Notes under the pieces: generated by a model | The model's database searches: none | What the model was told of the DNA's origin: nothing | What the model saw: the letters and a program-made list of their open reading frames with translations, nothing else | Program-made: the position numbers and the translations under genes | Shown here: positions 1 through 64,000 of the stretch, piece after piece | How positions within the stretch are numbered: the stretch's first letter is position 1 | Layout: each line of letters opens with the position of its first letter | Source: Methanomethylovorans hollandica DSM 15978 | GTDB taxonomy: Archaea; Halobacteriota; Methanosarcinia; Methanosarcinales; Methanosarcinaceae | Length of the DNA: 64,000 nucleotides | Direction: 5' to 3' | Assembly (NCBI RefSeq): GCF_000328665.1 | Contig: NC_019977.1 | Location: 1,240,001-1,304,000, forward strand

Positions 1-106
1 CATTTCGGAGAGAAGAAATAACATTGTCCGCGTCGCTTGATGGGATACCCCATCCGTTCTTGTTCAAAACATCCAATGGAAAGGCAATGACCTCTAAAAT
101 TACCAT
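1..106 (-). CDS. Partial hypothetical protein, N-terminal 35 residues
   Basis: A minus-strand frame opens with ATG at 106 and runs off the window edge. The visible peptide starts MVILEVIAFP and continues through NKNGWGIPSSDADN without a stop. About 30 bp upstream lies a perfect palindromic TATA-like box (ACTATATATAGT, 132-143). That spacing suits a leaderless or short-leader archaeal transcript and is the main reason to believe the start; no Shine-Dalgarno is present. I do not recognise the family. Confidence 0.45.
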   Translation of the reverse strand, partial: MVILEVIAFPLDVLNKNGWGIPSSDADNVISSLRN

Positions 107-242
107 CAGAAAATCTGGGATGTGTGGGCGGACTATATATAGTTTTGTGTCCGGTCTTGAAAAAAGAAGATATGTGTGTTCATTATTATACTATGAAAAA
201 AAATAACTATTGCCTTTTTTCAAACAGAATTCAATCCTTGTT

Positions 243-359
243 TTAGTGGACCATGCCCTGAAAGTTTTCTTCGAAGATTTCTCTCTATAGCTTTTTGAAA
301 TCCTTTTCCGGGATGTGCACGATCATTCCCGGCTTATATTCCTCTACAATCCTTGACAT
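243..359 (-). CDS. Doubtful small ORF with an internal in-frame TAG
   Basis: From ATG at 359 the frame reads a 24-residue peptide (MSRIVEEYKPG...DFKKL), then TAG at 285-287, then 13 more codons (REIFEENFQGMVH) to TAA at 243-245. It could be a 24-residue ORF, a decayed gene, or a gene read through UAG, since many Methanosarcinaceae decode UAG as pyrrolysine. There is no homology evidence and no clear ribosome binding site. Confidence 0.15.
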
Positions 360-443
360 TATGGATCAGACACTTTGATTAGGATACCTTTTGATATATC
401 AGTAGACACCACATATAAATAATTCTAAGTTATAGTCTACATC

Positions 444-572
444 ATGGACAAAAAACAAACAACCCGCCAGAATAATAAGGAAGTACCTGTTCTGGAAATA
501 AAGATTGGAAAGCATCTAAAGAACAGTATGCATGATAATGATGCACTGTTAAAAGAACTTGCAGAGTTATAG
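444..572 (+). CDS. Small hypothetical protein, 42 aa
   Basis: ATG at 444 opens a charged 42-residue frame (MDKKQTTRQN...LLKELAEL) ending in TAG at 572. An ACATATAAATAA TATA-like box lies about 28 bp upstream, consistent with a leaderless transcript. The stop overlaps the stop of the convergent Doc-like gene by a few bases. The family is not recognised. It could be a regulatory or antitoxin-like peptide, but nothing in the sequence proves that. Confidence 0.35.
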   Translation: MDKKQTTRQNNKEVPVLEIKIGKHLKNSMHDNDALLKELAEL

Positions 573-854
573 CTCTGCTGTATTCCTTCTTATCCACTCG
601 TCTATTTCTTCCACTGACATTTTATACTCAGCCACTGTGATTAGCATTTTCTTAGTGGTATTTTTATCCGCGACAATTTTATATCCTCCATTTCTGAGGA
701 TAACATCGGCTAATGCAAATGCAGTTCTTTTGTTGCCATCAAAAAATGCGTGAGCCGTTGTGATGGTATGCAATGCTATGGTTGCATTTGCGAAAACAGT
801 TTTTAAGGGGCTTAATTTATACTGAATAAGGTGATCAATAGTGGCTTCAATCAT
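567..854 (-). CDS. Doc/Fic-type toxin, 5' end apparently broken
   Basis: This is a death-on-curing (Doc, Fic fold) protein. The core motif HAFFDGNKRTA (Fic signature HxFx(D/E)GNxR) is intact, followed by a typical C-terminal helical part (residues 60-95). Doc toxins phosphorylate EF-Tu-type factors. The first ATG is at 854, but family-typical sequence (TKDIITLHDTLIEKYGGTRGT) continues upstream in the same frame to 917. There it meets TAG at 918-920 with no ATG, GTG or TTG between. The gene is therefore 5'-truncated, or it starts at a non-standard codon such as ATT. No Phd-like antitoxin gene is visible upstream on the same strand. Confidence 0.6.
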   Translation of the reverse strand: MIEATIDHLIQYKLSPLKTVFANATIALHTITTAHAFFDGNKRTAFALADVILRNGGYKIVADKNTTKKMLITVAEYKMSVEEIDEWIRRNTAEL

Positions 855-1001
855 TGTACCACGTGTGCCGCCATATTTCTCAATGAGAGTATCATGGAGC
901 GTAATGATATCTTTAGTCTATACTTATTTGTGCTTTGTAGAAATCCTCACTTTGGCAACAAGTGTGAACTTCATATACCTGCCAAGGTTACACAAAAGCC
1001 A

Positions 1002-1316
1002 TCAAATAAAATCAATACTTATGCTCCCTGCTTCTTTAGTAAGGGAATTCGACATGAAACCCGCTTCAATACAACAAACGTGCATAACTGCACAAGGCAC
1101 AAGGCATGTAGAAGTGCATCTCGCTTCCCTGGCTTTTCCCATAACAATGTTCTCTTTTATATCAAATAGATCCATCATTGGAACCTCCAGATGAGATATC
1201 TTTTTAATCTTCTCACAAGGTGTATCGATATCTACAATCACATTCTGCCCATCCATTCTTCCCTTAATGATGTGGGTGAACCCGCATATCCTGGAATTGA
1301 CTTTTGCTTCTGTCAT
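1002..1316 (-). CDS. Small Cys-rich DUF6951-like protein
   Basis: A soluble protein of 104 residues. It resembles the DUF6951-type small proteins found beside corrinoid methyltransferase genes in methanogens; that assignment is from memory. Cysteines cluster as CGF near the start, then TPC, then a C-rich segment around CTSTCLVPCAVMHVCC, suggesting metal or cluster binding. I chose ATG at 1316 rather than an upstream start at 1352 because AGGAG (complement of 1324-1328) sits 7 nt before it. It is the last gene of the methyl-transfer locus, directly after the RamA-like gene, so a role in corrinoid handling is inferred. The biochemical function is unknown. Confidence 0.65.
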   Translation of the reverse strand: MTEAKVNSRICGFTHIIKGRMDGQNVIVDIDTPCEKIKKISHLEVPMMDLFDIKENIVMGKAREARCTSTCLVPCAVMHVCCIEAGFMSNSLTKEAGSISIDFI

Positions 1317-1361
1317 TGGACTACTCCTGTTGTTTATATATAAGTACCACAAATTAATAAT

Positions 1362-2981
1362 TTAAGTTGTAACCATTATTTCCTTGTAGGTAATAGCATG
1401 CACCGGACATACGCTTATACATCTCTTGCATGCTGTCCCTAGGCATTTTTGGGTACTGTACTTTGCAATGAAATCAGTACCCTTTTCTATATCTATGGCT
1501 TTCTCAGGACATTCTCTTTCACACATATGGCACATTATGCATCCCACTGCAACCTCTTCAAGAGTTGTTCCTATGTCCGTAACCACTTCTATCTGATTCC
1601 TACTGTTTTCATTTATGTCCAGTCTTACCCTTTTCTCAATAATTGGATTATTCAAGGATATCGGCAGTGGGGGCAGTTTATATGCCTTCAGAAACTTGTG
1701 GTACATGTCCATACTCATTCCTTCTGTCCAATATCCGAGCTCGCATGTATAGAACTTCTTAAAAGTATCACTTGTTGCCATCATAAGGTGATCAGCTTTT
1801 ATATGGCTTGCCAGTTCAATAACCGCATCAAGCTTTGCTTCATCAAGAAGTATGTCCCTTGCAAGAGCTAGTGACGTGTTTCCAAATTGCACCGTGCGTT
1901 TTGAGAAGTCAGGACACGACCCAATATTTCTTGCTTTTTTGGCGTCCACATAGGTACCTGAAGCACCGCTCATGTACACATTCTCAAGCTCTTCATATCC
2001 TATCCCCGATTCAACTATGAGAGTTAATTGGGCAGCCCTAATAGCACCTATAGCCTTCCCAGCCTCTTTGATATCCATCTCTGATAACTCTATATTCTCA
2101 CCAAGTATGAGCCGGCCGTATTTTAGTTTAGGAGGATTTGTTATGAGCCCAGTTTCAATGGCAAGAGAAAGTATAGAAATGAGGCCTGTCCCTGTGATTC
2201 CTGCAGGTATTATGCCACTTTTTTCACTTATATTTCCAGTGATAGGGTCAATGAGATGCCCCTTCACAGTTTCCATATTATTGTTGAGTACGCAGATTCT
2301 CCATAAGTTCCCCTCTAGGTTCACATCCGTGATCGCTCCCGGCCCTGCAAGCATTCCGCAATTTATGCCTTGTCCTTCTATTGCAGGCCCTGCTGCAGCA
2401 CTCCCGGTGATTATTCTATTCCCCACTTTAATGGCCATTTCAGCATTAGTTCCATAATCGGTTACAAGAGTGGGGTTTTCTTGTTTAAGAAAATCTGTCT
2501 CAATCATCATGGCAAGTGCATCTGCACCAATCTCATGTTCAATAGCAGGTGGTACAATGATATCACAGTTCTCAAGGATTAGAGTTTCCTTGAATATCTC
2601 CTTGGCAGGAAATATTCGTGCATCACGCTGTATGCTTTGTATGCCCAGCCTTTTCTGCATGTTCTTTCCTGCATAGGCAAGATCACGTATCTCGGAATTC
2701 TGAAAAAGTGAAAGTTGTATGGGATTGCCACAAACCGCTATCTTCCTTATCTGCGATGAGTCAACGTTGAACCTTTCTACCATTTTCCTGATAGCATCCA
2801 CAATAATTCTGTGTGCTACATCTTCACCTATGGATATAGCAAAGTCAAGATGATCAGTCACGTTACCTCCTGGCAATGGATGTTTCATTGTCATTGAAGT
2901 TTTGGCAACCTTTTTTGTTTCCAGGTCTATCAACTGTGCTCGAAAGCCGCTAGTTCCCAAGTCCAATGCGATACCGTACAT
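1362..2981 (-). CDS. ramA: RamA-type corrinoid protein reductive activase
   Basis: A 539-residue iron-sulfur ATPase of the RamA family. RamA enzymes use ATP to reduce inactive Co(II) corrinoid proteins to Co(I) so that methyl transfer to CoM can begin. The N-terminal part is an ASKHA-like region (MYGIALDLGTSGFRAQ, then VTDYGTNAEMA and TGTGLIS). The C-terminus holds two ferredoxin-like [4Fe-4S] motifs: C481xxC484xxC487xxxC491P and C513x4C518xxC521xxxC525P. Length and domain order match known RamA. A 46-bp promoter-like element (3068-3113) shared with the corrinoid fusion gene lies upstream. Its client is probably the fusion protein encoded at 7953-9857. It may be a RamA paralogue rather than the methylamine-specific one. 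Confidence 0.88.
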   Translation of the reverse strand: MYGIALDLGTSGFRAQLIDLETKKVAKTSMTMKHPLPGGNVTDHLDFAISIGEDVAHRIIVDAIRKMVERFNVDSSQIRKIAVCGNPIQLSLFQNSEIRDLAYAGKNMQKRLGIQSIQRDARIFPAKEIFKETLILENCDIIVPPAIEHEIGADALAMMIETDFLKQENPTLVTDYGTNAEMAIKVGNRIITGSAAAGPAIEGQGINCGMLAGPGAITDVNLEGNLWRICVLNNNMETVKGHLIDPITGNISEKSGIIPAGITGTGLISILSLAIETGLITNPPKLKYGRLILGENIELSEMDIKEAGKAIGAIRAAQLTLIVESGIGYEELENVYMSGASGTYVDAKKARNIGSCPDFSKRTVQFGNTSLALARDILLDEAKLDAVIELASHIKADHLMMATSDTFKKFYTCELGYWTEGMSMDMYHKFLKAYKLPPLPISLNNPIIEKRVRLDINENSRNQIEVVTDIGTTLEEVAVGCIMCHMCERECPEKAIDIEKGTDFIAKYSTQKCLGTACKRCISVCPVHAITYKEIMVTT

Positions 2982-3067
2982 TTTATCCCTCTACCTTTCT
3001 GGTGAAAGTGAAAGGTTCTATGTAATTCACTTTTCAGCTCACCTGCAATCTATATTCTGTATTTTTT

Positions 3068-3113
3068 AATATATAACATAACTCAAGGTAATTTATTAAA
3101 GCAATTAATATTA
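3068..3113 (-). promoter_or_regulatory. Promoter of ramA with an element shared with the fusion gene
   Basis: On the minus strand the element ends in GTTATGTTATATATT, which contains a TATA box. It is preceded by a TAATATTAA...CTTTAAT half. It aligns without gaps to 9935-9980, with 38 of 46 positions identical by eye. Transcription would start near 3040, giving a 5' leader of about 60 nt. This looks like a shared promoter with a flanking regulator site. Confidence 0.6.
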
Positions 3114-3225
3114 CTATACGTACTAATTTAATCACTCGCGTTAATCTTATTAATGGGTTTGACAGCATGATCAAAGACGAAAGCATTGGCTGTTTCGAGA
3201 AGAATGACTATACAACTGAATAGGT

Positions 3226-4227
3226 TTATAGTAAAAGTTGTGAGTAATACTCATCTCTTGCTTGAACAAATGCTCTTATGTTCCTAGTTGGTGTACGAGG
3301 TGCTATTCCACAACTAGGGGCAAGTACATCTATCCCTTCCTTCAAGCATTTAAAAACCTCTGACTTGACGTTATCAGGCGACCCGAAAAGTAATGTGCCA
3401 GATGTAGAGATATTTCCAATGAGTTTTACTCTGCTCCCAATTATAGATTTGGCATAATTAAGATCTTTTACTTTCTCTTCAACACTTATGCCATCAAAAC
3501 CACAAGCTGCAAGTGAACGAAGAATAGGGTTTGCATTTCCGCACATGTGGAGTACCTTTATACCTTTCACACTTCTGCAGAAACGCTGATACTCTGGAAC
3601 CATGATATTTTCAAAGATAGACGGACTAAGCAGATCCGGGCCTGCAACACCATCAGATATCACTATCACATCTGCACCTTGATCGGTGAGTGCATTAGCA
3701 TATTCAATGCATGCATCCGTGGTAATTCTAAGTAGTTCAATAAGCTTATCAATAGATTTCATGGTCCAAATTAGATAATTATCGACACCTGCAAGATGTG
3801 ATGCGACTGTAGCAGGTCCTTCCAGGCCTACAATTATAGGCAGATCATCCCCTACAGTTTCCTTTAGAAGAATTGTGGACTCCAGCACCACGGAGATCCT
3901 TCCTTTTTCTATGAGATTATCTGGTACTTTGATCGCATCTATATTCTTTGTAGCTGGATGGGATCTTATAGAGGGCTGTATATCACAAGTTCCCATGTTC
4001 ACTTCACATCCCATGGCTTGGGAAAGGATTGTGAGACAGTATGGTATCCTAACGGCCTCCAGCCCACCTGTACGATTGCCTTCGATTGCCAGTAAGGCCA
4101 TCTTTTCTGGATTTATATGTGCCTCGGGCCAGGAGGAGCCTGAGATATTCATAAGTTCCACAGTACCTGTCTGAGTAAAGGAAAGTGCAGGAACCCTTGA
4201 TACTGGCTTCTCTTTAAACACATACAT
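3226..4227 (-). CDS. MtaA/MtbA-like methylcobamide:CoM methyltransferase
   Basis: 333 residues, URO-D fold. The family moves a methyl group from a methylated corrinoid protein to coenzyme M, forming methyl-CoM for methanogenesis. The zinc site is complete: H227-x-C229 (LHMCGN) and C306 (APSCGIAP), the HxC...C arrangement of MtaA and MtbA. FTQTGTVELM near the N-terminus is also typical. The nominal start at 4227 has no good Shine-Dalgarno, and the frame is open upstream to 4302 without a standard start codon, so a few N-terminal residues could be missing. It lies 65 bp after the chaperonin gene. It may accept the methyl group made by the fusion protein; the substrate is unknown. Confidence 0.85.
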   Translation of the reverse strand: MYVFKEKPVSRVPALSFTQTGTVELMNISGSSWPEAHINPEKMALLAIEGNRTGGLEAVRIPYCLTILSQAMGCEVNMGTCDIQPSIRSHPATKNIDAIKVPDNLIEKGRISVVLESTILLKETVGDDLPIIVGLEGPATVASHLAGVDNYLIWTMKSIDKLIELLRITTDACIEYANALTDQGADVIVISDGVAGPDLLSPSIFENIMVPEYQRFCRSVKGIKVLHMCGNANPILRSLAACGFDGISVEEKVKDLNYAKSIIGSRVKLIGNISTSGTLLFGSPDNVKSEVFKCLKEGIDVLAPSCGIAPRTPTRNIRAFVQARDEYYSQLLL

Positions 4228-4292
4228 AAGATTTGTTCTTAGTGAGTTAGGTATGTGAGATCCCCCTATCGGTATCTTAAACCTTTCTTTTC

Positions 4293-5897
4293 CTACTTTC
4301 TAGGTATGATCTTGTCTATACGAAGAACGCTTATAGTGGCATCTGTAGCGGATATCACTGCTAATTTTTTAACGGCTGCCGAATCATATACAGGTGATGA
4401 TTTTCTCGTCATCTTACTTAAACAATCAACTTTGGCATCTACACCTATATTATAGTAGTTTTCCATCATAACCATAGTATCAATAACATTAAGACCCATA
4501 TTCTCTGCAAGTATTTTCGGAATCTCTTCAATGGCCTGTGCATATGCAATGACAGCAAGCTGCTCTTTTCCACTGATGGTAGAAGCATATTGTTTTAACA
4601 TCTGTGCAATCTGGAATTCAATCCATCCTGCACCTTTGACCACCATCCTGTCCTTTATCATGAAGGCAGCATTATTGAGAGCATCATCTATTGCCTCTTC
4701 AACTTTTTCAAGTCCATAAATAAAAGGCTCCCAAATGACGATGGTGGATATAGGCTGATTCTTTACTGAAACAAAAGCAAAGTATTCACCATTCTTTTTT
4801 TCTACTCGCACCTCATCGGCCATTCCAAGATCATGAGGCATGATCTCATCTTTTATTGATACAACGCTGGAACCTGTAGACCTTGCTATCTTTTCGAGGT
4901 CTTTCATCTTAAGTTTTTTGAAGAGCAGTATGTTCTTACGTGCAAGCATTTCTTCCACTGAAGGATCCACATCTCCTTCAGAGAACACCGCATTTGCTCC
5001 AGTAGATATGATTTTATTTGCAAATTCTCGAACATGCATTTTAAGCTCTTCTTCAAACAAATGGGAAGTCTCCCAAGTGTCCATGCGTATATTGTGCTGC
5101 GCATTCAGGATACTGCTTTTAAACTTTGTTTCGTAATTAAGCACCAGAACCTGTGCATTTGTCAGATGATAGGGCATGTCCTCCCTTGCTGGTTTTTCGT
5201 CGAGAATAACTCCTGTTAGTTTCAAAAATGAGGGGCCACCCACCTTTTTGAGTATTTTCACGTTTTCTTCCAAGTCAAGGCGTTCTTCAATTTTTGTACG
5301 TTCAAGATTCGTGATTATCTCCAGTACTGCATCGCCTATCTCCTTCGCCTTGGTATATTCTAAGCCTTTGCTTAAAGCAGCGTTTAAAACTACAGAAAGA
5401 GTGTCCTCCGGAGAGATCACCGGAAAACTCTCATACTCCAGGATCTCGTACGCTTTGTTAAGAGCCATTTGATATCCTTTTACAATTGAAGTTGGATGTA
5501 TTCCCTCTCGCATTAGTTTTACTGCTTTAATTATCATTGAAGTTGCAAGGATCATCGCAGTCTTTGTTCCATCTCCAGTTGCCTTGTCCATAGCTTTAGC
5601 AATTGATTTTAGCGAAGTCACAAACGGATGTAGCACATCCACTTCCTCAATGATAGTTTTCCCATCGCTTGTAAGGTAAATATCTCCTACATAATTGATG
5701 ATGACTTTATTGAGTCCCGATGGTCCGAATGAAGAACATAACAATTCTTTTATGTCAATAGATGTACTTTCCAAGTGGTCAATAAGTTCTTGCTCTTTCA
5801 CCTCACCGACTATACCTACCCTTCTACGTACACTTTCCCTAAGCGTAGCCATATTATCCAGTTCACTGCCGTAGGTTGAAGCAGTTGTAGTGTTCAT
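4293..5897 (-). CDS. Divergent group II chaperonin (thermosome-like)
   Basis: 534 residues, alignable over the full length with archaeal thermosome/CCT subunits, which form double-ring ATP-driven folding machines. Recognisable motifs are FGPSGLNK (57-64), TSDGKTI (76-82), GDGTKTA (108-114) and VVKGAGWIE near the C-terminus. It departs from housekeeping thermosomes: GDGTT is GDGTK, NDGAT is SDGKT, the usual RGG-like turn before the last equatorial segment is WEPF, and the Gly-rich C-terminal tail is absent. ATG at 5897 follows a strong AGGAGGT, and the gene overlaps the upstream ASKHA gene by 4 bp (ATGA). Its position in a methyl-transfer operon suggests a specialised client, perhaps the corrinoid enzyme. 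That is inference. Confidence 0.85.
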   Translation of the reverse strand: MNTTTASTYGSELDNMATLRESVRRRVGIVGEVKEQELIDHLESTSIDIKELLCSSFGPSGLNKVIINYVGDIYLTSDGKTIIEEVDVLHPFVTSLKSIAKAMDKATGDGTKTAMILATSMIIKAVKLMREGIHPTSIVKGYQMALNKAYEILEYESFPVISPEDTLSVVLNAALSKGLEYTKAKEIGDAVLEIITNLERTKIEERLDLEENVKILKKVGGPSFLKLTGVILDEKPAREDMPYHLTNAQVLVLNYETKFKSSILNAQHNIRMDTWETSHLFEEELKMHVREFANKIISTGANAVFSEGDVDPSVEEMLARKNILLFKKLKMKDLEKIARSTGSSVVSIKDEIMPHDLGMADEVRVEKKNGEYFAFVSVKNQPISTIVIWEPFIYGLEKVEEAIDDALNNAAFMIKDRMVVKGAGWIEFQIAQMLKQYASTISGKEQLAVIAYAQAIEEIPKILAENMGLNVIDTMVMMENYYNIGVDAKVDCLSKMTRKSSPVYDSAAVKKLAVISATDATISVLRIDKIIPRK

Positions 5898-7828
5898 ATG
5901 GACCTCCTTGGAGAGCCCACAGCTATTCCCAAGATTTTGGTTTCAATAGGTATCGCACCGATGCTTCCTATATCATTATGTTCAAGTTCAACTCTGACAT
6001 TATCCATACTTAATCCGTATCCTGCCATATAATCTGAAATAGAACTACTTACAAGGGCATTTCCCTTCTCAAGAGCTTCTTGATAGTCGTCGAATATGTA
6101 TCTTCCTTTATCCGAGAACAGTAGACACTGTAAACTACCGGGACCTGCCGGACGTATCAGAACCTCTTCTCTATATACTACATTGCCTACAAGAGCACCA
6201 ACAGCATTTCCAACTTCATGATATTTTGGAGCCCGTATATCTGCTTCAATAAGACCCTGCAGATCCTTCAGATATGCAGTTACAGGTGCGCCGACCATAA
6301 CCACAGGAGGTATTATCATGAATTTTGTCAATTCTGAACCATCCAGTATTTTTTCGACATCTTTTTTCTGCATCTTTCCAGTGCAATAGGAAATAAGATG
6401 AAGTGCAAAGTTCCTAGCTACTTCTTTTTTGACGTTTGTACAGAATTCGAAATCTACCATTGAACAATATTTTGAAAGAATCTGAGATCCCAACATTGAA
6501 GCGTCAGATTCCCACTGTTGATAATCACCAAGGACGTGCAGGGCATCGGTAGGAGTGAAACCCACCTGCTTTATGTATCTTTTCTGTATGAGTTTTCTCA
6601 GGATACCTTCGAACATGAGAGGATGTCTATTTGTTTTTGAGGCAATATCTGATATAGAGGAAGGCTCTTCTGTGATGGCATCAAGTATTTCCATTTCTTC
6701 TCCTTCTAGTTCAGAGGCATGCAAGCAGTGTGACTCTACCCCATTGCTCATGAAAAATGTTGTTGGCTGGATGATATCACTCATAATACGTGTCGAAATA
6801 TTCTGTACACTCTGTAACTTACTTATTATTGATGGGAATTCAGTAGCACAAAGGCATAAGGGTATGACCCTATTAGGCCCTATATACATTTTTTCTTGTA
6901 GCCATACATGACTGTCTCCCCCCATAGCGGAGGTATCCATTTTGATGGCTTTGACCATTGTTTCCCAGCCACCCACCACAGCACCGGAACTGCTGATGTC
7001 AGGCATACCCTTGTGAATCATAGAGATATCCGTACTAGTACCCCCCACATCTATAGTTAAACAGTCCTTGAGGCCGGATAGATGTGCTGCACCCAGCAGG
7101 CTTGCAGCAGGTCCTGAAAAAATGGACTCCACAGGTTTTTTCAATGCCTCTTCTATCCTTACCAGTGACCCATCACATTTCATCATCATTAAGATTGAAT
7201 TGATACTTTTGTCTTCCATTACAGATTGTACGGACCTTATAAATTGATCTATAACTGGAATAAGCTGAGCATTAAGAAGTGCAGTCAATGCCCTTTCATA
7301 GGCTCCCAGATTCATGGAAAGCTCATGACCGCAGACAACTGGGAGATTTGTTAAGTTCTGTATGGTCTCTTTGATTCTCAGCTCATGTTCCGGGTTACGG
7401 ACCCCAAAATACGATGATATAGCAAATGAAGAAACCTTATATTGATTCTTTATTACAAATTCCCTTACAATCTCCAACTTGTTCAGAGGTTCTACCTCAT
7501 TTCCATTGGCATCATGTCCACCGTCTATGGAAAGAACATAATCAGTGGGAAGTTTACGAGGTATGTTATAACCAATAAGTATGAGACCTGCAGGATATCC
7601 TTTTCCCTCAAGGGTTGTGTTGGTCGCAAGTGTAGTAGATACTGAAGTGAACTTCACGCACTCAAGATATTCAGCTTTAAGCCCATCAATTGAATTTCTT
7701 ATGCCCTGTATTAGGTCCGGATAAGTAGTAAGCGACTTGTTTGCATCTATTATAGATCCGTCTGCAAGGTCCATGATAACAGTATCTGTATATGTGCCAC
7801 CGGTGTCAATACCAAGTCCTAATTTCAT
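5894..7828 (-). CDS. Hydantoinase/oxoprolinase (HyuA)-like ASKHA ATPase
   Basis: About 644 residues. The N-terminus has the ASKHA phosphate motif GIDTGGTYTD, and a second motif IDVGGTSTD lies near residue 256. The family includes ATP-using hydantoinases and 5-oxoprolinases, and the wider fold includes corrinoid and B12-enzyme reactivases. Residues ~375-430 form a helix-rich insert (EILDAITEEPSSISDIAS...) that looks like a winged helix. I chose ATG at 7828 (7831 is equally possible) because GGTGAT lies just upstream; an upstream ATG at 7876 lacks a binding site. The stop overlaps the chaperonin start (ATGA), implying coupled translation. No hydantoin pathway genes are near, so an amidohydrolase role is unlikely and a reactivase-like role is my inference. 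Confidence 0.8.
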   Translation of the reverse strand: MKLGLGIDTGGTYTDTVIMDLADGSIIDANKSLTTYPDLIQGIRNSIDGLKAEYLECVKFTSVSTTLATNTTLEGKGYPAGLILIGYNIPRKLPTDYVLSIDGGHDANGNEVEPLNKLEIVREFVIKNQYKVSSFAISSYFGVRNPEHELRIKETIQNLTNLPVVCGHELSMNLGAYERALTALLNAQLIPVIDQFIRSVQSVMEDKSINSILMMMKCDGSLVRIEEALKKPVESIFSGPAASLLGAAHLSGLKDCLTIDVGGTSTDISMIHKGMPDISSSGAVVGGWETMVKAIKMDTSAMGGDSHVWLQEKMYIGPNRVIPLCLCATEFPSIISKLQSVQNISTRIMSDIIQPTTFFMSNGVESHCLHASELEGEEMEILDAITEEPSSISDIASKTNRHPLMFEGILRKLIQKRYIKQVGFTPTDALHVLGDYQQWESDASMLGSQILSKYCSMVDFEFCTNVKKEVARNFALHLISYCTGKMQKKDVEKILDGSELTKFMIIPPVVMVGAPVTAYLKDLQGLIEADIRAPKYHEVGNAVGALVGNVVYREEVLIRPAGPGSLQCLLFSDKGRYIFDDYQEALEKGNALVSSSISDYMAGYGLSMDNVRVELEHNDIGSIGAIPIETKILGIAVGSPRRSI

Positions 7829-7952
7829 CATTATCACCTGATTCAGAGGAGACGGGGTGTTTTTGCCACCCGCCATGGATATAGACTTTTATATGAATTT
7901 CACTCACATTATAAAAATAAATAAGAAAAAGCAGGGGAAGTGAAAAACCTGC

Positions 7953-9857
7953 TTATCCGAATATCTGCTTTTGGAGAACGGGACCAAGTTCCTTGACCGT
8001 GTCCACCATTGCTTTTACAGTTGTGAGGGGTCCTCCTGGTGGTATCTCACAGCCAGATGTCATGATATACTTGGACTGCATGCCGTTCTCCTTGAGTACA
8101 GGAAGCACGCCTTCAAGCAAATTCCGTGTGTCGTCCTTTATCTTCTGAACGCCTGCAGGAGAATTATCCATGAACTGTACTGGGTTGACTTCTCCCATCA
8201 TACAGCAGATGTCACCATATTTGGGAATAAGATCGGCATAGTTCTGCGATCCTTTAGCCCTCAGATTGGGGTAGTATGCGTAACTGAACAACTTTGTCCC
8301 GAATTTTTTGATCTGGGTGTCGTAGTGTACTGCATCAGCACAGCTGTGGATGGTGTAGGGCTGGTCGTATTTTTTGAACAACGGCAGATGCTGGTCATAT
8401 ATGAACTTTCCGTCGAACTTCCAGTAATCCTCCTCGCTCATGATCACGTTGTTGGACCATAGGTTATCGATACATAACGCATTGCAGGCATTTTCCTCAA
8501 AGAACAGCTCAGATACCTGACAGATATAGTCGGTACATTTTTGGACTGCCTCAAGCACTACCTCAGGATGCGTCTTCATGTCCATAAGAACGCGATCAGC
8601 TCCCATAAGCTGGGTAAGGGCAAGCAGAGGGCCTTCATGGAATCCCACAAAAGGTGTGTTCAGTTCCTTGTTGAGCTTCTCAGTGGCCATCTTGGAGGCC
8701 ATCACAAGCTCATAGGAACGAGTGCCTTTCTTGACATCTGGTACTTCGATCTGCTCGTAATCCTTCAGATGGCCTTCCGAAGAAGGAGTGTCGTCCTCAG
8801 GATACTTAATCTTACATCCAAAGTCGGCCGATGTAGCTGAAAGATCTATAAGTCCCACGAACATGTCTGTGTCCAGGTATTTGGATCCCAGATATGCACT
8901 GTCAACGAACGCCTTAGGATTTGTGGCATATTCCTTGTAACTGACGTTGGCAAATTTCCTCAATACACCACAGGCTAAAGGATATACCGGCAAACGATCG
9001 ACCTTCTTGTCTGCCATAGCTGCAAGTGTTCTATCCATATGGGTCATTGCTTCCTTTTTCTTGACACCGACTTTCTCGAAATCTGCAATGATCTGCCTTG
9101 CGGTCTCCAATCCTACGTCTGTCTTCCCCTTTACTTTCTTTTTAGCCAGGATCTCTCTATATTTTACCTTGCCCAGTGATATTTTCTCATCATTCCACCT
9201 TTGTTCTGCAGGGACAAGTTTCTGTACTGCACCTTTTGCCCAGTCAGTGGCTTTCATGGCGTCCAGATGCGTGGAATCTGCACCGATCTCTTTTGCGAAC
9301 TCCGGGGACACTGGTGCCCCACCCACCATAACTATCAGGGAGTCCCTGATGCCTTCTTCCTGCAATATCTCTATTACTTTTTCCATGTTCACCATGGTAG
9401 TAGTCATCAGAGCACTCATGGAAACAAGATCTGCTTTTTTCTCCTTGGCGGTCTGAACGAATTTCTCAATAGGTACATCGTGTCCGAGATCTATCATATC
9501 AAAACCTGATGCAGAGAGCATAGTCTTAACAAGATTCTTCCCAATGTCGTGGACATCTCCCTCAATAGTCCCTATAACTCCCACAGAACGCTTACCAGAG
9601 TCCTCAGATTTCATGTGGGGGGCAAGGATATCCATGCCAGCATACATGGCACCGGATGCAATAAGAAGATTTGGCACAAAGGCCTCGCCTTTTTCATACA
9701 TGTCACTGATTATTGTCATTCCTTTTGCGAGTCCATTCACAATAGCCTCGTAAGGATCTATGCCTTCTTTAAGAACTTTGTTTGCAAGTTCTTCTGCCAA
9801 TTCTTCGTCACCTTCTACTACAGCTTCCGCTAACTGGTTCATTATAGCTACTGTCAT
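7953..9857 (-). CDS. Corrinoid protein fused to a URO-D-type methyltransferase
   Basis: 634 residues. Residues 1-215 are a MtaC/MtbC-like corrinoid module: a helical cap, then GTIEGDVHDIG with H103 as the expected cobalt ligand, then MVGGAPV. Residues ~265-634 are a URO-D fold methyltransferase with zinc-site residues H504-x-C506 (TIHSCAD) and C603 (TSGCEIP). This layout recalls the fused corrinoid/methyl-transfer proteins MtsD, MtsF and MtsH (CmtA) of Methanosarcina, which act on methyl sulfides, but the protein looks longer and the MT domain differs, so the substrate is open. ATG at 9857 follows GGAGGT. A 10-bp inverted repeat sits in the leader and a strong promoter element lies at 9935-9980. 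It heads the methyl-transfer operon. Confidence 0.88.
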   Translation of the reverse strand: MTVAIMNQLAEAVVEGDEELAEELANKVLKEGIDPYEAIVNGLAKGMTIISDMYEKGEAFVPNLLIASGAMYAGMDILAPHMKSEDSGKRSVGVIGTIEGDVHDIGKNLVKTMLSASGFDMIDLGHDVPIEKFVQTAKEKKADLVSMSALMTTTMVNMEKVIEILQEEGIRDSLIVMVGGAPVSPEFAKEIGADSTHLDAMKATDWAKGAVQKLVPAEQRWNDEKISLGKVKYREILAKKKVKGKTDVGLETARQIIADFEKVGVKKKEAMTHMDRTLAAMADKKVDRLPVYPLACGVLRKFANVSYKEYATNPKAFVDSAYLGSKYLDTDMFVGLIDLSATSADFGCKIKYPEDDTPSSEGHLKDYEQIEVPDVKKGTRSYELVMASKMATEKLNKELNTPFVGFHEGPLLALTQLMGADRVLMDMKTHPEVVLEAVQKCTDYICQVSELFFEENACNALCIDNLWSNNVIMSEEDYWKFDGKFIYDQHLPLFKKYDQPYTIHSCADAVHYDTQIKKFGTKLFSYAYYPNLRAKGSQNYADLIPKYGDICCMMGEVNPVQFMDNSPAGVQKIKDDTRNLLEGVLPVLKENGMQSKYIMTSGCEIPPGGPLTTVKAMVDTVKELGPVLQKQIFG

Positions 9858-9881
9858 ACTATACCTCCAAAATCTTCCATC

Positions 9882-9911
9882 TAACAGTGAGGTATATATT
9901 TCTCACTGTTA
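9882..9911. promoter_or_regulatory. Perfect 10-bp inverted repeat in the fusion-gene leader
   Basis: TAACAGTGAG (9882-9891) and CTCACTGTTA (9902-9911) are perfect inverted arms around a 10-nt AT spacer. From the TATA box at about 9935-9943, transcription should begin near 9908, so the repeat covers the start site and first part of the 5' leader. It could be a dimeric operator or an mRNA hairpin. Confidence 0.6.
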
Positions 9912-9934
9912 ACAAAAACAAATTAAGGCACGTG

Positions 9935-9980
9935 AATATATAACATAACCGCTGGTTATTAATTAAAGTAGTTAATATTA
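9935..9980 (-). promoter_or_regulatory. Promoter of the corrinoid fusion gene
   Basis: Minus-strand GTTATGTTATATATT holds the TATA box and is preceded by a TAATATTAA-type half. The 46-bp block matches the ramA promoter at 3068-3113 without gaps. The rest of the gap 9981-10307 is AT-rich and shows only a 7-bp hairpin (TGAATGC/GCATTCA near 10188-10208), possibly in the 3' end of the regulator transcript. Confidence 0.6.
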
Positions 9981-10307
9981 TACATGTCTTGTCTCTTTAG
10001 ATGAGACTTAAATTCAATGAAATGGATCTTTTTTGTAAACACCGTTAACATAGCTAAAAGAATCATATATCATTAATGCCTCAAATAAAATTAATGGCTT
10101 TAATCTGATCAACAGTGAAATGCAGGCATCTGAAAGAGACAAAAAGTATTAATGGAATTATATTTAATCAGCCATGGTTTGTAACTTATGAATGCTAAAA
10201 TCGCATTCAATAGGCAGTAAAGCCAATACTATAAGTTTCAACCAAAAGGTTAATAACTATAATTATCAATAAAAATTCAGAAAGAGGTTCTCACATGTTT
10301 AAAAAAT

Positions 10308-11093
10308 TTACATATATGTCACTTCATGTGACTGCTCCCTGAAATGCTGAAATAGATCCTCTCCCCAAATCAGTGATTTCTCTTCAAAGCTCATCATTAC
10401 ATGATTATGGAACATGCCTGTCTTATAAAATAAAGCAAATGAAAAGAATTTATCTGTTACTACGCTTGATGCGAGGCCTATAGTTTCGTTACAAACAAAA
10501 AGCTCGGTATTTTTTATTCCAAGATAAACCTGCAATTGTTCAAAATACTCGGTTTTAAATCTCTCAAATACAGGTTCAGTTATTATGAGCGAAATTCGTA
10601 CTCCTTTACGAGCAAGGTCAACATATTTGTAGGGATATTCAGGGCTGAAAGAAGAGGATACTTCCATTATAAACTTCGATTCATTAAGTTTGTCAGTAAA
10701 TTTTTTGGGTAACTCATACATACGATTCAGATCTGGTTCAACTAGCTCGCATTCACCCAATTCCTCAATCCTTTCAAGAAGATGCGAAGGAATAGCATTT
10801 ATTTTATGGTTTTCCCAATATTCCTTATTATCAGCAAAGACTCTTAACGTGTTTAAAAGAGGTATCATCTTCTTTACTATAACTTCTCCAAAGCTTGAAA
10901 GTTCGTACAAATCGTTCTCGTAGAAGATAATACCTTGGTCGATAAGTATCTTAATCTGTGTCATCATGGAACTGGAAGTAACATCCAGTATGTCTTTGAT
11001 CTCATCAATACTGAGAGGCTTTTCTATTAAGAGAAGGAGGAGATCTTTTCTTTTGTCGGATAGAAATAGAGTACCTAACAAAGGCAGTTTCAT
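10308..11093 (-). CDS. Msr/FilR1-type transcriptional regulator
   Basis: 261 residues from ATG at 11093, chosen because GGTGAT precedes it; an in-frame upstream codon at 11108 would add five residues. An N-terminal winged helix (about 1-90; SIDEIKDILDVTSSSMMTQIKIL) is followed by a FilR1/DUF1724-like sensor domain (about 130-260; MEVSSSFSPEYPYKYVDLARKGVRISLII). Msr proteins control methanol and methyl-sulfide methyltransferase genes in Methanosarcina. Here the gene lies between a sensor kinase-like gene and the corrinoid fusion gene on the same strand, so it probably controls that operon, perhaps through the 46-bp promoter element. Confidence 0.82.
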   Translation of the reverse strand: MKLPLLGTLFLSDKRKDLLLLLIEKPLSIDEIKDILDVTSSSMMTQIKILIDQGIIFYENDLYELSSFGEVIVKKMIPLLNTLRVFADNKEYWENHKINAIPSHLLERIEELGECELVEPDLNRMYELPKKFTDKLNESKFIMEVSSSFSPEYPYKYVDLARKGVRISLIITEPVFERFKTEYFEQLQVYLGIKNTELFVCNETIGLASSVVTDKFFSFALFYKTGMFHNHVMMSFEEKSLIWGEDLFQHFREQSHEVTYM

Positions 11094-11177
11094 TTTAATC
11101 ACCCACAATTTGACAGTTTAATTGAACTTTATATTATATTTTTAAATCAATGCTCTGTAGTTCTCTAGTTCTTAATC

Positions 11178-13694
11178 TTAACACAAATTATCCTTACAAA
11201 TGGGGAGTTTTATGTGAAAAGTTGTACCCTTTCCCATCTCACTTTCAATCCATATTTGACCCTGATGTGCAAGAATTATGTTCTTAGATATATAAAGGCC
11301 GGATTCAAGACCTTGGTACCTACGACTCATAGAGTCTTCCATCTGATAAAACTTATGGAAAAGATGAGGTATGAGGTCTTTCTGTATACCGGGACCGGTA
11401 TCGGTTATCCTTATGTGCTGATGTTCTTTTTCTTCACTTAGATCTATACTAATTCTACCACCTACAGGAGTGAACATGACGGCGTTATCAATGAGATTAA
11501 TGAACGTCTCTGTCAATTTATCTCTGTCAGCTCTTACAGTAGATAACTCCTTAGGAATATTTGTATCTACAATGATCATCTTTTCATCTATCAGCAATAT
11601 GAGATTCATCAAAGCTTCTGAAATGAGATTATCTATATGAACCGGGAAGAAAGAATATTTAATCTTCCCAGCTTGTTCCAGGCTCATGTAGAGGAGTGAA
11701 TCGACCAGTCGTTTCAGTCTTTCTGAATTTAGCATAACAGAGTCGATAGATTTTGCTTGCTGATCATCTATGACCCGGATGGTTTCATCATCCATAATAC
11801 TACACTCGGTCTGTTCTGCCTCGAATAAATCCATCCTTTCGGCAACAAATTCAGTTTTCATTCTTCTGATTGATCTAAGTCCCTTGTTTGCCTTTGTGAG
11901 CTCTTCTGAGTATTTTTTCAGGGCATCTTCCATCTGTTTTCTCTGTATCAGACTCCACATCCCCTGCATCAACAATATAAGCTGACGCAGATCGGAGTCG
12001 TTGTATTCCTCTTCTTTGTTACCTACACCTACAACGGCAATTATATGATCTCCATCGAAAATTGGAACATTCATGTGTCTTATAAGTTTCACATGATCTT
12101 CCGGGTATCCTTTCTTCATGGTATTGGGTGCGGGATAATCATTTGTTATTATAGGTTTACGCTGTCTTACTGCTTCACCCCAGAGACCGGTAGTTTTTAT
12201 TGGATAGATGAAACGTTTATCTTTGATCCCGCATTCTTTCATGGCACTTTCGGACCAGGAGTGCATTATGAGCTCTGTTTCATCGGCGTTCATAAATGCA
12301 AGATATCCCAGTGTGCTTTCAGTAAGCTTCACGGCTTCTTCTCTTGCAAAGTCCGTGATTTCTTCTAATGACGAACCTACCATTCCATTGAGTTTTACGA
12401 GAGCATCCAGACGCTTTTCTTCAAGTTGACTCTTTCTCTCTGCCTTTTTGCGCTCAGTGATATCCCTAGCAACAGAGAGTACCATTTTCTTTCCATTATA
12501 CACTATGAAACGTGCATTGATTTCCAAGGGTATAATTGTACCATCTTTAATTATTGCTTCTGTTTCATATATGGCTCGACCCTTAGTTTCTATAATTTTT
12601 AGAAGCTCTGGCATACGCTGTAGGTACTTAGAAGTAACTATGTCTACAGGAGAAGTACTTAATATCTCTTCCTTACTGTAACCTAGTGTATCCACGACAA
12701 CTTGGTTCACATAAATCAGTTTTCCATTAAGTTCACTGATGTATAGTTGATCGTTTATGCTATTGAAAATACCTTTCAACTTTTGCTCTGATTCACAAAG
12801 AGCATCTGTTGCTATTTTGTGATTTATTGCGATTGCAGCAAGATTGGCGTTGGCTTTGAGGATTTCAATTTCTTCTTTTGTGGGTATGTGAGGTTCACGG
12901 AAATAGATTTCAAAAGTTCCAAGGACCTCGTTATTTGAACTCATGATTGGTTCACAGCAGCTAGATTTAATGCCCACCTGAGATGCAAATTCTTTCATAT
13001 CCTTCCAGTAAGGATGTTCCATTATATTCTCTACGATAATCCTTTTTCCAGTATATGCGGCTGTTCCACAGGAACTACTACCTTCTTCAATGGGTAAACT
13101 TTCGATAGCTTTTTTATAAAAACCTGGAAGAAGTGGAGATATAGCACGAATGAGATGTTTTCTTTCTTTGTCCAACAACATGACAAAACCGATTGATTCC
13201 GGTATTGCCCGCTCTGACATCTTTACCAGATGTGTGAGTACTTCATCCAGAGATGCACCCGAAGCTAATGACTCAAGAACGCGGTTGCGACAGTTAATGA
13301 TTATCTCTGAGAGTTTCCTATTACTTATATCTAAAATGATGCCTTCATAATATTGAATATTGCTATTTTGATCCCGTCTAATAATCGTTCTTTCATAAAC
13401 CCATCTGATATCCCCTGATTTTGTAAGGACTCTGTATTCATGACTGAAATTAGAATCCCCTTCTTTAATGCATGTGGCAAATCGAATATGTATTTCCTCG
13501 ATATCATCAGGATGGATAATATCCTCATATTTAATCTTGCCAGAAAGGAAATCCTCTGGAGAATATCCAAATTGTCGTACATTCTCAGAAACGAATTCCA
13601 CTGGCCATCCCTGTTCTGCTCTCCAGACAAAAATTGTCATCGGGCTTTCATTAATTAATCTTAAGGTTTCAGCGCTAATATCAAATTGTGCCAT
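11178..13694 (-). CDS. PAS-GAF-PAS-GAF sensor kinase-like protein with degenerate kinase core
   Basis: 838 residues, no membrane segment. Approximate order: PAS (10-130), GAF (135-295), PAS (300-415), GAF (430-590), dimerisation helices (600-690) and a HATPase domain (715-832). The layout and position beside an Msr regulator recall MsmS and RdmS, heme-binding GAF sensors tied to Mts methyltransferases. C488 (SAMKEC) in the second GAF is a candidate heme-attachment Cys. The H-box is missing: where the paralogue at 49042-51690 has NVSHEFKTPL, this protein has unrelated residues (VAERMDLFEAEQ). The N-box (NLIDNA) and G1 (DTGPG) are kept, but G2 is GLESGLYIS instead of GGTGLGLYIS. It may signal without classical His phosphorylation. 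Confidence 0.85.
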   Translation of the reverse strand: MAQFDISAETLRLINESPMTIFVWRAEQGWPVEFVSENVRQFGYSPEDFLSGKIKYEDIIHPDDIEEIHIRFATCIKEGDSNFSHEYRVLTKSGDIRWVYERTIIRRDQNSNIQYYEGIILDISNRKLSEIIINCRNRVLESLASGASLDEVLTHLVKMSERAIPESIGFVMLLDKERKHLIRAISPLLPGFYKKAIESLPIEEGSSSCGTAAYTGKRIIVENIMEHPYWKDMKEFASQVGIKSSCCEPIMSSNNEVLGTFEIYFREPHIPTKEEIEILKANANLAAIAINHKIATDALCESEQKLKGIFNSINDQLYISELNGKLIYVNQVVVDTLGYSKEEILSTSPVDIVTSKYLQRMPELLKIIETKGRAIYETEAIIKDGTIIPLEINARFIVYNGKKMVLSVARDITERKKAERKSQLEEKRLDALVKLNGMVGSSLEEITDFAREEAVKLTESTLGYLAFMNADETELIMHSWSESAMKECGIKDKRFIYPIKTTGLWGEAVRQRKPIITNDYPAPNTMKKGYPEDHVKLIRHMNVPIFDGDHIIAVVGVGNKEEEYNDSDLRQLILLMQGMWSLIQRKQMEDALKKYSEELTKANKGLRSIRRMKTEFVAERMDLFEAEQTECSIMDDETIRVIDDQQAKSIDSVMLNSERLKRLVDSLLYMSLEQAGKIKYSFFPVHIDNLISEALMNLILLIDEKMIIVDTNIPKELSTVRADRDKLTETFINLIDNAVMFTPVGGRISIDLSEEKEHQHIRITDTGPGIQKDLIPHLFHKFYQMEDSMSRRYQGLESGLYISKNIILAHQGQIWIESEMGKGTTFHIKLPICKDNLC

Positions 13695-13952
13695 GCATCC
13701 TCATATCAGTAGAATATTAAGGGTTCCTTGGAATTAGTATTCAATGTAGCAATTTTTAATACGATTCTCCCTGAACTGTATTATTTCGTCTAACAATATA
13801 GAAACAAGGAATTAATACATTTTGTCCATTAAGTATATTAGATTTATCGATGCGTCCAAATATGTAATTTTGGAAGGCAGCATATCTATTTTGTAGTAAA
13901 ATGTGATAGTCATATATTTTCACTCATTTAAAAACTTCTTTCATACCTTTTT
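13695..13952. other. Intergenic AT-rich stretch
   Basis: This lies upstream of the kinase-like gene and presumably holds its promoter. I see no convincing ORF, RNA gene or strong repeat. Confidence 0.4.
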
Positions 13953-14137
13953 TCAGGATAACATGAAGCATGCAATATCTAATAGTCCTTTGAAAACAAG
14001 ATTCAGTCTTTCATATCTGCTTGCCAGTTTTCTAAATCACATCTTCAAGTATGCAAAGAATCTTGCTATAGTCCCTGTAATGATATGTTTCTTCATCAAA
14101 CCGAGTAGGATATCCTCTTTTCCTTCTTCTATTGTTT
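13953..14137 (-). pseudogene. Transposase C-terminal fossil, copy 1
   Basis: A minus-strand frame reads EEGKEDILLGLMKKHIITGTIARFFAYLKM, then TGA, then FRKLASRYERLNLVFKGLLDIACFMLS and a stop. The RFFA-LK-FRKLA-RYE pattern is typical of the C-terminal end of DDE transposases of IS5-like type. It is broken by an internal stop and lacks the rest of the gene. A second, more decayed copy in the same orientation lies at 18062-18229. Confidence 0.6.
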
Positions 14138-14284
14138 CCTCGCATTGTTTTTCTTTATTCTGCCTTCCTCTTCTGCCCGTAACTCAAGTTCCTGATAAGT
14201 TTCCTTAAATGCAGCTACTATTATGGATGAAGTTGATTCACAACTAAAATCACAGCTAAAGTATTTCTGCTCCTAGTCAGTAGT

Positions 14285-14494
14285 GAAGCAAGTAAAGCAG
14301 AAATTGCTTCTGGACTGCGTTACAAGATCGTATCCGGTGAACTCCACAAATAGATTTAAAACCTTCTGGAACTCGGTTATATCGAAATGACTATCCATGA
14401 CAAAACAAACGGCAGCAAGCAAAAATATTGTTTGACGGCTAAAGGCTGTGCATTCTTAACTGAAGCAGCAGTGCATCTATTTATTGTGCTGTAA
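14285..14494 (+). pseudogene. Fossil of an AlbA_2/Schlafen-type protein C-terminus
   Basis: The plus-strand frame reads EASKAEIASGLRYKIVSGELHK, stop, I, stop, NLLELGYIEMTIHDKTNGSKQKYCLTAKGCAFL and so on. This is the C-terminal winged-helix signature (LLE-G-IEMTIPDKP-S-KQ-Y-LT-KG) of AlbA_2 domain ATP-binding or DNA-binding regulators. Two in-frame stops and no N-terminal domain show that it is dead. Confidence 0.5.
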
Positions 14495-14666
14495 AATATG
14501 ATTGTTCTGTACCTTAGTAGAATATTGCGAACAACCAGGAAGCTACATGGCCATAAATTTATATGACATTTTAGATACACTACCTTTTATACCTACGATG
14601 TTCTAAAAAAGGATGATTATTACTGCAATATAGAGGGAATCTCAGAGGACCCTAATAAGTATTGTT

Positions 14667-14912
14667 GGATCTCCACAACATTGAGTGGGTAAATTAATAT
14701 GGTTCTCTTCAACATCGTGTGGGTAATTTTAGCACCAATACATCACCAATCCCTCATAAATAACAATTCACTGTATACTAAGTATCTGCTGAAATTAGGA
14801 ATCCACATCATGTGACATAGTTGTCAAGGCAGCCAAAATATGGTCAGTTAATCAGAGTATTCTTTTATTCCAAGTACCTTACAAATTTACCCACTCAACT
14901 TTGTGGAGATCC
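14667..14912. mobile_element. MITE-like element, about 246 bp
   Basis: The ends are near-perfect 29-bp inverted repeats: GGATCTCCACAACATTGAGT... (14667-14695) and its near-complement ...AACTTTGTGGAGATCC (14884-14912). A degenerate extra copy of the left end follows at 14703-14730. There is no coding capacity inside. A third full copy of the terminal sequence occurs at 20349-20375. It is probably a non-autonomous derivative of an IS that is absent from this window. Confidence 0.6.
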
Positions 14913-17435
14913 ATTTTTAATAAATGCGAGTCTTTTATTAATGAAACGAAAAAGAGGAGAGAGGATATTATAATAAACTATACTCAGCAAGGTTGGAATA
15001 ACTTCTTTTCTGAAATCTTAGACGATTCTAATGAAAAAAAGTATCTTTTTTTAGTTGGAGCTGGAATATCTATAGACTCTGGGCTACCAAATTTCACAGA
15101 TTTTCTCAGAAACTTTTTAGGGCATCTTCTTCCAAATGAATGTAATCCAAATCTCGCCGAAACCACCAATTTAATAATTGACAAACTGCGCCCAGAAGTA
15201 ATCCTTCAAGAAATTTATCAGTTATATGGAAACCGAACGCTTAAATTTTATAGCTGTTTAGAAGGTGGGGAACCAAATTATAATCATTATTTTTTGGCAT
15301 TAGCTCTAAAAAGAGGACATTGTGTATTCACTACAAACATAGATACTTTAATTGAAAAAGCTTGTGAGAGATTAGAAATCGATTATGAATTAATATATTT
15401 AAATGACAATAAGCAGAAAAAAGAATATAAAAAATATTTAGAAAATGATATATTAATAAAAACATATGAACAAATTGCTAAAGAAGAGCCTTTTAACATA
15501 GGCTCAAAAATATTTAAATTACATGGAACAATTCAACCAGGAAATAGTATTCACAAATACAAATCAATTAGATTCATGTTGAATAGAGTTGGATTGGGTT
15601 TAGATGAATCAATGAGGAAAGTTTTTGAAAATGCCCTGAAAGAAAGAGATGTAGTTGTATTAGGTTATAGTGGTAACGATCACTTTAGTGTAGACCCCGT
15701 TTTAAGACAAGTTGAATCTGATCAAAATATTTGCTGGTTTAAATACAAGGATTCAATTGATTTAGTTGAGTCTTCAAGAGATTTTAAATCAATGAGAGGG
15801 GATTTTTTTAAAGAGGTATCTATTGAATTATTTGATATTTGGAGAGATATCTCTCCATTAGATGTAATGATTAGTTGGGAACCAAATTCATATCTTATTA
15901 AAGGTGATAGTAGTAGAAAAATTAAAGAGGCAATATTACAATTAAAAACTAAAAACCCTGAATTTGAGCATTATGTAAATCAGCTCCAAATCAAAAACGA
16001 AGTTATTTGCGGAACAAATCAACAATCTTCTTTAGTAGAATGGACAAAAAAGATTAACGATTTTCAACGTAATGAGTGTGCTTCAATATTATTTCAAAGA
16101 ATAGGGGACGTTGAAAAAGCTGAATATTATCTTCAACAAGCTGAAAAATTAAGTAGTAGTGATATTGATAAAAGGAAAATTAACAACTTAAAAACGAGAT
16201 TGTTTTTGATTACTCGTAGACCAGATGAATTTAATCTTATGAAAAAAGAATTAAAAATTTCATTTGATTCAAATCAATGCTCAAACACGACTTTTGCTGA
16301 AACAATTCATAGATTTAATGAATCAATCGATCAAAAAGATGATGAAAATGACTTTTTTTCTGCTTTTGATCTTTCTCTTGAAATTATTAATTTATTAAGG
16401 GCTAATCGAGAATTTGATACTGCTCTTGAAGAAATAACTTATCTCAAGCAGAAACTTGAGTCAAGACTAAAGCATAAATCAAGTAAAAAGAAAATTTATG
16501 AATATTCTATTTTAAGAGCTAAATTACTGAGAATTCATGGGCTTATATGTGGTTTGGGATTAAAAAGTACAGTCAAAAATAAAGTTGAAGGGATTGTTTA
16601 TTGTGCTGAAGCTTACGAGATTTCCCATAAAATAGGAGATATTACAGCAAAAGCTCAAGCATTAAATGCAAGGGGGTTAATTGTATATCAATTAATTGAG
16701 AGAAGCGATAATATATTAGAGGATGCAGAGAATTCAGTGAATGAATCTTTTATTCTTCACACAAAAACGACTGATAAAAGAAAAAGTTTTCAATCAGCTA
16801 GAAATATTTTACTAATTAATCGTTTACGCTATCTTAATGCTAAAACAAATGCTCGTAACTATTGGATAAAAGAATTAGAAAAATCGCTTAAGATGGTAAG
16901 AGATAATTTAGATTTCATTGAAACGGGTGAAGTTCCTACAGGTGATGAAATTGAATATCTTTATCGTGATGCTGAATTTAGTGCACTTAAAGGTGACAAT
17001 CAAGAGTCAATAACTAAATATACTGCGTTGTTGACCATATTGGAATGTCAAAAAAATGTGCTGCACGCAAAAATAGATGAAGATAAAGTAAATCAAAAGG
17101 ATTTTGAACAACAAATGAACAAAAATATGCACATGATGGCTCGTGTGACCAGAGATTTGCTGAATTTATCCACTAATAGTTGCACCGATTATATTAATAG
17201 TTTGATATTGTTAGTTGAATATCTTTTAAATTCAAATGATATATGTTCTTATTATAAATATGATTCACTACCTCTCCAAAATATAAATGATATGTTAAAT
17301 GATGTATATTGTAAAATACAAAAAAGTGATGTAGACAATTTAAGTAAAATTGAAAAATTAATGGATAAAGGAGCAGAGATCTCAAAATCAATTGATGATT
17401 ACAATCTTCTTATCAAATTTACTTATTATAGATGA
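14901..17435 (+). CDS. SIR2-domain protein with C-terminal helical repeats, probable defence NADase
   Basis: 844 residues. The N-terminal SIR2 fold is clear: GAGIS (53-57), TTNID (144-148), KLHGT (206-210, H208 catalytic) and GYSGND (255-260). From about 400 the protein is all-helical with TPR-like pairs. SIR2 proteins with a repeat domain are typically anti-phage effectors that destroy NAD+ on infection; that role is inferred. The only standard start in the frame is TTG at 14901, inside the inverted repeat of the MITE, without a Shine-Dalgarno. An AGAGGAGAGAGG at 14952-14963 lies further in, followed only by ATT and ATA codons. Codon use is much more AT-rich than in flanking core genes, indicating transfer. 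The gene converges on, and overlaps by 17 bp, a NUDIX gene. Confidence 0.85.
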   Translation: MWRSIFNKCESFINETKKRREDIIINYTQQGWNNFFSEILDDSNEKKYLFLVGAGISIDSGLPNFTDFLRNFLGHLLPNECNPNLAETTNLIIDKLRPEVILQEIYQLYGNRTLKFYSCLEGGEPNYNHYFLALALKRGHCVFTTNIDTLIEKACERLEIDYELIYLNDNKQKKEYKKYLENDILIKTYEQIAKEEPFNIGSKIFKLHGTIQPGNSIHKYKSIRFMLNRVGLGLDESMRKVFENALKERDVVVLGYSGNDHFSVDPVLRQVESDQNICWFKYKDSIDLVESSRDFKSMRGDFFKEVSIELFDIWRDISPLDVMISWEPNSYLIKGDSSRKIKEAILQLKTKNPEFEHYVNQLQIKNEVICGTNQQSSLVEWTKKINDFQRNECASILFQRIGDVEKAEYYLQQAEKLSSSDIDKRKINNLKTRLFLITRRPDEFNLMKKELKISFDSNQCSNTTFAETIHRFNESIDQKDDENDFFSAFDLSLEIINLLRANREFDTALEEITYLKQKLESRLKHKSSKKKIYEYSILRAKLLRIHGLICGLGLKSTVKNKVEGIVYCAEAYEISHKIGDITAKAQALNARGLIVYQLIERSDNILEDAENSVNESFILHTKTTDKRKSFQSARNILLINRLRYLNAKTNARNYWIKELEKSLKMVRDNLDFIETGEVPTGDEIEYLYRDAEFSALKGDNQESITKYTALLTILECQKNVLHAKIDEDKVNQKDFEQQMNKNMHMMARVTRDLLNLSTNSCTDYINSLILLVEYLLNSNDICSYYKYDSLPLQNINDMLNDVYCKIQKSDVDNLSKIEKLMDKGAEISKSIDDYNLLIKFTYYR

Positions 17436-18060
17436 CTTCTTTTGGAGGAATTTTCATAGAAGCTGAAGAATAATATTCATGAATAACCAGAGTTAGTTGA
17501 GAATTATTTAACTTATTTTTAGCTATTAAAGTCCAGTAAATCCAATGTTTAGGAATAGGTGCTGGTTGTAGATTACTATTTCCTTTTGCAGGTAACTTAA
17601 GCCATTCATCTAAGTCAAAGTAATAGAAACCACAATCAATAACTTCAGGAACACCGGGACTAATACCGAATGCATTTGTATTGTCAATAGCACAAAATAA
17701 AACAATTAATTCACCTCTAGTTCCATATCTTTTTGATTCAAAATATGGTCTTTCAAACCAAGCAGCAACCATTAAATTTGAAGGTTTAGACAAAGCAGTT
17801 TCTTCGCTAAGCTCTCTTAAAGCAGCTTGACTTGGTTTCTCCCCATGCTCTACCCCTCCACCTGGGAGATTCCATGGTGTACCACCTTCTAAATCAGTGG
17901 CATAATCTCCAGTTTTAACAAGTAATACTTTTTTTAATTCAGGGTCAAATACAGCTATAAAAGCACCCATACTCCATTTTTTCTCGGCACAATACTTTTG
18001 TGCGAGTGAGTCAATACATTCAACTGTTGTACAAGCATCAAATTTTATTTCTAAATTCAT
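17419..18060 (-). CDS. NUDIX hydrolase
   Basis: 213 residues from ATG at 18060; an upstream start at 18108 would translate transposase fossil sequence. The NUDIX box is complete (GGGVEHGEKPSQAALRELSEETAL). NUDIX enzymes cleave nucleoside diphosphates linked to another moiety, such as NADH, ADP-ribose or oxidised NTPs; the substrate here cannot be read. About 50 N-terminal and 70 C-terminal residues flank the core and are not recognised. It is AT-rich, like the SIR2 gene it converges with. A link to NAD or ADP-ribose metabolism of the SIR2 effector is possible but unproven. Confidence 0.82.
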   Translation of the reverse strand: MNLEIKFDACTTVECIDSLAQKYCAEKKWSMGAFIAVFDPELKKVLLVKTGDYATDLEGGTPWNLPGGGVEHGEKPSQAALRELSEETALSKPSNLMVAAWFERPYFESKRYGTRGELIVLFCAIDNTNAFGISPGVPEVIDCGFYYFDLDEWLKLPAKGNSNLQPAPIPKHWIYWTLIAKNKLNNSQLTLVIHEYYSSASMKIPPKEVIYNK

Positions 18061-18061
18061 A

Positions 18062-18229
18062 TCAATACTTCCCGCACACTTTTTTCCAACACAAAATAAA
18101 GCAGGCAATATCTAACAATCTTTTTAAAAATACATTCAGAAGTTCATACCTGCTTGCCTATTTTCTAAACCTTATCTTTAACCAGCAAAGAATGTTCTAT
18201 AGCTCCTTTATATTGCTATGTTGCTCCAT
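18062..18229 (-). pseudogene. Transposase C-terminal fossil, copy 2
   Basis: The frame from 18229 reads MEQHSNIKEL, TAG, NILCWLKIRFRK, TAG, ASRYELLNVFLKRLLDIACFILCWKKV. It is homologous to the fossil at 13953-14137 and lies in the same orientation. The sequence AAAATATGATAGTCCTGTAC after it (18310-18329) also recurs, slightly changed, after the first copy near 14494-14513. The two relics bracket the SIR2/NUDIX pair. Confidence 0.6.
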
Positions 18230-18334
18230 CAAATAGAGTAGTTCTTCCTTTATTCCTTTTTTATTGTTCTTTCTATTTTTCAGGATAGGTGGTGTATCTA
18301 AAATACTGTAAAATATGATAGTCCTGTACCTTAG

Positions 18335-18432
18335 TGTCAATGGCGGTTTAGTTTTCCCCAATTTCGGCGGTATAAAATTCCCTACTTTTTGATATAAAGT
18401 TAACTCTACCCCTCTACATACTCAATAAAATA
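18335..18432. mobile_element. IS21-type terminal sequence
   Basis: Starting at 18335, TGTCAATGGCGGTTTAG..., then CGGCGGTATAAAATTCCC...ACTTTTTGA has the repeated TGGCGGT...AAA-CCC structure seen at ends of IS21 elements. It directly precedes an IstB fragment, so this is the end of a mostly deleted IS21 copy. The insertion follows the CCTGTACCTTAG sequence of the older transposase relic. Confidence 0.5.
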
Positions 18433-18657
18433 TTACAGTTTACTAGTATGTAATCCCAGCTTTCTTCTCTCCTTTAGCCTGTAACTTTCACCTTTGATGT
18501 TGATCGTAGTACAGTGATGCAATATCCTGTCAAGAACAGCAGATACAATAACACTGTCCTGGAATATCTCACCCCACTGACCATATGACTTATTTGAGGT
18601 AAAGATAGTAGAGGATTTCGGAAAACCCAGATATTTGAAAATTGTCTTATATACCAT
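18433..18657 (-). pseudogene. istB: IstB (IS21 helper ATPase) C-terminal fragment
   Basis: 74 residues reading STIFTSNKSYGQWGEIF, then SAVLDRILHH, then INIKGESYRLKERRKLGL, the well-conserved C-terminal part of IstB, the ATPase that helps IS21 transposition. The Walker A and B regions are missing and no IstA is present, so it is a remnant. Confidence 0.75.
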
Positions 18658-19036
18658 TTATAAACAGTCGGTTAAACACGGGAGTTTATCGAAATCCTTT
18701 TATGAATATGCTGAACTTTAACTGGTAGTGTCCCTATTTTGCTGTAAATTCTCCATTCATAACACTATGTTCTTACGACTTTATAGAATTTGAAGATACT
18801 TGAGAAAGCTCTGATAGAAGCTGCTATATGTGTCTCATAATGTGGTTAAAACATATTGATATTTGCCGCATCATAACTATAATTGATTTCATTACATGGA
18901 AAAACATGAGTTCATTGAAAGAGTGTGAAACTTTGGCAGTTAAGGCATTAGAGGTGCTTATATGTCTCCGGCTGTAGAGAAAAATAGTACAAATACCTTC
19001 AAAAAATGCATTGAAGGCTTTGAACAAAGTTTTAGA
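18658..19036. other. Non-coding stretch before the tRNA
   Basis: AT-rich sequence between the IstB fragment and the first tRNA-Thr copy. I see no intact gene. A frame running from 18962 through the tRNA into the integrase is an antisense-tRNA artefact. Confidence 0.4.
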
Positions 19037-19108
19037 AGCCCCCGGAGGGATTTGAACCCTCGACCTGCTGATTACGAATCAGCCGCTATACCGCTAAGCC
19101 ACAGAGGC
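19037..19108 (-). tRNA. tRNA-Thr (anticodon CGT), left copy
   Basis: A 72-nt cloverleaf on the minus strand: acceptor GCCTCTG pairs with CGGGGGC, anticodon stem-loop GCTGA-TTCGTAA-TCAGC gives anticodon CGT, and the T arm is GAGGG-TTCAAAT-CCCTC. It is identical to the copy at 25298-25369. Its 5' flank is element sequence with a hairpin and no evident TATA box, so this copy may be poorly expressed. Confidence 0.93.
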
Positions 19109-19109
19109 A

Positions 19110-19137
19110 CGATTTTGAGAAGTTGCTCTCAAAATCG
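19110..19137. repeat. Perfect 11-bp inverted repeat beside the left tRNA
   Basis: CGATTTTGAGA (19110-19120) and TCTCAAAATCG (19127-19137) flank a 6-nt loop, immediately next to the tRNA direct repeat and upstream of the integrase gene. It is a candidate integrase arm or core site, or a hairpin limiting read-through. Confidence 0.55.
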
Positions 19138-19171
19138 GAGGTCCAAAGCCTGCTTTAGGTGTGATTGGACA

Positions 19172-20230
19172 ATGGAAGCGGGAATATATAAAATAGATGT
19201 CGATAGGCGTATAGGCACATTAATTACTTCTGAACTATCAGAGCGAAATAAATCTCTGATTATTGAATTTGCTGATAGTTGTTTTATTGCTGGACTTGGA
19301 GACCACAGGGTTCTTAAGTACATTTCTACTCTAAAAAGCATAGCTACTGATATTCAGGTTGATTTAGACAGAGTTGGAGTACCTGAACTTCGAAGATATA
19401 TCTCAACGCTCGAGAGATCAGATAAAAGTGAGTGGACAAAACATGACTACAAAGTTACTATACGTAAATTCTACAAGTGGTTTTATAATGAAGACAATCC
19501 CGAGTTGACAAAGTGGATTAGGACGACTATAAAAAAGAAAAAACAAAAAGCACCGGAAGACATCCTTATAGAAAGTGAAATACTGTCGCTAATCGATAAT
19601 GCAACCAATAAAAGGGATAAAGCATTGATTGCTCTTCTATGGGACATTGGAGCACGTATCGGAGAAGTAGGAACTCTACGAATAAAGGATTTAGTGTTCG
19701 ATGATATTGGGCTAATCGTTCATTTAAACGGCAAAACTGGCCCAAGAAGAGTAAGAGCTGTGTGGAGCATAGAATATCTTAATGAATGGCTCGAAGAACA
19801 TCCTGAAAGAGATAATCCAAATGTACCTTTGTGGTTCAAATTTAATTCTGAACCTCTAGAAATTCTCAAATATGATGCAATAAGAAGGCGCTTGGTTAAA
19901 ATCTCTGAAAAGACGGGCATTAAGAAAAAGATACATCCACATCTTTTCAGGCACTCTAGATGCACACATATGGCTAACTATCTTACAGAAGCTCAGATGA
20001 ATTTATACTTCGGATGGATTCAAGGTTCTGATATGCCATCTGTTTATGTTCATCTATCTGGAAGAGATATTGATGATGCTGTTCTGAAGGCAAACGGAAT
20101 CATCCAAAATGAATGTGCTCGAAACAATAATCTACAATCTAGTTCAGAAGAGAATGTTATTGAATCGAAAATTTATAGCATGGTAAAAAGCAATCTAAGA
20201 AAACTTTTGGTTAATGCTAATTGGGATTAG
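19172..20230 (+). CDS. Tyrosine-family site-specific integrase
   Basis: 352 residues from ATG at 19172; the longer frame from 18962 crosses the tRNA and is not credible. An N-terminal SAM-like core-binding domain (about 15-110) is followed by the catalytic domain with R162 (GARIGE), K188 (LNGKTG), H257xxR260 (HPHLFRHSR) and nucleophile Y292 (SVYVHLSGRD), so the active site is complete. It starts 63 bp from the end of the tRNA-Thr copy, the usual place for an element integrase. It should catalyse integration and excision between the two tRNA repeats. A related fossil C-terminus lies at 20696-20764. Confidence 0.9.
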   Translation: MEAGIYKIDVDRRIGTLITSELSERNKSLIIEFADSCFIAGLGDHRVLKYISTLKSIATDIQVDLDRVGVPELRRYISTLERSDKSEWTKHDYKVTIRKFYKWFYNEDNPELTKWIRTTIKKKKQKAPEDILIESEILSLIDNATNKRDKALIALLWDIGARIGEVGTLRIKDLVFDDIGLIVHLNGKTGPRRVRAVWSIEYLNEWLEEHPERDNPNVPLWFKFNSEPLEILKYDAIRRRLVKISEKTGIKKKIHPHLFRHSRCTHMANYLTEAQMNLYFGWIQGSDMPSVYVHLSGRDIDDAVLKANGIIQNECARNNNLQSSSEENVIESKIYSMVKSNLRKLLVNANWD

Positions 20231-20348
20231 ATAGATACTATTATTTATTTTTTTATTTATCCCATTCATCAATACATTTTCACTCATTCAGCTACCATAC
20301 CATCTATACTGAAAATTGCCTTTTCTGCGAATTCTTTATTTTTGACTA

Positions 20349-20375
20349 TTTACCCACTCAATGTTGTGGAGATCC
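20349..20375 (+). repeat. Solo copy of the MITE terminal repeat
   Basis: TTTACCCACTCAATGTTGTG...GATCC matches the right end of the MITE at 14884-14912 and is the inverted complement of its left end at 14667-14695. No partner end is found nearby, so it is a solo end or the trace of a deleted insertion. Confidence 0.55.
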
Positions 20376-20695
20376 AAAATTATTAATTATTAGTCCCCCC
20401 GATTCCAACTTTAAAGAAAACTTTTTAAGTGGTGGCTCTGATATTGATTCTTAATTTATAACTTTTATAACTCTACTAAACCATACTTTACCATCAAAAA
20501 TTAAAAATCTTGCAACCTGGAGCCTTAAAATCAATCCTCGAGGATAATATAAGGGATAATCAACATGTATAATTTATGATATACAATCTAAAGTTATATT
20601 CATACACAACTGTCTAAGAATATTTAGTAAGCTACGCTGGTAATAGTGTCTATAGATAACGATTTTTAATAAAACAGATAGCATCATACACCATA

Positions 20696-20764
20696 TCTAA
20701 AGTTTACTTAAATGGGAGAGATATTGATAATGCTATATTAAGAGCGAATGGTATAATATTATAG
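20696..20764 (+). pseudogene. Integrase C-terminal fossil
   Basis: The frame reads SKVYLNGRDIDNAILRANGIIL and stops, matching the end of the intact integrase (SVYVHLSGRDIDDAVLKANGII), including the nucleophile Tyr region. Nothing else of the gene remains. It points to an earlier related element at the same site. Confidence 0.6.
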
Positions 20765-20778
20765 CTAAAAATATATCC

Positions 20779-21084
20779 ATAAATTAAATTCGCTTCGCTC
20801 ATTTAATTTATATATACAATCAAATATTGAAGTTGCTATATAAACAAGTTAGTATCTAAAGTATAGTTGCTCATTGATATCGATTACTCCTAAAATCAAT
20901 AGCAATGTACGCTGTAATTAATTACCTGATAACTAATACTTTAATCTATCAATCTTTCAAGCAATTACTCAATAAATAAACAATAATGCAGGTAACAATT
21001 AAATGAGAGTGACTGTCTAATGATTATTGTTAAAAAATATACTGATAAATTAAATTCGCTTCGCTCATTTAATTTATATATACA
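20779..21084. repeat. Paired 40-bp direct repeats with hairpin symmetry
   Basis: Identical 40-bp units lie at 20779-20818 and 21045-21084. Each contains 10-bp inverted arms ATAAATTAAA and TTTAATTTAT around a 13-nt GC-richer loop. Similarity continues, less perfectly, for about 80 bp after each unit (ATATTGAAGTT, GTATCTAAA). The zone has no ORF. Confidence 0.65.
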
Positions 21085-21438
21085 TATAAATATTGAAGTT
21101 AGTATATAAATAAGCTCGTATCTAAAATCTAGTTACTCACTGATATTGATAATTTTTAAAATAAATATCAACAAACAATGTACAATTGTTCAGTAATTAC
21201 ATGCAGCGCAATGCAATTGATTACCAGATCGTACAAGCGATAAATCAGTACTTCAGTTACTAAACTATAAATCGTACAAAGTGTACATATTTATTAGTTT
21301 GAACCTAACCGTTATTATGCCGCAAGCCTGTAATTATGTAAAGTCTCATATATTCTCATAAGTTCCCATAATCAATAAGCAAAAAATTGTATATCTATGT
21401 ATATATAAAAATACTGTGATGATTAACGCCTATATTTT

Positions 21439-21474
21439 ACGACAATTGCCGACAATTTTGAAGACAATTGTCGT
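21439..21474. repeat. Inverted repeat with three GACAATT iterons
   Basis: ACGACAATTG (21439-21448) and CAATTGTCGT (21465-21474) are perfect inverted arms, with a further GACAATT between them. Three GACAATT boxes at short intervals resemble iterons that bind a replication or partition protein. Confidence 0.5.
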
Positions 21475-21705
21475 GAAATTCTTTAATTTTTGCCAAATCC
21501 GATCAACACATATATATAGAAACAAAGACAATAGGAGAGTGGACGGGCTGATAAGAGAATAAGAGGCTAAGGGAGCTACGAGCTAAGATAAATCTTAGCT
21601 CTGCGCTGAATGATATAACATGATATGAAATAACATAACATATTAGCTGATAAAAGCAGTGCATATGAGTTTCATACATGTATTAAGCTCTTAATCTCTA
21701 ATGAT

Positions 21706-21824
21706 GCTCAATTCATTATGTGATGAACAGATCCATCACGTAATGAATTGAGCAAGTAATGATATTATAAACATAATCATGAGTGATCTGTTATATAATG
21801 GATTAATAGATCTATTATATAATG
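21706..21824. repeat. 20-bp inverted repeat followed by a 16-bp direct repeat
   Basis: GCTCAATTCATTATGTGATG (21706-21725) pairs with 21734-21753 with one mismatch. It is followed by GATCTGTTATATAATG (21785-21800) and GATCTATTATATAATG (21809-21824). With the repeats at 20.8-21.5 kb this makes an origin-like zone. No genes are seen from 20765 to 22203. Confidence 0.55.
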
Positions 21825-22203
21825 ATATGAATAAGTTATTATTAAAGGCTAATAAGCCAGTAACATTTAGCGTAACTGTTATAAAATTTTCTAACTGTAT
21901 AGAGTGGCGTATTTAAGATAGACATATGAGCTTTGAGATGGGAGAATTATTAACCATACGCTATTGTGATCTTCAATCAATAGAACTTACAGTTCTTTAA
22001 CCTTAATTTGACAGTTTACAAAAATTCAGGTGATATTTAGGAGCATTTTGCCTTTTTCCATCATAAATAAAAGAATAATAGAAACTAAAATAAAAAATTG
22101 CTTTACTTTGAAATGTACATTTAAAGGGGGAAGGTGGAAATGTACTAAGATAGAGAAAATAAGTTCTTTTAATCCTATAAATGAGTTCTATTTTGAACGG
22201 TCC

Positions 22204-24945
22204 CTATTCAGTATATCCTAATTCTTTGGCTCTATCAAAGGCTTGAATTGCTTCTTCTTCTCTTCCCAGACTACGAAGTGCGAAACCCTTGGTATGCCAT
22301 ATAACACTTGACTTTGGGTTTATTTCTATGACTACATCAAATGCCTGTATTGCTTCTTCGTATCTTCCTGCATCGGTAAGTGCAAAACCCATTCGAACCC
22401 AGGCGATTTCAGACATTGAATCTATTTCTATGGCTTTATCAAATGCACACATTGCTTCTTCATACTTTCCCAAACTACTGAGTACATAACCCGTGTTAGC
22501 CCATGAAATATCAGATTTTGGGTTTACTTCTATAGCTTTATCAAATGCCTGTATTGCTTCTTCGTATCTTCCCAGACTACTAAGTGCCAAACCCTTGCTA
22601 TCCCATGCACTATCAGACCTTGGGTTTATTTCTATGACTTTATCATATGCCTGTATTGCTTCTTCATATCTTCCCAAGATACTAAGTGCCAAACCCTTGC
22701 CACTCCATATACTAGCAGACCTTGGGTTTATTTCTATGGCTTTATCATATGCCTGTATTGCTTCTTCATATCTTCCCAAGCTACTAAGTGCGAAACCTTT
22801 GCTACTCCATGGACCTTCAAACTTTGGATCTATTTCTATGGCTTTATCATATGCCTGTATTGCCTCTTCGTCTCGTCCCAAGGTACTAAGTGCCAAACCC
22901 TTGTTATCCCATGCATGTGGATACTTTGAATCTATTTCTATGACTTTATCAAATGCCTGTATTGCTTCTTCGTCTCGTCCCAAGCTACTAAGTGCCAAAC
23001 CCTTGCTATTCCATATACTAGCAGACCTTGGGTTTATTTCTATGGCTTTATCATATTCCTGTATTGCTTCTTCGTCTCGTCCCAAGCTACGAAGTGCCCA
23101 ACCCTTGCTATCCCATGCACTATCAGACCTTGGGTTTATTTCTATGGCTTTATCATATGCCTGTATTGCTTCTTCGTATCTTCCTGCATCGGTAAGTGCA
23201 AAACCCTTGCTATTCCATGCACTAGCAGACTTTTGATCTATTTTTATGGCTTTATTATTTATTAAATAATTCAATTCATCTCTATCCACTAGTTTTACAC
23301 CATTTGCATCTGCTAACTCAATTGCAGATTTAGTAAAGTAACTGTTTGTTACAACACTGCACGAGGAACATCCATAATATTTCTTAGCTGCAACTACTTG
23401 TTGAACTGCGCTGTTTGAAACATTAGAAGTGTATTTTTTTACTTGAACAGCAGTCTTTTCTCCATACTTACTGATTATGAGGTCTGCTCCTTGGTCATTG
23501 GATAAAGGAGTTTGCTCGACAGAATAACCCATTTTCTCATAAAGTTGCCCAACGAAAGCTTCAAACTCGTATCCACCCATCCCATTTACATCAAGAATTG
23601 ATAATTGTTTCTCACTTGAGAGCAGATTGAGTTCAAATATCTTTGTCTTGATATGTTCTTCAAAATTTTTGTAATCTAAACTTGTCAAATTGCGTTCCAT
23701 GAAATATCGATGTAGAAAAGGTAATTGATAATCTATATCATTCCCAAAAAGATTAATTGTTTGTTTTATATAACCCATTTCATCTAAAGGTGCTGTTTTC
23801 ATACATTCAGTGAACAGACCATAAAAATATTCAAAACTTGCTTCTGAGACAAGTTCTTTCAAGATGGCTTTATTATGTATTTTTATTCCTTTTGTTATGA
23901 GAAGTTTATTGAGGTTTTCCAAATCCTCTTCACTATAACTGGTTCCATATTTTTTTGCAAAATCATGAATCAATTTGAAATCATAAGCGGGCTCAAATCC
24001 ATAAATTGATTTGAAAGAACATTTATTTGAAATGATGGATTTAAAATAAGATGGTATTTCATTTTCAACCTCTATATAACTAATGTTTTTCTTAAACATC
24101 ATGCCTTTAAATATTTGCAAATTTTCTGCATAATTGGATCCATAAACTGACATGAACTTGCCTAAGTAATGTTTGAAAGGTGTGGAATTATTACTCAGCA
24201 TATTCTCAAACATTATATCTATAAACATAGAGGTATGTCTTTTTTCAATTGAATCGATTAGTTTTTGTGTATCTGCTTCATTGAAGATTAGTTTTGCTTG
24301 TAAACGCAATAGTCTTTTGAAATCATCCAAATATTCGAGATAGTTGCTTCCATAAATATGGAAAAACACTTTTAGATAATCTATAGGTGTATCTGGATTT
24401 TCATTCAGTACCTGTTTGAACTTTTCTTTTAAACGGTCATTTTCTTCAATTAACAAAATTATTTCTCTTAGTGAGGAATCATTAATGAATTGTTCATAAG
24501 TTATTACTTTCCTTAAATAAATCAGTCTTTTAAATTCTAATGTAGACGTTATATTTTTATAATATTCGTTGCCATAAATCGAGATGAATGCTCTAATATA
24601 ATCTTCAAGCGCAATTGGATTTTTATCTAATACATTTTTGAATTTTTCTTCCAACAGAGATTTTTCATCCATCATAGCAGCATATTTTTTAGATTTTACC
24701 GTCTTTGCTAGTGATTTATAAAAACCTCCTATAATGAATGTTAAGATTATACCGTATATGCACATTATCCATAAAATCCGGTAGTAGAAGTCAATATAGT
24801 CAAAGTAATCAATGATAGAAATACTGATGTAGAAATAACACAAAGAAAAAAATATGATATATAGCAAATGAATCGGTTTTAATCTTACTTCTTTGCCTGA
24901 TAGTTTGTCAACTTCTTTAAAACCATACTTTTTTTCCTCTGGCAT
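22204..24945 (-). CDS. Membrane-anchored Mrr-type nuclease with 10 TPR repeats
   Basis: 913 residues. Two membrane helices (about 25-46 and 54-74) are followed by a helical region (97-440) with about five copies of a module marked by (I/V)YGxxY at 123, 197 and 267, with weaker forms at 332 and 399. An Mrr-like PD-(D/E)xK nuclease domain follows (450-565) with E460, D488 and Q501-x-K503 (GYEFE, GADLI, VQVKK). Ten nearly identical 34-residue TPR units (570-913) complete it. Mrr domains cut foreign or modified DNA; TPRs bind protein partners. As the only cargo of the tRNA-bounded element, it is probably a defence or inter-element conflict protein. The DNA of the TPR part repeats with a 102-bp period. 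Confidence 0.85.
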   Translation of the reverse strand: MPEEKKYGFKEVDKLSGKEVRLKPIHLLYIIFFSLCYFYISISIIDYFDYIDFYYRILWIMCIYGIILTFIIGGFYKSLAKTVKSKKYAAMMDEKSLLEEKFKNVLDKNPIALEDYIRAFISIYGNEYYKNITSTLEFKRLIYLRKVITYEQFINDSSLREIILLIEENDRLKEKFKQVLNENPDTPIDYLKVFFHIYGSNYLEYLDDFKRLLRLQAKLIFNEADTQKLIDSIEKRHTSMFIDIMFENMLSNNSTPFKHYLGKFMSVYGSNYAENLQIFKGMMFKKNISYIEVENEIPSYFKSIISNKCSFKSIYGFEPAYDFKLIHDFAKKYGTSYSEEDLENLNKLLITKGIKIHNKAILKELVSEASFEYFYGLFTECMKTAPLDEMGYIKQTINLFGNDIDYQLPFLHRYFMERNLTSLDYKNFEEHIKTKIFELNLLSSEKQLSILDVNGMGGYEFEAFVGQLYEKMGYSVEQTPLSNDQGADLIISKYGEKTAVQVKKYTSNVSNSAVQQVVAAKKYYGCSSCSVVTNSYFTKSAIELADANGVKLVDRDELNYLINNKAIKIDQKSASAWNSKGFALTDAGRYEEAIQAYDKAIEINPRSDSAWDSKGWALRSLGRDEEAIQEYDKAIEINPRSASIWNSKGLALSSLGRDEEAIQAFDKVIEIDSKYPHAWDNKGLALSTLGRDEEAIQAYDKAIEIDPKFEGPWSSKGFALSSLGRYEEAIQAYDKAIEINPRSASIWSGKGLALSILGRYEEAIQAYDKVIEINPRSDSAWDSKGLALSSLGRYEEAIQAFDKAIEVNPKSDISWANTGYVLSSLGKYEEAMCAFDKAIEIDSMSEIAWVRMGFALTDAGRYEEAIQAFDVVIEINPKSSVIWHTKGFALRSLGREEEAIQAFDRAKELGYTE

Positions 24946-25030
24946 ACAATACAGATGATAATGTTCTAAACTATATGTGCTTTTCTATTATTTCTAAGAG
25001 TGAGAGAGACAGTATATAATGCGAGTTAAT

Positions 25031-25150
25031 TCAAAAACAAAATTCCCCCAGAATCCTTCGATATTCATCCTTAGCCTGCTGTACTTTGTTCAAATAATGC
25101 GCGCTTCCAACAGTTGCAGGTGCGCGACCTTGAAGAATAATCAATCATGA
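25031..25150 (-). pseudogene. Second integrase-type fossil beside the right tRNA
   Basis: The minus-strand frame reads LIILQGRAPATVGSAHYLNKVQQAKDEYRRILGEFCF and stops. This fits the C-terminal end of archaeal tyrosine integrases (QGR...HYL with the nucleophile Tyr). It differs from the intact integrase, so an element of another type once used this site. No upstream part remains. The flanks 24946-25030 and 25151-25297 hold nothing else I can identify. Confidence 0.45.
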
Positions 25151-25297
25151 TATCTTAAATTGGTTATAGACAGTTGCACTAATATATCCTTAAATGGTTG
25201 ACAATGAAAGAAGAAATAGTCTTAAGGCGAAAAAGCTATAAGCTCTAACAACAAATAATAAAATAGAAAAGCAGGCTTTGTACATAAAAAAACCGAT

Positions 25298-25369
25298 AGC
25301 CCCCGGAGGGATTTGAACCCTCGACCTGCTGATTACGAATCAGCCGCTATACCGCTAAGCCACAGAGGC
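25298..25369 (-). tRNA. tRNA-Thr (anticodon CGT), right copy
   Basis: Identical in sequence and fold to the copy at 19037-19108. On this copy the 5' flank (25371 onward) has an AT-rich TATA-like segment about 25-30 bp away, and the 3' flank has a T7 run on the coding strand (complement of 25285-25292). This is therefore likely to be the normally expressed gene. Confidence 0.93.
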
Positions 25370-25482
25370 AATTGTGTCTCTAAAGATTACATAAGAATTT
25401 AATAATTTCGCTCAACCTGTAGTGACCGTTATTATTAATGAACCAAACATCAATTATTATTACAGAGTATGTTTAAGAATAG

Positions 25483-25743
25483 ATGGGTGAAGCAAAAATA
25501 CACAAAGACACAAATATAGTCGAGGCGTTTACACTTGTTATTCTGCTATCCTTATTTGCCTATGTGATAATCAATTGGGATATGATCCCTGAGCAAATAC
25601 CCTCACATTTCAACTTTCAGGGCCAAATAGACAGCTGGAGCAACAAAAACATGATATTGTTCCCTGTTCTTTTCTGCCTGTGCCTCTATCTACTTATGTG
25701 CCTATTACTATACGCGCAACATGATCACAATACTCAAACTTGA
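25483..25743 (+). CDS. Small membrane protein with DUF1648 motif
   Basis: 86 residues with two membrane helices (about 13-33 and 57-79). Between them is MIPEQIPSHFNFQGQIDSWSNK, the P-x-QIP-HFN--G--D-W-K signature of DUF1648, seen alone or with SdpI-like immunity proteins. Only the DUF1648 part is present. Function is unknown. It is the first gene right of the tRNA-bounded element. Confidence 0.7.
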   Translation: MGEAKIHKDTNIVEAFTLVILLSLFAYVIINWDMIPEQIPSHFNFQGQIDSWSNKNMILFPVLFCLCLYLLMCLLLYAQHDHNTQT

Positions 25744-25938
25744 GCTTGTATCTGTATTTGCTTACATAAAAAGACTTATAAGCGATTCTATGGCTGAAAC
25801 AATCCTGATACTTGAAAAAAGGTAACTTATATCCTGCTAAGGAACTTCATGCCCTCTGTTGCTGTGCACCTCAAACAAGCTATATGTGATGATTCACATA
25901 TCATAGCAGGATTTAATAAGGGGAACAAGGTGAATTAA

Positions 25939-26544
25939 ATGACAATTTCAACAGAAATAGATGTGCATCAATACAGAAAGCCGGAAATTAACATTGATGA
26001 GTTATTCGTCAGGAGATGGTCTCCAAGAGCAATGTCAGGACAGTCTGTTCCTGATAAGGACCTCATGCGTTTATTCGAGGCTGCAAGATGGGCACCAAGC
26101 GCCAGCAATGAGCAGCCATGGAGATTCATTTATGCAAAAAAGGGAACAAAGTACTGGGATGTGTTCTTTGATCTGGTTGCAGAAGGCAATAAAAGATGGT
26201 GCAAGAATGCTGCAGTTCTTATGGTGATCATTTCAAAAATCAGATTTACAAAATATGATGCAGAAAACAGGACACATTCATTCTCAGCTGGTTCAGCCTT
26301 TGAGAATTTGCAATTGCAGGCAACTAATCTGGGGTTGGTTGTTCACCCATTTGCGGGTTTTGATGAGAATAAGGCTGCTGAAGCATTAGGGATTCCCGAA
26401 GAATACTATGTAGATGTCATGGTAGCAATAGGAATGCCTGGTAAGATCGGCAATTTAGAAGAAAAAGACAGGATAAGAGAATTTCCCTCTGATAGAATGA
26501 AACTCAATGAACTGATCTTTGAAGGTAAGTTTGATGAAAAGTGA
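25939..26544 (+). CDS. Nitroreductase family protein
   Basis: 201 residues with the FMN-binding nitroreductase pattern: RRWSPRAMSGQSV near the N-terminus, ARWAPSASNEQPWRF (about 51-65), and a C-terminal GMPGK. The family reduces nitro compounds, quinones or other electrophiles with NAD(P)H; the physiological substrate cannot be told. AAGGTGA precedes the ATG. It stands alone, convergent with the trm5 gene. Confidence 0.88.
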   Translation: MTISTEIDVHQYRKPEINIDELFVRRWSPRAMSGQSVPDKDLMRLFEAARWAPSASNEQPWRFIYAKKGTKYWDVFFDLVAEGNKRWCKNAAVLMVIISKIRFTKYDAENRTHSFSAGSAFENLQLQATNLGLVVHPFAGFDENKAAEALGIPEEYYVDVMVAIGMPGKIGNLEEKDRIREFPSDRMKLNELIFEGKFDEK

Positions 26545-26558
26545 GGGATCGAAAATAA

Positions 26559-27566
26559 TCATCGCCCTCGGCCTTGAATTCTTACTTCGATGCAGACGTT
26601 GAATTGATGTGGAGAATAAGAGCGCACGATACGCGTGGCAATGGGCTCAATACCAAAACCGGCCCTTTGTGCGGCGGCTTCTATGTGAGCAAGGGAAGAG
26701 GAGTACAGGTCATCCTCAGGTGTGATGTCGTAGTAATGGATCACAGTTCCGGGCTTTGCAACAACCATGGCCGCATCCAGGAATTCCTGAGCAGTATGTG
26801 GCAGGTTCATGATGACATGGTCTGCTATCCCTGCATAGTTCCGGACCTCTGCCTTTGCATCCCCTTCGATAGCCTCCACATTGCTGACCGCATTAAGAGC
26901 GATGTTGTGCCTGAGGAACTTAACAGCTTCCGGATTTTTGTCAATGGCTACAACACGGCATGAAGGCCGGTTCTTCGCGATAAGGATGCTGAAAGGCCCT
27001 ACACCTGCGAACATGTCTGTGATCACCTCCCCTTCCCGTACCTGTTCCAGTATCCTGGAGCGTTCCGTGGCAAGTCGGGGAGTAAAATACGCTTTCTCCA
27101 TGTCAACAGCATACCTGCAACCATATTCTTTGTGAACCGTATGTGTCGTGTTTTCGCCCTTGATGAATATGAACCTGCGGGTGCGGAATTCTCCCTCCAC
27201 GGGGGATAATGCCGCCAGCACAGTTTTGATATGCGGGTTTGCCTGCAGCAATGCATCTGCTGCCCTCTCAAGGTCCGTTTCCCCGGATTCCAGCAGGGCT
27301 ATGCTACCTATTACTTCATATCTGGGTGTGTAGCCCAGCATATGTTCCAGAGTAGCTGGCCTTTCATGCATCACGAACTCACGTTCAGTGACCAGTGCAT
27401 CTTCCAGTGACAAATCAGTGGCGTTCGCGGCAGGGATAAGAGGAATATATATGCAGGAATCATCTGAAGCAATGCGTACTGAAGTATCCAGTAATCCTTT
27501 TTCCATAAGGAGTTTCCGGACATGTTCACCTTTTTTCTTGTCAACCCGAATACATTGCCTGTTCAT
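26559..27566 (-). CDS. trm5: tRNA (guanine37-N1)-methyltransferase Trm5
   Basis: 335 residues from ATG at 27566. This start overlaps the LysE stop (ATGA) and follows GGGTGC; a longer frame from 27620 would run back into lysE. The N-terminal D1 and middle domains are followed by a class I SAM domain with DMFAGVGPFSI and the NLPHTA catalytic loop. It makes m1G37 beside the anticodon, preventing frameshifting. Length and motifs fit archaeal Trm5. It is co-transcribed with the LysE-type exporter. Confidence 0.88.
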   Translation of the reverse strand: MNRQCIRVDKKKGEHVRKLLMEKGLLDTSVRIASDDSCIYIPLIPAANATDLSLEDALVTEREFVMHERPATLEHMLGYTPRYEVIGSIALLESGETDLERAADALLQANPHIKTVLAALSPVEGEFRTRRFIFIKGENTTHTVHKEYGCRYAVDMEKAYFTPRLATERSRILEQVREGEVITDMFAGVGPFSILIAKNRPSCRVVAIDKNPEAVKFLRHNIALNAVSNVEAIEGDAKAEVRNYAGIADHVIMNLPHTAQEFLDAAMVVAKPGTVIHYYDITPEDDLYSSSLAHIEAAAQRAGFGIEPIATRIVRSYSPHQFNVCIEVRIQGRGR

Positions 27567-28186
27567 ATCAGCACCCCCAGGGCAAACCCTGAGCCAAAGA
27601 AAATGAGGAATACTCCACATGAAAGGAGCACAATCTCATAGGTCTTTGAAGACATTAGTGCCTTACCCTTGCTAAAAGATGCAGACACTATACTGAACCA
27701 GCTAAGATCCGCTATCCAGTGCCCGAATATAAATAACCCGGCAGCCAGCAGGCTTATCTCAAGACCTTTGAGCACAAACGCACTGCCTGCTGCAAACCAC
27801 CATACCCAGAAATAAGGATTTGATACAGAAGTGATAAATCCTGCTGTTACAGGGCTTGCAGAAACGCTGTTTGTTTCTCCACCTTTTGATAGCGCTGCCT
27901 TGCGGGCATTTTTTATGGTCGATATGCCAAAAAGGATGAGCACTGCACCTCCAATTAGAGATATTATAGATATTTCCTTCTCAAATACGAGAGAAGGCAT
28001 ACCAAGAACGATGAGAATGCAAATGACAAATTCGAGCATTGCATGACCCAGTACCATCTTCGGCCCAGAGGTCCAGCCATTCTTCATAGAACTATCTATA
28101 GTAGCAAATAACATCGGTCCAGGTACAAGTGCGCCAGAAAGACCAACTGCAAAACCTATGGTAAGAATCTCTATAAGTTCGAACAT
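27563..28186 (-). CDS. LysE/RhtB family amino acid exporter
   Basis: 207 residues with about six membrane helices, opening with FAVGLSGALVPGPMLFATI, the LysE-family GxxxPGP motif. The family exports amino acids or related metabolites. It overlaps trm5 by 4 bp, so the two are coupled, but no functional link is evident. Confidence 0.85.
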   Translation of the reverse strand: MFELIEILTIGFAVGLSGALVPGPMLFATIDSSMKNGWTSGPKMVLGHAMLEFVICILIVLGMPSLVFEKEISIISLIGGAVLILFGISTIKNARKAALSKGGETNSVSASPVTAGFITSVSNPYFWVWWFAAGSAFVLKGLEISLLAAGLFIFGHWIADLSWFSIVSASFSKGKALMSSKTYEIVLLSCGVFLIFFGSGFALGVLI

Positions 28187-28258
28187 TGTCCACTTTGCCT
28201 ATGTGCTTTAGCACAAAAAGAGAAAGAAAGGTAAAAACCTTTCCACAGGCTTGTGTTC

Positions 28259-29272
28259 TTAGAGAATGATCTCTATGTCCAGCTCTTCGGCCAGTTCTTT
28301 GTACCTGTTGCGGATAGTGACCTCGGTAACGCCTGCTACATCTGCGACTTCTCTCTGGGTCCTTCTCTCACCACAGAGAATAGATGCGATATAGATTGCA
28401 GCTGCAGCTACACCTGTTGGCCCTCGACCGCTGGTAAGCTCTTTCTCGGAAGCCTGCCGCAGAATCTCCACTCCCTTGGACTGCACCTCACCTTTAAGAT
28501 TAAGGCCTGAGCAGAACCTTGGGACATAATCGATGGGTGAAGTGGGCATTAATTTAAGGGAAAGTTCTCTGGAAATGAACCTATAGGTCCTCCCGATCTC
28601 TTTCCTGCTGACCCTTGAAACCTCTCCGATCTCATCAAGTGTCCTTGGCACACTGCACTGGCGACATGCTGCATATAAGGCAGCTGCGGCCACACCTTCA
28701 ATACTTCTTCCACGGATAAGGTTCTTGTCAACTGCTTTTCTGTACACGACAGCAGCTGTTTCACGCACCGTTCTGGGAAGACCAAGAGCCGATGCCATCC
28801 TATCAAGCTCTGATAACGCAAAGGCCAGGTTCCTTTCAGTGGCGTTACTGACTCTTATCCTGCGCTGCCATTTCCTTAACCTGTAAAGCTGTGCCCTGTT
28901 CTTGGAGGAAATAGATTTTCCATAAGAATCGCGGTTCCTCCAGTCGATCATTGTGGACAGACCCTTGTCATGTATGGTATATGTCATGGGTGCGCCCACA
29001 CGGGAGCGTTTCATTCTCTGGTCGTGATCGAAAGCACGCCACTCAGGTCCTTCATCCACGAATTCCGCATCCACTACAAGACCACATTCAGAACACACAA
29101 GTTCAGCTCTTTCATAGTCCTGCACGAGATTGCGGCTACCGCATTCCGGACACTGGACCGTTGCATTCTCAACTTCTGCATTTTGTTCTTTCTCTTTACG
29201 TGCTTTTATCATTGCACGTATTTTTTCTCTTTCAGAAGTGTCTGAATACCGTACCCTTTCGACTTCGACCAT
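28259..29272 (-). CDS. tfb: Transcription initiation factor TFB
   Basis: 337 residues from ATG at 29272, preceded by AAGGTGA; the upstream in-frame codon at 29314 lacks a binding site. An N-terminal zinc ribbon ([10 protein letters not shown]...CSECGLVV) and B-finger ([20 protein letters not shown]) are followed by two cyclin folds (about 140-235 and 240-335). It recruits RNA polymerase to TBP-bound promoters. It lies next to gar1 on the same strand. Confidence 0.95.
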
Positions 29273-29363
29273 ATTATTCACCTTGAAGATACTAATGACG
29301 AACTTGAAATGCAATTGTGTGACTATTGGTAAAAACCCAACATTAGATTTTTATATGTTCCAA

Positions 29364-29624
29364 TCATTGGACATATAGACGTTCATTCAAATAATGCCGA
29401 GCTTCCAAAGTATTGACTTTCCTGTCAAGTTTCACAGTATAATATGGATTTGCCACAGGACCAAAATAGTTGGTGACCTTGCCAATCCTCTTGACAGTTT
29501 TGTCCATCACAGAAGAATTCACGTGAGGCTTTTCCCCTTTGGGCGCCTTATCATCTCCTTGAATGATAAGAGTTCCATTCCCAAAAGCGTGAAGCACTGT
29601 TCCAAGTCTTTTCATATCCCTCAT
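29364..29624 (-). CDS. gar1: H/ACA RNA-protein complex subunit Gar1
   Basis: Up to 86 residues; a second ATG at 29615 preceded by GAGG may be the true start. The small beta-barrel with KRIGKVTNYFGPVANPYYTVKL is diagnostic of Gar1, a core subunit of archaeal H/ACA RNPs that guide pseudouridylation. It probably forms a transcription unit with tfb. Confidence 0.88.
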   Translation of the reverse strand: MRDMKRLGTVLHAFGNGTLIIQGDDKAPKGEKPHVNSSVMDKTVKRIGKVTNYFGPVANPYYTVKLDRKVNTLEARHYLNERLYVQ

Positions 29625-29822
29625 TAACTATATATTTTTTTCTCTCAGCTGATAGAATGCAGCTATGTTGTATATATACTTTTCGCACTACTTAAATACG
29701 AACCTGGTCCCTAGATATAATACTGAAAGAGTATAACCAGATAGGCACCCAAAATAACATCATTAACAATTTATATGCCATCACTTAAATTACATTTATC
29801 TTGATATAATGAGGTATTCCCT

Positions 29823-30113
29823 ATGAAAATGAGGATCATAAAATGCAGTGATATAGGCCTCTCCTGTAACTTCATGGCCCATGGCTATGATCTGGATGAG
29901 GTTGAAAAGACCATGTGGGATCATATTGAAACGGAACACAAGGACATGATCAAAGACATGTCGGATTATGATCTGCATCAGCTCAAGCATCGTGTATCAA
30001 CTTTTCTGGGCAGAAGCTGCGGTTGCGGGCATCTGGAAAAACCAGGGGAGGATTATGATAGTAACGCTTGTAACACATTGTACCGGATCCGCAATTTCCA
30101 CAAAGGCCTCTGA
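29823..30113 (+). CDS. DUF1059 family small protein
   Basis: 96 residues with the DUF1059 pattern: CNFMAHGYDLDEVEKTMWDHIETEH. The C-terminus adds SCGCGH and a further Cys at residue ~84, suggesting a metal site. GAGGT precedes the ATG. Function is unknown. Confidence 0.75.
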   Translation: MKMRIIKCSDIGLSCNFMAHGYDLDEVEKTMWDHIETEHKDMIKDMSDYDLHQLKHRVSTFLGRSCGCGHLEKPGEDYDSNACNTLYRIRNFHKGL

Positions 30114-30477
30114 AATACCTAATTAATGCACTATTGAAGTTGCAAGCCTCAGATTTAAAGCGTGGAAGTGATTTTCGTAGCTTCCATTTAGAGTTCCAGT
30201 GGAAATAGAAGGGCTTTATATTTTTAATGTACATAAAAATACGGTTCTAGAATGCCGGAAAATATGATCCCATATTCTTATCCAACATATCAATAAACTG
30301 TTTTCATCACATACCATAGATCCCACTATAAAAGCTTTTCAAAATATTTTCTGTTTTAGGTACACTGTTACTCTAATTAGTAAAAAATAACTTTATAATA
30401 AAAAATAACTTTATTGTCATAAATAAAGGTGTGGCAACTTATATATGTAAAAATATACTATAAATCATTAAACAAGA
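30114..30477. other. Intergenic region upstream of a membrane protein gene
   Basis: AT-rich, with no ORF or RNA recognised. The only structure seen is a pair of identical 16-bp direct repeats at 30381-30396 and 30399-30414 (TAAAAAATAACTTTAT). Confidence 0.4.
30381..30414 (+). repeat. Tandem 16-bp direct repeats upstream of a membrane protein gene
   Basis: TAAAAAATAACTTTAT occurs twice with an 18-bp period, about 65 bp before the ATG at 30478. The period is close to two helical turns and could mark a regulator site. Because the units are almost pure A/T, chance or slippage is also possible. Confidence 0.35.
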
Positions 30478-30792
30478 ATGCATACTCCAAATCAGGGTAT
30501 GAGTTCAAAAAAGGAAAATGTGTGTATCATGACACATGTTGTTTTGCAAAACGTTATTAGGAAAGAGAGTATTGAATTTACAGGACTGATAACAATAGCC
30601 TTAGTTGTAGCTAAAGCTAAGGGATACATGGATGTAGAATGGTTGTGGGTGTTTGCACCATTGTGGTGGCCTGCAGCATTGGTTCTTGGCTTGATGCTGA
30701 TAATTGTAGTTCTTATAATAATAGCTCTTTTCTTAGCTTTGATCGCTTATATTGCTCTAAATGCTGTAAAGATCGCTTATCACCTCACATAA
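30478..30792 (+). CDS. Small membrane protein, Fragile-X-F/TMEM185-like
   Basis: Up to 104 residues; the true start may be ATG at 30499 or 30529. Two or three hydrophobic segments include GYMDVEWLWVFAPLWWPAALVLG, resembling a family of small bacterial and archaeal transmembrane proteins with WSWWWVFAPLW motifs. Function is unknown. Confidence 0.55.
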   Translation: MHTPNQGMSSKKENVCIMTHVVLQNVIRKESIEFTGLITIALVVAKAKGYMDVEWLWVFAPLWWPAALVLGLMLIIVVLIIIALFLALIAYIALNAVKIAYHLT

Positions 30793-30838
30793 GTACAGGA
30801 TAAAAGTAATGCACATAATAATCTTCAGGGAGATGCCT

Positions 30839-31864
30839 TTACCAATCTCCAAGGCAGGACTGGGATTCACCTCTGGCTTTGTTTTCCAGGATCCCAGTAT
30901 TCTTTATGATCTGTTTTTCAGAAAAACTATGTTTTTTGACCAGGAATTCAAATAATTCATCTGACCTCGGCTTTTTCCATCTGAGGGTATAATCGGTTGT
31001 TACCGGAGGGTTCATAAAGAAATCCCTTATCTCCTCTACAGAAACACATGTATTGATCTCTTTTTTCTCTTCCCTGAGCAGCGTGTTAATATCCCTGTGC
31101 CTGAGAATGAGCTTAAGCGCGGTCTTCGGACCCACCCGATGTATACCTTCATTGAAATCTGTGCCGATACAGATGGCAACATCGATAAGTTGTTCACGTG
31201 TGATGTTCAGCTGTCCCAGGGAATTTGCAAGGGAAATATGTTCCGGGTTCTTTGGAACATATGCAGCCTTTCCGGGGAGTTTTCGTTTGCCTGTGCTCCC
31301 CAGATTACGCACAACATTCTTGGCTCCGAAAAGAAAAGCGTCATAGTCCTGTGATCCTACAAGATCAGCATCCCCGCGCAACGTCATGAACGCTGCCTGG
31401 GCCTCTGCTTCGGATTCAGCCTGCATCCATGGAATGCCCATAAGTTCAAGGAGCTTTTTTGATTCCTTCAGTATATGAGGTGTGATACAGGAAGTTCCCT
31501 GAGCGAATTTCTTCATACCCTCCAGATCACCCCCCTCTCTTGCGATCTCATAATTACGGGCTGCAAGCTGTTTACACTCCTTGCGTTTCTCCAGTGTACG
31601 TTCTTTCATTTGCGGTGGTTTGCCATCAAATATGAAAATGGGTTTGATATTGGCATCTCTTAGTTTGCAGGTCCGTGAGAACAGTCCGGTAAGATGGGAA
31701 GTAGGGTTACCTGAAGCGTCAGTTAATAAAGAGCCATTCTTTTGTCGGATGGCACTAAGGAACTGATAGATCGTATTGTATGCATCGATAGCTATCACTT
31801 TACCTGCCAGTTCCTCGTAAGTTGTAGGATTTTTTGTGAGCAATGAACCAATTTGAGTACCCAT
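30839..31864 (-). CDS. fen: Flap endonuclease FEN-1
   Basis: 341 residues. The XPG N-terminal region (IAIDAYNTIYQFLSAIRQ, FDGKPP) and internal region (MQAESEAEAQAA, DLVGSQDYDAFLFGA) are intact, followed by a helix-hairpin-helix (GTDFNEGIHRVGPKTALKLI). It removes 5' flaps during Okazaki fragment maturation. The C-terminus QSCLGDW is a PIP-box-like sequence for PCNA binding, slightly off the QxxLxxFF consensus. Confidence 0.95.
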   Translation of the reverse strand: MGTQIGSLLTKNPTTYEELAGKVIAIDAYNTIYQFLSAIRQKNGSLLTDASGNPTSHLTGLFSRTCKLRDANIKPIFIFDGKPPQMKERTLEKRKECKQLAARNYEIAREGGDLEGMKKFAQGTSCITPHILKESKKLLELMGIPWMQAESEAEAQAAFMTLRGDADLVGSQDYDAFLFGAKNVVRNLGSTGKRKLPGKAAYVPKNPEHISLANSLGQLNITREQLIDVAICIGTDFNEGIHRVGPKTALKLILRHRDINTLLREEKKEINTCVSVEEIRDFFMNPPVTTDYTLRWKKPRSDELFEFLVKKHSFSEKQIIKNTGILENKARGESQSCLGDW

Positions 31865-31946
31865 AACGACCTTCTGATATTTGTTCTAAATGATCTCCCC
31901 GGTTTTAGCGCTATTGCCTAAACAAATTCGCTGTATATCCATGTGA

Positions 31947-32774
31947 TCATCCTGCTGTGTTCTCATAGTTCATGATATGTGCTTTTGGAGGTTTTATGCC
32001 TCTTTTATAGAATTCGTTCCAGGTTCTCCGGGTTACATCGGATCTGAATACGAATTCATCCCTGAGATCATTCACATATGACCTTGCCTTCAAACCTTTG
32101 TAGAAGGGATAGTCGTTCAGGAGGATGACAACAGGTCTTGTTGGGGATATATATACATATCTTGAAGTAACGACTGCTTCCCTCAATATCTTCATTGCCA
32201 GGTCTACATCAGAATCGTTCTCAATGTAAATATCCAGCGTTGCCATCATTTCTGAACTGCCTGAATTGCCGCTTGCCACACTTTTTGTGAACACCAGATT
32301 GTTCGGAGCCGATACGAGACTGTCATCAGGAGTTACAAGACGGGTAGCTCTGAGGCCTATCTCCTTGACCTCTCCATAATAGTCACCCATCTGGATCCTG
32401 TCTCCAACCTGATATGTTTTTTCCATTACGATCGCCACTCCTGCCACAATATCCTCAAAAAAGTTCCGCAGGCCAAAACCAATTGCAGCACCAATAAGAC
32501 CACTAAATAATGCTAGTTGATTGAACGAAAGTTCAAATACAGATGTTGAGATGTAATATATCGCCAATGAGTAAATAAGGATTTTAGAGAGGGGTATTAT
32601 AGTCTTTAAATGTAGCCTGTACTTCCACGACATCTCTGAAAACTTTGTCAGTATAAATGTCACAATTTTAGAAATAAAAAGGGCAAGTATTATGATGACA
32701 AAGGATGAAAACACAGTATCTGGATTTATATTTTCAAATTCCGTGATCATTGTAACAACATCGCTTTCAGCCAT
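31947..32774 (-). CDS. MscS-family mechanosensitive channel
   Basis: About 275 residues from ATG at 32774, which overlaps the preceding stop as TAATG. Three N-terminal membrane helices are followed by the pore helix and beta domain (GLIGAAIGFGLRNFFEDIVAGV, YQVGDRIQMGDYYGEVKEIGLRATRL). It should release solutes on osmotic downshock. Direct coupling to the upstream ATPase gene is unusual for MscS and suggests regulation or assembly by that partner. Confidence 0.88.
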   Translation of the reverse strand: MAESDVVTMITEFENINPDTVFSSFVIIILALFISKIVTFILTKFSEMSWKYRLHLKTIIPLSKILIYSLAIYYISTSVFELSFNQLALFSGLIGAAIGFGLRNFFEDIVAGVAIVMEKTYQVGDRIQMGDYYGEVKEIGLRATRLVTPDDSLVSAPNNLVFTKSVASGNSGSSEMMATLDIYIENDSDVDLAMKILREAVVTSRYVYISPTRPVVILLNDYPFYKGLKARSYVNDLRDEFVFRSDVTRRTWNEFYKRGIKPPKAHIMNYENTAG

Positions 32775-33832
32775 TACCACACCAGCCTTATATTCTCCAG
32801 GTATTTGACCACAACATGTAGTTTTTCAGGTAGTATGCTATAATATTCATCTTTTTCCAGGATAAGTTTCTGAGAGAGCATTTCGAACAATAATCTGCTG
32901 ATCATCATATCATCTGCATTACAGCTCAAATATAGTATGTTTTTCAATTCTTCCTTTTTAATATAACCCATTGACAGTATGATGTAGAGAACAAACCTGC
33001 CGGTACTATCAAGCTCTATATCAGTTGGAACAATATTTTTTGTACTACTTGTTTTTATTGTAGGATACTCCAGCCATTTGTTCCAGATCTTCTTTGCAAC
33101 ACCAGGATTACCCCGTGATATTTTTGTGATTTCGTTGAAAATGATGGATTCTGCAGTTTCACTGGGAGTCCTATTAAAAAGAAGTGTCCTAAGAGCCACA
33201 TAATTTATATGCAGACTGTATAGATTGACCTTACCGTGTGTTATTTGTTGAGCTATAGGTATTTTAGTCACCTGGAATATTTTTTCTTCCTTTACATGAA
33301 TATCATTCACAAATTGTATTTCGCCTTCATCATATGTTGAGAGCAGGAACTCTTTCATGTCCGCGGAGTTCAGCAATGGGATATGGACCTGCACTGGAAA
33401 ATACCTGCCTATATCCAATACACGATGGAGATAATTCCAGGAGTGAATGTTCCATGTAGTTATGTAAAGTCTTTCATCAGATGAAAGCATCACATTCAGG
33501 AACTCTTCGATAACATCGAATCCACCGATCTTTCTCATATACAGATAATGACAATTGTCAAATATCATTATCTTATTGGGGTCTCCGAGCAGAGGGATAT
33601 GGTCCTTATTATCAATTATAGATGAAAAGGTGACCTTTGTCACCTCATGCGGATGCATTTTGACTATCTCATCTACCAGTTCAGATTTACCTGCATAGGG
33701 TAATGCAAGTATGGCGATGTTGACCCGTTGGCCGTCTTCAAAATCAGAGATAGCTTTTTGAATGGCTGCGATCTGTTCGTCCATACCAAATATTAACCTC
33801 TTCACAGAATCTTGTTCATTTGATGAATCCAT
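32774..33832 (-). CDS. P-loop ATPase (STAND/Orc-like) of unknown role
   Basis: 352 residues. A Walker A-like ALPYAGKSEL lies near residue 45 and a Walker B-like KIMIFDN near 96. The C-terminal third is helical and looks like a winged helix (GYIKKEELKNILYLSCN). It is similar in outline to small AAA/STAND ATPases. The stop overlaps the start of the MscS gene, so the two are translationally coupled. The precise family is not recognised. Confidence 0.6.
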   Translation of the reverse strand: MDSSNEQDSVKRLIFGMDEQIAAIQKAISDFEDGQRVNIAILALPYAGKSELVDEIVKMHPHEVTKVTFSSIIDNKDHIPLLGDPNKIMIFDNCHYLYMRKIGGFDVIEEFLNVMLSSDERLYITTWNIHSWNYLHRVLDIGRYFPVQVHIPLLNSADMKEFLLSTYDEGEIQFVNDIHVKEEKIFQVTKIPIAQQITHGKVNLYSLHINYVALRTLLFNRTPSETAESIIFNEITKISRGNPGVAKKIWNKWLEYPTIKTSSTKNIVPTDIELDSTGRFVLYIILSMGYIKKEELKNILYLSCNADDMMISRLLFEMLSQKLILEKDEYYSILPEKLHVVVKYLENIRLVW

Positions 33833-34166
33833 AAATATTCAACCAATGTTTTAGTGTTATTATTGTTCTGTTACCCTCGGAAAACTATACAGAACATAAA
33901 TATACAGAACGTATAAAATGAACTGTAAAAAAAGAAAGTAATACAATTATAAATACTCCTTGATAAGTTGACCCTTTGTGAATATGAATGTAATGCAAAT
34001 AGTACCACATGAAAAATAGATAACTCCTGAAAGAAGCTTTCCTGTTGTGATTGCTGCATAACCGCAGAAGCTATAATATTACATGTACATTCAGGAAAGG
34101 GAATTCGCAAATATTTAAAAAACAAATTAATAAAGGGCAGAAATAATGAGCTAACTTGATGGTCTC
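33833..34166. other. Divergent promoter region
   Basis: AT-rich spacer between the ATPase gene and the polysaccharide export operon. A TATA-like AATATTTAAAAAAC near 34110 may serve the export operon. No gene is seen. Confidence 0.4.
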
Positions 34167-35063
34167 ATGAATATTAGAGCTCATGGACCAAAACTTTATA
34201 TAATGAAAGTATTACCTATTGACAGATTTTTAAATAAAGCAGTTAATAGCGAATTGTTCTATAAACTGCCCAATGGATGGAAAATGTCGGTCAAACACAT
34301 TACAACTCTATATGCTTACAGACAATTGATATGGCAATTAGCTTGGAGTGAGTTCAAAATGAGGTACAAGAACTCTGTTTTAGGGTATTTCTGGTCACTC
34401 CTGGAACCTTTGCTCATGCTTACTGTCCTCTATTATGTGTTTTCTCACATTATGAAAATGCAGATAGAGAATTACCAGCTTTTTCTGTTACTGGGTATCA
34501 TCATTTGGAACTTTCTTAGCCGTGCAACGACCATTGGGATGAATTGCATCGTTGGAAAGCCAGGTATGATTAAAAAGATATATTTTCCCAGAGACATATT
34601 TGTGATCTCAGCATGCCTGACAGCATTGCTTATGAGTGTTTTTGAATCCCTGGTATTTGTGTTGTTCATGATCTATTTTAAGGTACCATTGTCAGTGTAC
34701 ATACTGCAGGCTCCAATTATATTGATCTGCCTCTTTATCCTGTCTACTGGTCTTTCTCTGGCTTTAGCAGCTCTTAATGTGCTTTATCGGGATGTGCAGT
34801 TCATCTGGGCTGTATTTCTGCAGGCAGGTTACTTTGCAACTCCCATTTTGTATACATTAGAAGTCTTTCCTGAAAATCTGCGAAGCATAGTGCTTCTGAA
34901 CCCGTTTGCAAGGGTGATCATTGCTGCAAGAGAAACAATCATCTATGCATCACCCATGCAAACAGGGGATATGATATTCATGGGCGTAGCATCCATCATT
35001 TTCCTTATTATAGGATATGCGATTTTCAATAAGATCGAGCCCCGTTTTGCGGAGGAGATATGA
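34167..35063 (+). CDS. wzm: ABC-2 type polysaccharide export permease (Wzm-like)
   Basis: Up to 298 residues; ATG at 34203 is an alternative start. Six membrane helices follow a cytoplasmic N-terminus containing WSEFKMRYKNSVLGYFWSLLEPL, the signature of O-antigen and teichoic-acid ABC permeases. With the ATPase encoded right after it, the protein would move lipid-linked glycans across the membrane. It is the first gene of the surface-glycan operon. Confidence 0.9.
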   Translation: MNIRAHGPKLYIMKVLPIDRFLNKAVNSELFYKLPNGWKMSVKHITTLYAYRQLIWQLAWSEFKMRYKNSVLGYFWSLLEPLLMLTVLYYVFSHIMKMQIENYQLFLLLGIIIWNFLSRATTIGMNCIVGKPGMIKKIYFPRDIFVISACLTALLMSVFESLVFVLFMIYFKVPLSVYILQAPIILICLFILSTGLSLALAALNVLYRDVQFIWAVFLQAGYFATPILYTLEVFPENLRSIVLLNPFARVIIAARETIIYASPMQTGDMIFMGVASIIFLIIGYAIFNKIEPRFAEEI

Positions 35064-36293
35064 ATGTCTGTGATAAAAGTGCAGGAGCTGGAAAAATCAT
35101 TCCGGATTCCTCATGAAAAACGCACCACACTTTTCGAAACACTTACAGGCATGTTCAAGCCTGAATCATATGAAGTGTTCAACGCTTTAAAAGACATTAA
35201 CTTTGATGTGAAAGAAGGTGAATTCTTTGGCATTATTGGAGAGAACGGAAGCGGTAAAAGCACTCTGCTAAAGATAATTGCTGGTATCCTTTATCCTTCC
35301 TCCGGTGAAGTGCATATCCGCAAAAGAGTCACACCCTTCCTTGAACTTGGTGTTGGTTTCCAGTCAGATATGACAGCTGTGGAAAACATAAAGACCTATG
35401 GTACTATAATGGGAATGTCCAAGCATGACATCAGATCAAGGACAGATGACATTTTAGAATTCGCAGGACTTGAGAAATTCAGGGATGCCAAATTAAAGAA
35501 CTTTTCTTCCGGAATGCAGGTAAGGCTTGCTTTTTCTACCGCTATCCAGACCGACCCTGAGATCTTACTTATGGATGAAGTGCTCGCAGTGGGTGATATG
35601 GATTTTCAGCAGAAATGCCTCGATGTGCTGAACAACTACCGTAAAGAAGGAGTAACTATCGTGTTTGTGTCCCACGACCTGGGTGCTGTCAGAAGGTTCT
35701 GTGACAGAACATTATTACTGCATAAGGGCGAACAGATCGCTTTAGGAAGTACAGCTGAAGTGATCGATAGGTATGTGTATGGAGATCAGGATAAAAGCAT
35801 TTCAGAACCTGTCAGCTGCGTAGTTGAAAACGACCCTGTTATTCTTACCGATGAGCAGCCGCCGGTTGCTTGCTCACGGTGGGGCGATCAAAAAATAGAG
35901 ATAAGCAATGTAGAACTCTATGATAAATTTGGTAATTTGAGTAACAGATTCAACTCCTTTGATGCAATGACCATAAGGATCATGTATCATGCTCATAAAA
36001 AAGTGTTTGATCCTGTTTTTGGCATTGCCTTGTATTCAGAAAAAGGAGAGAATGTCTATGGAACCAATACAGAACTGAAGGAGATAGAAATTGATTCTGT
36101 CGAAGGTCAAGGCCATATAGATCTGAAAATAGAGAGTATCTCTCTGCTCTCTGGAAGATTTCTATTAACTGTTGCCATACATAGTCGTAGACATGAACCT
36201 TATGACTGGCATGATAAACTATATCATTTTGATGTGATACCTACAAGCAGGGATGCAGGTATATTCAATGTGCCTTGTAAATGGATAATATGA
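35064..36293 (+). CDS. wzt: Polysaccharide ABC exporter ATPase (Wzt-like)
   Basis: 409 residues. The nucleotide-binding domain has Walker A GENGSGKST (about 70), signature NFSSGMQVRLAF and Walker B ILLMDEVLAVGD. Residues ~265-409 form a C-terminal carbohydrate-binding Wzt domain, which selects the finished glycan. The ATG directly follows the permease stop and is preceded by GGAGGAG, so the pair is coupled. Confidence 0.92.
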   Translation: MSVIKVQELEKSFRIPHEKRTTLFETLTGMFKPESYEVFNALKDINFDVKEGEFFGIIGENGSGKSTLLKIIAGILYPSSGEVHIRKRVTPFLELGVGFQSDMTAVENIKTYGTIMGMSKHDIRSRTDDILEFAGLEKFRDAKLKNFSSGMQVRLAFSTAIQTDPEILLMDEVLAVGDMDFQQKCLDVLNNYRKEGVTIVFVSHDLGAVRRFCDRTLLLHKGEQIALGSTAEVIDRYVYGDQDKSISEPVSCVVENDPVILTDEQPPVACSRWGDQKIEISNVELYDKFGNLSNRFNSFDAMTIRIMYHAHKKVFDPVFGIALYSEKGENVYGTNTELKEIEIDSVEGQGHIDLKIESISLLSGRFLLTVAIHSRRHEPYDWHDKLYHFDVIPTSRDAGIFNVPCKWII

Positions 36294-37919
36294 ATGGTGG
36301 GACTGATATTTATGGATACTTTCGAAATACATGATGAAGAAGTTAATGTTGAAGAGATCATGAACAAGATAAGGGAGAATATCAGCAAACGGAAAGCACA
36401 CGGAACTTATCCGCCTGAACTTGATGCCGCATCCAAGCATTCGACAGGGGACAAAAAATGTGCAATAGGAGAGATAAAAGGGGAGATCGCCGATGACCTC
36501 CTTAACCTTAAAATCAATTGTGATATTCAAAATAACAGTTATATAATTAGTTCCCACCGTCCTATTGTAGGGATACCTCTCACCAAAAGCAGAAAACTGG
36601 TACATGGAGAAGTCCGAAGATATGTGGATCCAATGGTCTTTAAGCAGACAACTTTTAACCAATATGCTGCAAAAATTCTCAATGATGCAGTCTATAGGCT
36701 TTCAAGTATGGAAAATGTAATTGGTGAAACCAAATGCCAGCACTCTTCTCGATCGAAAAATCTGCAACAGATAACTAAAGAAAATTATGAGAGATTATTG
36801 GATCTGCAGAGCGAAACCGATGAAAGACTATTGGATATCGAAGATAAGATAGAAGCCCTGAAGCAGGAGACCAAAGATGAGACAATTCTCAATACCAAGA
36901 TGTGTGAACTGGTCGATCAGCTTAGAGCTGATATGGAAAACTCTCTTTCTAAACTAAGAACTGAAATGGTCGACCCGCTTAGAACTGATATGGAAAATTC
37001 TCTTTCTAAACTAAGAACTGAAATGGTCGACCCGCTTAGAACTGATATGGAAAATTCTCTTTCCAGACTAAGAACTGAAATGAAAAAAGATAACGAAGCC
37101 ATGATAAGTTCATTCATTGCAGCAATGGACATGGATATAGAGAAAAAGGCATGGCTTGCACAAGTCCTTGATAAGAGGAACTTGCAGGGGATCTCACAGG
37201 CGGAGAAGCTTTTAAAACCACCTCAGCTGGACAGCGGTGTGAATTATTTTGTTTTTGAGGATAAATTCCGGGGAGCACGGGAGGATGTCGCTCAGCGGCA
37301 GACTGCTTTTCTCCGTTATTTCGAAGGATGTAAGAATGTGCTGGACATTGGTTGTGGCAGAGGGGAATTCCTTCAGACCATGCGTGAACACGGGATAGGA
37401 GCCCGTGGAGTGGATCTTGATGAAACCATGGTAGATTACTGTCATGCAAAGGGTCTTGAGGTGCAGCTTGATGACGCGTTCGAGTATATGGAGAAGCTGG
37501 ACGATGCAAGCCTTGATGGCATATTCATAGATCAGGTTGTAGAGCATCTGGAACCTTCGTACCTTATCAGATTACTGGATTTATGTTTCAAAAAGATGAA
37601 GTACGGATTCTATCTCATTGCAGAGACTGTCAATCCACTTTCTTTTTCATCTTTTGCAAATTTCTACATTGACCTTACACACATCAAGCCTGTTCATCCC
37701 GAAACTTTAAGGTTCCTCTTTGAATCCACAGGTTTTCGGGAGATAAAAACCGTATTTTCATCTCCGGTACCCGACTCTCTGAGGTTGCAGAAGCTTGTGA
37801 CAAGTGAAGTGGCAAATGATACGGAAAAGTATCAGATTGAAGTTTACAACCGGAACATCGAAATGTTAAATACTACTCTTTACGGTGCGCAGGATTATGC
37901 TATGATAGGAAAAAAATAG
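36294..37919 (+). CDS. Coiled-coil SAM methyltransferase of a surface-glycan locus
   Basis: 541 residues; ATG at 36312 is an equally likely start. The N-terminal region has SSHRPIVGIPLTKSRKLVHGEVRRYVDP, a segment seen in glycan-chain methyltransferases. A long coiled coil follows (about 160-270). The C-terminal class I SAM domain (about 320-500) has VLDIGCGRGEF and GVDLDETMVDYC. It may cap or modify the exported glycan, since chain-terminating methyltransferases work with Wzt domains; that is inference. The coiled coil contains nearly three exact 19-residue repeats encoded by 57-bp DNA repeats at about 36920-37080. Confidence 0.82.
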   Translation: MVGLIFMDTFEIHDEEVNVEEIMNKIRENISKRKAHGTYPPELDAASKHSTGDKKCAIGEIKGEIADDLLNLKINCDIQNNSYIISSHRPIVGIPLTKSRKLVHGEVRRYVDPMVFKQTTFNQYAAKILNDAVYRLSSMENVIGETKCQHSSRSKNLQQITKENYERLLDLQSETDERLLDIEDKIEALKQETKDETILNTKMCELVDQLRADMENSLSKLRTEMVDPLRTDMENSLSKLRTEMVDPLRTDMENSLSRLRTEMKKDNEAMISSFIAAMDMDIEKKAWLAQVLDKRNLQGISQAEKLLKPPQLDSGVNYFVFEDKFRGAREDVAQRQTAFLRYFEGCKNVLDIGCGRGEFLQTMREHGIGARGVDLDETMVDYCHAKGLEVQLDDAFEYMEKLDDASLDGIFIDQVVEHLEPSYLIRLLDLCFKKMKYGFYLIAETVNPLSFSSFANFYIDLTHIKPVHPETLRFLFESTGFREIKTVFSSPVPDSLRLQKLVTSEVANDTEKYQIEVYNRNIEMLNTTLYGAQDYAMIGKK

Positions 37920-37978
37920 AAATGTTTGAATATCATATATGTTATCTATAAGTTGTAAGCGCTTCATTGACTGATAAA

Positions 37979-39148
37979 ATGAAAATAGCTTTTGTCATAC
38001 CATGGTATGGCGACATTCCAGGCGGTGCTGAAACAGAGTGTCGGCAAACTGCCGAGAACCTGCAAAAGAATGGGATGAATGTCGAAATACTAACAACCTG
38101 TGTCAAACAGTTCTTGAGTGACTGGAATACCAATCACTTTACAGAAGGCACATATAAAGAAAATGGGATCATAGTTAGAAGATTCAGCGTTCGTAAAAGG
38201 GATACCGGAAAATTCGATCAGGTCAATTTAAAGCTCATGAACAATTGTAGGATCTCGCCAGCTGAAGAGCAGATCTACATGGAGAACATGATCAATAGTG
38301 ATTCTCTTTGCTCATATATCAGAGATCATATTGATGACTATGATCATTTATTCTTTATTCCATACATGTTCGGAACCACCTACTACGGTTCGCAGATACA
38401 TCCTGAGAGATCGATATTGATCCCCTGTCTGCACGATGAAAGCTATGCATATATGGACGTCTTCAAAAAGATGTTCCAAGATGCAAAAGCAGTGATATAC
38501 AATTCTGAACCTGAGAAAGCACTTGCAAACCAGATCTATGACATAAGAGGTCATCAAATTGTGATAGGTACAGGTATGGACACAGATATTTCATATAATG
38601 CCCGGAGGTTTCGGGATAAATATGGCATAAATAACGAATTCCTTCTGTATGCAGGAAGAAGGGATTCCGGAAAAAATGTATCCCTGCTTATAGAATATTT
38701 TTCAAAGTACAAAGGGTCTGCAGGTGGGAACCTGCAACTGGTCTTAATCGGGAAAGGAGAACTGGCCATTCCAAAGGAACATAGGCATGACATCATAGAT
38801 CTGGGATTTGTTCCCCAGGAGGATAAGTTCGATGCTTATGCGGCTGCAACATTGTTCTGCATGCCTTCAATAAATGAGAGTTTCTCTATCGTATTGATGG
38901 AGGCATGGCTGTGCGGCACACCTGCGTTGGTGCATGCGGGCTGTGCAGTAACTAAAGACCATTGCATCAAAAGCAACGGTGGATTGTATTTCGATAATTA
39001 CGATGAATTTGAAGGATGCCTTCAATATTTCCTTCAAAATCCTGGAAAACGTGATATCATGGCTCAGAATGGAAAAGAGTATGTTCTCAGGAACTATAGC
39101 TGGGATACCATAGTGCAGAAATATAAGAGATTTTTAGGCGTGATCTAA
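37979..39148 (+). CDS. Glycosyltransferase family 4
   Basis: About 390 residues from ATG at 37979; a TTG at 37967 would add four. The GT-B fold has an N-terminal IPWYGDIPGGAETECRQTAENL and a C-terminal donor domain with MPSINESFSIVLMEAW, the EX7E-type motif of GT4 retaining enzymes. The sugar is unknown. It is the first of three tandem GT4 genes in the glycan operon. Confidence 0.88.
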   Translation: MKIAFVIPWYGDIPGGAETECRQTAENLQKNGMNVEILTTCVKQFLSDWNTNHFTEGTYKENGIIVRRFSVRKRDTGKFDQVNLKLMNNCRISPAEEQIYMENMINSDSLCSYIRDHIDDYDHLFFIPYMFGTTYYGSQIHPERSILIPCLHDESYAYMDVFKKMFQDAKAVIYNSEPEKALANQIYDIRGHQIVIGTGMDTDISYNARRFRDKYGINNEFLLYAGRRDSGKNVSLLIEYFSKYKGSAGGNLQLVLIGKGELAIPKEHRHDIIDLGFVPQEDKFDAYAAATLFCMPSINESFSIVLMEAWLCGTPALVHAGCAVTKDHCIKSNGGLYFDNYDEFEGCLQYFLQNPGKRDIMAQNGKEYVLRNYSWDTIVQKYKRFLGVI

Positions 39149-39149
39149 A

Positions 39150-40211
39150 ATGGAGATTCATCAGATCCTGCCAACTATATCTCCCTGCGATGCCATTGGA
39201 AATGAAGCGTTCGTTATACGGGATATACTTCGCAACTGGGGTTACAGATCAGAAATATTTGCACAGAACATACATCAATCAATCAATTCTGTAAATCAGT
39301 TATCCGAACATAAAAAAAGATCTTCTAAAAAAAATGTGCTTATATATCATTTTTCCATAGGTTCCGATGTTTCAAAGTACGTGATGAATGCTCCTGATAG
39401 AAAGATACTCCTGTATCATAACATAACACCACCTCATTTTTTCTATAATGTCAATGATAATCTTGCATTGATCCTAAGTAAAGGAAAAGAAGAACTAAAA
39501 CAGCTTGTCGGTAAAATAGACGTGGCTCTGGGTGATTCGGAATACAATCGTATAGAGCTGCAAGATATCGGTTATAATAGGACGGGAGTACTTCCCCTGC
39601 TCATAGATCTTGAAAAGTATGACAGATATAACCAAGGACTGATCACCAGGTATGATGATGGCTGGACCAATATTCTTTTTGTCGGGAGAACAGCACCCAA
39701 TAAAAAACAGGAAGACATCATCAAATGTTTCTATTATTACAAGGCCATAAACCCACGTTCCAGGCTCTTTTTAGTTGGCGGGTTCAATGGCTGTGAAGTT
39801 TACTATGATCAGTTGCAGAATTTAATAAAAAGATTGGGAATAAAGGATATACACATAATAGGGATGGCTGATTTCCCAGACCTTGTATCTTATTACATGC
39901 TTGCACATATGTTCCTTTGCATGAGCGAGCATGAAGGTTTCAGTGTGCCTTTGATCGAAAGTATGCATTTTGGTGTTCCGATAATTGCCTATAGTTCAAC
40001 AGCTGTGCCTTATACATTGGGTGGAGCCGGCATTTTGGTCAATAGGAAATGCTATCCTGAAATAGCAGAAATGATCAATTTGGTCGTTACAGATGAGAAG
40101 CTCCGTGAAAGGATAATAGCAAAACAGAACATCAGATTAAAGGACTTCGCTTATAAAAGAACAATGGATGTGTTCAGAGAACAGCTAAATAAGGTGATCC
40201 ACGAGTGTTAG
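39150..40211 (+). CDS. Glycosyltransferase family 4
   Basis: 353 residues, GT-B fold. Donor-domain motifs are FVGRTAPNKKQEDII and MSEHEGFSVPLIESMHFGVPIIAY, with the conserved glutamates of GT4. It starts 1 bp after the preceding stop and overlaps the next gene by 7 bp, so the three glycosyltransferase genes are translated together. Donor and acceptor are unknown. Confidence 0.88.
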   Translation: MEIHQILPTISPCDAIGNEAFVIRDILRNWGYRSEIFAQNIHQSINSVNQLSEHKKRSSKKNVLIYHFSIGSDVSKYVMNAPDRKILLYHNITPPHFFYNVNDNLALILSKGKEELKQLVGKIDVALGDSEYNRIELQDIGYNRTGVLPLLIDLEKYDRYNQGLITRYDDGWTNILFVGRTAPNKKQEDIIKCFYYYKAINPRSRLFLVGGFNGCEVYYDQLQNLIKRLGIKDIHIIGMADFPDLVSYYMLAHMFLCMSEHEGFSVPLIESMHFGVPIIAYSSTAVPYTLGGAGILVNRKCYPEIAEMINLVVTDEKLRERIIAKQNIRLKDFAYKRTMDVFREQLNKVIHEC

Positions 40212-41455
40212 AAATAAAGAGCGGTGGCCCTGAAGCACTTCTTAACAAAAAGACAGCTCTTTCCTCCAATGGCGATAAAGAGAAAATACCATATAAGATA
40301 GCATTCGTAGTTCAAAGATACGGACTTGAGATCAACGGCGGTGCGGAGTACCTTTGCAGAGAAGTGGCCGAACATCTTTCAAAGTACTTTGATATAAATG
40401 TCATTACCACATGCGCCATCGATTATGTTACATGGAAAAATGAGTATGATGCAGGGGAAACATGCATAAATGGCGTATCAGTTAAGAGGTTTCCTGTCGA
40501 CTTTCCCAGAGATCTAAAACGTTTTAACAAATGCTCAGAGAAGGTCTTATGCAAAGTTCATTCATTTGATGAAGAGACAGAGTGGATGAAACTGCAAGGC
40601 CCTTACTCTACTGAACTTTTTAAGTTCATCGGGGACAGTAAGGATGATTACGATCTTTTCTTCTTTTTCACGTATCTGTATTGCACAACTTTCTTTGGCC
40701 TTCCGCTGGTGGCCGACAAAGCTATCCTGGTCCCTGCTGCACACGATGAGCCTCCTGTTTATCTATCTATCTTTAACGAGACATTCCACATTCCCAGAGC
40801 TATAATGTACAACACGAAGGAAGAGAAAGATTTTGTGATCCGGCACTTTGGGAACGGACATGTACCTTATGATATAGCTGGCTCCGGGGTTTCCCTTTCT
40901 GAAGAGGCGCACAGCAGTAATTCCCCTAAAGAGATCATTAAAGAGGATTTCATAACCTACATGGGTAGAATAGACGAATCCAAGGGATGCGGGGAATTAT
41001 TTGACTTTTTCCGAAGGTATAAAAAAGAAAAACCTTCATCCATTAAACTCGTAGTACTGGGAAAAGCTGTTATGAAAATACCTTCACATCCGGATATTAT
41101 CTACCTTGGTTTTGTATCCGAAGAAGAAAAGTACAATATTCTCAAAAATTCCAAAATACTTATAATGCCATCTAAATACGAGAGCTTATCCATGGTATTG
41201 CTGGAAGCATGGTACTGTTGGAAGCCTGTTCTGGTCAATGGACAGTGTGACGTACTCAAAGGGCAATGTATCCGAAGCAATGCCGGTCTGTGGTACGAGA
41301 ACTATGATGAGTTCAGCGCATGTCTTAACCTATTACTTGCTGATGAACACTTAAGAGACCAGCTCGGAGATAAAGGCAGGCAATTTGTGGATATGCATTA
41401 TAGCTGGGAAACCATTGAGAAAAAGTATCTCAACCTTATCGAAAGGGTCATTTGA
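40205..41455 (+). CDS. Glycosyltransferase family 4
   Basis: 416 residues with a GTG start. FVVQRYGLEINGGAEYLCREVAEHL and MPSKYESLSMVLLEAWYCWKPVLVNG mark acceptor and donor domains. It resembles the first GT4 of this set in its CDVLKGQCIRSNAGLWYENYDEF end, indicating duplication within the operon. It is the last plus-strand gene of the export operon and ends 3 bp from a convergent HIT gene. Confidence 0.88.
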   Translation: MLEIKSGGPEALLNKKTALSSNGDKEKIPYKIAFVVQRYGLEINGGAEYLCREVAEHLSKYFDINVITTCAIDYVTWKNEYDAGETCINGVSVKRFPVDFPRDLKRFNKCSEKVLCKVHSFDEETEWMKLQGPYSTELFKFIGDSKDDYDLFFFFTYLYCTTFFGLPLVADKAILVPAAHDEPPVYLSIFNETFHIPRAIMYNTKEEKDFVIRHFGNGHVPYDIAGSGVSLSEEAHSSNSPKEIIKEDFITYMGRIDESKGCGELFDFFRRYKKEKPSSIKLVVLGKAVMKIPSHPDIIYLGFVSEEEKYNILKNSKILIMPSKYESLSMVLLEAWYCWKPVLVNGQCDVLKGQCIRSNAGLWYENYDEFSACLNLLLADEHLRDQLGDKGRQFVDMHYSWETIEKKYLNLIERVI

Positions 41456-41457
41456 TC

Positions 41458-41871
41458 TTAGAACGATTCTTGTATCTTCTTTGCAAGCTGTGCCAGATTC
41501 TCAGTACCCGGATCCGTTGCCACTATATCGTGCATTGATCCGCCGTTATCTCCTGCCTTACGGGGAATTATGTGGACATGCACATGCGGTACACTTTGTC
41601 CGGCGACTTCACCTACGTTCATACCGATGTTCATGCCATCCAGACCAAAAGCCCTGGAAACAGCTTTTGAAATGATATTCACTGAGCAGAAGAGATCAGA
41701 TGCATCTTTTTCGTGCATTTCAGTGAACAGACTGATATGCTTTTTCGGCATCACTATTGTATGCCCTTCGGAGCACGGATAGACGTCAAGGAAAGCAAAC
41801 ACGCAATCATCTTCATAAACTTTATATGATGGAATCGACCCTGAGAGTATCTTGCAAAAAATGCATTCCAT
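41458..41871 (-). CDS. HIT family nucleotide hydrolase
   Basis: 137 residues from ATG at 41871. CIFCKILSGSIPSYKVYEDD and the histidine triad HVHVHIIPRK are intact. HIT proteins hydrolyse AMP-linked or dinucleoside substrates. It converges with the glycosyltransferase operon and is probably unrelated to it. Confidence 0.9.
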   Translation of the reverse strand: MECIFCKILSGSIPSYKVYEDDCVFAFLDVYPCSEGHTIVMPKKHISLFTEMHEKDASDLFCSVNIISKAVSRAFGLDGMNIGMNVGEVAGQSVPHVHVHIIPRKAGDNGGSMHDIVATDPGTENLAQLAKKIQESF

Positions 41872-42007
41872 GTAACATCGCCTCAATCAAAATTTATCTC
41901 ACTCATATAAGATAAATATAACGCAATATACCCCGCCAGAAAACAGATATTTCTGTTATAGTTTAGGTTTTTTCAGTTTATGCTGCTTGCATTAAGGCAA
42001 GAAAGTA

Positions 42008-44311
42008 TCATGCAGCCATTGCAGGTGATCCAAAAGTAATATTCTGGAAGGCCACACTCATATATCTGTCATCAACACTATTTTCAACGTCCTGAGGTCT
42101 CAAATAACCTTCAGGTACATAGAAACGCACAACGTTCATTCCCTTTTCAAGATGTAAAGTTGTTTGGACATCACTGAATGTTGTGGAAGATACATTCACT
42201 CCATGCTCCAACAGACCGTTCGTATACATCTCAAGATTTACAGATCTACCATAGCTGATCGCTCTGAAATCAAGAGATGTATTCATATTTTCCGATGAGT
42301 ATATTGCTATTGTTGCATTATTTGAAGTCCAGCGGGTGGGTATGCCACCCCAGTCCTCAATTTCATACCAGTTACTTAATAATAGCACTGGATTGCTGGC
42401 CGTTTCAATATTGCTATCACTAATGCTTATCCATACTTTTTCCGGGGAAGATACCGACAATTTATAAACATAGCTCTTTTTGTCATTATACACAGGTTTC
42501 ATTTCCGTAAGGACCAAATAATTCACTTCATCTTCTTTCAGGTCCATATCATACTCCTGCTTCCCCAGTTTTAAGGAGACTGAAGTATCTTTGTCCTGTG
42601 CACCTATTACAATTGATATAACATCCGTTTTATTCTCTGACCTTAGTAATAAATTCGTAGAGCCATTGATCATAAAAACATTTTCTGATAACTTACTGTT
42701 CTCATCCACAGCATACACTTTGAGATCTCCTGTTATATGGTCACGCTCCCAGAAGGGAAGATAGTTCAATTGAGTATATTCGATTGGTAAATAGGAGTAT
42801 GGAAAACTGGTCTGATGGATCGAGGGATTAGCCGAATTTCCGATAGGATCTAAAATTACCGGATTTAAGGTTACACCTGCGAGTAAAGTAACTAACAACA
42901 ACTGTTTTAAATTAACTTTTGGGATCAAAAATAAAAATAACGGATATACGTAAAAATATCTGTTGCCAACGGCATGAGTGCCGCCCCAGTAATTGTATCC
43001 GACAATTATAGCAAAGAATAAGATGTATAGCACAATTCCTGTGGCTATGAGGATCTTATCTGTGTTGGAATTAATATAATCCTTAATCTCACTTGTTTTT
43101 GTAGAAAAGTGCCTAATGTTAGTGTAATTATTATTATTATTATTATTATTATGATTATTATGATTATGATTATGATTATGATTATGATTATGATTATGAT
43201 TATGATTATTAGTAGTAGTATTAGTATTAGTATTACTACTACTACTACTGCTATAACGATTACTACTATTAGTATTGCTTTTAGTTTTATGGTAAGCAAA
43301 TTTTAAAACGGGTATAGCTGAGAGAAGTACAAATGGATAATACCAGAACATTCCTGTAAAACTGCCAAAGAAATAGTAGAATAAATTGTAGGGGATGATC
43401 TTGATATTATTAGTATTGATCAGAGCATCAATATTGCTTTGAGATACGCTAAATAGTGACCTGCCAATTTCATTGACGCTGTCATATCCTCCAACAAATG
43501 GGAAATTTTGTGCATAATACAATCTATTCCCACCATAGAAGGAAAATGTTTCTGCGTGCATGAAAAAATAACCATATACTACAACAAGAGGCAGTGCAAA
43601 TACAATGGCCATCAAAGAAGCAGTATGGTACCTTTTGCTATATAATTCATAGAAAAACAGCGGGACAAAAAAGACCATATTTGGGACTTTTGCTGCAACT
43701 GCAATACCAAATATAAAAGAAGAAATAAAAAGATATTTAGGATCATTGCTTCTGAAATATGTTATCCATAAAAACATACCGCTCATTAAAAGGAACATAT
43801 TATAGATCTCTGCATGCAGCCAGAAGATATAAACGAAGGCTGCAGAGAGAAAAAAGTACAGTGCGGATATTGCCAGTGCAATTTTATCTTCATTTTGTTT
43901 TTGCAAATAACGGTAACCGATCAGGATCATTGAGAAAAACATTAATCCATTAAGTAGCAGAACCCCGTTTATCCCGAATAATTTATAGAATGGAACTGCA
44001 AACATCGCAAATGTGAATTCCTTTCCGTAATAATATTCCCCATCATCGGTTTTTATTAAAAACATGCCAGCAGGAATGAAATTATCTTCTAAGGCCCTAT
44101 TAATGTCCTTTGACTCATAGCGTATATCAAAGTCATTAGATATACTCTGTATTTGCATGTAGTAAGTACCTGCATCCGCCCAGCGATAGACTGGAGCATG
44201 CATTGTTGCAAGTACAAGGAATAATAACACTGAGGCAAGTATGATCTTAACATAATGAGCTCGAGTTATTTTTCTTAAATAGTGGAAAGAAATAAAAAAA
44301 CCTCCGATCAA
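42008..44311 (-). CDS. Large membrane glycosyltransferase (PMT/ArnT-like) with low-complexity loop
   Basis: 767 residues with about ten membrane helices in residues 20-490, then an extracytoplasmic C-terminal beta-rich part. The N-terminal YRWADAGTYYMQIQ with an acidic residue in the first loop and YGKEFTFAMFAVPFYKLFG fit the GT-C fold of lipid-linked sugar transferases. A loop at about 345-397 is made of Ser, Asn, Thr and alternating Asn-His runs encoded by microsatellite DNA (43127-43277). It probably transfers sugars from dolichol carriers outside the membrane; donor and acceptor are unknown. Confidence 0.72.
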   Translation of the reverse strand: MIGGFFISFHYLRKITRAHYVKIILASVLLFLVLATMHAPVYRWADAGTYYMQIQSISNDFDIRYESKDINRALEDNFIPAGMFLIKTDDGEYYYGKEFTFAMFAVPFYKLFGINGVLLLNGLMFFSMILIGYRYLQKQNEDKIALAISALYFFLSAAFVYIFWLHAEIYNMFLLMSGMFLWITYFRSNDPKYLFISSFIFGIAVAAKVPNMVFFVPLFFYELYSKRYHTASLMAIVFALPLVVVYGYFFMHAETFSFYGGNRLYYAQNFPFVGGYDSVNEIGRSLFSVSQSNIDALINTNNIKIIPYNLFYYFFGSFTGMFWYYPFVLLSAIPVLKFAYHKTKSNTNSSNRYSSSSSSNTNTNTTTNNHNHNHNHNHNHNHNHNNHNNNNNNNNYTNIRHFSTKTSEIKDYINSNTDKILIATGIVLYILFFAIIVGYNYWGGTHAVGNRYFYVYPLFLFLIPKVNLKQLLLVTLLAGVTLNPVILDPIGNSANPSIHQTSFPYSYLPIEYTQLNYLPFWERDHITGDLKVYAVDENSKLSENVFMINGSTNLLLRSENKTDVISIVIGAQDKDTSVSLKLGKQEYDMDLKEDEVNYLVLTEMKPVYNDKKSYVYKLSVSSPEKVWISISDSNIETASNPVLLLSNWYEIEDWGGIPTRWTSNNATIAIYSSENMNTSLDFRAISYGRSVNLEMYTNGLLEHGVNVSSTTFSDVQTTLHLEKGMNVVRFYVPEGYLRPQDVENSVDDRYMSVAFQNITFGSPAMAA
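43127..43277. repeat. ATT/ATTATG microsatellite inside the GT-C gene
   Basis: The plus strand reads runs of ATT, then about eight ATTATG units, then AGT/ATT and ACT runs. On the coding strand these give poly-Asn, (His-Asn)n, Asn-Thr and poly-Ser. All units are multiples of three, so slippage changes loop length without frameshift. Confidence 0.85.
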
Positions 44312-44482
44312 CCATCAGTATCTGAACCAGAGATAAGAACCGAGATATATAAAGGTATGTTTATTTTTGATGACTAGATAACCCTAATATACTTGCCAGA
44401 TAATAGGTCATCTGTTTCCGTAGTTTGTTCCGGGCAAATTTGTATAATGGAAGAGTAGAAAAAGGATTAACGAGATAAAATT

Positions 44483-45478
44483 ATGGATAAAAATGCTATC
44501 AGGATCATTTTTGCAATGGTTGTTTCATTAACTCTTCTTTTTATATTATATTCACAAATTGATATTGACGATATTCTTTATACAATTGGCCTGCTAGACC
44601 CATTTTATCTCTTAATTGCATTTATGCTGTATGTAGGCAATTATTTTTTCAGATCTCTGCGCTTTTACCTGCTCCTGGAAAAGAAGATCAGTTTGAGAGA
44701 CCTATTTACAGTTGTCTGTGTCCACAATATGACAAATAATATTTTCCCGGCAAGAACAGGAGAATTGTCTTATATCTATCTTTTAAAAAAGATCCATTAC
44801 AAAAAAATAGAAGAAGGCATAGCATCATTGCTGATCGCACGTTTTCTTGACTTTGTTTCTATAATGGTTTTATTTCTGATGGCAACCTATACCATTGGGA
44901 ATCTGACTCCGGCAACCATGCACTTAGTATGGATAATAACATTTTTTATGTTGTCATTGATCATGTTATTCGTGATGTTTGTGCATTTTGGAAAGAAAGT
45001 GCCTCAACTTTTCAGAGCTATTGCTTTTCGATTAAAACTAGATCATATCAATCTCATTTCTTTGTTATTGGATAAAACCGATGGAACAATAGAGAGGCTT
45101 CAGCTGCTCAAGAATTATGAAAAGGTTTTTTTGCTCAAATTGATAATGGTTTCCCTGACCATCTGGCTTTTAATGTATTCTTTCAATTTCCTTCTTGTGC
45201 GTGCAATGAATATTGATCTGAATTTTATGCTCGTGGTTTTTGCAACTTCCTTCGCAATATTTACAACTGTTTTACCGATCCAGGGCATTGGTGGATTCGG
45301 AACTCTTGAAAGCGGATGGGCTATAGGTTTTATAACAGTGGGTCTGTCAAAGGATGTTGCGATCAGTTCCGGGCTGATCTACCATACGATCATATTGATA
45401 TATTTCCTTCTTCTGGGTATTTGGGGAACTATGCTGATAAAAAAGAGATTCAGGAATGAACAGAATCACTTATTATAG
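44483..45478 (+). CDS. Flippase-like membrane protein (LPG synthase TM / UPF0104 family)
   Basis: 331 residues with about eight membrane helices. FFRSLRFYLLLEKK and NNIFPARTGELSYIYLLKK are family signatures, along with QGIGGFGTLESGWAIGF. Related archaeal genes lie in glycosylation clusters, sometimes annotated as AglD-associated or as lipid-linked sugar flippases. The location between glycosyltransferase genes supports such a role; the mechanism is not proven. Confidence 0.82.
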   Translation: MDKNAIRIIFAMVVSLTLLFILYSQIDIDDILYTIGLLDPFYLLIAFMLYVGNYFFRSLRFYLLLEKKISLRDLFTVVCVHNMTNNIFPARTGELSYIYLLKKIHYKKIEEGIASLLIARFLDFVSIMVLFLMATYTIGNLTPATMHLVWIITFFMLSLIMLFVMFVHFGKKVPQLFRAIAFRLKLDHINLISLLLDKTDGTIERLQLLKNYEKVFLLKLIMVSLTIWLLMYSFNFLLVRAMNIDLNFMLVVFATSFAIFTTVLPIQGIGGFGTLESGWAIGFITVGLSKDVAISSGLIYHTIILIYFLLLGIWGTMLIKKRFRNEQNHLL

Positions 45479-46212
45479 GATGGTTTTTTGCATACGGCGA
45501 TCAATGAAAGACCAACAGGAAAACTAACATTGTTTTCAACAGTTGAGAACCACTTGTTTAAGAAACCATAATAAAAAGGAGCCTTATTTCTATATCTGAA
45601 TTCTTCATTTATTTGTTTTTTCAGCACTTTTTCAGAGATAATTACAGGCAGAAATCCCAGAAAATTCCAATACCTCATTTTCATGACCGTTAATCCGGAA
45701 CTTTCAATCAATTTAACTAGGTCCTCCCTGTTATATCGCCTGTAATGTCCTATTTCTTTATCGCGGATTCCATAGAGGAAACTAAAAGCTGGAACAGAAA
45801 CAATGATGATAGCTTCTTCCTTTAACGTATAGGCTAAATTATTTAAAGCTGTTTGGTCATCATTTATGTGCTCAAGAACATCAAGACAAATGATCGTATC
45901 GTAGACGTCGCGTCCAAGGGATTTTACATCCATCAGATCCATAGTATGAAGACTGGCAGTTCTATCGTTTTGTTCAAGTATTTTGTGTGTAAATGAAGTT
46001 AATTCATCAACACAATCAATGGCGGTAACTTGATATCCCTCATTGAGCAGGCTTAAAGTCATGTGCCCGGTACCACAACCGGCATCCAGAACAGAATGAC
46101 CTGTCACATACTTTTTTACAAGTAAACGCAAATTTTCCCATCTGAAGTCTCTTTTTCCAGACTCATGGATCTTTTCAAGATGACTTGCTATATTTGAATT
46201 CATCCCACTCAT
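45466..46212 (-). CDS. Class I SAM-dependent methyltransferase
   Basis: 248 residues. Motif I VLDAGCGTGHMTLSLL, motif II region VTAIDCVDE, and IICLDVLEHINDD follow the UbiG/Methyltransf_11 pattern. The C-terminal SPVGLSLIAVCKK-like strand is typical of enzymes acting on polyprenyl or sugar lipids. It overlaps the convergent flippase-like gene by 13 bp and lies 54 bp from the GT2 gene on the same strand, so a glycolipid substrate is likely. Confidence 0.8.
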   Translation of the reverse strand: MSGMNSNIASHLEKIHESGKRDFRWENLRLLVKKYVTGHSVLDAGCGTGHMTLSLLNEGYQVTAIDCVDELTSFTHKILEQNDRTASLHTMDLMDVKSLGRDVYDTIICLDVLEHINDDQTALNNLAYTLKEEAIIIVSVPAFSFLYGIRDKEIGHYRRYNREDLVKLIESSGLTVMKMRYWNFLGFLPVIISEKVLKKQINEEFRYRNKAPFYYGFLNKWFSTVENNVSFPVGLSLIAVCKKPSYNK

Positions 46213-46266
46213 CCTATTGTTCAGCCCTTAAGTTGTTTGTGATGTTATTTATAAGAATACATATTT

Positions 46267-47208
46267 TCAGAGACCGGTTTCCGGTTCAAAACTATCGTAT
46301 TTGATGATGTAGTCATCATTGTTCCTGTTGTGCGTCATCAGTTCTCCTATCAATCCAAGAGAGATCAACTGCACCCCTGTTACGATAAGTACGATCCCAA
46401 GCATTAGCAAAGGCCTGTCACCTATTTTGATACCTCTGATCCATAAAGAGGATAAATAGCCACCTATCAGTATCCCGGATAGACAGAGAAGGAAACCCAC
46501 AGTACCAAATATGTGAAGAGGTCTTTTTTTGTAAGTCCCTAAAAATGTAACGGTAATAAGATCCAGAAATCCTTTTAATAACCTTTCGATCCCATATTTC
46601 GATTTTCCATACTTTCTTGCATGATGATCAACTTTGATCTCGCCAACAGTATATCCTTTCCAGTGTGCAAGTACAGGGATGTATCGATGGAATTCCGCAT
46701 ATACATGTATATTTTTCACAACATAACTTCTGTATCCTTTATATCCGCAGTTAAAGTCGTGGATTTTTATACCTGTCAATATTTGTGTTAGTTTATTAAA
46801 TATTTTAGAAAAAGCTCTTTTGCTCATTGTGTCTTTTCGTTCGAATTTCCAACCGGAGACCATATCATATTCTTTGAGAGCAACCAGGAATTGTGGGATC
46901 TCTTTTGGATCATCCTGTAAGTCTCCATCCATAGTAATGATATATTCTCCCCTCGCTTCTCTAAAACCACAAGAAAGAGCTGCAGCTTTTCCATAGTTCC
47001 GCTGGAATTGCAGTATTCTGAGATACTCGTCTTGTATACTCTTAAGTTTTTCAAAAGTTTTATCAGTAGAACCATCGTCTATAAATATAATTTCATAGGT
47101 CAGATTCAATGTAGGAATTATATTCTTGAGTGCTTCGTGCAACCAAATTACATTCTCTTCCTCATTATGAACCGGAATTACTATGGAAAGATTCGTTTTT
47201 TTCGACAT
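46267..47208 (-). CDS. Family 2 glycosyltransferase, dolichyl-phosphate sugar synthase type
   Basis: 313 residues. The GT-A domain has VIPVHNEEENV, FIDDGSTDKTFE, TMDGDLQDDP (DxD) and FNCGYKGYRSYV, matching GtrB/DPM1-like enzymes. Two C-terminal membrane helices follow (about 228-290). It should load a sugar from a nucleotide donor onto dolichyl phosphate, supplying the GT-C enzyme encoded nearby. Confidence 0.9.
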   Translation of the reverse strand: MSKKTNLSIVIPVHNEEENVIWLHEALKNIIPTLNLTYEIIFIDDGSTDKTFEKLKSIQDEYLRILQFQRNYGKAAALSCGFREARGEYIITMDGDLQDDPKEIPQFLVALKEYDMVSGWKFERKDTMSKRAFSKIFNKLTQILTGIKIHDFNCGYKGYRSYVVKNIHVYAEFHRYIPVLAHWKGYTVGEIKVDHHARKYGKSKYGIERLLKGFLDLITVTFLGTYKKRPLHIFGTVGFLLCLSGILIGGYLSSLWIRGIKIGDRPLLMLGIVLIVTGVQLISLGLIGELMTHNRNNDDYIIKYDSFEPETGL

Positions 47209-47332
47209 GAAAAGCTTCCTTCTATTTCAATGACTAAAAAATGTGGCAAACATAAGTTCGGTTGATGGTAACTATTAATACGTCTTAAAAGTATCTATTA
47301 TAATCTTCTGAAGTGTTTCCATGATATAATAA

Positions 47333-47782
47333 CTAATTAGCTGCAAGCCTGATCCCCACAACTTTTATTTCAAAATGCAGCACCTCATCCGCCAGTGGAT
47401 GGTTCATGTCCAGTGTCACAGTATCCTCAGTGATAGCTGTTATAGAGGCTGGCATTTTGGACCCATCCGGCAGGCTTACCAGCAGCATGGTTTCCTCCGT
47501 TAACCTCTCATTATTGGGAATGGAAACCCTGGGAATAGTTTCCACCAGATTCTTACTGTATTCTCCATAACCTTTGGAAGGTTCAAGTCTTATGGTCTTT
47601 TTATCGCCGATCTCCATATTCAAAACAGCTTCCTCGAAACCCTGTAATACCTGACCGCCACCAACCTTGAACTCCAGAGGACCACCCTGACTTTCAGAGC
47701 TGTCGAAAATTCCCCCGTTATCAAGAGTACCAACGTACTCTACCGCAACTATATCGCCTAGCTTTACGCCCAAAAATACCAT
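47333..47782 (-). CDS. FKBP-type peptidyl-prolyl isomerase (SlyD-like)
   Basis: 149 residues from ATG at 47782; an upstream TTG at 47803 is possible. The FKBP core (YVGTLDNGGIFDSSE, FKVGGGQVLQGFEEAVLNMEIGDKKTI) carries an inserted IF domain (about 75-125), as in SlyD and archaeal short FKBPs. It acts as a folding isomerase and chaperone. No partner gene is evident. Confidence 0.88.
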   Translation of the reverse strand: MVFLGVKLGDIVAVEYVGTLDNGGIFDSSESQGGPLEFKVGGGQVLQGFEEAVLNMEIGDKKTIRLEPSKGYGEYSKNLVETIPRVSIPNNERLTEETMLLVSLPDGSKMPASITAITEDTVTLDMNHPLADEVLHFEIKVVGIRLAAN

Positions 47783-47940
47783 TCCTTCTGAGTAAAAAAT
47801 CAACTTTTGCTTATCTATATATTATAGAGCCTGCACATTTATAATGCTTTGCGATTTTGTTTATCAGAAGGAATGCATGCAATAAAATTGAAGAAAAAAA
47901 GAAGAAAGAGATTTGAAGAAAAAAAATTGCAGCAAAGATT

Positions 47941-48990
47941 TCACTTACTTGTTCCTTTTATATTGATCAGACCGGTTACCGGATCTGCGGACTCATATCC
48001 CACATGTTTTCTCTCCAGGTTGCTGCGGATGGCAGAATCAATTATATGTACCAGGTCTGGTTTACTTAGCAGTGTAACAGCTGAAAGGAACTTTAGCTGA
48101 TTAGGGTCCTGTCCCGAACTTTCAAGTAGCTCTACCATAGGATACCCCTGAGAAGATGTCAGACTGCCTTTGACCAGATCTTTTCCTAAACTCAGGGAGA
48201 TCTTCACATGACCTATAAATAAAGGATTGAGCAATTCGATCTTTTCCTTTACTTCTTCCAGTATTTTAAGGATCATAGCTGCCATATCTTCCCTGTCCAG
48301 ATCCTTAGTATCAAGGGAATATTTTCCCGAATGACTAGATACCTGGGAAAGTTCAATGGAATTCCTGTTCTCGCCTTCCTGGCGGGCAGTTCCCTCTCCT
48401 GCCAGCAGGTCTATGAACCTCATGAACTGTGCATCTGCCCGTCTGGCAGAGAATTCCACGATAAGAGCATCCGGATTGAGATCCATTAGCTTCCCGGTTA
48501 CACTGACCAGAGTTTCCCTGTCCACAAGATCGATCTTGTTCACACATAGTATCTCAGCTTCCTTTATCTGTGTCACTATAAACTTCGGTACCTGGGACAG
48601 TTCCACATTTAACCTGCTGGCATCCACGATAGTCACCACCGGAGCAAACGAAAGTTCAGGTAATTCCATCAAAGCCACATGTTCCTTTATCTGCAAGGGA
48701 AGGGCAATACCAGTGGGCTCGATGATCAGAACATCCGGATCGTATTCCTCTTCCAGGGTCTGCAGTGTGTACTCCATGCTGATCTTAAGTGTACAGCAGA
48801 TACATCCGCTTGTAAGCTCCCTTGCAATAAGTCCGGACCCTGCTAAAGTTTCTCCATCTACTCCCACTTCTCCGATCTCGTTTACTATTATAGCAACCCT
48901 GTGGCCCTTTTCCACCATATGTCTTCCAAGGCTGAGCAATGTTGTCGTTTTTCCGCTTCCAAGAAATCCACCAATGATTATAACTTTCAT
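47941..48990 (-). CDS. COG0523 (CobW/YjiA) metal GTPase
   Basis: 349 residues. GGFLGSGKTT (Walker A), GCICC metal motif, IEPTG (G3) and NKIDL (G4) are all present. COG0523 proteins deliver or insert metals such as Zn, Ni, Fe or Co into client proteins. The C-terminal domain is less conserved and no His-rich loop is seen. Methanogen members are sometimes linked to methyltransferases or cobalamin; nothing adjacent identifies the client here. It precedes no other gene in its own direction closely. Confidence 0.88.
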   Translation of the reverse strand: MKVIIIGGFLGSGKTTTLLSLGRHMVEKGHRVAIIVNEIGEVGVDGETLAGSGLIARELTSGCICCTLKISMEYTLQTLEEEYDPDVLIIEPTGIALPLQIKEHVALMELPELSFAPVVTIVDASRLNVELSQVPKFIVTQIKEAEILCVNKIDLVDRETLVSVTGKLMDLNPDALIVEFSARRADAQFMRFIDLLAGEGTARQEGENRNSIELSQVSSHSGKYSLDTKDLDREDMAAMILKILEEVKEKIELLNPLFIGHVKISLSLGKDLVKGSLTSSQGYPMVELLESSGQDPNQLKFLSAVTLLSKPDLVHIIDSAIRSNLERKHVGYESADPVTGLINIKGTSK

Positions 48991-49041
48991 TATAACACCT
49001 TTGCATTTTTTTCACAGTATAAAGCATTATAGAGCATTTTC

Positions 49042-51690
49042 TTATTCCTGCCATGGAGGCAATTCCACATGCACTGTGGTCCCCATGCCCTCTTCGCTCT
49101 CTATCCAGATATTTCCCCCATGTGCTTCCACTATGGTCCTGGAGATGTATAATCCCAATCCTGTACCTCCATATCTTCTGCTCGTCGAAGAATCGACCTG
49201 GTAGAATCTCTGGAACAGATGAGGGATATGATCCGCAGGTATGCCTATACCTGTATCCTTAACCTCTATATGAACCCCATTGGGGATTTTTCTTGCAGCA
49301 ACAATGACCAGACCTCCCTCGGAAGTGAACTTAAGAGCATTATCAATGAGATTTGTCAGCACATCCGTCAGCTTATCCTTATCTGCTCTGACCGGCGGGA
49401 TATCTTCCATCTCTGTGCGAAGGATAATACCCTTGTTCTTTGCCTGAAGAAGCAGATCATTGATACAATTATTGATAATGTCCGCAAGTTGAAGCTTTTC
49501 GAAATAGTAACTCATTCTTCCGACCTGCGCTCTGCTAAGGTAAAGCAGCGAGTCCACAAGACGCCGCAGCCTGTCTGAATTGCGAATAACAGTATCCATA
49601 GCTTTTTTTTGCTGGTCATTAATATCACCAAGTGTCCCGTCAAGAATAAGCTGGCTGTATCCCCTGATAGACGTGAGGGGGGTCTTGAACTCGTGGCTTA
49701 CATTGGAAAGGAACTCATCCTTCATGCGATCCAGGGATTTGAGTTCCTCGTTGACCTTTGAAAGCTCCTCATTTGCCTTAGCCAGATCTTCAGCATATTT
49801 TTTAAGGCTGTCCTCTGCTCTCTTGCGCTGGACCTGACGCCACATGCCAGCCATGAGCAGTGTCAACTGACGTACATCAGCCTCATCATAATCTGTTTTC
49901 TTATTGCCGACTCCTGCTACTGCTACTATCCTGTTGCCATCAAAGACAGGAATGTTCATGTGCCTCGTTATTTTCACATGTTTTGGGGGATATCCTTTCT
50001 TCCATGGATTAGGCGCATCATAATCATTAGTGATAACGGGCTTACGCTGCCTGATAGCTTCACCCCATAGTCCGATAGATACCACCGGATAATCTATATT
50101 AAGATCTGCCAGGTTACATTCTTCCATGGCGCTCTTGGACCAGGAGCTTTTTGACCATGAATACATAGAAAACACTGTCTGCTCCTCGTTAAGGAATGCC
50201 AGATATCCCAGTTTGCTCTGGGTTAGCCTTACTGCCTCCTCCTGAGTGAAATCCGCTATTTCCTTCAGAGAAGCATCGTTCATCTGACCTAGCTCCAGCA
50301 GAGCCTGCAATCTGAACTCATCGAGCTTCAAAGCCTCTTCGGCTTTTTTCCTTTCAGTGATGTCCTCAAATATCCCAATACCTCCAAGAAGCTTGCCATC
50401 GGGAGATATATTGGGACTAAAATCAGCCTTTATAGAGGTTAACTTACTGCTTATAACTGATCTGTATTCCCCTTCATAGTGTCCCAGTTGCCTTGAAAGT
50501 ACTGCCTGCACAGCCTCAGCCATCTTTTCATCTTCTATGGAGGTGACCATGTTGAAACCTATGAGCTTATCCCTTGCAGTACCCACGATCTTCAGAAACA
50601 TGTCGTTACAGTGCGTGATAGTTCCCTTATCATCAAAGTGAAATATGCCAAGAGGAGAGTTCTCGAATATCAGATGATATTTCTCCTCAGCTGCAAGCAA
50701 AGCCTCTTCTGACCTTTTCCTTTCTGTGATATCTTCTACTGTTCCCACCATACCTTCATATTTGCCGGAGCTATCAAAAAGAGGGTAGAGTACACCACTC
50801 TGATACAGCAGGCCTTCCTCCGGGTTCAAGAATGGCAAAAGATCATAAGTTATAGGTTTTCTGGTATTCTTTGCTGTGTGGAACATGCTTAGGAAATTCT
50901 CCCCTGCATCGATAGCCATATCCTTTACGTAATCGAGCAAATCATTTCCGAATACCTGTTCTGCGGAAAGTCCGGAAATAGCTTCCATCCCCGGATTAAA
51001 GAAGATGACCCTGTCATTTTTATCTATAACCCACAAGCCTGTCCATATTCTGTCAAGTATTCTGCTATAAAGGCCAAGTTTTTCAGAACACTGGTCATCT
51101 GTCTGATCCTTATTCTGATGCTTATCTTGGTGTGTGCTTATGAATGACCACCTTCTTTGCTTTTTCAACATTACTTCATCATACAGTTCCAGTACATCCA
51201 GTATCTGGGAACTTGAAAGTGCATCCAATGGAAAAGCACGTATCAGGATAGCACCATTATCCTTGATTATCTGGTGCACATCTTTTTCATGAGATAAAAA
51301 AACTGGCCACTCGTCCTTAGTTATTGCTACAGGGCACGACATAATCCTAAGCCCTGTATATCCTGCATTTATTGCTTTCTCACTGGCTTGTTTCAGTTCC
51401 TCCGATCCCGGAAGATCAATTGGTTCTGAAGCAGATCCTGAGATATTGCATGGTATTAGCTGCAGTTGCCCTTTCATCATGAGGTCATATACATCCATGC
51501 CAGCCTCTGTAAAGGCATCAATGGATTCTTCTGCCAGCCTTGACGGCAGATAAATGACACAGCTTTTATTATGATCTATACCAACTTGCACATAGTTTGT
51601 CACTATGTCAATTAACTCAAAAGTAGCATCATAGAGCAGAGCTATATGGCCCCGGGGTTCCAGCCGCAGCATTATGTCTGTATGTACCAT
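49042..51690 (-). CDS. MEDS-PAS-PAS-GAF sensor histidine kinase
   Basis: 882 residues, soluble. Residues ~10-185 form a MEDS domain (methanogen/methylotroph, DcmR sensory; HIALLYDA, YLPSRLAEESIDAF), followed by PAS (205-325), PAS (335-450), GAF (465-620), a HisKA H-box with H666 (NVSHEFKTPLTSIRGYSQLIL) and HATPase with N (NLIDNA), G1 (DTGIGI) and G2 (GGTGLGLYIS) boxes. MEDS domains are thought to sense hydrocarbon or C1 compounds. The GAF with SAMEEC matches that of the kinase-like protein at 11178-13694. No response regulator gene is adjacent. Confidence 0.92.
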   Translation of the reverse strand: MVHTDIMLRLEPRGHIALLYDATFELIDIVTNYVQVGIDHNKSCVIYLPSRLAEESIDAFTEAGMDVYDLMMKGQLQLIPCNISGSASEPIDLPGSEELKQASEKAINAGYTGLRIMSCPVAITKDEWPVFLSHEKDVHQIIKDNGAILIRAFPLDALSSSQILDVLELYDEVMLKKQRRWSFISTHQDKHQNKDQTDDQCSEKLGLYSRILDRIWTGLWVIDKNDRVIFFNPGMEAISGLSAEQVFGNDLLDYVKDMAIDAGENFLSMFHTAKNTRKPITYDLLPFLNPEEGLLYQSGVLYPLFDSSGKYEGMVGTVEDITERKRSEEALLAAEEKYHLIFENSPLGIFHFDDKGTITHCNDMFLKIVGTARDKLIGFNMVTSIEDEKMAEAVQAVLSRQLGHYEGEYRSVISSKLTSIKADFSPNISPDGKLLGGIGIFEDITERKKAEEALKLDEFRLQALLELGQMNDASLKEIADFTQEEAVRLTQSKLGYLAFLNEEQTVFSMYSWSKSSWSKSAMEECNLADLNIDYPVVSIGLWGEAIRQRKPVITNDYDAPNPWKKGYPPKHVKITRHMNIPVFDGNRIVAVAGVGNKKTDYDEADVRQLTLLMAGMWRQVQRKRAEDSLKKYAEDLAKANEELSKVNEELKSLDRMKDEFLSNVSHEFKTPLTSIRGYSQLILDGTLGDINDQQKKAMDTVIRNSDRLRRLVDSLLYLSRAQVGRMSYYFEKLQLADIINNCINDLLLQAKNKGIILRTEMEDIPPVRADKDKLTDVLTNLIDNALKFTSEGGLVIVAARKIPNGVHIEVKDTGIGIPADHIPHLFQRFYQVDSSTSRRYGGTGLGLYISRTIVEAHGGNIWIESEEGMGTTVHVELPPWQE

Positions 51691-51761
51691 CTTCCTCTAC
51701 AATCCGTTCTCTTTATTAAATAATAAATATGTTGAATGTGATCGCTGATTCTGTGCATAGA

Positions 51762-52919
51762 TCAGCCAGCATAGTATATCCTGTATATCCGGCCCTCGTT
51801 ATCATCACTCACAAACAGAGAACCGTCATCACTGACTATTACATCAACAGGTCTGCCAATTACATTGTCTCCCTTAAGCCAGCCTGTAGCAAAATCATGA
51901 ACTGTCAGATCGTTCATGTTAATACGCACTACTTTATAACCTGTGGGTTCCTGCCTGTTCCATGAACCATGGAAACATACGAACATATTCCCGAAATATT
52001 CTGCAGGGAAAGAATTGCCATAATAGAAATTAAGTCCCAGAGGAGCCGAATGAGCCTGGAGGTCTATAAGGCTGGGCGTCGAATCCTCGCATGGGTTCCG
52101 GATGTATGTGTTCTTATCGAAATCAGTGTCGTGTATACTTTTGCCGTAGCATACAGGCCACCCATAATCTTTACCTTGTTCCACCAGATTTATCTCATCC
52201 GGCGGCAGATCATCACCCAGCCAATCCCTGCTATTCTCGGTAGCATATAACTTGCCTGTGACAGGATGAAAAGCCATGCCAACGGCATTTCTCATGCCTG
52301 AGGAGAACACTGTACAATTGTTACCGTTCAGATCACAGCGTGTTATGGCTGCTCTTCTTATGTCCGTTTCGTAGCATGCATTGCATGAAGAGCCCATGCT
52401 CATGTACAGACTGCCATTGTGAACTTTTACCGTTCTTGTAGCATGGCCGCCAGTGGGAATATTGTCTATCAGTACTTCAATGGTCTCCTTTTCCGCAATA
52501 AAGTTATTGTCAGCATCTTTTACTCTGATAAGCCTGTCCTCTTCAGCTATATAGAACCAGCCATCGGAATAGTCCAGGCCATGAGGGCGGTTCAAGCCAT
52601 CTATGAACACTTCCGCACTATCTGCCTTATGATCTTTGTTCAGATCAGGAAGTACTGCTATCAGACCTTTGTTTGGAATTGACACCATAAGCATGCCATC
52701 TTTAAGCAGCATCATGCGAGGACCAGGAGCAGGGCCCGGATAAGATATAAGACTATCACCGAGACCATCAGCAAAAACTTCTATTCTGAAACCGGGGGGC
52801 AGCTCGATATCAGCAGGATCATCATCGATCACAGAAGGCCGCACACCCAGCTGACTGTAACCAGCCCATAGTATAATAAGCGCAATAAGGCCAATAATTC
52901 CCAGATAGCTCCATTTCAT
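51762..52919 (-). CDS. PQQ/sorbosone dehydrogenase-like beta-propeller
   Basis: 385 residues from ATG at 52919 (AGGTG upstream). An N-terminal membrane anchor (about 5-24) is followed by a six-bladed propeller of the glucose/sorbosone dehydrogenase type: ELPPGFRIEVFADGL, SYPGPAPGPRMMLL, NRPHGLDYSDGWFYIAEE, GNMFVCFHGSWNRQEPTGYKVVRI. It would face outside the cell. PQQ synthesis is not expected in methanogens, so the cofactor and reaction are uncertain. Confidence 0.8.
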   Translation of the reverse strand: MKWSYLGIIGLIALIILWAGYSQLGVRPSVIDDDPADIELPPGFRIEVFADGLGDSLISYPGPAPGPRMMLLKDGMLMVSIPNKGLIAVLPDLNKDHKADSAEVFIDGLNRPHGLDYSDGWFYIAEEDRLIRVKDADNNFIAEKETIEVLIDNIPTGGHATRTVKVHNGSLYMSMGSSCNACYETDIRRAAITRCDLNGNNCTVFSSGMRNAVGMAFHPVTGKLYATENSRDWLGDDLPPDEINLVEQGKDYGWPVCYGKSIHDTDFDKNTYIRNPCEDSTPSLIDLQAHSAPLGLNFYYGNSFPAEYFGNMFVCFHGSWNRQEPTGYKVVRINMNDLTVHDFATGWLKGDNVIGRPVDVIVSDDGSLFVSDDNEGRIYRIYYAG

Positions 52920-53086
52920 ACATAGCACCTACTCTTACCAAAGTACTACTTGAACTCGATCTACAATGTATACAATATAATTGTCTCACAGAGATATTGG
53001 GTTGTGCAGATAATAAAAAGTTTGCCCAGGATGATGCTTGAGAAGATAGAGAACATATATTTACTAAAAAACATTATTCTGGTCAG

Positions 53087-54718
53087 ATGTTCAAGAAAGC
53101 ACGCAGATATTTTACAATTGTCCGTGTATTCATCAAATATAACCTGTTTTTCCTGCTTTACAAGGATATAAAAAGTAATTATATATCTAACAGTAAATGC
53201 ACCTGTAGCCTTGATATTGAAAATCGTGGAGGTGCAGCAAAGCTTCGTGATGCTTTTGAGGAGCTGGGACCAAGTTTCATAAAACTCGGCCAGATGCTTA
53301 GCAGGCGGCCAGATCTTGTTCCAAGGACATATGTAATTGAACTGCAAAAGCTGCAGGACAAAGTGAAGCCACTTGATTTCAACCGGATGAGACCTTCTTT
53401 TGAAACCGGGTGCGTATGCAATGCTCTTGGCAAGACGGGGGAACATACGGGTGTTAATTATGGAGTTCAGGACATACTTGAGGTATTTGAAGAATTTGAC
53501 ACTCAACCCATTGCAAGCGCCTCCATCGGACAGGTGTACAAAGGTGTATTGGACGGGAAGAAAATAGCTGTGAAAATATCCCGTCCCGGCCTCATTGACA
53601 TCATAAACCTTGACCTTGCCATCATCGATGACATGAAGCCCCTGATAGTAAAGATCGCTGGCCTCGGAAATAATTTTGATGTGGATGCGTTCCTGAGGGA
53701 ATTCAGGGAAGTGCTTACCAGTGAACTGGATTACAGGATAGAAGCCCGGAATATGATCCGGTTCTATGACAATTTCAAAGACGATGAGAATGTTTTGATC
53801 CCCGGGGTATATACCGATTACAGCCGGGAAAGTATCCTTGTAATGGATTTTGTAGAAGGTGTGCAGGTCAAGGACCTGGAAGATGTGGATCAGGCTACCA
53901 GGACGCACTATGCTAAGCTAATTGCTGCCAGTTATCTGAAACAGGTATATATCGATGGATTCTATCATGCCGATCCGCATGGCGGAAATATTCTCGTAAA
54001 GGACGGAAAAATAGCCTTCATCGATTTTGGTGCAGTGGGTAAGCTGGACAACGAGCTTAAGCGTGATATGCTTAACCTGTTCTACGGAGTATATGCCGAA
54101 AATGTGGAGATAGCTTCGGATGCGTTCCTGAAGATAGGGAAGCTGCGTAAAGAAGAAGTGGATATCGGCAGGTTCAGACGGGACATGGACGATCTGATAG
54201 CTGACCAGAAATATGGACTTGGAGAAAGGCAGAGCGATAATTATGCAAAGATCGCTCTGAAATATAACATGTCCCTGCCAAGTGAGTTCTCCACTCTGGA
54301 AAAAGCATTGCTGCTTATAGAATCTGTTTGTTTGGACCTTGATCCGAAATTTAATCTGCTGGACGGAGCAAAACCTGTTGTCTCCGAGGCCATAAGGAAT
54401 CGGTATGCTCCGAAAAAGGCTTTTGAAGCCATTCAGCTTGAAGGGGACAGATATCTGGAGATCTTCAGGAACTTCCCTGCAGGTGTCAATGATGTCATTG
54501 AGACCATCCGGGGATACAGATTCGAAAAACTCCAGGAAAGCACATACAAGATGAAAAGATACCGGCTGCTTGACAGATTGACCAGGAACCTGTTCCTGGC
54601 AGTGGTAGCTCTGGTTTCGACCTACCTGATAATACTGGGAGAAACTAACACAATGCTCCTGGGAACGATAGGATTTTTGGCATCCCTTTTCTTAAGCGTG
54701 CTTATGTTCCAGAAATGA
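53087..54718 (+). CDS. ABC1/AarF (UbiB) family atypical kinase
   Basis: 543 residues. Family motifs are LGPSFIKLGQMLSRRPDLVP (KxGQ), PIASASIGQVYKG, VAVKISRPG-like KIAVKISRPG and HADPHGGNILV, then FIDFGAVG. Two membrane helices lie at the extreme C-terminus (about 495-540). Bacterial members support ubiquinone synthesis as ATPases; in methanogens, methanophenazine or other prenyl lipids are possible. A large reverse-strand frame over its 5' end is only a shadow. Confidence 0.9.
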   Translation: MFKKARRYFTIVRVFIKYNLFFLLYKDIKSNYISNSKCTCSLDIENRGGAAKLRDAFEELGPSFIKLGQMLSRRPDLVPRTYVIELQKLQDKVKPLDFNRMRPSFETGCVCNALGKTGEHTGVNYGVQDILEVFEEFDTQPIASASIGQVYKGVLDGKKIAVKISRPGLIDIINLDLAIIDDMKPLIVKIAGLGNNFDVDAFLREFREVLTSELDYRIEARNMIRFYDNFKDDENVLIPGVYTDYSRESILVMDFVEGVQVKDLEDVDQATRTHYAKLIAASYLKQVYIDGFYHADPHGGNILVKDGKIAFIDFGAVGKLDNELKRDMLNLFYGVYAENVEIASDAFLKIGKLRKEEVDIGRFRRDMDDLIADQKYGLGERQSDNYAKIALKYNMSLPSEFSTLEKALLLIESVCLDLDPKFNLLDGAKPVVSEAIRNRYAPKKAFEAIQLEGDRYLEIFRNFPAGVNDVIETIRGYRFEKLQESTYKMKRYRLLDRLTRNLFLAVVALVSTYLIILGETNTMLLGTIGFLASLFLSVLMFQK

Positions 54719-55223
54719 TGAACAAAGAAAGTGGGGCTAAGTGATCTTACTCTCACTTTAAACATTCCAATTTATCATATAGCTGATATCTCTTACAAAA
54801 TTGTAAGGGATCACTCTTTTATTCGATGTGATCGGAAGTTTTAAAGAACAATCTTTCCAAACCCTGATATCCATCCAGACTCCAACTCTTTTACCATTGA
54901 TATGCTATAGTTTTTGAAATTTTATAAGATCAACTGCTTTTTCAGCTGTGGCACCTATAATAAAAAAAATAGCCTTCTATGCTTACGCAGCCTATATTTA
55001 ACAGGGGTTGAAAATAAATATAATCATATATTGTTATAATTGTCAAAAGGAGTGCTTTGGAGTTATCACCAGTCTTAAATTAATCTGCAGATGTCCCTAT
55101 TTTGCTTCAAGCTAAATAGAGTAAAGACCATTATTGATGGGAAAGCACAGGGTGAATATCATAAAGTTTCAAAACCTGCCATTGAACCTTATTGATCATA
55201 CCTTGTTTCAGGAGAAAAAGATC
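54719..55223. other. Intergenic region between the ABC1 kinase and deaminase genes
   Basis: No gene recognised. One hairpin follows the ABC1 kinase gene: CTTACAA (54792-54798) and TTGTAAG (54801-54807), nested within spaced arms AGTGATC (54740-54746) and GATCACT (54809-54815) and followed by CTTTTATT, possibly a terminator. A TATA-like motif for the deaminase gene is not clear. Confidence 0.35.
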
Positions 55224-55655
55224 ATGGACAGTTTTATGCAATGTGCCATTGAGGAGGCAAAGAAAGGACTTGCTGAGGGAGGTATTCCCATAGGGTCCGT
55301 ACTTGTAAGGAACGGGCAGATAGTTAGCCGGGGCCATAACATGAGGGTACAGGAAAACGATCCCTTGGCGCATGCTGAGATCGTCTGTATACGCAATTCA
55401 GGACGCCTTGGTAATTATAGTGATACTATCCTTTACTCAACACTGATGCCCTGTTATCTGTGTGCAGGTGCTGCTGTTCAGTTCGGTATAAAAAAAGTCA
55501 TAGTAGGAGAGTCCGAGAATTTCCCAGGGGGTCCTGAATTTATGAGGGAACACGGGATAGAGGTAACAGATCTAGGCATCTGCGAGTGCATAGAAATGAT
55601 GAAAAGATTCATCAAGGACAGACCGGACCTCTGGTATGAGGATATAGGAAAATGA
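55224..55655 (+). CDS. Fcy1-like cytosine/nucleoside deaminase
   Basis: 143 residues from ATG at 55224, preceded by CAGGAG; a longer frame from 55134 has no binding site. Zinc motifs are HAE (LAHAEIV) and PCYLC. The sequence resembles yeast cytosine deaminase Fcy1 more than TadA: RGHNMRVQEN, GRLGNYSDTILYSTLMPC, GIKKVIVGESENF and the ending FIKDRPDLWYEDIGK. It probably deaminates cytosine or a related base for salvage. Confidence 0.85.
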   Translation: MDSFMQCAIEEAKKGLAEGGIPIGSVLVRNGQIVSRGHNMRVQENDPLAHAEIVCIRNSGRLGNYSDTILYSTLMPCYLCAGAAVQFGIKKVIVGESENFPGGPEFMREHGIEVTDLGICECIEMMKRFIKDRPDLWYEDIGK

Positions 55656-55727
55656 ATATGTCACAACCTGTGTATATGTCTCGTGACTTTACATGCCTAA
55701 AAAATGAAAAATTTACTGCTTTTAAAT

Positions 55728-56534
55728 TTATTTCTCTATTTGTACAAGTTCCTCTGTTAGATCTTCACTGAGATCAGCATATAAGAAATCTGCAGTTGCT
55801 GGAAACTGGAGGTAGAAACCATCGGTAATATCTATTTCTATGTTCCCTGATCTGATCATATATTCCAGAACATGACCTCCTGTACTTCCATTACTGTTAA
55901 TGAAGTGAAGGTGATAGCCCGGAACGTTTACATTTCCAACATACTCCGAAAGCCAGAAACCCACTATTGTACCAGAGACATTTTCAAATTCAAATGTGGG
56001 CTGGTCCTTTGTAACTTCTGCAAGTCTGGGGTATGGTTTCTCCTGCGCAGGAACACTACGTGTCTTCATGTAACTGAAATCACCATCTATTCTTATGGCA
56101 TACATCAGGTTCCTGCTCGGCATTAAAGTTCCAATATATCTGTTAAGTTCCGTATTGTTCATTTCCCGGTCTGTAGTTCCAGATATATCGTTCTCGAATT
56201 TTGTCACAGTTGCAAACGGTGTTTTTACAGAGTCTTTTACCCTGTATGCCACACCATCAGCCTTCACCTGGTAGACAATACCATCCAGTAACACCATTTC
56301 CCCGTCAAGATCATTGAATGTCCCAAGGCCAAGATCACCATGTTGTTTTAATTCGGCTACTGTCAGATCTCCCTCATACATACCTGCCAGCAATGCATCG
56401 ATAGTTGATATCTGGTATATGACATCAGTACCATATTCTTTAATACCTGGTTCTTTTTCTGTGCCTATGCAGCCTGAAGAACAGACTGAGATAAGAAACA
56501 AAAAGCATATCATTTGAATTATTGATCTTCTCAT
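55728..56534 (-). CDS. Acetolactate decarboxylase, lipoprotein form
   Basis: About 268 residues from ATG at 56534. The N-terminus MRRSIIQMICFLFLISVCSSGC is a lipoprotein signal with Cys after SSG. The mature part is a complete acetolactate decarboxylase: YQISTIDALLAGMYEGDLTVAEL, HGDLGLGTFNDLDGEM, and zinc-ligand histidines in GYHLHF and GGHVL. The enzyme converts acetolactate to acetoin. Export of this normally cytoplasmic activity is odd; the same arrangement is known for some secreted bacterial AlsD/BudA. Longer starts at 56543 or 56603 are possible. Confidence 0.85.
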   Translation of the reverse strand: MRRSIIQMICFLFLISVCSSGCIGTEKEPGIKEYGTDVIYQISTIDALLAGMYEGDLTVAELKQHGDLGLGTFNDLDGEMVLLDGIVYQVKADGVAYRVKDSVKTPFATVTKFENDISGTTDREMNNTELNRYIGTLMPSRNLMYAIRIDGDFSYMKTRSVPAQEKPYPRLAEVTKDQPTFEFENVSGTIVGFWLSEYVGNVNVPGYHLHFINSNGSTGGHVLEYMIRSGNIEIDITDGFYLQFPATADFLYADLSEDLTEELVQIEK

Positions 56535-56828
56535 AGGGATCATTAATAAGTAGTATATCAATGGATATATCTTTGACCAGATTTTTTGTGGTCCAATTAA
56601 CATATCGGTTTTTTACAGAGCCGGAAAAAGGATAATATAACAAAAATATCTGGTTTTGCTGTTTGTTCTGCAAAAACTTATATACCTACATTGCATGTTA
56701 ATCTTTGCTTTTAGAGTGTAACTGTTTTGAGAAGATAAGGCTTTTAATGGTATTACTTTGTAACTGCTATTTTCCGTATGCTTCCAGCAAGTGCACCTTT
56801 TAGCTTATTTGAAAAGGAAGTGAAATAG

Positions 56829-57035
56829 TTGTTCAACACAAACGAATCAACTTCTCCAGTTGATGCTGGAAAGGAATATGAAGTAACCATAGAGGATATT
56901 GCAAAAGAAGGCGATGGAATTGCCAGAGTAAGCGGTTTCGTAATCTTCGTTCCGGGCACATCCGTGGGAGATGAAGTAACCATAAAGGTCACTAAGGTCA
57001 TGCGCAAGTTCGCATTTGGTGAAGTTGTAGAGTAA
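56829..57035 (+). CDS. TRAM domain protein
   Basis: 68 residues with a TTG start at 56829. The sequence YEVTIEDIAKEGDGIARVSGFVIFVPGTSVGDEVTIKVTKV is a stand-alone TRAM domain, an abundant small RNA-binding fold that acts as an RNA chaperone in methanogens. No ATG is available in frame nearby, and the TTG start gives the full family length. Confidence 0.9.
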   Translation: MFNTNESTSPVDAGKEYEVTIEDIAKEGDGIARVSGFVIFVPGTSVGDEVTIKVTKVMRKFAFGEVVE

Positions 57036-57132
57036 TCTGACCCAGATGTTAAGGAAGATCAATTCTTTTGATTTTCCTTATATTTTTCTTTTTTTAAATA
57101 TCCAAAAAAAGCATATTGAAGGTGGCTTCGGA

Positions 57133-57471
57133 TTATTTAAGGTAGCCCTTACGTGAAAGCCAGTCTACCTGCGGTCTGGTATATCTCCAGATTACATCGG
57201 CTTTTGAATCCTGTACTTCCCAGGGGGTAGCAATGACCAGATCGCCTTCTCTTACCCACATACTTTTTTTCTTGGATCCGGGAATCCTGCCCATACGTAT
57301 AATACCATCCATGCACTGTAATCTCACGCGATTAGCACCAAGCAGACTGGATACCGTAGCAAATACTTCATTATCTCTTTGGCGAGGGGTACGGACTTTT
57401 GTTACCTGTTCAGGGACGGTACTTTTATTTTGTGCATTCTTCTTGCGATTATTGCTTCTATAATTTGCCAA
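57133..57471 (-). CDS. eif1A: Translation initiation factor aIF-1A
   Basis: 112 residues. A basic N-terminus and OB fold with [42 protein letters not shown], followed by [22 protein letters not shown], are diagnostic. It helps mRNA and initiator tRNA placement on the small subunit. Confidence 0.95.
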
Positions 57472-57873
57472 ACTGATTCCTCCATTTTATATTTTCATAT
57501 AGGGTAACAGATGCGCTTTATAATGTAAGAAGTTCCACAGGATTTTCAGAGATGCCACACACATCACCTATGATCACTTCTGAGATTAAGCGCCTTCAGA
57601 ACAAAACTATAAATTTCATTCAGAAAAAGACAATCTTCAATGATAATTATACAACTTTACTCTGATAATATATACATTAACATAACTGTCCTAAACTATA
57701 TAACTTGAACGCATAAGGGGACTGGCAACAGTTAAATAAACCCTCTTGCTTATGCGGCAGGAAGAACTACCATAAATTAAATTAAACCCGGTGTTTCAAG
57801 ACACAGTACTGATGATCAGGTGCAGGTCAAGAACATGAACATAGATATGAATATCAGCTAAGGAGAGATCATC
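57472..57873. other. Divergent intergenic region upstream of larA
   Basis: No ORF is credible. A TATA-like CTATATAA lies at about 57697-57704 for larA. Downstream of it is the inverted repeat at 57710-57756. I looked for C/D box RNA patterns and found nothing convincing. Confidence 0.4.
57710..57756. promoter_or_regulatory. Inverted repeat in the larA promoter or leader
   Basis: CGCATAAG (57710-57717) and CTTATGCG (57749-57756) are perfect 8-bp inverted arms with a 31-nt spacer that adds GGG/CCC complementarity. They lie just after the TATA box, so they span the expected transcription start. They could be an operator or a leader hairpin. Confidence 0.4.
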
Positions 57874-59124
57874 ATTTTAATAAAGATACCTTATGACCAG
57901 GAACATATTGACCTGGATGTCACTATTCCTCACGAGATTATTACTCCGACCCATGTAAAGGTCGACAACGAGTCCGAAATAATAGTTCAGGCTCTGGAGG
58001 AACCTGTTGGGATGGAGTCTTTTGCCAGTTTTACAAGCAAGAGCGATAAGTTACTGGTCCTTGTGAACGATGCCACCCGCCCCACTCCCACATCAAAGGT
58101 GCTCAGAGCACTATATCCTCTTTTAAAAGATCATCCTGATGTAAAATTTCTGATCGCCACCGGAGCACACAGAGGACCTACAGATGATGAGCTGAGATAT
58201 ATATTTGGTGAACTGCTTGACGAATTCCGCAACATTATACATGTGCATGATGCACGTAAAGATGAAGATATGGTATATCTGGGAGAATCAAGTAACGGAA
58301 CCGAGATGTATCTGAATAGGCTTGTAACTGAAACCAAGAACATCCTCGTGATAGGAAGTGTGGAACCACATTACTTTGCAGGCTATACCGGAGGCCGAAA
58401 GTCCTTCCTTCCCGGGGTTGCTGCCTACAAAACCATTGAAATGAACCACATGCATGCTCTTTCAGACAAAGCTTCTCCACTTGCTCTGGAAGGAAATCCG
58501 GTAGCAGAGGATATGGAAGATGCCATGAAAGTATTGAAGGACCTGCGCATATTCTCCATACAGACTGTCCTGACAGCGGATCATGGACTATACGCCATGG
58601 TAGCAGGGGATCTCAAACTGTCTTTTGAGCTTGCAGTGAAAAAGGCAAATGAGGTTTTCTGTACTCCCTGCAGACAAAGAGGGAACATAGTCCTGACAGT
58701 AGCTCCTTATCCCATGGATATCGACCTGTACCAGTCCCAGAAAGCTCTGGAAAACGGAAAGCTGGCACTGGAACAAGGCGGGATCATAATACTTGTTTCA
58801 AAATGCAGGGATGGAGTCGGAGACGACACTTTCCTTAAACTGCTTTGCTGTGCCCAGACTCCAGAGGATGTTATGCAGAAGATAGCTGAAGGATACAAGC
58901 TTGGTTATCATAAAGCTGCCAAGATGGTACAAATAGGAATGCATGCCCAGATGTGGGCAGTCTCAGACCTTGATACCGATACCCTGAAAATGGCCAGACT
59001 TAAGCCTCACACAGACCTTCAAGAAACCTTTGATATGGCGATAGCTACCATCCGCGCTAAAGGCAAGGAACCATATGCGGTGATCCTGCCACAGGGCAGC
59101 CTGACAGTGCCTCTTGTCAAATGA
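57874..59124 (+). CDS. larA: LarA-type nickel-dependent racemase
   Basis: About 416 residues if begun at 57874. LarA racemases interconvert lactate or other 2-hydroxyacids using a nickel-pincer cofactor. NDATRPTP, IATGAHRGPTDDE, EPHYFAGYTGGRKSFLPG and NHMHAL are the expected motifs. The first ATG (58012) would remove the first ~46 residues, yet the upstream codons clearly encode the LarA N-terminus (IKIPYDQEHIDLDVTIPHE). In that frame only GGA GAG ATC ATC ATT TTA ATA lie between TAA (57859-57861) and this region. AGGAGAG at 57861-57867 suggests initiation at ATT 57874 or a nearby ATC. Confidence 0.82.
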   Translation: MLIKIPYDQEHIDLDVTIPHEIITPTHVKVDNESEIIVQALEEPVGMESFASFTSKSDKLLVLVNDATRPTPTSKVLRALYPLLKDHPDVKFLIATGAHRGPTDDELRYIFGELLDEFRNIIHVHDARKDEDMVYLGESSNGTEMYLNRLVTETKNILVIGSVEPHYFAGYTGGRKSFLPGVAAYKTIEMNHMHALSDKASPLALEGNPVAEDMEDAMKVLKDLRIFSIQTVLTADHGLYAMVAGDLKLSFELAVKKANEVFCTPCRQRGNIVLTVAPYPMDIDLYQSQKALENGKLALEQGGIIILVSKCRDGVGDDTFLKLLCCAQTPEDVMQKIAEGYKLGYHKAAKMVQIGMHAQMWAVSDLDTDTLKMARLKPHTDLQETFDMAIATIRAKGKEPYAVILPQGSLTVPLVK

Positions 59125-59301
59125 CGGGACCTATGTGCTCTCTCTTTTGTCGGGAGCCATAACTTTTTCAAGGCTATTTTATATACATGGGTTCTGTTAT
59201 TCTAAGTAACTGAAGCAATGATACGGTTTTGCTGATCCCCTAATTTTATAGCAGTGGGTTTGCATTCAAGAAAGATTGCAGGATCAAAGTGATTAATTAA
59301 T

Positions 59302-60906
59302 ATGACTAAATTTGAGAGTTTCAAAGCATTCAATCTATCCCAGAGCATGCTGGATGTTCTGGAAAAGAAAGGTTTTTTCAAGCCCACTCCCATCCAGATA
59401 CATGTGATCCCTCCCCTAATGAAAGGAGACAGGGATATTATCGGTCAGGCGCAAACAGGTACAGGCAAGACTGCTGCATTTGGCATACCCATTATTGAGA
59501 AACTGAAAGCAAATACAGGTTCCATACAGGCTTTAGTCCTCACCCCTACAAGAGAACTGGCACTTCAGGTGTCTTTAGAACTTGAATCTCTCAAAGGTGA
59601 TAAGGACATTACAGTAGTGCCTTTATATGGTGGCCAGACTATCAAGAACCAGCTTAAAATATTAAAATCCGGAGCCGACATAGTGGTAGGTACTCCGGGA
59701 AGGATTATCGACCATCTGAAAAAAGGGAACATAAAACTGGATTCGATCTCCTATCTTGTACTTGATGAAGCTGATGAAATGCTTAACATGGGTTTCATAG
59801 AAGAAGTTAAGGAGGTCTTCAGGAGCACAAATGAGAACAAGCAAATGCTGCTTTTCTCAGCAACCATGCCCACTCCTATACTAAAGCTCGCTAAAAAGCA
59901 CATGAGGAACCATGACTTTGTTTCGGTGTCACAGGACGACCTCATTGCAGAGTTCACTGATCAGGTCTACTTGGAACTTGCGGAAGAGCAAAAGTTTGAG
60001 GCTTTATGCAGGCTTATAGACATAAACTATGGTTTTTACGGGCTTGTCTTCTGTAATACTAAAAGTGATACAATTGACATATCCCGGAGACTGACTGAAA
60101 GAGGCTATGCTGCTGATGCTCTTAATGGGGATCTTACCCAGGATCAGAGGGAAGGCATTCTTAAGAAGTTCAGAACCCAGGGGCTCAATATTCTTGTGGC
60201 TACAGATGTAGCTGCAAGAGGAATAGACGTATTGGAACTCACTCATGTGATCAATTATTCCTTACCTCAGGATGCCGAGTCCTATGTCCACAGGATAGGC
60301 CGCACAGGCAGAGCCGGAAAACAGGGTACTGCGATCACATTTGTTACCCCCGCTGATTCAAGACGGTTCGAATCTTTCGTAAGAACTGCAAATGCTGATG
60401 TCAGGAAGGAAAAGCTGCCATCTGCAAAAGAGGTTGTAACTGCCCGTACTAAAAATTTTAAATATGATGTCGGAGAGATCATCAAAACCGGAGAGTACCA
60501 GGATTTCCTGAAAATGGCGAACGAACTGCTGGACAGACACCAAGCCAGTACTGTGGTTGCGTCCCTTCTTAAATATTATTTCCAGAATACTCTGAAAGAA
60601 GAGCATTATCCTGAACCTGATGCCGACAGTTCAAAGGCAGATACTGGAAAGATACGACTTTTTGTAGCCATAGGCGATTATGAAGGTATGACCCCTGAAA
60701 AAATGCCAGAGTTCCTGAGCAGGGAATCAGGTATAAATGATCTGCAACTTGAGACCATTGAAGTGTTCTCCAAGTTCTCTTTTATCACAGTTTCAAAAAA
60801 TCAGGCTGATATGCTGCTTAAGAGATTTGCCGATATGAGAAAACGGAACCGGCCCTTCGTGGAACTGGCAATGAACAGTAATGTAAGGGATAACAGGAAG
60901 AAATAA
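59302..60906 (+). CDS. DEAD-box RNA helicase (CsdA/DbpA-like)
   Basis: 534 residues. AQTGTGKTA (motif I), PTRELA (Ia), VLDEADEML (II), SAT (III) and HRIGRTGRAG (VI) are complete. The C-terminal segment (about 450-530; IRLFVAIGDYEGMTPEKMPEFL) matches the DbpA-type RNA-binding domain. It probably unwinds RNA in ribosome assembly or mRNA turnover, often in cold adaptation. It stands alone. Confidence 0.93.
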   Translation: MTKFESFKAFNLSQSMLDVLEKKGFFKPTPIQIHVIPPLMKGDRDIIGQAQTGTGKTAAFGIPIIEKLKANTGSIQALVLTPTRELALQVSLELESLKGDKDITVVPLYGGQTIKNQLKILKSGADIVVGTPGRIIDHLKKGNIKLDSISYLVLDEADEMLNMGFIEEVKEVFRSTNENKQMLLFSATMPTPILKLAKKHMRNHDFVSVSQDDLIAEFTDQVYLELAEEQKFEALCRLIDINYGFYGLVFCNTKSDTIDISRRLTERGYAADALNGDLTQDQREGILKKFRTQGLNILVATDVAARGIDVLELTHVINYSLPQDAESYVHRIGRTGRAGKQGTAITFVTPADSRRFESFVRTANADVRKEKLPSAKEVVTARTKNFKYDVGEIIKTGEYQDFLKMANELLDRHQASTVVASLLKYYFQNTLKEEHYPEPDADSSKADTGKIRLFVAIGDYEGMTPEKMPEFLSRESGINDLQLETIEVFSKFSFITVSKNQADMLLKRFADMRKRNRPFVELAMNSNVRDNRKK

Positions 60907-60948
60907 ACTGCCTATGGCGACTCAGATCCCATCTTGTCAGAAAATTTT

Positions 60949-62043
60949 TTAGTAACTTTTTTCTTTATACTCCCTGAGTTTTCGGGGACTGACTTGCATT
61001 CCTTTGTATTTTTTCTTTTCAAGTCTTTTCAGTCCTATTTCTGTCTTTTCTGACTGGAATGCAAGTTCTGCATTCAATTTATGGTAACTGTCCACTCTTT
61101 CCTTTGCAATGCTTCCTTCCTGGACTGCTTTTTGGACCGCACACCCCGGTTCCTGATCATGTGTACAGTCTTTGAAACGACACTTTTCAGCTACTCTGAC
61201 AATATCAAAAAAAGCTTTTTCTAACCCATCGTAACTATCCCCGAGCTGGATCTCCCGGATACCCGGATTATCAATAATTACTCCTCCGTTTGGTAGCAGG
61301 AATAATTGCCTTACTGTGGTTGTATGTCTACCTTTTTCATCATCTTCCCGGATATCCTTTGTTTTCTGGACAGATTCATCAAATAATGCGTTTATCAGTG
61401 TGGATTTTCCAACACCTGATGATCCTACAAGTGCCACAGTTTTACCTGGCGCAATATAATTCTCAAGTTTATCCAGACCTGCTTTTGAAAGGGCACTGAT
61501 AGCAATAACAGGAACATCACCTGCAATAGTTCTTATTTTATCAACAGCTTCAGTGGGTTTATCTGTAAGGTCTGCCTTATTCAGTACAATTACCGGTTTT
61601 GCACCCGATGCATATACAACCGTGAGGTAGCGTTCAATTCTTCGCAGGTTAAGGTCTTTTCCTGTTGCTGTTATAATAAAAATAGTATCTATATTTGCAG
61701 CAATTACCTGCTCTTCATTGTTATCGCCTGCAGCGCCTCTTGAAAGACATGTTTTTCGGGGTAAGACATTGACTATTATGTAAGAATTAATTTCTTCCTG
61801 GTTAAGCAAAACAACAAAATCGCCCACTACAGGCTGTTTACCAATTCGTAAAAGTGCACCGGATAATCCGGCTTTGATGATGGTGCCTGAAATGAGAACT
61901 TCCCAGTTGGTTTTATGTCTTGACACAATTCTTCCGGCTATGTACGGATCTTTGTAGACAGAAAAAGCTGATTCAAGTGCTTCATCCCATCCCGGAATTG
62001 TTGTCTTGTCAGCAAGATCTGAACATATTGGAAGTGAAGGCAT
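60949..62043 (-). CDS. rsgA: Ribosome small subunit GTPase RsgA
   Basis: 364 residues from ATG at 62043; a TTG at 62052 would add three. An N-terminal OB fold is followed by a circularly permuted GTPase in the order NKADL (G4), SALSKAGLD (G5), [12 protein letters not shown] (G1) and DNPGIRE (G3), then a zinc motif [14 protein letters not shown]. RsgA matures the small ribosomal subunit and is mainly bacterial; many Methanosarcinales carry it, probably by old transfer. Confidence 0.92.
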
Positions 62044-62150
62044 ATATATCAAGAATTCTTTTCCGGGTATCCTTAAGTAATTTGCGGCAGATTATTTTAA
62101 ACCCAATTTGACATATGCCTAGACCAAAAGAACTTTAATATATTTTCATC

Positions 62151-62390
62151 ATGTCCCTTTATGGTAACATAATCAATCCAGATGACCTTCTTGATGTACA
62201 GATGGAACTTGCTGACATTTCCCGCGAAGGTGGTACCCTTTTTGTCAAAGAATATAGGATAAGAACAAAGTCAGGAGAGCAGAGGTGGGTGGAAGAGCAG
62301 ACGTTCATCCAGCGTAACGATGCAGGAATTGTGACCCATTACCAGGGTGTCATCCAAGATATTACAGCAAGAAAGAAAAGCGGAAACTAA
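62151..62390 (+). CDS. Orphan PAS-domain fragment
   Basis: 79 residues: INPDDLLDVQMELADISREGG, KEYRIRTKSGEQRWVEEQTFIQRNDAGIVTHYQGVIQDITARKK. This is the second half of a PAS_3 fold with its PAC motif, as found inside sensor kinases. No kinase or first half of the PAS fold adjoins, so it is probably the remnant of a deleted sensor gene, though a single-domain protein is possible. Confidence 0.5.
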   Translation: MSLYGNIINPDDLLDVQMELADISREGGTLFVKEYRIRTKSGEQRWVEEQTFIQRNDAGIVTHYQGVIQDITARKKSGN

Positions 62391-62465
62391 ATGAAATATT
62401 CAAAAACTTGTCTGATCTCTTAAGCCTAAAACTTCCTAATAGGCACTTTTAGACACTGTGTGTCC

Positions 62466-63494
62466 CTAGTTATGATTTGCTACATACTCTTCGTGGAACA
62501 TCCTGACAACCAGCAGGAAATAAGATAGCAAAAGCGGCCCCACCACCAAACCAATGAGTCCGAACAGGTTGATACCAATGATAATACCCAGCAGAGAGAT
62601 CATGGGATGAAGGGAACCAAGTTTTTTTTGAATGAACGGCCTTACAAAGTTGTCCATGGTACTTACCAGAATTCCTGCAATGAGAATACCCACTGCAGCA
62701 AAGTAATCTTGCTGAAGGAGCTGGATAATGACTGCAGGAATCCATACGACCGTGGCGCCTACTAGGGGGATGAAGGACAAAAGCGCTGCAAGAGCACCCC
62801 AGAGGATTGCACCCTGTATACCCAGCAAGAGAAAGGCTACAGTGAGCAGCCCTCCCTGGATAATAGCTATAATGAGGGAAGAAACAAGAGTGGTTTTGAC
62901 GATCACTCTGAACTCTTCCAGAAGTTTGTCAGAATTTTCCCTGTTGAAGGGAATAGCTGAATATACACTCTTCACAAAATCCGAATCTTCTTCTGTGAAA
63001 AGATAATACAAAAGGAAGGACATTATAGTGAATTCTATTAAACGCTGGCCTATACTTTGTACCGCACTAAGCAGCATCACACTACTATAATTGGCAATGG
63101 CAGAAGCCACTTCTATGACCTTTGTCTTTATATCAAGATTTATAGGCAATTGTTCAAGATGCAGGTTCTCCAGGAAACTGCGCACAACTTCAGCATAGAT
63201 AGGAATGGAGTTGATATACTGTAAAACGTTCTGTATTTCCGTGGCTATGGTAGATATCAGGAAATATAAAGGCACCAGTATGAGAACGAAGGATAGGAAA
63301 ATGGTCATAAGAGCGGAAATGCTTCTTGATAAATGACCCCTCCTGACCATAAAATGATATAAGGGACGCAGGATTACAAAGATTATGAATGCTCCCAGGA
63401 ATGCATTGATATATGGCAACAGAGCATGTATAAGCACAGCTGCGAGCACAGCCAACATCAAAAGCGCCATTGCCATCTTAAAGGGGCGTTCCAT
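62466..63494 (-). CDS. AI-2E/PerM family membrane transporter
   Basis: 342 residues with about eight membrane helices. ILRPLYHF near the N-terminus and the C-terminal GALAALLSFIPLVGATVVWIPAVI and HPMISLLGIIIGINLFGLIGLVVGPLL are family signatures. Members export signalling molecules or run ion antiport. The substrate is unknown. Confidence 0.88.
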   Translation of the reverse strand: MERPFKMAMALLMLAVLAAVLIHALLPYINAFLGAFIIFVILRPLYHFMVRRGHLSRSISALMTIFLSFVLILVPLYFLISTIATEIQNVLQYINSIPIYAEVVRSFLENLHLEQLPINLDIKTKVIEVASAIANYSSVMLLSAVQSIGQRLIEFTIMSFLLYYLFTEEDSDFVKSVYSAIPFNRENSDKLLEEFRVIVKTTLVSSLIIAIIQGGLLTVAFLLLGIQGAILWGALAALLSFIPLVGATVVWIPAVIIQLLQQDYFAAVGILIAGILVSTMDNFVRPFIQKKLGSLHPMISLLGIIIGINLFGLIGLVVGPLLLSYFLLVVRMFHEEYVANHN

Positions 63495-63616
63495 ACGTGG
63501 TATTATGCACGAATAGTATAAAATAGTAACAGTTAGCCTGAAATAATTTGACTAAAAATAGTTGCATTGGAATAGAAATAAAGGAACGCAGAACACTGCG
63601 ATCCTTATGATGCGGT

Positions 63617-64000
63617 TTATTTGCTTTTTTCCTCCGTTTCCAGTACTTTCATAGTGATCTTCATGACAGAATCGGGATTAAGGGATATGGAGTCTATGCC
63701 TTCCTTTACAAGGAACTCTGCAAATTCCGGATAATCGCTGGGTGCCTGGCCACATAGTCCACTATGCTTTCCATTGCGTTTAGCTCCCTGTATTGCCATG
63801 GAGACAATTTTCATAACACCAGGATCCCTTTCGTCAAAGGAGGTGGCAAGGATCTCAGAATCCCTGTCAACTCCCAGGGTAAGCTGGGTAAGATCATTGG
63901 AGCCTATGGAGAAACCATCGAAGTACTTGCTGAACTCGTCCACGAGCAGGATGTTGTTAGGTATCTCGCACATGACATAGACCTGCAGATCGTTCTCTCC
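63617..64000 (-). CDS. ppsA: Phosphoenolpyruvate synthase, C-terminal part (runs off window)
   Basis: 127 codons visible, frame open at the window end. [32 protein letters not shown] and [32 protein letters not shown] are the C-terminal PEP-utilising TIM-barrel motifs, with the active-site Cys in GLCGQ. The enzyme makes PEP from pyruvate and ATP for gluconeogenesis. Confidence 0.93.

Follow-up and report, generated by a model that had tools for sequence, protein, structure and literature searches.

Six genes follow one another on the minus strand of Methanomethylovorans hollandica DSM 15978 at positions 1002-9857 of the window, the 64,000-nucleotide stretch of DNA analysed here. In order of transcription, they encode a fused corrinoid protein/methyltransferase, a HyuA-like ATPase, a group II chaperonin, MtaA, RamA and a DUF6951 protein. 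The genes, their shared strand and order, and the 4-bp overlap between the ATPase and chaperonin genes had been recognised in the initial annotation and were all confirmed. However, the block as delimited there is too short, because two further genes of the same strand lie upstream. The features are listed below from upstream to downstream.

11178..13694, minus strand: PAS/GAF sensor kinase, RdmS/MsmS-like (PF13185, PF08447, PF02518)
10308..11108, minus strand: FilR1-type HTH regulator, MsrF/MsrC-like by position (PF08350, 126 bits)
7953..9857, minus strand: MtsD-type fused corrinoid protein/methyltransferase, 634 aa, with B12-binding cap, B12-binding Rossmann and URO-D/CmuA-type barrel domains (PF02607, PF02310 and PF01208 in a single ORF)
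5894..7828, minus strand: HyuA-like ASKHA ATPase of the 5-oxoprolinase/N-methylhydantoinase superfamily (PF05378, PF01968)
5894..5897, minus strand: ATGA, 4-bp overlap of the HyuA stop and the chaperonin start, with the Shine-Dalgarno sequence AAGGAGGT within the HyuA 3′ end
4293..5897, minus strand: Mts-associated divergent group II chaperonin, TCP-1/cpn60 (PF00118, 371 bits)
3226..4227, minus strand: MtaA-type methylcobamide:CoM methyltransferase (NF040654 equivalog, 490.9 bits, cut-off 400)
1362..2981, minus strand: RamA-type reductive activase of corrinoid proteins, with RACo ASKHA domain and two 4Fe-4S motifs (TIGR04270, 747.9 bits, cut-off 500; PF14574, PF17651, Fer4)
1002..1316, minus strand: DUF6951 small Cys-rich protein (PF22263, 80 bits)

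The HyuA ORF spans 5894-7876, and homology places its true start probably at M17 (7828). The DUF6951 ORF was listed to 1352, with a likely start at the ATG at 1316; genes for this protein adjoin RamA repeatedly across the family. The Shine-Dalgarno sequence upstream of the chaperonin ATG is strong. Gaps of 124 bp (fusion to HyuA), 65 bp (chaperonin to MtaA), 244 bp (MtaA to RamA) and 45 bp (RamA to the likely DUF6951 start) separate the other genes. The upstream kinase is cytosolic with PAS/GAF domains, and inspection of its sequence revealed no H-box of the HELRT type. Absence of the H-box is the defining trait of RdmS/MsmS kinases (PMC11784639). Most loci have the FilR1-type regulator at this same place ahead of the fusion, and the upstream place of the kinase is conserved among family loci. 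Both regulators (the RdmS-like kinase and the FilR1/Msr-type factor) are part of the conserved block.

The fused methyltransferase and the chaperonin

The fusion has the architecture of the Mts fused methyltransferases, an N-terminal corrinoid domain joined to a URO-D/CmuA-type methyltransferase, and keeps the GDVHDIG corrinoid motif and the HxC...C zinc-type motif. The reference genome with mtsD, mtsF and mtsH loci is, as we assume from its gene order, that of M. acetivorans. The window fusion shows 79% identity to the fusion at its mtsD locus, 68% to that at mtsH and 55% to that at mtsF, and groups with the mtsD-locus fusion in the tree (SH-aLRT 99). Demethylation of dimethyl sulfide or methanethiol is known for the M. 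acetivorans Mts proteins (PMC7374477). By homology, the block is an MtsD-type mts locus whose predicted substrate class is methyl sulfides (dimethyl sulfide at the M. acetivorans mtsD locus). The initial annotation had considered the methyl substrate unknown and a chaperonin foreign to the textbook mta, mtm and mts systems. The locus is itself an mts locus, in which the chaperonin has apparently gone unremarked before.

The chaperonin has the Cpn60_TCP1 fold with an apical lid. Its AF2 model (pLDDT 79) has thermosomes and CCT as its nearest folds, and the 50 best Foldseek matches were all group II chaperonins. The residues for ATP hydrolysis (NDG Asp, GDGT and D386-type Asp) and the built-in lid are kept; D78, GDGT 108-111 and D404/D405 are invariant motif columns in the Methanosarcinaceae clade. 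The usual Gly/Met C-terminal tail is absent in all clade members. The protein fell below the thermosome cut-offs of TIGR02339 (336/671 bits), NF041082 (329/450) and NF041083 (324/400). In a tree that leaves out a long-branch haloarchaeal row and one wrong ORF, its clade stands apart from housekeeping thermosomes with 100/100 support. Full-length family relatives score 523-676 bits outside Methanimicrococcus and 481-504 bits within it, and ordinary thermosomes less than 266. The Lys of GDGTKT, invariant in the clade, was dropped as a signature because DGTKT also occurs in another solved thermosome subunit. The dN/dS values of 0.07-0.18 show the chaperonin gene to be under purifying selection.

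Linkage of the chaperonin clade to Mts fusions

The chaperonin clade is near-perfectly linked to, and co-occurs with, Mts-type corrinoid/methyltransferase fusions, bearing out the earlier suggestion of a specialised chaperonin tied to the corrinoid fusion. It comprises 61 genes in 47 Methanosarcinaceae genomes and is absent from all 59 fusion-free genomes. For 58 of 60 chaperonin relatives, a same-strand fusion gene lies no more than 3.1 kb away; the other two loci are at a contig end and start inside HyuA. Both genes were present in 47 genomes, the chaperonin only in none, the fusion only in six and neither in 59 (Fisher's exact test: p = 2e-25, uncorrected for kinship). The six fusion-only genomes were not accepted as cases of a fusion without a chaperonin; the contig ends at or beside the expected place in all of them, and two have chaperonin N-termini at the contig break. 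Every fusion genome with a fully assembled locus carries at least one intact chaperonin copy. MtsH-type loci contain the fusion, MtaA and two HyuA genes without a chaperonin, and the same genomes carry one elsewhere. The gene order is not unique to this genome. The conserved block recurs across the family and is patchy within genera, suggesting that it is acquired or lost as a whole.

Outside Methanosarcinaceae, only two fusion-bearing genomes were found, both from another archaeal family. In both, a divergent chaperonin gene lies 8-12 bp behind the fusion; these chaperonins fall on the same side of the tree as the Mts clade (100/100). The surrounding gene order differs, yet the chaperonin-fusion linkage is kept. 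Because the block recurs across one family and its chaperonin-fusion core recurs in a second, the arrangement is not due to chance. The second-family chaperonins have lost two catalytic Asp residues. Therefore, ATP-driven folding is not a universal mechanism of the group unless these subunits are mixed with housekeeping ones.

The HyuA-like ATPase is a less constant neighbour. In 42 of 60 loci it is the direct neighbour of the chaperonin, in most cases on the upstream side and at very close range, and it is missing beside the remaining 18; at several loci the chaperonin and fusion are adjacent without it, and it was not found at the locus in either second-family genome. The proposal that ATPase and chaperonin form a functional pair was consequently abandoned. 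The DTGGTYTD and DVGGTSTD motifs are invariant in HyuA. The relatives for which structures have been solved are N-methylhydantoinase, 5-oxoprolinase and acetone/acetophenone carboxylase subunits; the predicted structure of HyuA itself has a mean pLDDT of 59. An assignment as a MutL/GlmL-type B12 accessory ATPase was rejected, as the matches were short and N-terminal: the MutL profile gave 30 bits (cut-off 27) over residues 22-74 but covered 53 of 450 profile positions, and GlmL gave 28.9/475 bits. Five HyuA paralogs are encoded elsewhere in this genome, and almost every family genome has some, even where the chaperonin is lacking. Moreover, reactivation can be accounted for without HyuA, because RamA, the canonical corrinoid reactivase and itself an ASKHA protein, is present.

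Possible roles of the chaperonin

Group II chaperonins usually act as folding machines for proteins in general. We consider it reasonably probable (roughly 0.6) that the block is an MtsD-type methyl-sulfide demethylation operon with a client-dedicated group II chaperonin. As the best reading by analogy, this chaperonin would be dedicated to folding or maturing the Mts corrinoid fusions, like MmoG, a chaperonin encoded in the soluble methane monooxygenase operon and the proposed folder of that enzyme (PMC9324122). The fusion (~70 kDa, a corrinoid domain plus a TIM barrel) would be its main client. Once the operon is on, the chaperonin may fold the fusion or hold it open for corrinoid loading. 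RamA would then reduce Co(II) to Co(I), and the fusion would take a methyl group from dimethyl sulfide or methanethiol and, perhaps with MtaA, pass it to coenzyme M. From linkage alone, a client looks no different from another enzyme that works in the same pathway. Production of M. acetivorans CmtA (MtsF) in E. coli has reportedly been achieved; therefore, the need for the chaperonin may not be absolute.

In M. acetivorans, the chaperonin copies beside mtsD and mtsF, which by position are MA0857 and MA4386, share 95.8% DNA identity (dS 0.15), and their fusions 55% protein identity. Judging from such comparisons, the copies have been homogenised within genomes. In two genomes, the F-side copy is broken, and the intact D-side copy and both fusions are retained. 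The near identity of the D- and F-side copies and the decay of one suggest that the chaperonin acts in trans, a single one probably serving both MtsD and MtsF fusion types. MA4384-MA4394, which by position includes the mtsF-side chaperonin, has been reported as the longest uninterrupted block under regulation when HdrED is depleted (PMC11619418).

A tentative extension of the dedicated-chaperonin reading is a maturation cage specific to one B12 enzyme, formed alone or with housekeeping thermosome subunits, which would enclose or hold the Mts fusion while corrinoid is loaded or damaged enzyme is rebuilt, and which in the second lineage would have degenerated to a subunit without catalytic Asp and with a client-binding role only. 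It is doubtful that the protein forms no cage of its own and instead enters the housekeeping thermosome, where as a specialised subunit it would alter which proteins are picked up. Such mixing would suit the missing C-terminal tail and the loss of catalytic Asp in the two second-family versions, one from a genome in which two normal thermosome genes are retained, and archaea and eukaryotes are known to build rings from several kinds of subunit (PMC6420498). However, both catalytic Asp columns, GDGT and the lid are all retained in the Methanosarcinaceae proteins, so that a self-sufficient ring is possible. This alternative differs from a dedicated chaperonin in assembly state only.

HyuA, an actin-fold ASKHA protein, is an unlikely client. 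It would be folded as CCT folds actin, and would then service the corrinoid enzyme, which would be the strongest version of the ATPase-chaperonin pair suggested in the initial annotation. Actin is indeed folded by group II chaperonins, and the frequent adjacency and the overlap in the window agree with this idea; the chaperonins without a HyuA neighbour, the second-family loci and the HyuA paralogs of chaperonin-free genomes argue against it. It is very improbable that the protein is a chaperone against stress in general and came into the regulon because proteins are damaged by methanethiol and dimethyl sulfide: metabolic stress does induce Mts genes (PMC11267899, PMC11619418), but a stress chaperone would be expected elsewhere too, and this one never occurs in fusion-free genomes or away from a fusion gene. 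Passive hitch-hiking with mts genes by horizontal transfer would fit the patchiness and the broken copies, but is hardly credible given the low dN/dS (0.07-0.18), the intact copies in fully assembled fusion genomes and the linkage kept in a second family.

Taken together, these results suggest that a folding machine is dedicated to the Mts enzyme family. This would add an overlooked gene to the pathway from dimethyl sulfide to methane, and would matter for obtaining active Mts enzymes in other hosts. M. acetivorans is genetically tractable and its growth on dimethyl sulfide gives a clear phenotype, and the system, if true, would be a simple one for the evolution of chaperonin client specificity. 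In the openly readable literature, searched also with the locus tags MA4386 and MA0857, we found no paper linking a chaperonin to Mts genes.

Comparison with known systems

MtsD, MtsF and MtsH of M. acetivorans (MA0859, MA4384 and MA4558) share domain order and motifs with the window fusion, and upstream in their loci lie a comparable regulator of the Msr type and a comparable RdmS/MsmS-like kinase. The published accounts consulted cover methyltransferases, regulators and kinases, and the chaperonin is named in none of them. Like the Mts chaperonin, MmoG shares an operon with a single metalloenzyme of C1 catabolism. However, MmoG is GroEL-like without a built-in lid, whereas the Mts chaperonin is an archaeal group II protein, has a lid region and is encoded alongside a corrinoid protein. 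The arrangements are thus analogous, not homologous.

The housekeeping thermosome, with three subunits in this genome, has the same fold (TM ~0.8 to Mm-Cpn) and common ATPase motifs. The Mts chaperonin differs by its 31-33% identity, its own clade, the lack of a Gly/Met tail, its lower conservation and its linkage to operon genes, which the housekeeping genes do not show. Chaperonin subunits 4 and 5 of M. acetivorans were reportedly described by Maeder in 2005 ('Novel chaperonins in a prokaryote'), and by exclusion are its two members of the Mts clade. The extra subunits were called novel and cluster with CCT6 (PMC6420498). Our results give these 'novel chaperonins' a specific candidate client and pathway. 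The earlier report described five group II genes in M. acetivorans only, whereas we trace the clade to 47 family genomes and two outside, and tie it to Mts fusions.

Gene block and substrate of the locus

All six genes named in the initial annotation were found at their reported coordinates on the minus strand, and the 4-bp overlap between the HyuA-like ATPase and chaperonin genes was confirmed:

1002-9857, minus strand: corrinoid/methyltransferase fusion, HyuA-like ATPase, chaperonin, MtaA, RamA and DUF6951, in downstream order
5894-5897, minus strand: ATGA common to the HyuA and chaperonin genes
567-854, minus strand: death-on-curing/Fic-type toxin-like ORF just 3′ of the block (TIGR01550, 60.5 bits)

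The chaperonin ATG is preceded by AAGGAGGT. The conserved block also takes in two same-strand genes directly upstream of the fusion, one for a FilR1-type regulator and one for a PAS/GAF kinase without an H-box. An H-box is likewise lacking in the M. acetivorans kinases RdmS and MsmS (PMC11784639).

The window fusion showed 79% identity to the M. acetivorans fusion at the mtsD locus, 68% to that at mtsH and 55% to that at mtsF. A tree of fusions agreed with these identities, placing the window fusion with the mtsD-locus fusion; the M. acetivorans mts loci and locus tags were assigned by position. Methanomethylovorans hollandica is a dimethyl-sulfide methanogen. MtsD is known to prefer dimethyl sulfide and MtsF methanethiol, and the best match of each of the three Mts proteins was an M. 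hollandica protein (PMC7374477). Therefore, a methyl sulfide is very likely the substrate of this locus, initially regarded as unknown, and we assign the locus to the known mts systems rather than to a separate one. The word "chaperonin" occurred in none of the mts papers searched, all openly licensed, so an earlier mention elsewhere is possible.

A chaperonin clade linked to the fusion

When the window chaperonin was searched against 186 genomes of the order, full-length relatives in Methanosarcinaceae scored 523-676 bits, or 481-504 bits within the genus Methanimicrococcus, while all other matches, apart from broken or partial copies, remained below 266 bits. In a 43-row tree, this clade was separated from housekeeping thermosomes by a branch with 100/100 support. 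In its Methanosarcinaceae members, GDGT and the NDG and D386-type Asp residues are retained and the lid region has its normal length; a Gly/Met tail was found in none of the clade members compared. The predicted structure (pLDDT 79) matched thermosomes and CCT. The M. hollandica genome (two replicons of 2,428,904 and 285,109 bp) encodes three ordinary thermosome genes in addition to the block chaperonin, and a fifth, more distant chaperonin gene that is GroEL-like judged by sequence. Five group II chaperonin genes are known from M. acetivorans only, in which subunits 4 and 5 group with each other as well as with CCT6 (PMC6420498, citing Maeder 2005).

Neighbours were counted in the DNA surrounding all 60 chaperonin relatives. 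A same-strand fusion gene lay within 3.1 kb of the chaperonin in 58 loci, and in the remaining two the contig starts inside HyuA; the gene association is thus not unique to the window genome. HyuA immediately adjoined the chaperonin in only 42 of the 60 loci, and RamA and MtaA were within 3 kb in 21 and 14, respectively. The constant partner of the chaperonin is the fusion rather than HyuA, RamA or MtaA, and the ATPase-chaperonin pair proposed initially is not supported as a unit. Among 112 family genomes, 47 had both chaperonin and fusion, none the chaperonin only, six the fusion only and 59 neither (Fisher's exact test: p = 2e-25, kinship ignored), and presence and absence were concordant inside every genus except for the six fusion-only genomes. 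All six of these cases are contig ends, and two carry the first 53-72 codons of the chaperonin at the break. Draft assemblies frequently break at the chaperonin gene (loci L094-L105), which is consistent with near-identical copies; the linkage therefore appears less complete than it really is. The sole consistent exception is the MtsH-type locus, composed of fusion, MtaA, regulator, kinase and two HyuA genes without a chaperonin, and its genomes carry the chaperonin elsewhere. The chaperonin is likewise missing beside some additional fusion copies, for instance the second fusion of a Methanococcoides genome (G090), but these are few.

In several Methanolobus loci (including L039, L047 and L052), a distant URO-D-family protein (23-27% identity) replaces MtaA behind the chaperonin. 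Methanimicrococcus species are described as methanol and methylamine users. Two of their loci (L087 and L141) contain fusion, HyuA and chaperonin, and these organisms may use methyl sulfides.

The window HyuA is a genuine ASKHA protein of the hydantoinase/oxoprolinase superfamily, matching B12 accessory ATPase families across a short N-terminal stretch only. Family members are present in 103 of the 112 genomes, and M. hollandica encodes five paralogs besides the block HyuA. An apparently complete mcrBDCGA operon is followed, 165 bp after mcrA and on that strand, by one HyuA-like paralog (L173:7205-9265, ~C2:1661704-1663764); no HyuA-like neighbour was found in the stretch read at the M. acetivorans mcr locus. 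Also in M. hollandica, a tandem HyuA-like pair (L170:9150-13074) has a PAS-type kinase gene and an MttB-like gene in its vicinity, which suggests that this ATPase family accompanies methyl-transfer genes generally.

Homogenised copies and a second archaeal family

The M. acetivorans chaperonins beside the mtsD- and mtsF-type fusions (D-side and F-side) share 95.8% DNA identity with a dS of 0.15, whereas the same chaperonin gene compared between species gives 0.75-0.85 and the two neighbouring fusions are only 55% identical in protein sequence. Two more genomes repeat this pattern of alike chaperonin copies. Two complete genomes, G154 and G157, carry a broken F-side chaperonin (L092 ~8017-9625 and L093 ~8012-9620) next to an intact mtsF-type fusion, and their D-side chaperonin and mtsD-type fusion are intact as well. 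G158 lacks the D-side copy and has an intact F-side one. Because the copies are homogenised between loci and one may decay, a shared chaperonin acting in trans seems to serve both fusion types.

Across 393 genomes of the phylum, a profile search detected fusions beyond Methanosarcinaceae in only two genomes, both of one other family. This is probably an Archaeoglobus-like lineage, since an orotidine decarboxylase beside one locus closely matches PDB 4muz from Archaeoglobus fulgidus (375 bits against 185 for the next match). In both genomes, the fusion is followed after 8-12 bp by a divergent chaperonin gene; RamA lies on the opposite strand, and HyuA is absent at both loci. These chaperonins (L152:8045-9586 and L155:2022-3617) group with the Methanosarcinaceae clade on long branches. 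Their NDG Asp is replaced by Lys and the D386-type Asp by Ser or Asn; with these two catalytic residues lost, they may not hydrolyse ATP.

Proposed role of the chaperonin

Our data show linkage, co-occurrence, constraint and homogenisation of the chaperonin. In the simplest account, it would be a dedicated cage in which the two-domain corrinoid fusion folds or matures. The M. acetivorans region MA4384-MA4394 presumably takes in the mtsF-side chaperonin, by position. This region is reportedly the longest contiguous block regulated upon HdrED depletion (PMC11619418), and MCR limitation raises mtsD roughly 100-fold (PMC11267899); these expression data give indirect backing to the tie between the chaperonin and Mts. 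The proposed role is analogous to that of MmoG, the chaperonin found in methane monooxygenase operons (PMC9324122).

Follow-up and report, generated by a model that had tools for sequence, protein, structure and literature searches.

A 6.3-kb integrative element between two complete tRNA-Thr(CGT) genes in Methanomethylovorans hollandica and what looks like an integrase lineage with whole tRNA genes in its attachment sites

The window analysed here, a stretch of 64,000 nucleotides from Methanomethylovorans hollandica DSM 15978, contains a 6.3-kb element flanked by two complete tRNA-Thr(CGT) genes. At its left end the element encodes an intact tyrosine recombinase, and it has a single large gene besides. 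The genome (G000; 2.71 Mb in two contigs) was compared with relatives from the family that includes Methanosarcina, Methanolobus and Methanohalophilus. Both tRNA genes lie on the reverse strand, the left copy at the integrase end (19037..19108) and the right copy at 25298..25369, and each is recognised by ARAGORN and Rfam (67.6 bits). That two identical, complete genes bound the element, as the original prediction held, is borne out by identity over 73 bases (19037-19109 and 25298-25370). These two are the only exact copies of the gene in the genome, and a 22-base probe allowing up to 3 mismatches finds just these sites in the window, with 0 expected from shuffles. Partial tRNA pieces that could mark a third element end were sought in the window and none was found.

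The recombinase gene (19172..20230, forward strand) encodes an apparently intact integrase of 352 aa that matches PF00589 at 59 bits (cut-off 27.1), in agreement with the earlier claim. Residues R162, K188, H257, R260, W282 and Y292 are invariant in an 8-sequence alignment, and we take these columns to be the catalytic residues. A scan of viral contigs for the integrase returned no relative. A perfect hairpin with an 11-bp stem (19110..19137; fold z -5.8; 0 of 200 shuffles as stable) abuts the 5′ end of the left tRNA copy. Beyond it lies the left member (GTCCAAAGCCTGCTTT; 19141..19156, forward strand) of a pair of arm-like 16-bp inverted end repeats, and the right member (GTACAAAGCCTGCTTT; 25268..25283, reverse strand) is identical to it at 15/16 positions, a match that 0 of 500 shuffles equalled. 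These matched repeats tie both ends of the element to one recombinase.

The repeat-rich DNA that had been predicted between the tRNA genes amounts to AT-rich sequence (28% GC between the integrase and the large gene) and one 166-bp direct repeat spanning 20741..21171 (copies 20741-20905 and 21006-21171, 82% identical). Fossils of two integrase types had also been claimed; one was recovered, comprising 19 codons of an integrase C terminus (20702..20758, forward strand; 74% identity to residues 293-311, E 3e-4), and the second type was not found. A 42-bp inverted match (90%) links 20348-20389 within the element to 14653-14694 outside it, where a shorter copy also lies (14885-14913); these possibly represent the ends of a small insertion sequence. 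To the left of the element, 14901-18657 holds a SIR2_2 protein that matches short-Argonaute-associated SIR2 profiles, a NUDIX gene and an IstB (IS21) fragment, and a 215-bp direct repeat (13924-14136 and 18057-18268, 74% identical) lies on either side of the SIR2/NUDIX stretch.

The sole large gene (22204..24945, reverse strand) encodes the expected nuclease-TPR protein, 913 aa with a hydrophobic N terminus, a predicted Mrr-type restriction endonuclease domain (residues 455-561) and a TPR array. It matches PF04471 (Mrr_cat) at 104 bits, as well as TPR families, and contains YEFE, DQGAD and QVKK, whose E, D and QxK are presumably the Mrr_cat motif residues. PADLOC gives partial matches only: to the Mrr end of ZorD, PDC-S02, type IV enzymes and TPR proteins. 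Zorya ZorD combines an SNF2 helicase with an Mrr-like nuclease, and the cargo matches only positions 920-1068 of the 1071 in that profile, with no helicase family among the best 25 of 34 family matches. When residues 1-548 are compared with the 111 family genomes, the matches listed outside G000 are all confined to 372-548, the region of the nuclease domain, so no other member of the family was found to have this combination. The protein may serve in host defence, a role made easier to propose by the restriction-modification genes in the related element of G010.

Judged by conservation, the right tRNA is the host's. This gene and its 5′ flank are 93-96% identical in three congeners (G002, G003 and G005), and the genes to its right align in relatives, beginning with a trm5-like gene (26559..27566, reverse strand) and followed by two that we take, from the look of their proteins, to be LysE-like and TFB-like. 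The conserved flank (25370..25421, reverse strand) bears the putative promoter, with CGAAATTATTAAAT at -41. As predicted, a promoter is apparent only at the right copy: the motif CGAAATNNTTAAAT lies upstream of it and, 41-55 bases upstream, in 11 of the 11 native CGT genes tested, and it is absent upstream of the left copy, which is probably silent. Three second copies were tested for the motif; it is present in G010 and absent in G000 and G099. The locus has direct att repeats at both ends and one tRNA left under the putative host promoter, as tRNA-targeting integrative elements do. In the native gene, the 5′ part and promoter would be host sequence and the 3′ part presumably derives from the element after integration.

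The original prediction had raised the possibility that the two tRNAs are ancestral tandem paralogues. The complete gene is single in all three congeners in which it is fully assembled (G002, G003 and G005), which argues against an ancestral pair. The other two congeners are G001, where no close match exists, and G004, whose contig breaks inside the gene (L077:8385-8409). Such breaks are typical of assemblies at repeats, and G004 may also have two copies. Among the matches listed from a search of 60 genomes, G000 included, only G000, G010 and G033 have two copies with at least 86% identity to the probe, and G028 has a second match at 85%. In ten chosen genomes, with G099, G033 and G010 included as known or suspected to have two CGT copies, the CGT gene is single in 7 and the TGT gene in 9. 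G033 also contains two complete tRNA-Thr(CGT) genes with promoters and without an integrase between them (L066:5660-5731 and 11733-11804); a single PAS-like gene (1798 aa) lies between them, and of the two copies the one closer to trm5 looks decayed. Neither an excised circle nor a sister strain in which the exact site is empty was found. Downstream of the tRNA, the congeners have nothing that matches the chromosome to the left of 19037, which accounts for the lack of an exact empty site.

Integrase matches at E <=1e-40 occur in 69 of the 111 family genomes, and we read the context of 23 of these loci. At four, the integrase diverges from a complete tRNA copy (layout B), as in G000 (CGT), G099 (CGT, 25 kb), G010 (CGT, 14.5 kb) and G033 (TGT, 9.3 kb), the integrases of G010 and G033 being broken; a fifth locus of this layout is decayed (G009, GGT, 6.5 kb). 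At six loci the integrase shares its strand with a promoter-bearing tRNA and lies 45-52 bases downstream of it (layout A), which is the pNOB8-type layout. At seven it occupies the far end and is accompanied only by a piece of ~20 bp reaching from the T loop to the tRNA 3′ end (layout C); three of these have the native gene and the repeat in the same locus (18, 22 and 23 bp in L111, L116 and L117), and the other four were read by eye. The remaining five comprise two at contig edges, one in G000 itself without a tRNA, and two broken integrases (G094 and G076) near which a second tRNA copy was sought and none found. A tree of 25 integrases, with these last two left out, joins A and B in one group with support 82/54 and places C outside, which weakly suggests an A+B clade. 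In a separate collection of 67 named loci, from which the nearest genomes may be missing, 21 have layout A by our own criterion and 0 have layout B.

Inverted end repeats were tested in seven A and B elements. They are significant in G000, G099, G009, G122 and G118b (0-1 of 500 shuffles) and, with a longer flank, in G010 (3/500); those of G033 are not (422/500). Two type-C elements also have them (2/500 and 0/500).

Beyond the original prediction, a whole-tRNA copy recurs in this integrase clade, as read from the gene contexts: full-length second copies are found for tRNA-Thr CGT (three genomes), TGT and, decayed, GGT. The duplicated stretch is confined to the tRNA and stops at its 5′ end in G000 and G099, and it extends into upstream host-like sequence for ~73 bp in G010 and ~50 bp in G033. 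The G033 second copy is changed at positions 1-2, and its native TGT gene was assigned by synteny with four other genomes. The G009 copy is a full-length, decayed GGT gene (GGT-like z 6.4, 0/500 shuffles). Methanosarcina elements of layout A carry a full-length copy at the far end, at 7.6 kb in G122 and at 17.5 kb, decayed, in G118b. In G109 such a copy lies at 8.5 kb, with an integrase remnant adjoining the native gene, and further copies in G124 and G115 are on contigs other than that of the native gene. Since whole copies recur in the clade and sister integrases have the ~20-bp T-loop-to-3′-end piece, the presence of the whole tRNA gene within attP appears to be a lineage trait.

Several of these loci show neighbouring structures. 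In G115, two complete TGT copies lie 2.3 kb apart with a truncated integrase start between them (L136:5285-5358 and 7621-7694), an arrangement that resembles a tandem array of elements. In G010, an integrase of a second type begins 100 bases past the second tRNA copy (L065:17267-18442), so two elements seem to share this site; the repeated use of the site that had been predicted is seen there, and the fossils of the window show it less well. In G118, tRNA-Thr(GGT) is preceded by a promoter region of 81 bp that is duplicated in tandem (L109:467-547 and 560-640, 98% identical).

Five second copies in Methanosarcina (G122, G124, G115, G109 and G105) have similar, conserved inserts of ~34 nt in place of the T-loop TTC. 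A sequence model built from them, R1, finds 12 copies, five by construction and seven new, all of them in Methanosarcina (9 of the 111 family genomes, 9 of the 185 order genomes); R1 has no match in G000, whose copy lacks the insert. The insert loci (L106:10435-10539, L147:1501-1605 and ten others) include some with all other tRNA stems intact, and Rfam reads two of four tested as a tRNA whose T arm contains a 37-nt stretch. Among the pair counts, those for paired cells (1/500 shuffles) and covariation (2/500) stand out; pairs changed on both sides show no excess (70/500). We rejected the insert as an intron by reasoning that its removal leaves no TTC. A complete integrase accompanies an insert copy only in G122. 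Integrase remnants lie near the insert copies of G109, G124 and G115:C89, and none was found in the stretches examined near G111, G129, G113, G114, G105 and G115:C125 (L156 was outside this check). Most insert copies have no intact integrase nearby and so count as relics or solo copies. The insert is common to TGT and GGT copies, which argues that the copy is element-borne.

The best reading remains, as originally proposed, an integrated element with a duplicated whole tRNA gene. Specifically, we propose with a probability of about 0.78 that the 6.3-kb element entered a single tRNA-Thr(CGT) gene at its 3′ part and that its attP carried a complete tRNA-Thr gene. The tyrosine recombinase would act on the tRNA from the T loop to the end, recombining this part with its counterpart in attP, where the complete gene would lie between an integrase-side arm and the core. 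The probable core in the left copy (19037..19056, reverse strand) is the only part that sister integrases duplicate, and we infer a crossover within these last ~20 bp. Because attP would hold the whole gene, integration would yield two complete genes, of which the host keeps the right, promoter-bearing one as its working copy. On an excised circle, attP would read arm-hairpin-tRNA-arm, and the element may still be mobile. Site-specific recombination alone does not explain why the element's copy agrees in its body with the isoacceptor targeted; capture from the host, or gene conversion while integrated, could be guessed.

A crossover near the tRNA 5′ end, as in pTN3-type elements, would reverse the roles of the copies: the body that now stands behind the host promoter would come from the element, and the displaced host body would be the left copy. 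The duplication that stops at the tRNA 5′ end in G000 and G099 fits such an exchange, as does the match of each second copy to the isoacceptor of its neighbouring native gene in the pairs examined. Divergence of paired copies does not favour a 3′ crossover either (14/220 mismatches in the 3′ 20 bases and 42/587 in the 5′ part, p 0.76, 11 pairs), so the crossover is not locatable by that route. However, sister integrases with like end repeats duplicate only the T loop to the 3′ end, the T-loop insert that TGT and GGT copies have in common implies an element origin of the distal body, and in G010 and G033 identity continues for 50-73 bp beyond the tRNA on its upstream side. We consider a 5′ crossover unlikely.

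It is more improbable still that an ordinary short 3′ att was used at integration and that gene conversion or a local duplication later produced the full left copy. In these polyploid archaea gene conversion occurs readily, a partial att is the sister state, and the two-copy CGT locus of G033 has no integrase between its copies. Such events would nevertheless have to have happened repeatedly, at five or more loci and for three isoacceptors, and the hairpin and end repeat that directly abut the full left copy are unrelated to the tRNA, with similar sequence in G099 by eye. Two ancestral tandem paralogues around an unrelated integrase, for which the G033 CGT pair offers a model of tandem duplication without an integrase, are very improbable in view of the single copies in congeners, the matched end repeats and the recurrence of integrase-adjacent copies at other isoacceptors.

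Under our preferred reading, the 3′ entry of an element whose attP holds the whole gene, a lineage carrying that gene changes how integration can spare the host. A whole-gene att may permit tandem stacking of elements, which G010 and G115 seem to show, and it gives rise to additional tRNA genes and pseudo-tRNA genes that would pass as real in annotation pipelines. For the role of the full tRNA in attP, the sister clades, whose copies are partial, offer a natural comparison. As a tentative extension, perhaps a single Methanosarcinaceae integrase clade made the whole tRNA-Thr gene part of its docking site, which in Methanosarcina could have become a tRNA-like sequence whose structured ~34-nt insert replaces the T-loop TTC (12 copies, 9 genomes). 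The insert might keep the 3′ core usable while barring recombination or processing as an ordinary tRNA, or might yield a tRNA-like RNA that serves the element.

Most tRNA-targeting elements carry only the tail of the tRNA gene. Whole tRNA genes do occur in the att sites of bacterial SLP1 and phage HP1; as in the window, att identity spans the tRNA gene, and these systems are bacterial and unrelated. In the suicidal SSV type attP lies within the integrase gene, which integration splits; the integrase gene of the window (19172-20230) differs in being a single open frame with a full, unsplit domain. As far as the available portions of five papers go, described att types involve the 3′ end, T loop, anticodon or 5′ half, crenarchaeal att sites measure 29-69 bp, and one model places a tRNA intron in attP (PMC8371274, PMC3293823, PMC6563490, PMC9897764, PMC3218068). 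A lineage with whole tRNA genes in attP is not described in those portions, which is weak evidence of absence; the available text of PMC8371274 in particular describes no such lineage, and it notes att sites that reach the D loop and beyond the gene. With the archaeal tRNA-targeting elements in that text, ours shares an intact tyrosine recombinase, a tRNA target, direct repeats at the ends and a retained host promoter. It differs from the classical-integrase elements described there in the whole tRNA gene in attP and in an integrase that adjoins the displaced copy and diverges from it (PMC8371274).

The available part of PMC3293823 offers two closer comparisons. Integrated plasmids of the pNOB8 type likewise have an integrase gene that att does not split, but theirs adjoins the reconstituted tRNA on the same strand, whereas that of the window adjoins the other, promoterless copy on the opposite strand; the Methanosarcina relatives fit the pNOB8 layout. 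The intron-bearing attP modelled for Caldiarchaeum tRNA-Thr resembles our elements in carrying tRNA-Thr sequence with an insert (PMC3293823). In contrast to that model, the Methanosarcina inserts are located in the T loop, where they take the place of TTC, and their splicing would not restore a normal T loop; the copy in the window has no insert. The pTN3-type 5′ att, with which the reconstituted tRNA is expressed from the side of the element, shares with the window the involvement of more of the 5′ tRNA part than is usual. It differs in that the native gene of the window appears to keep its host promoter motif and in that the sister elements point to the T loop and 3′ end.
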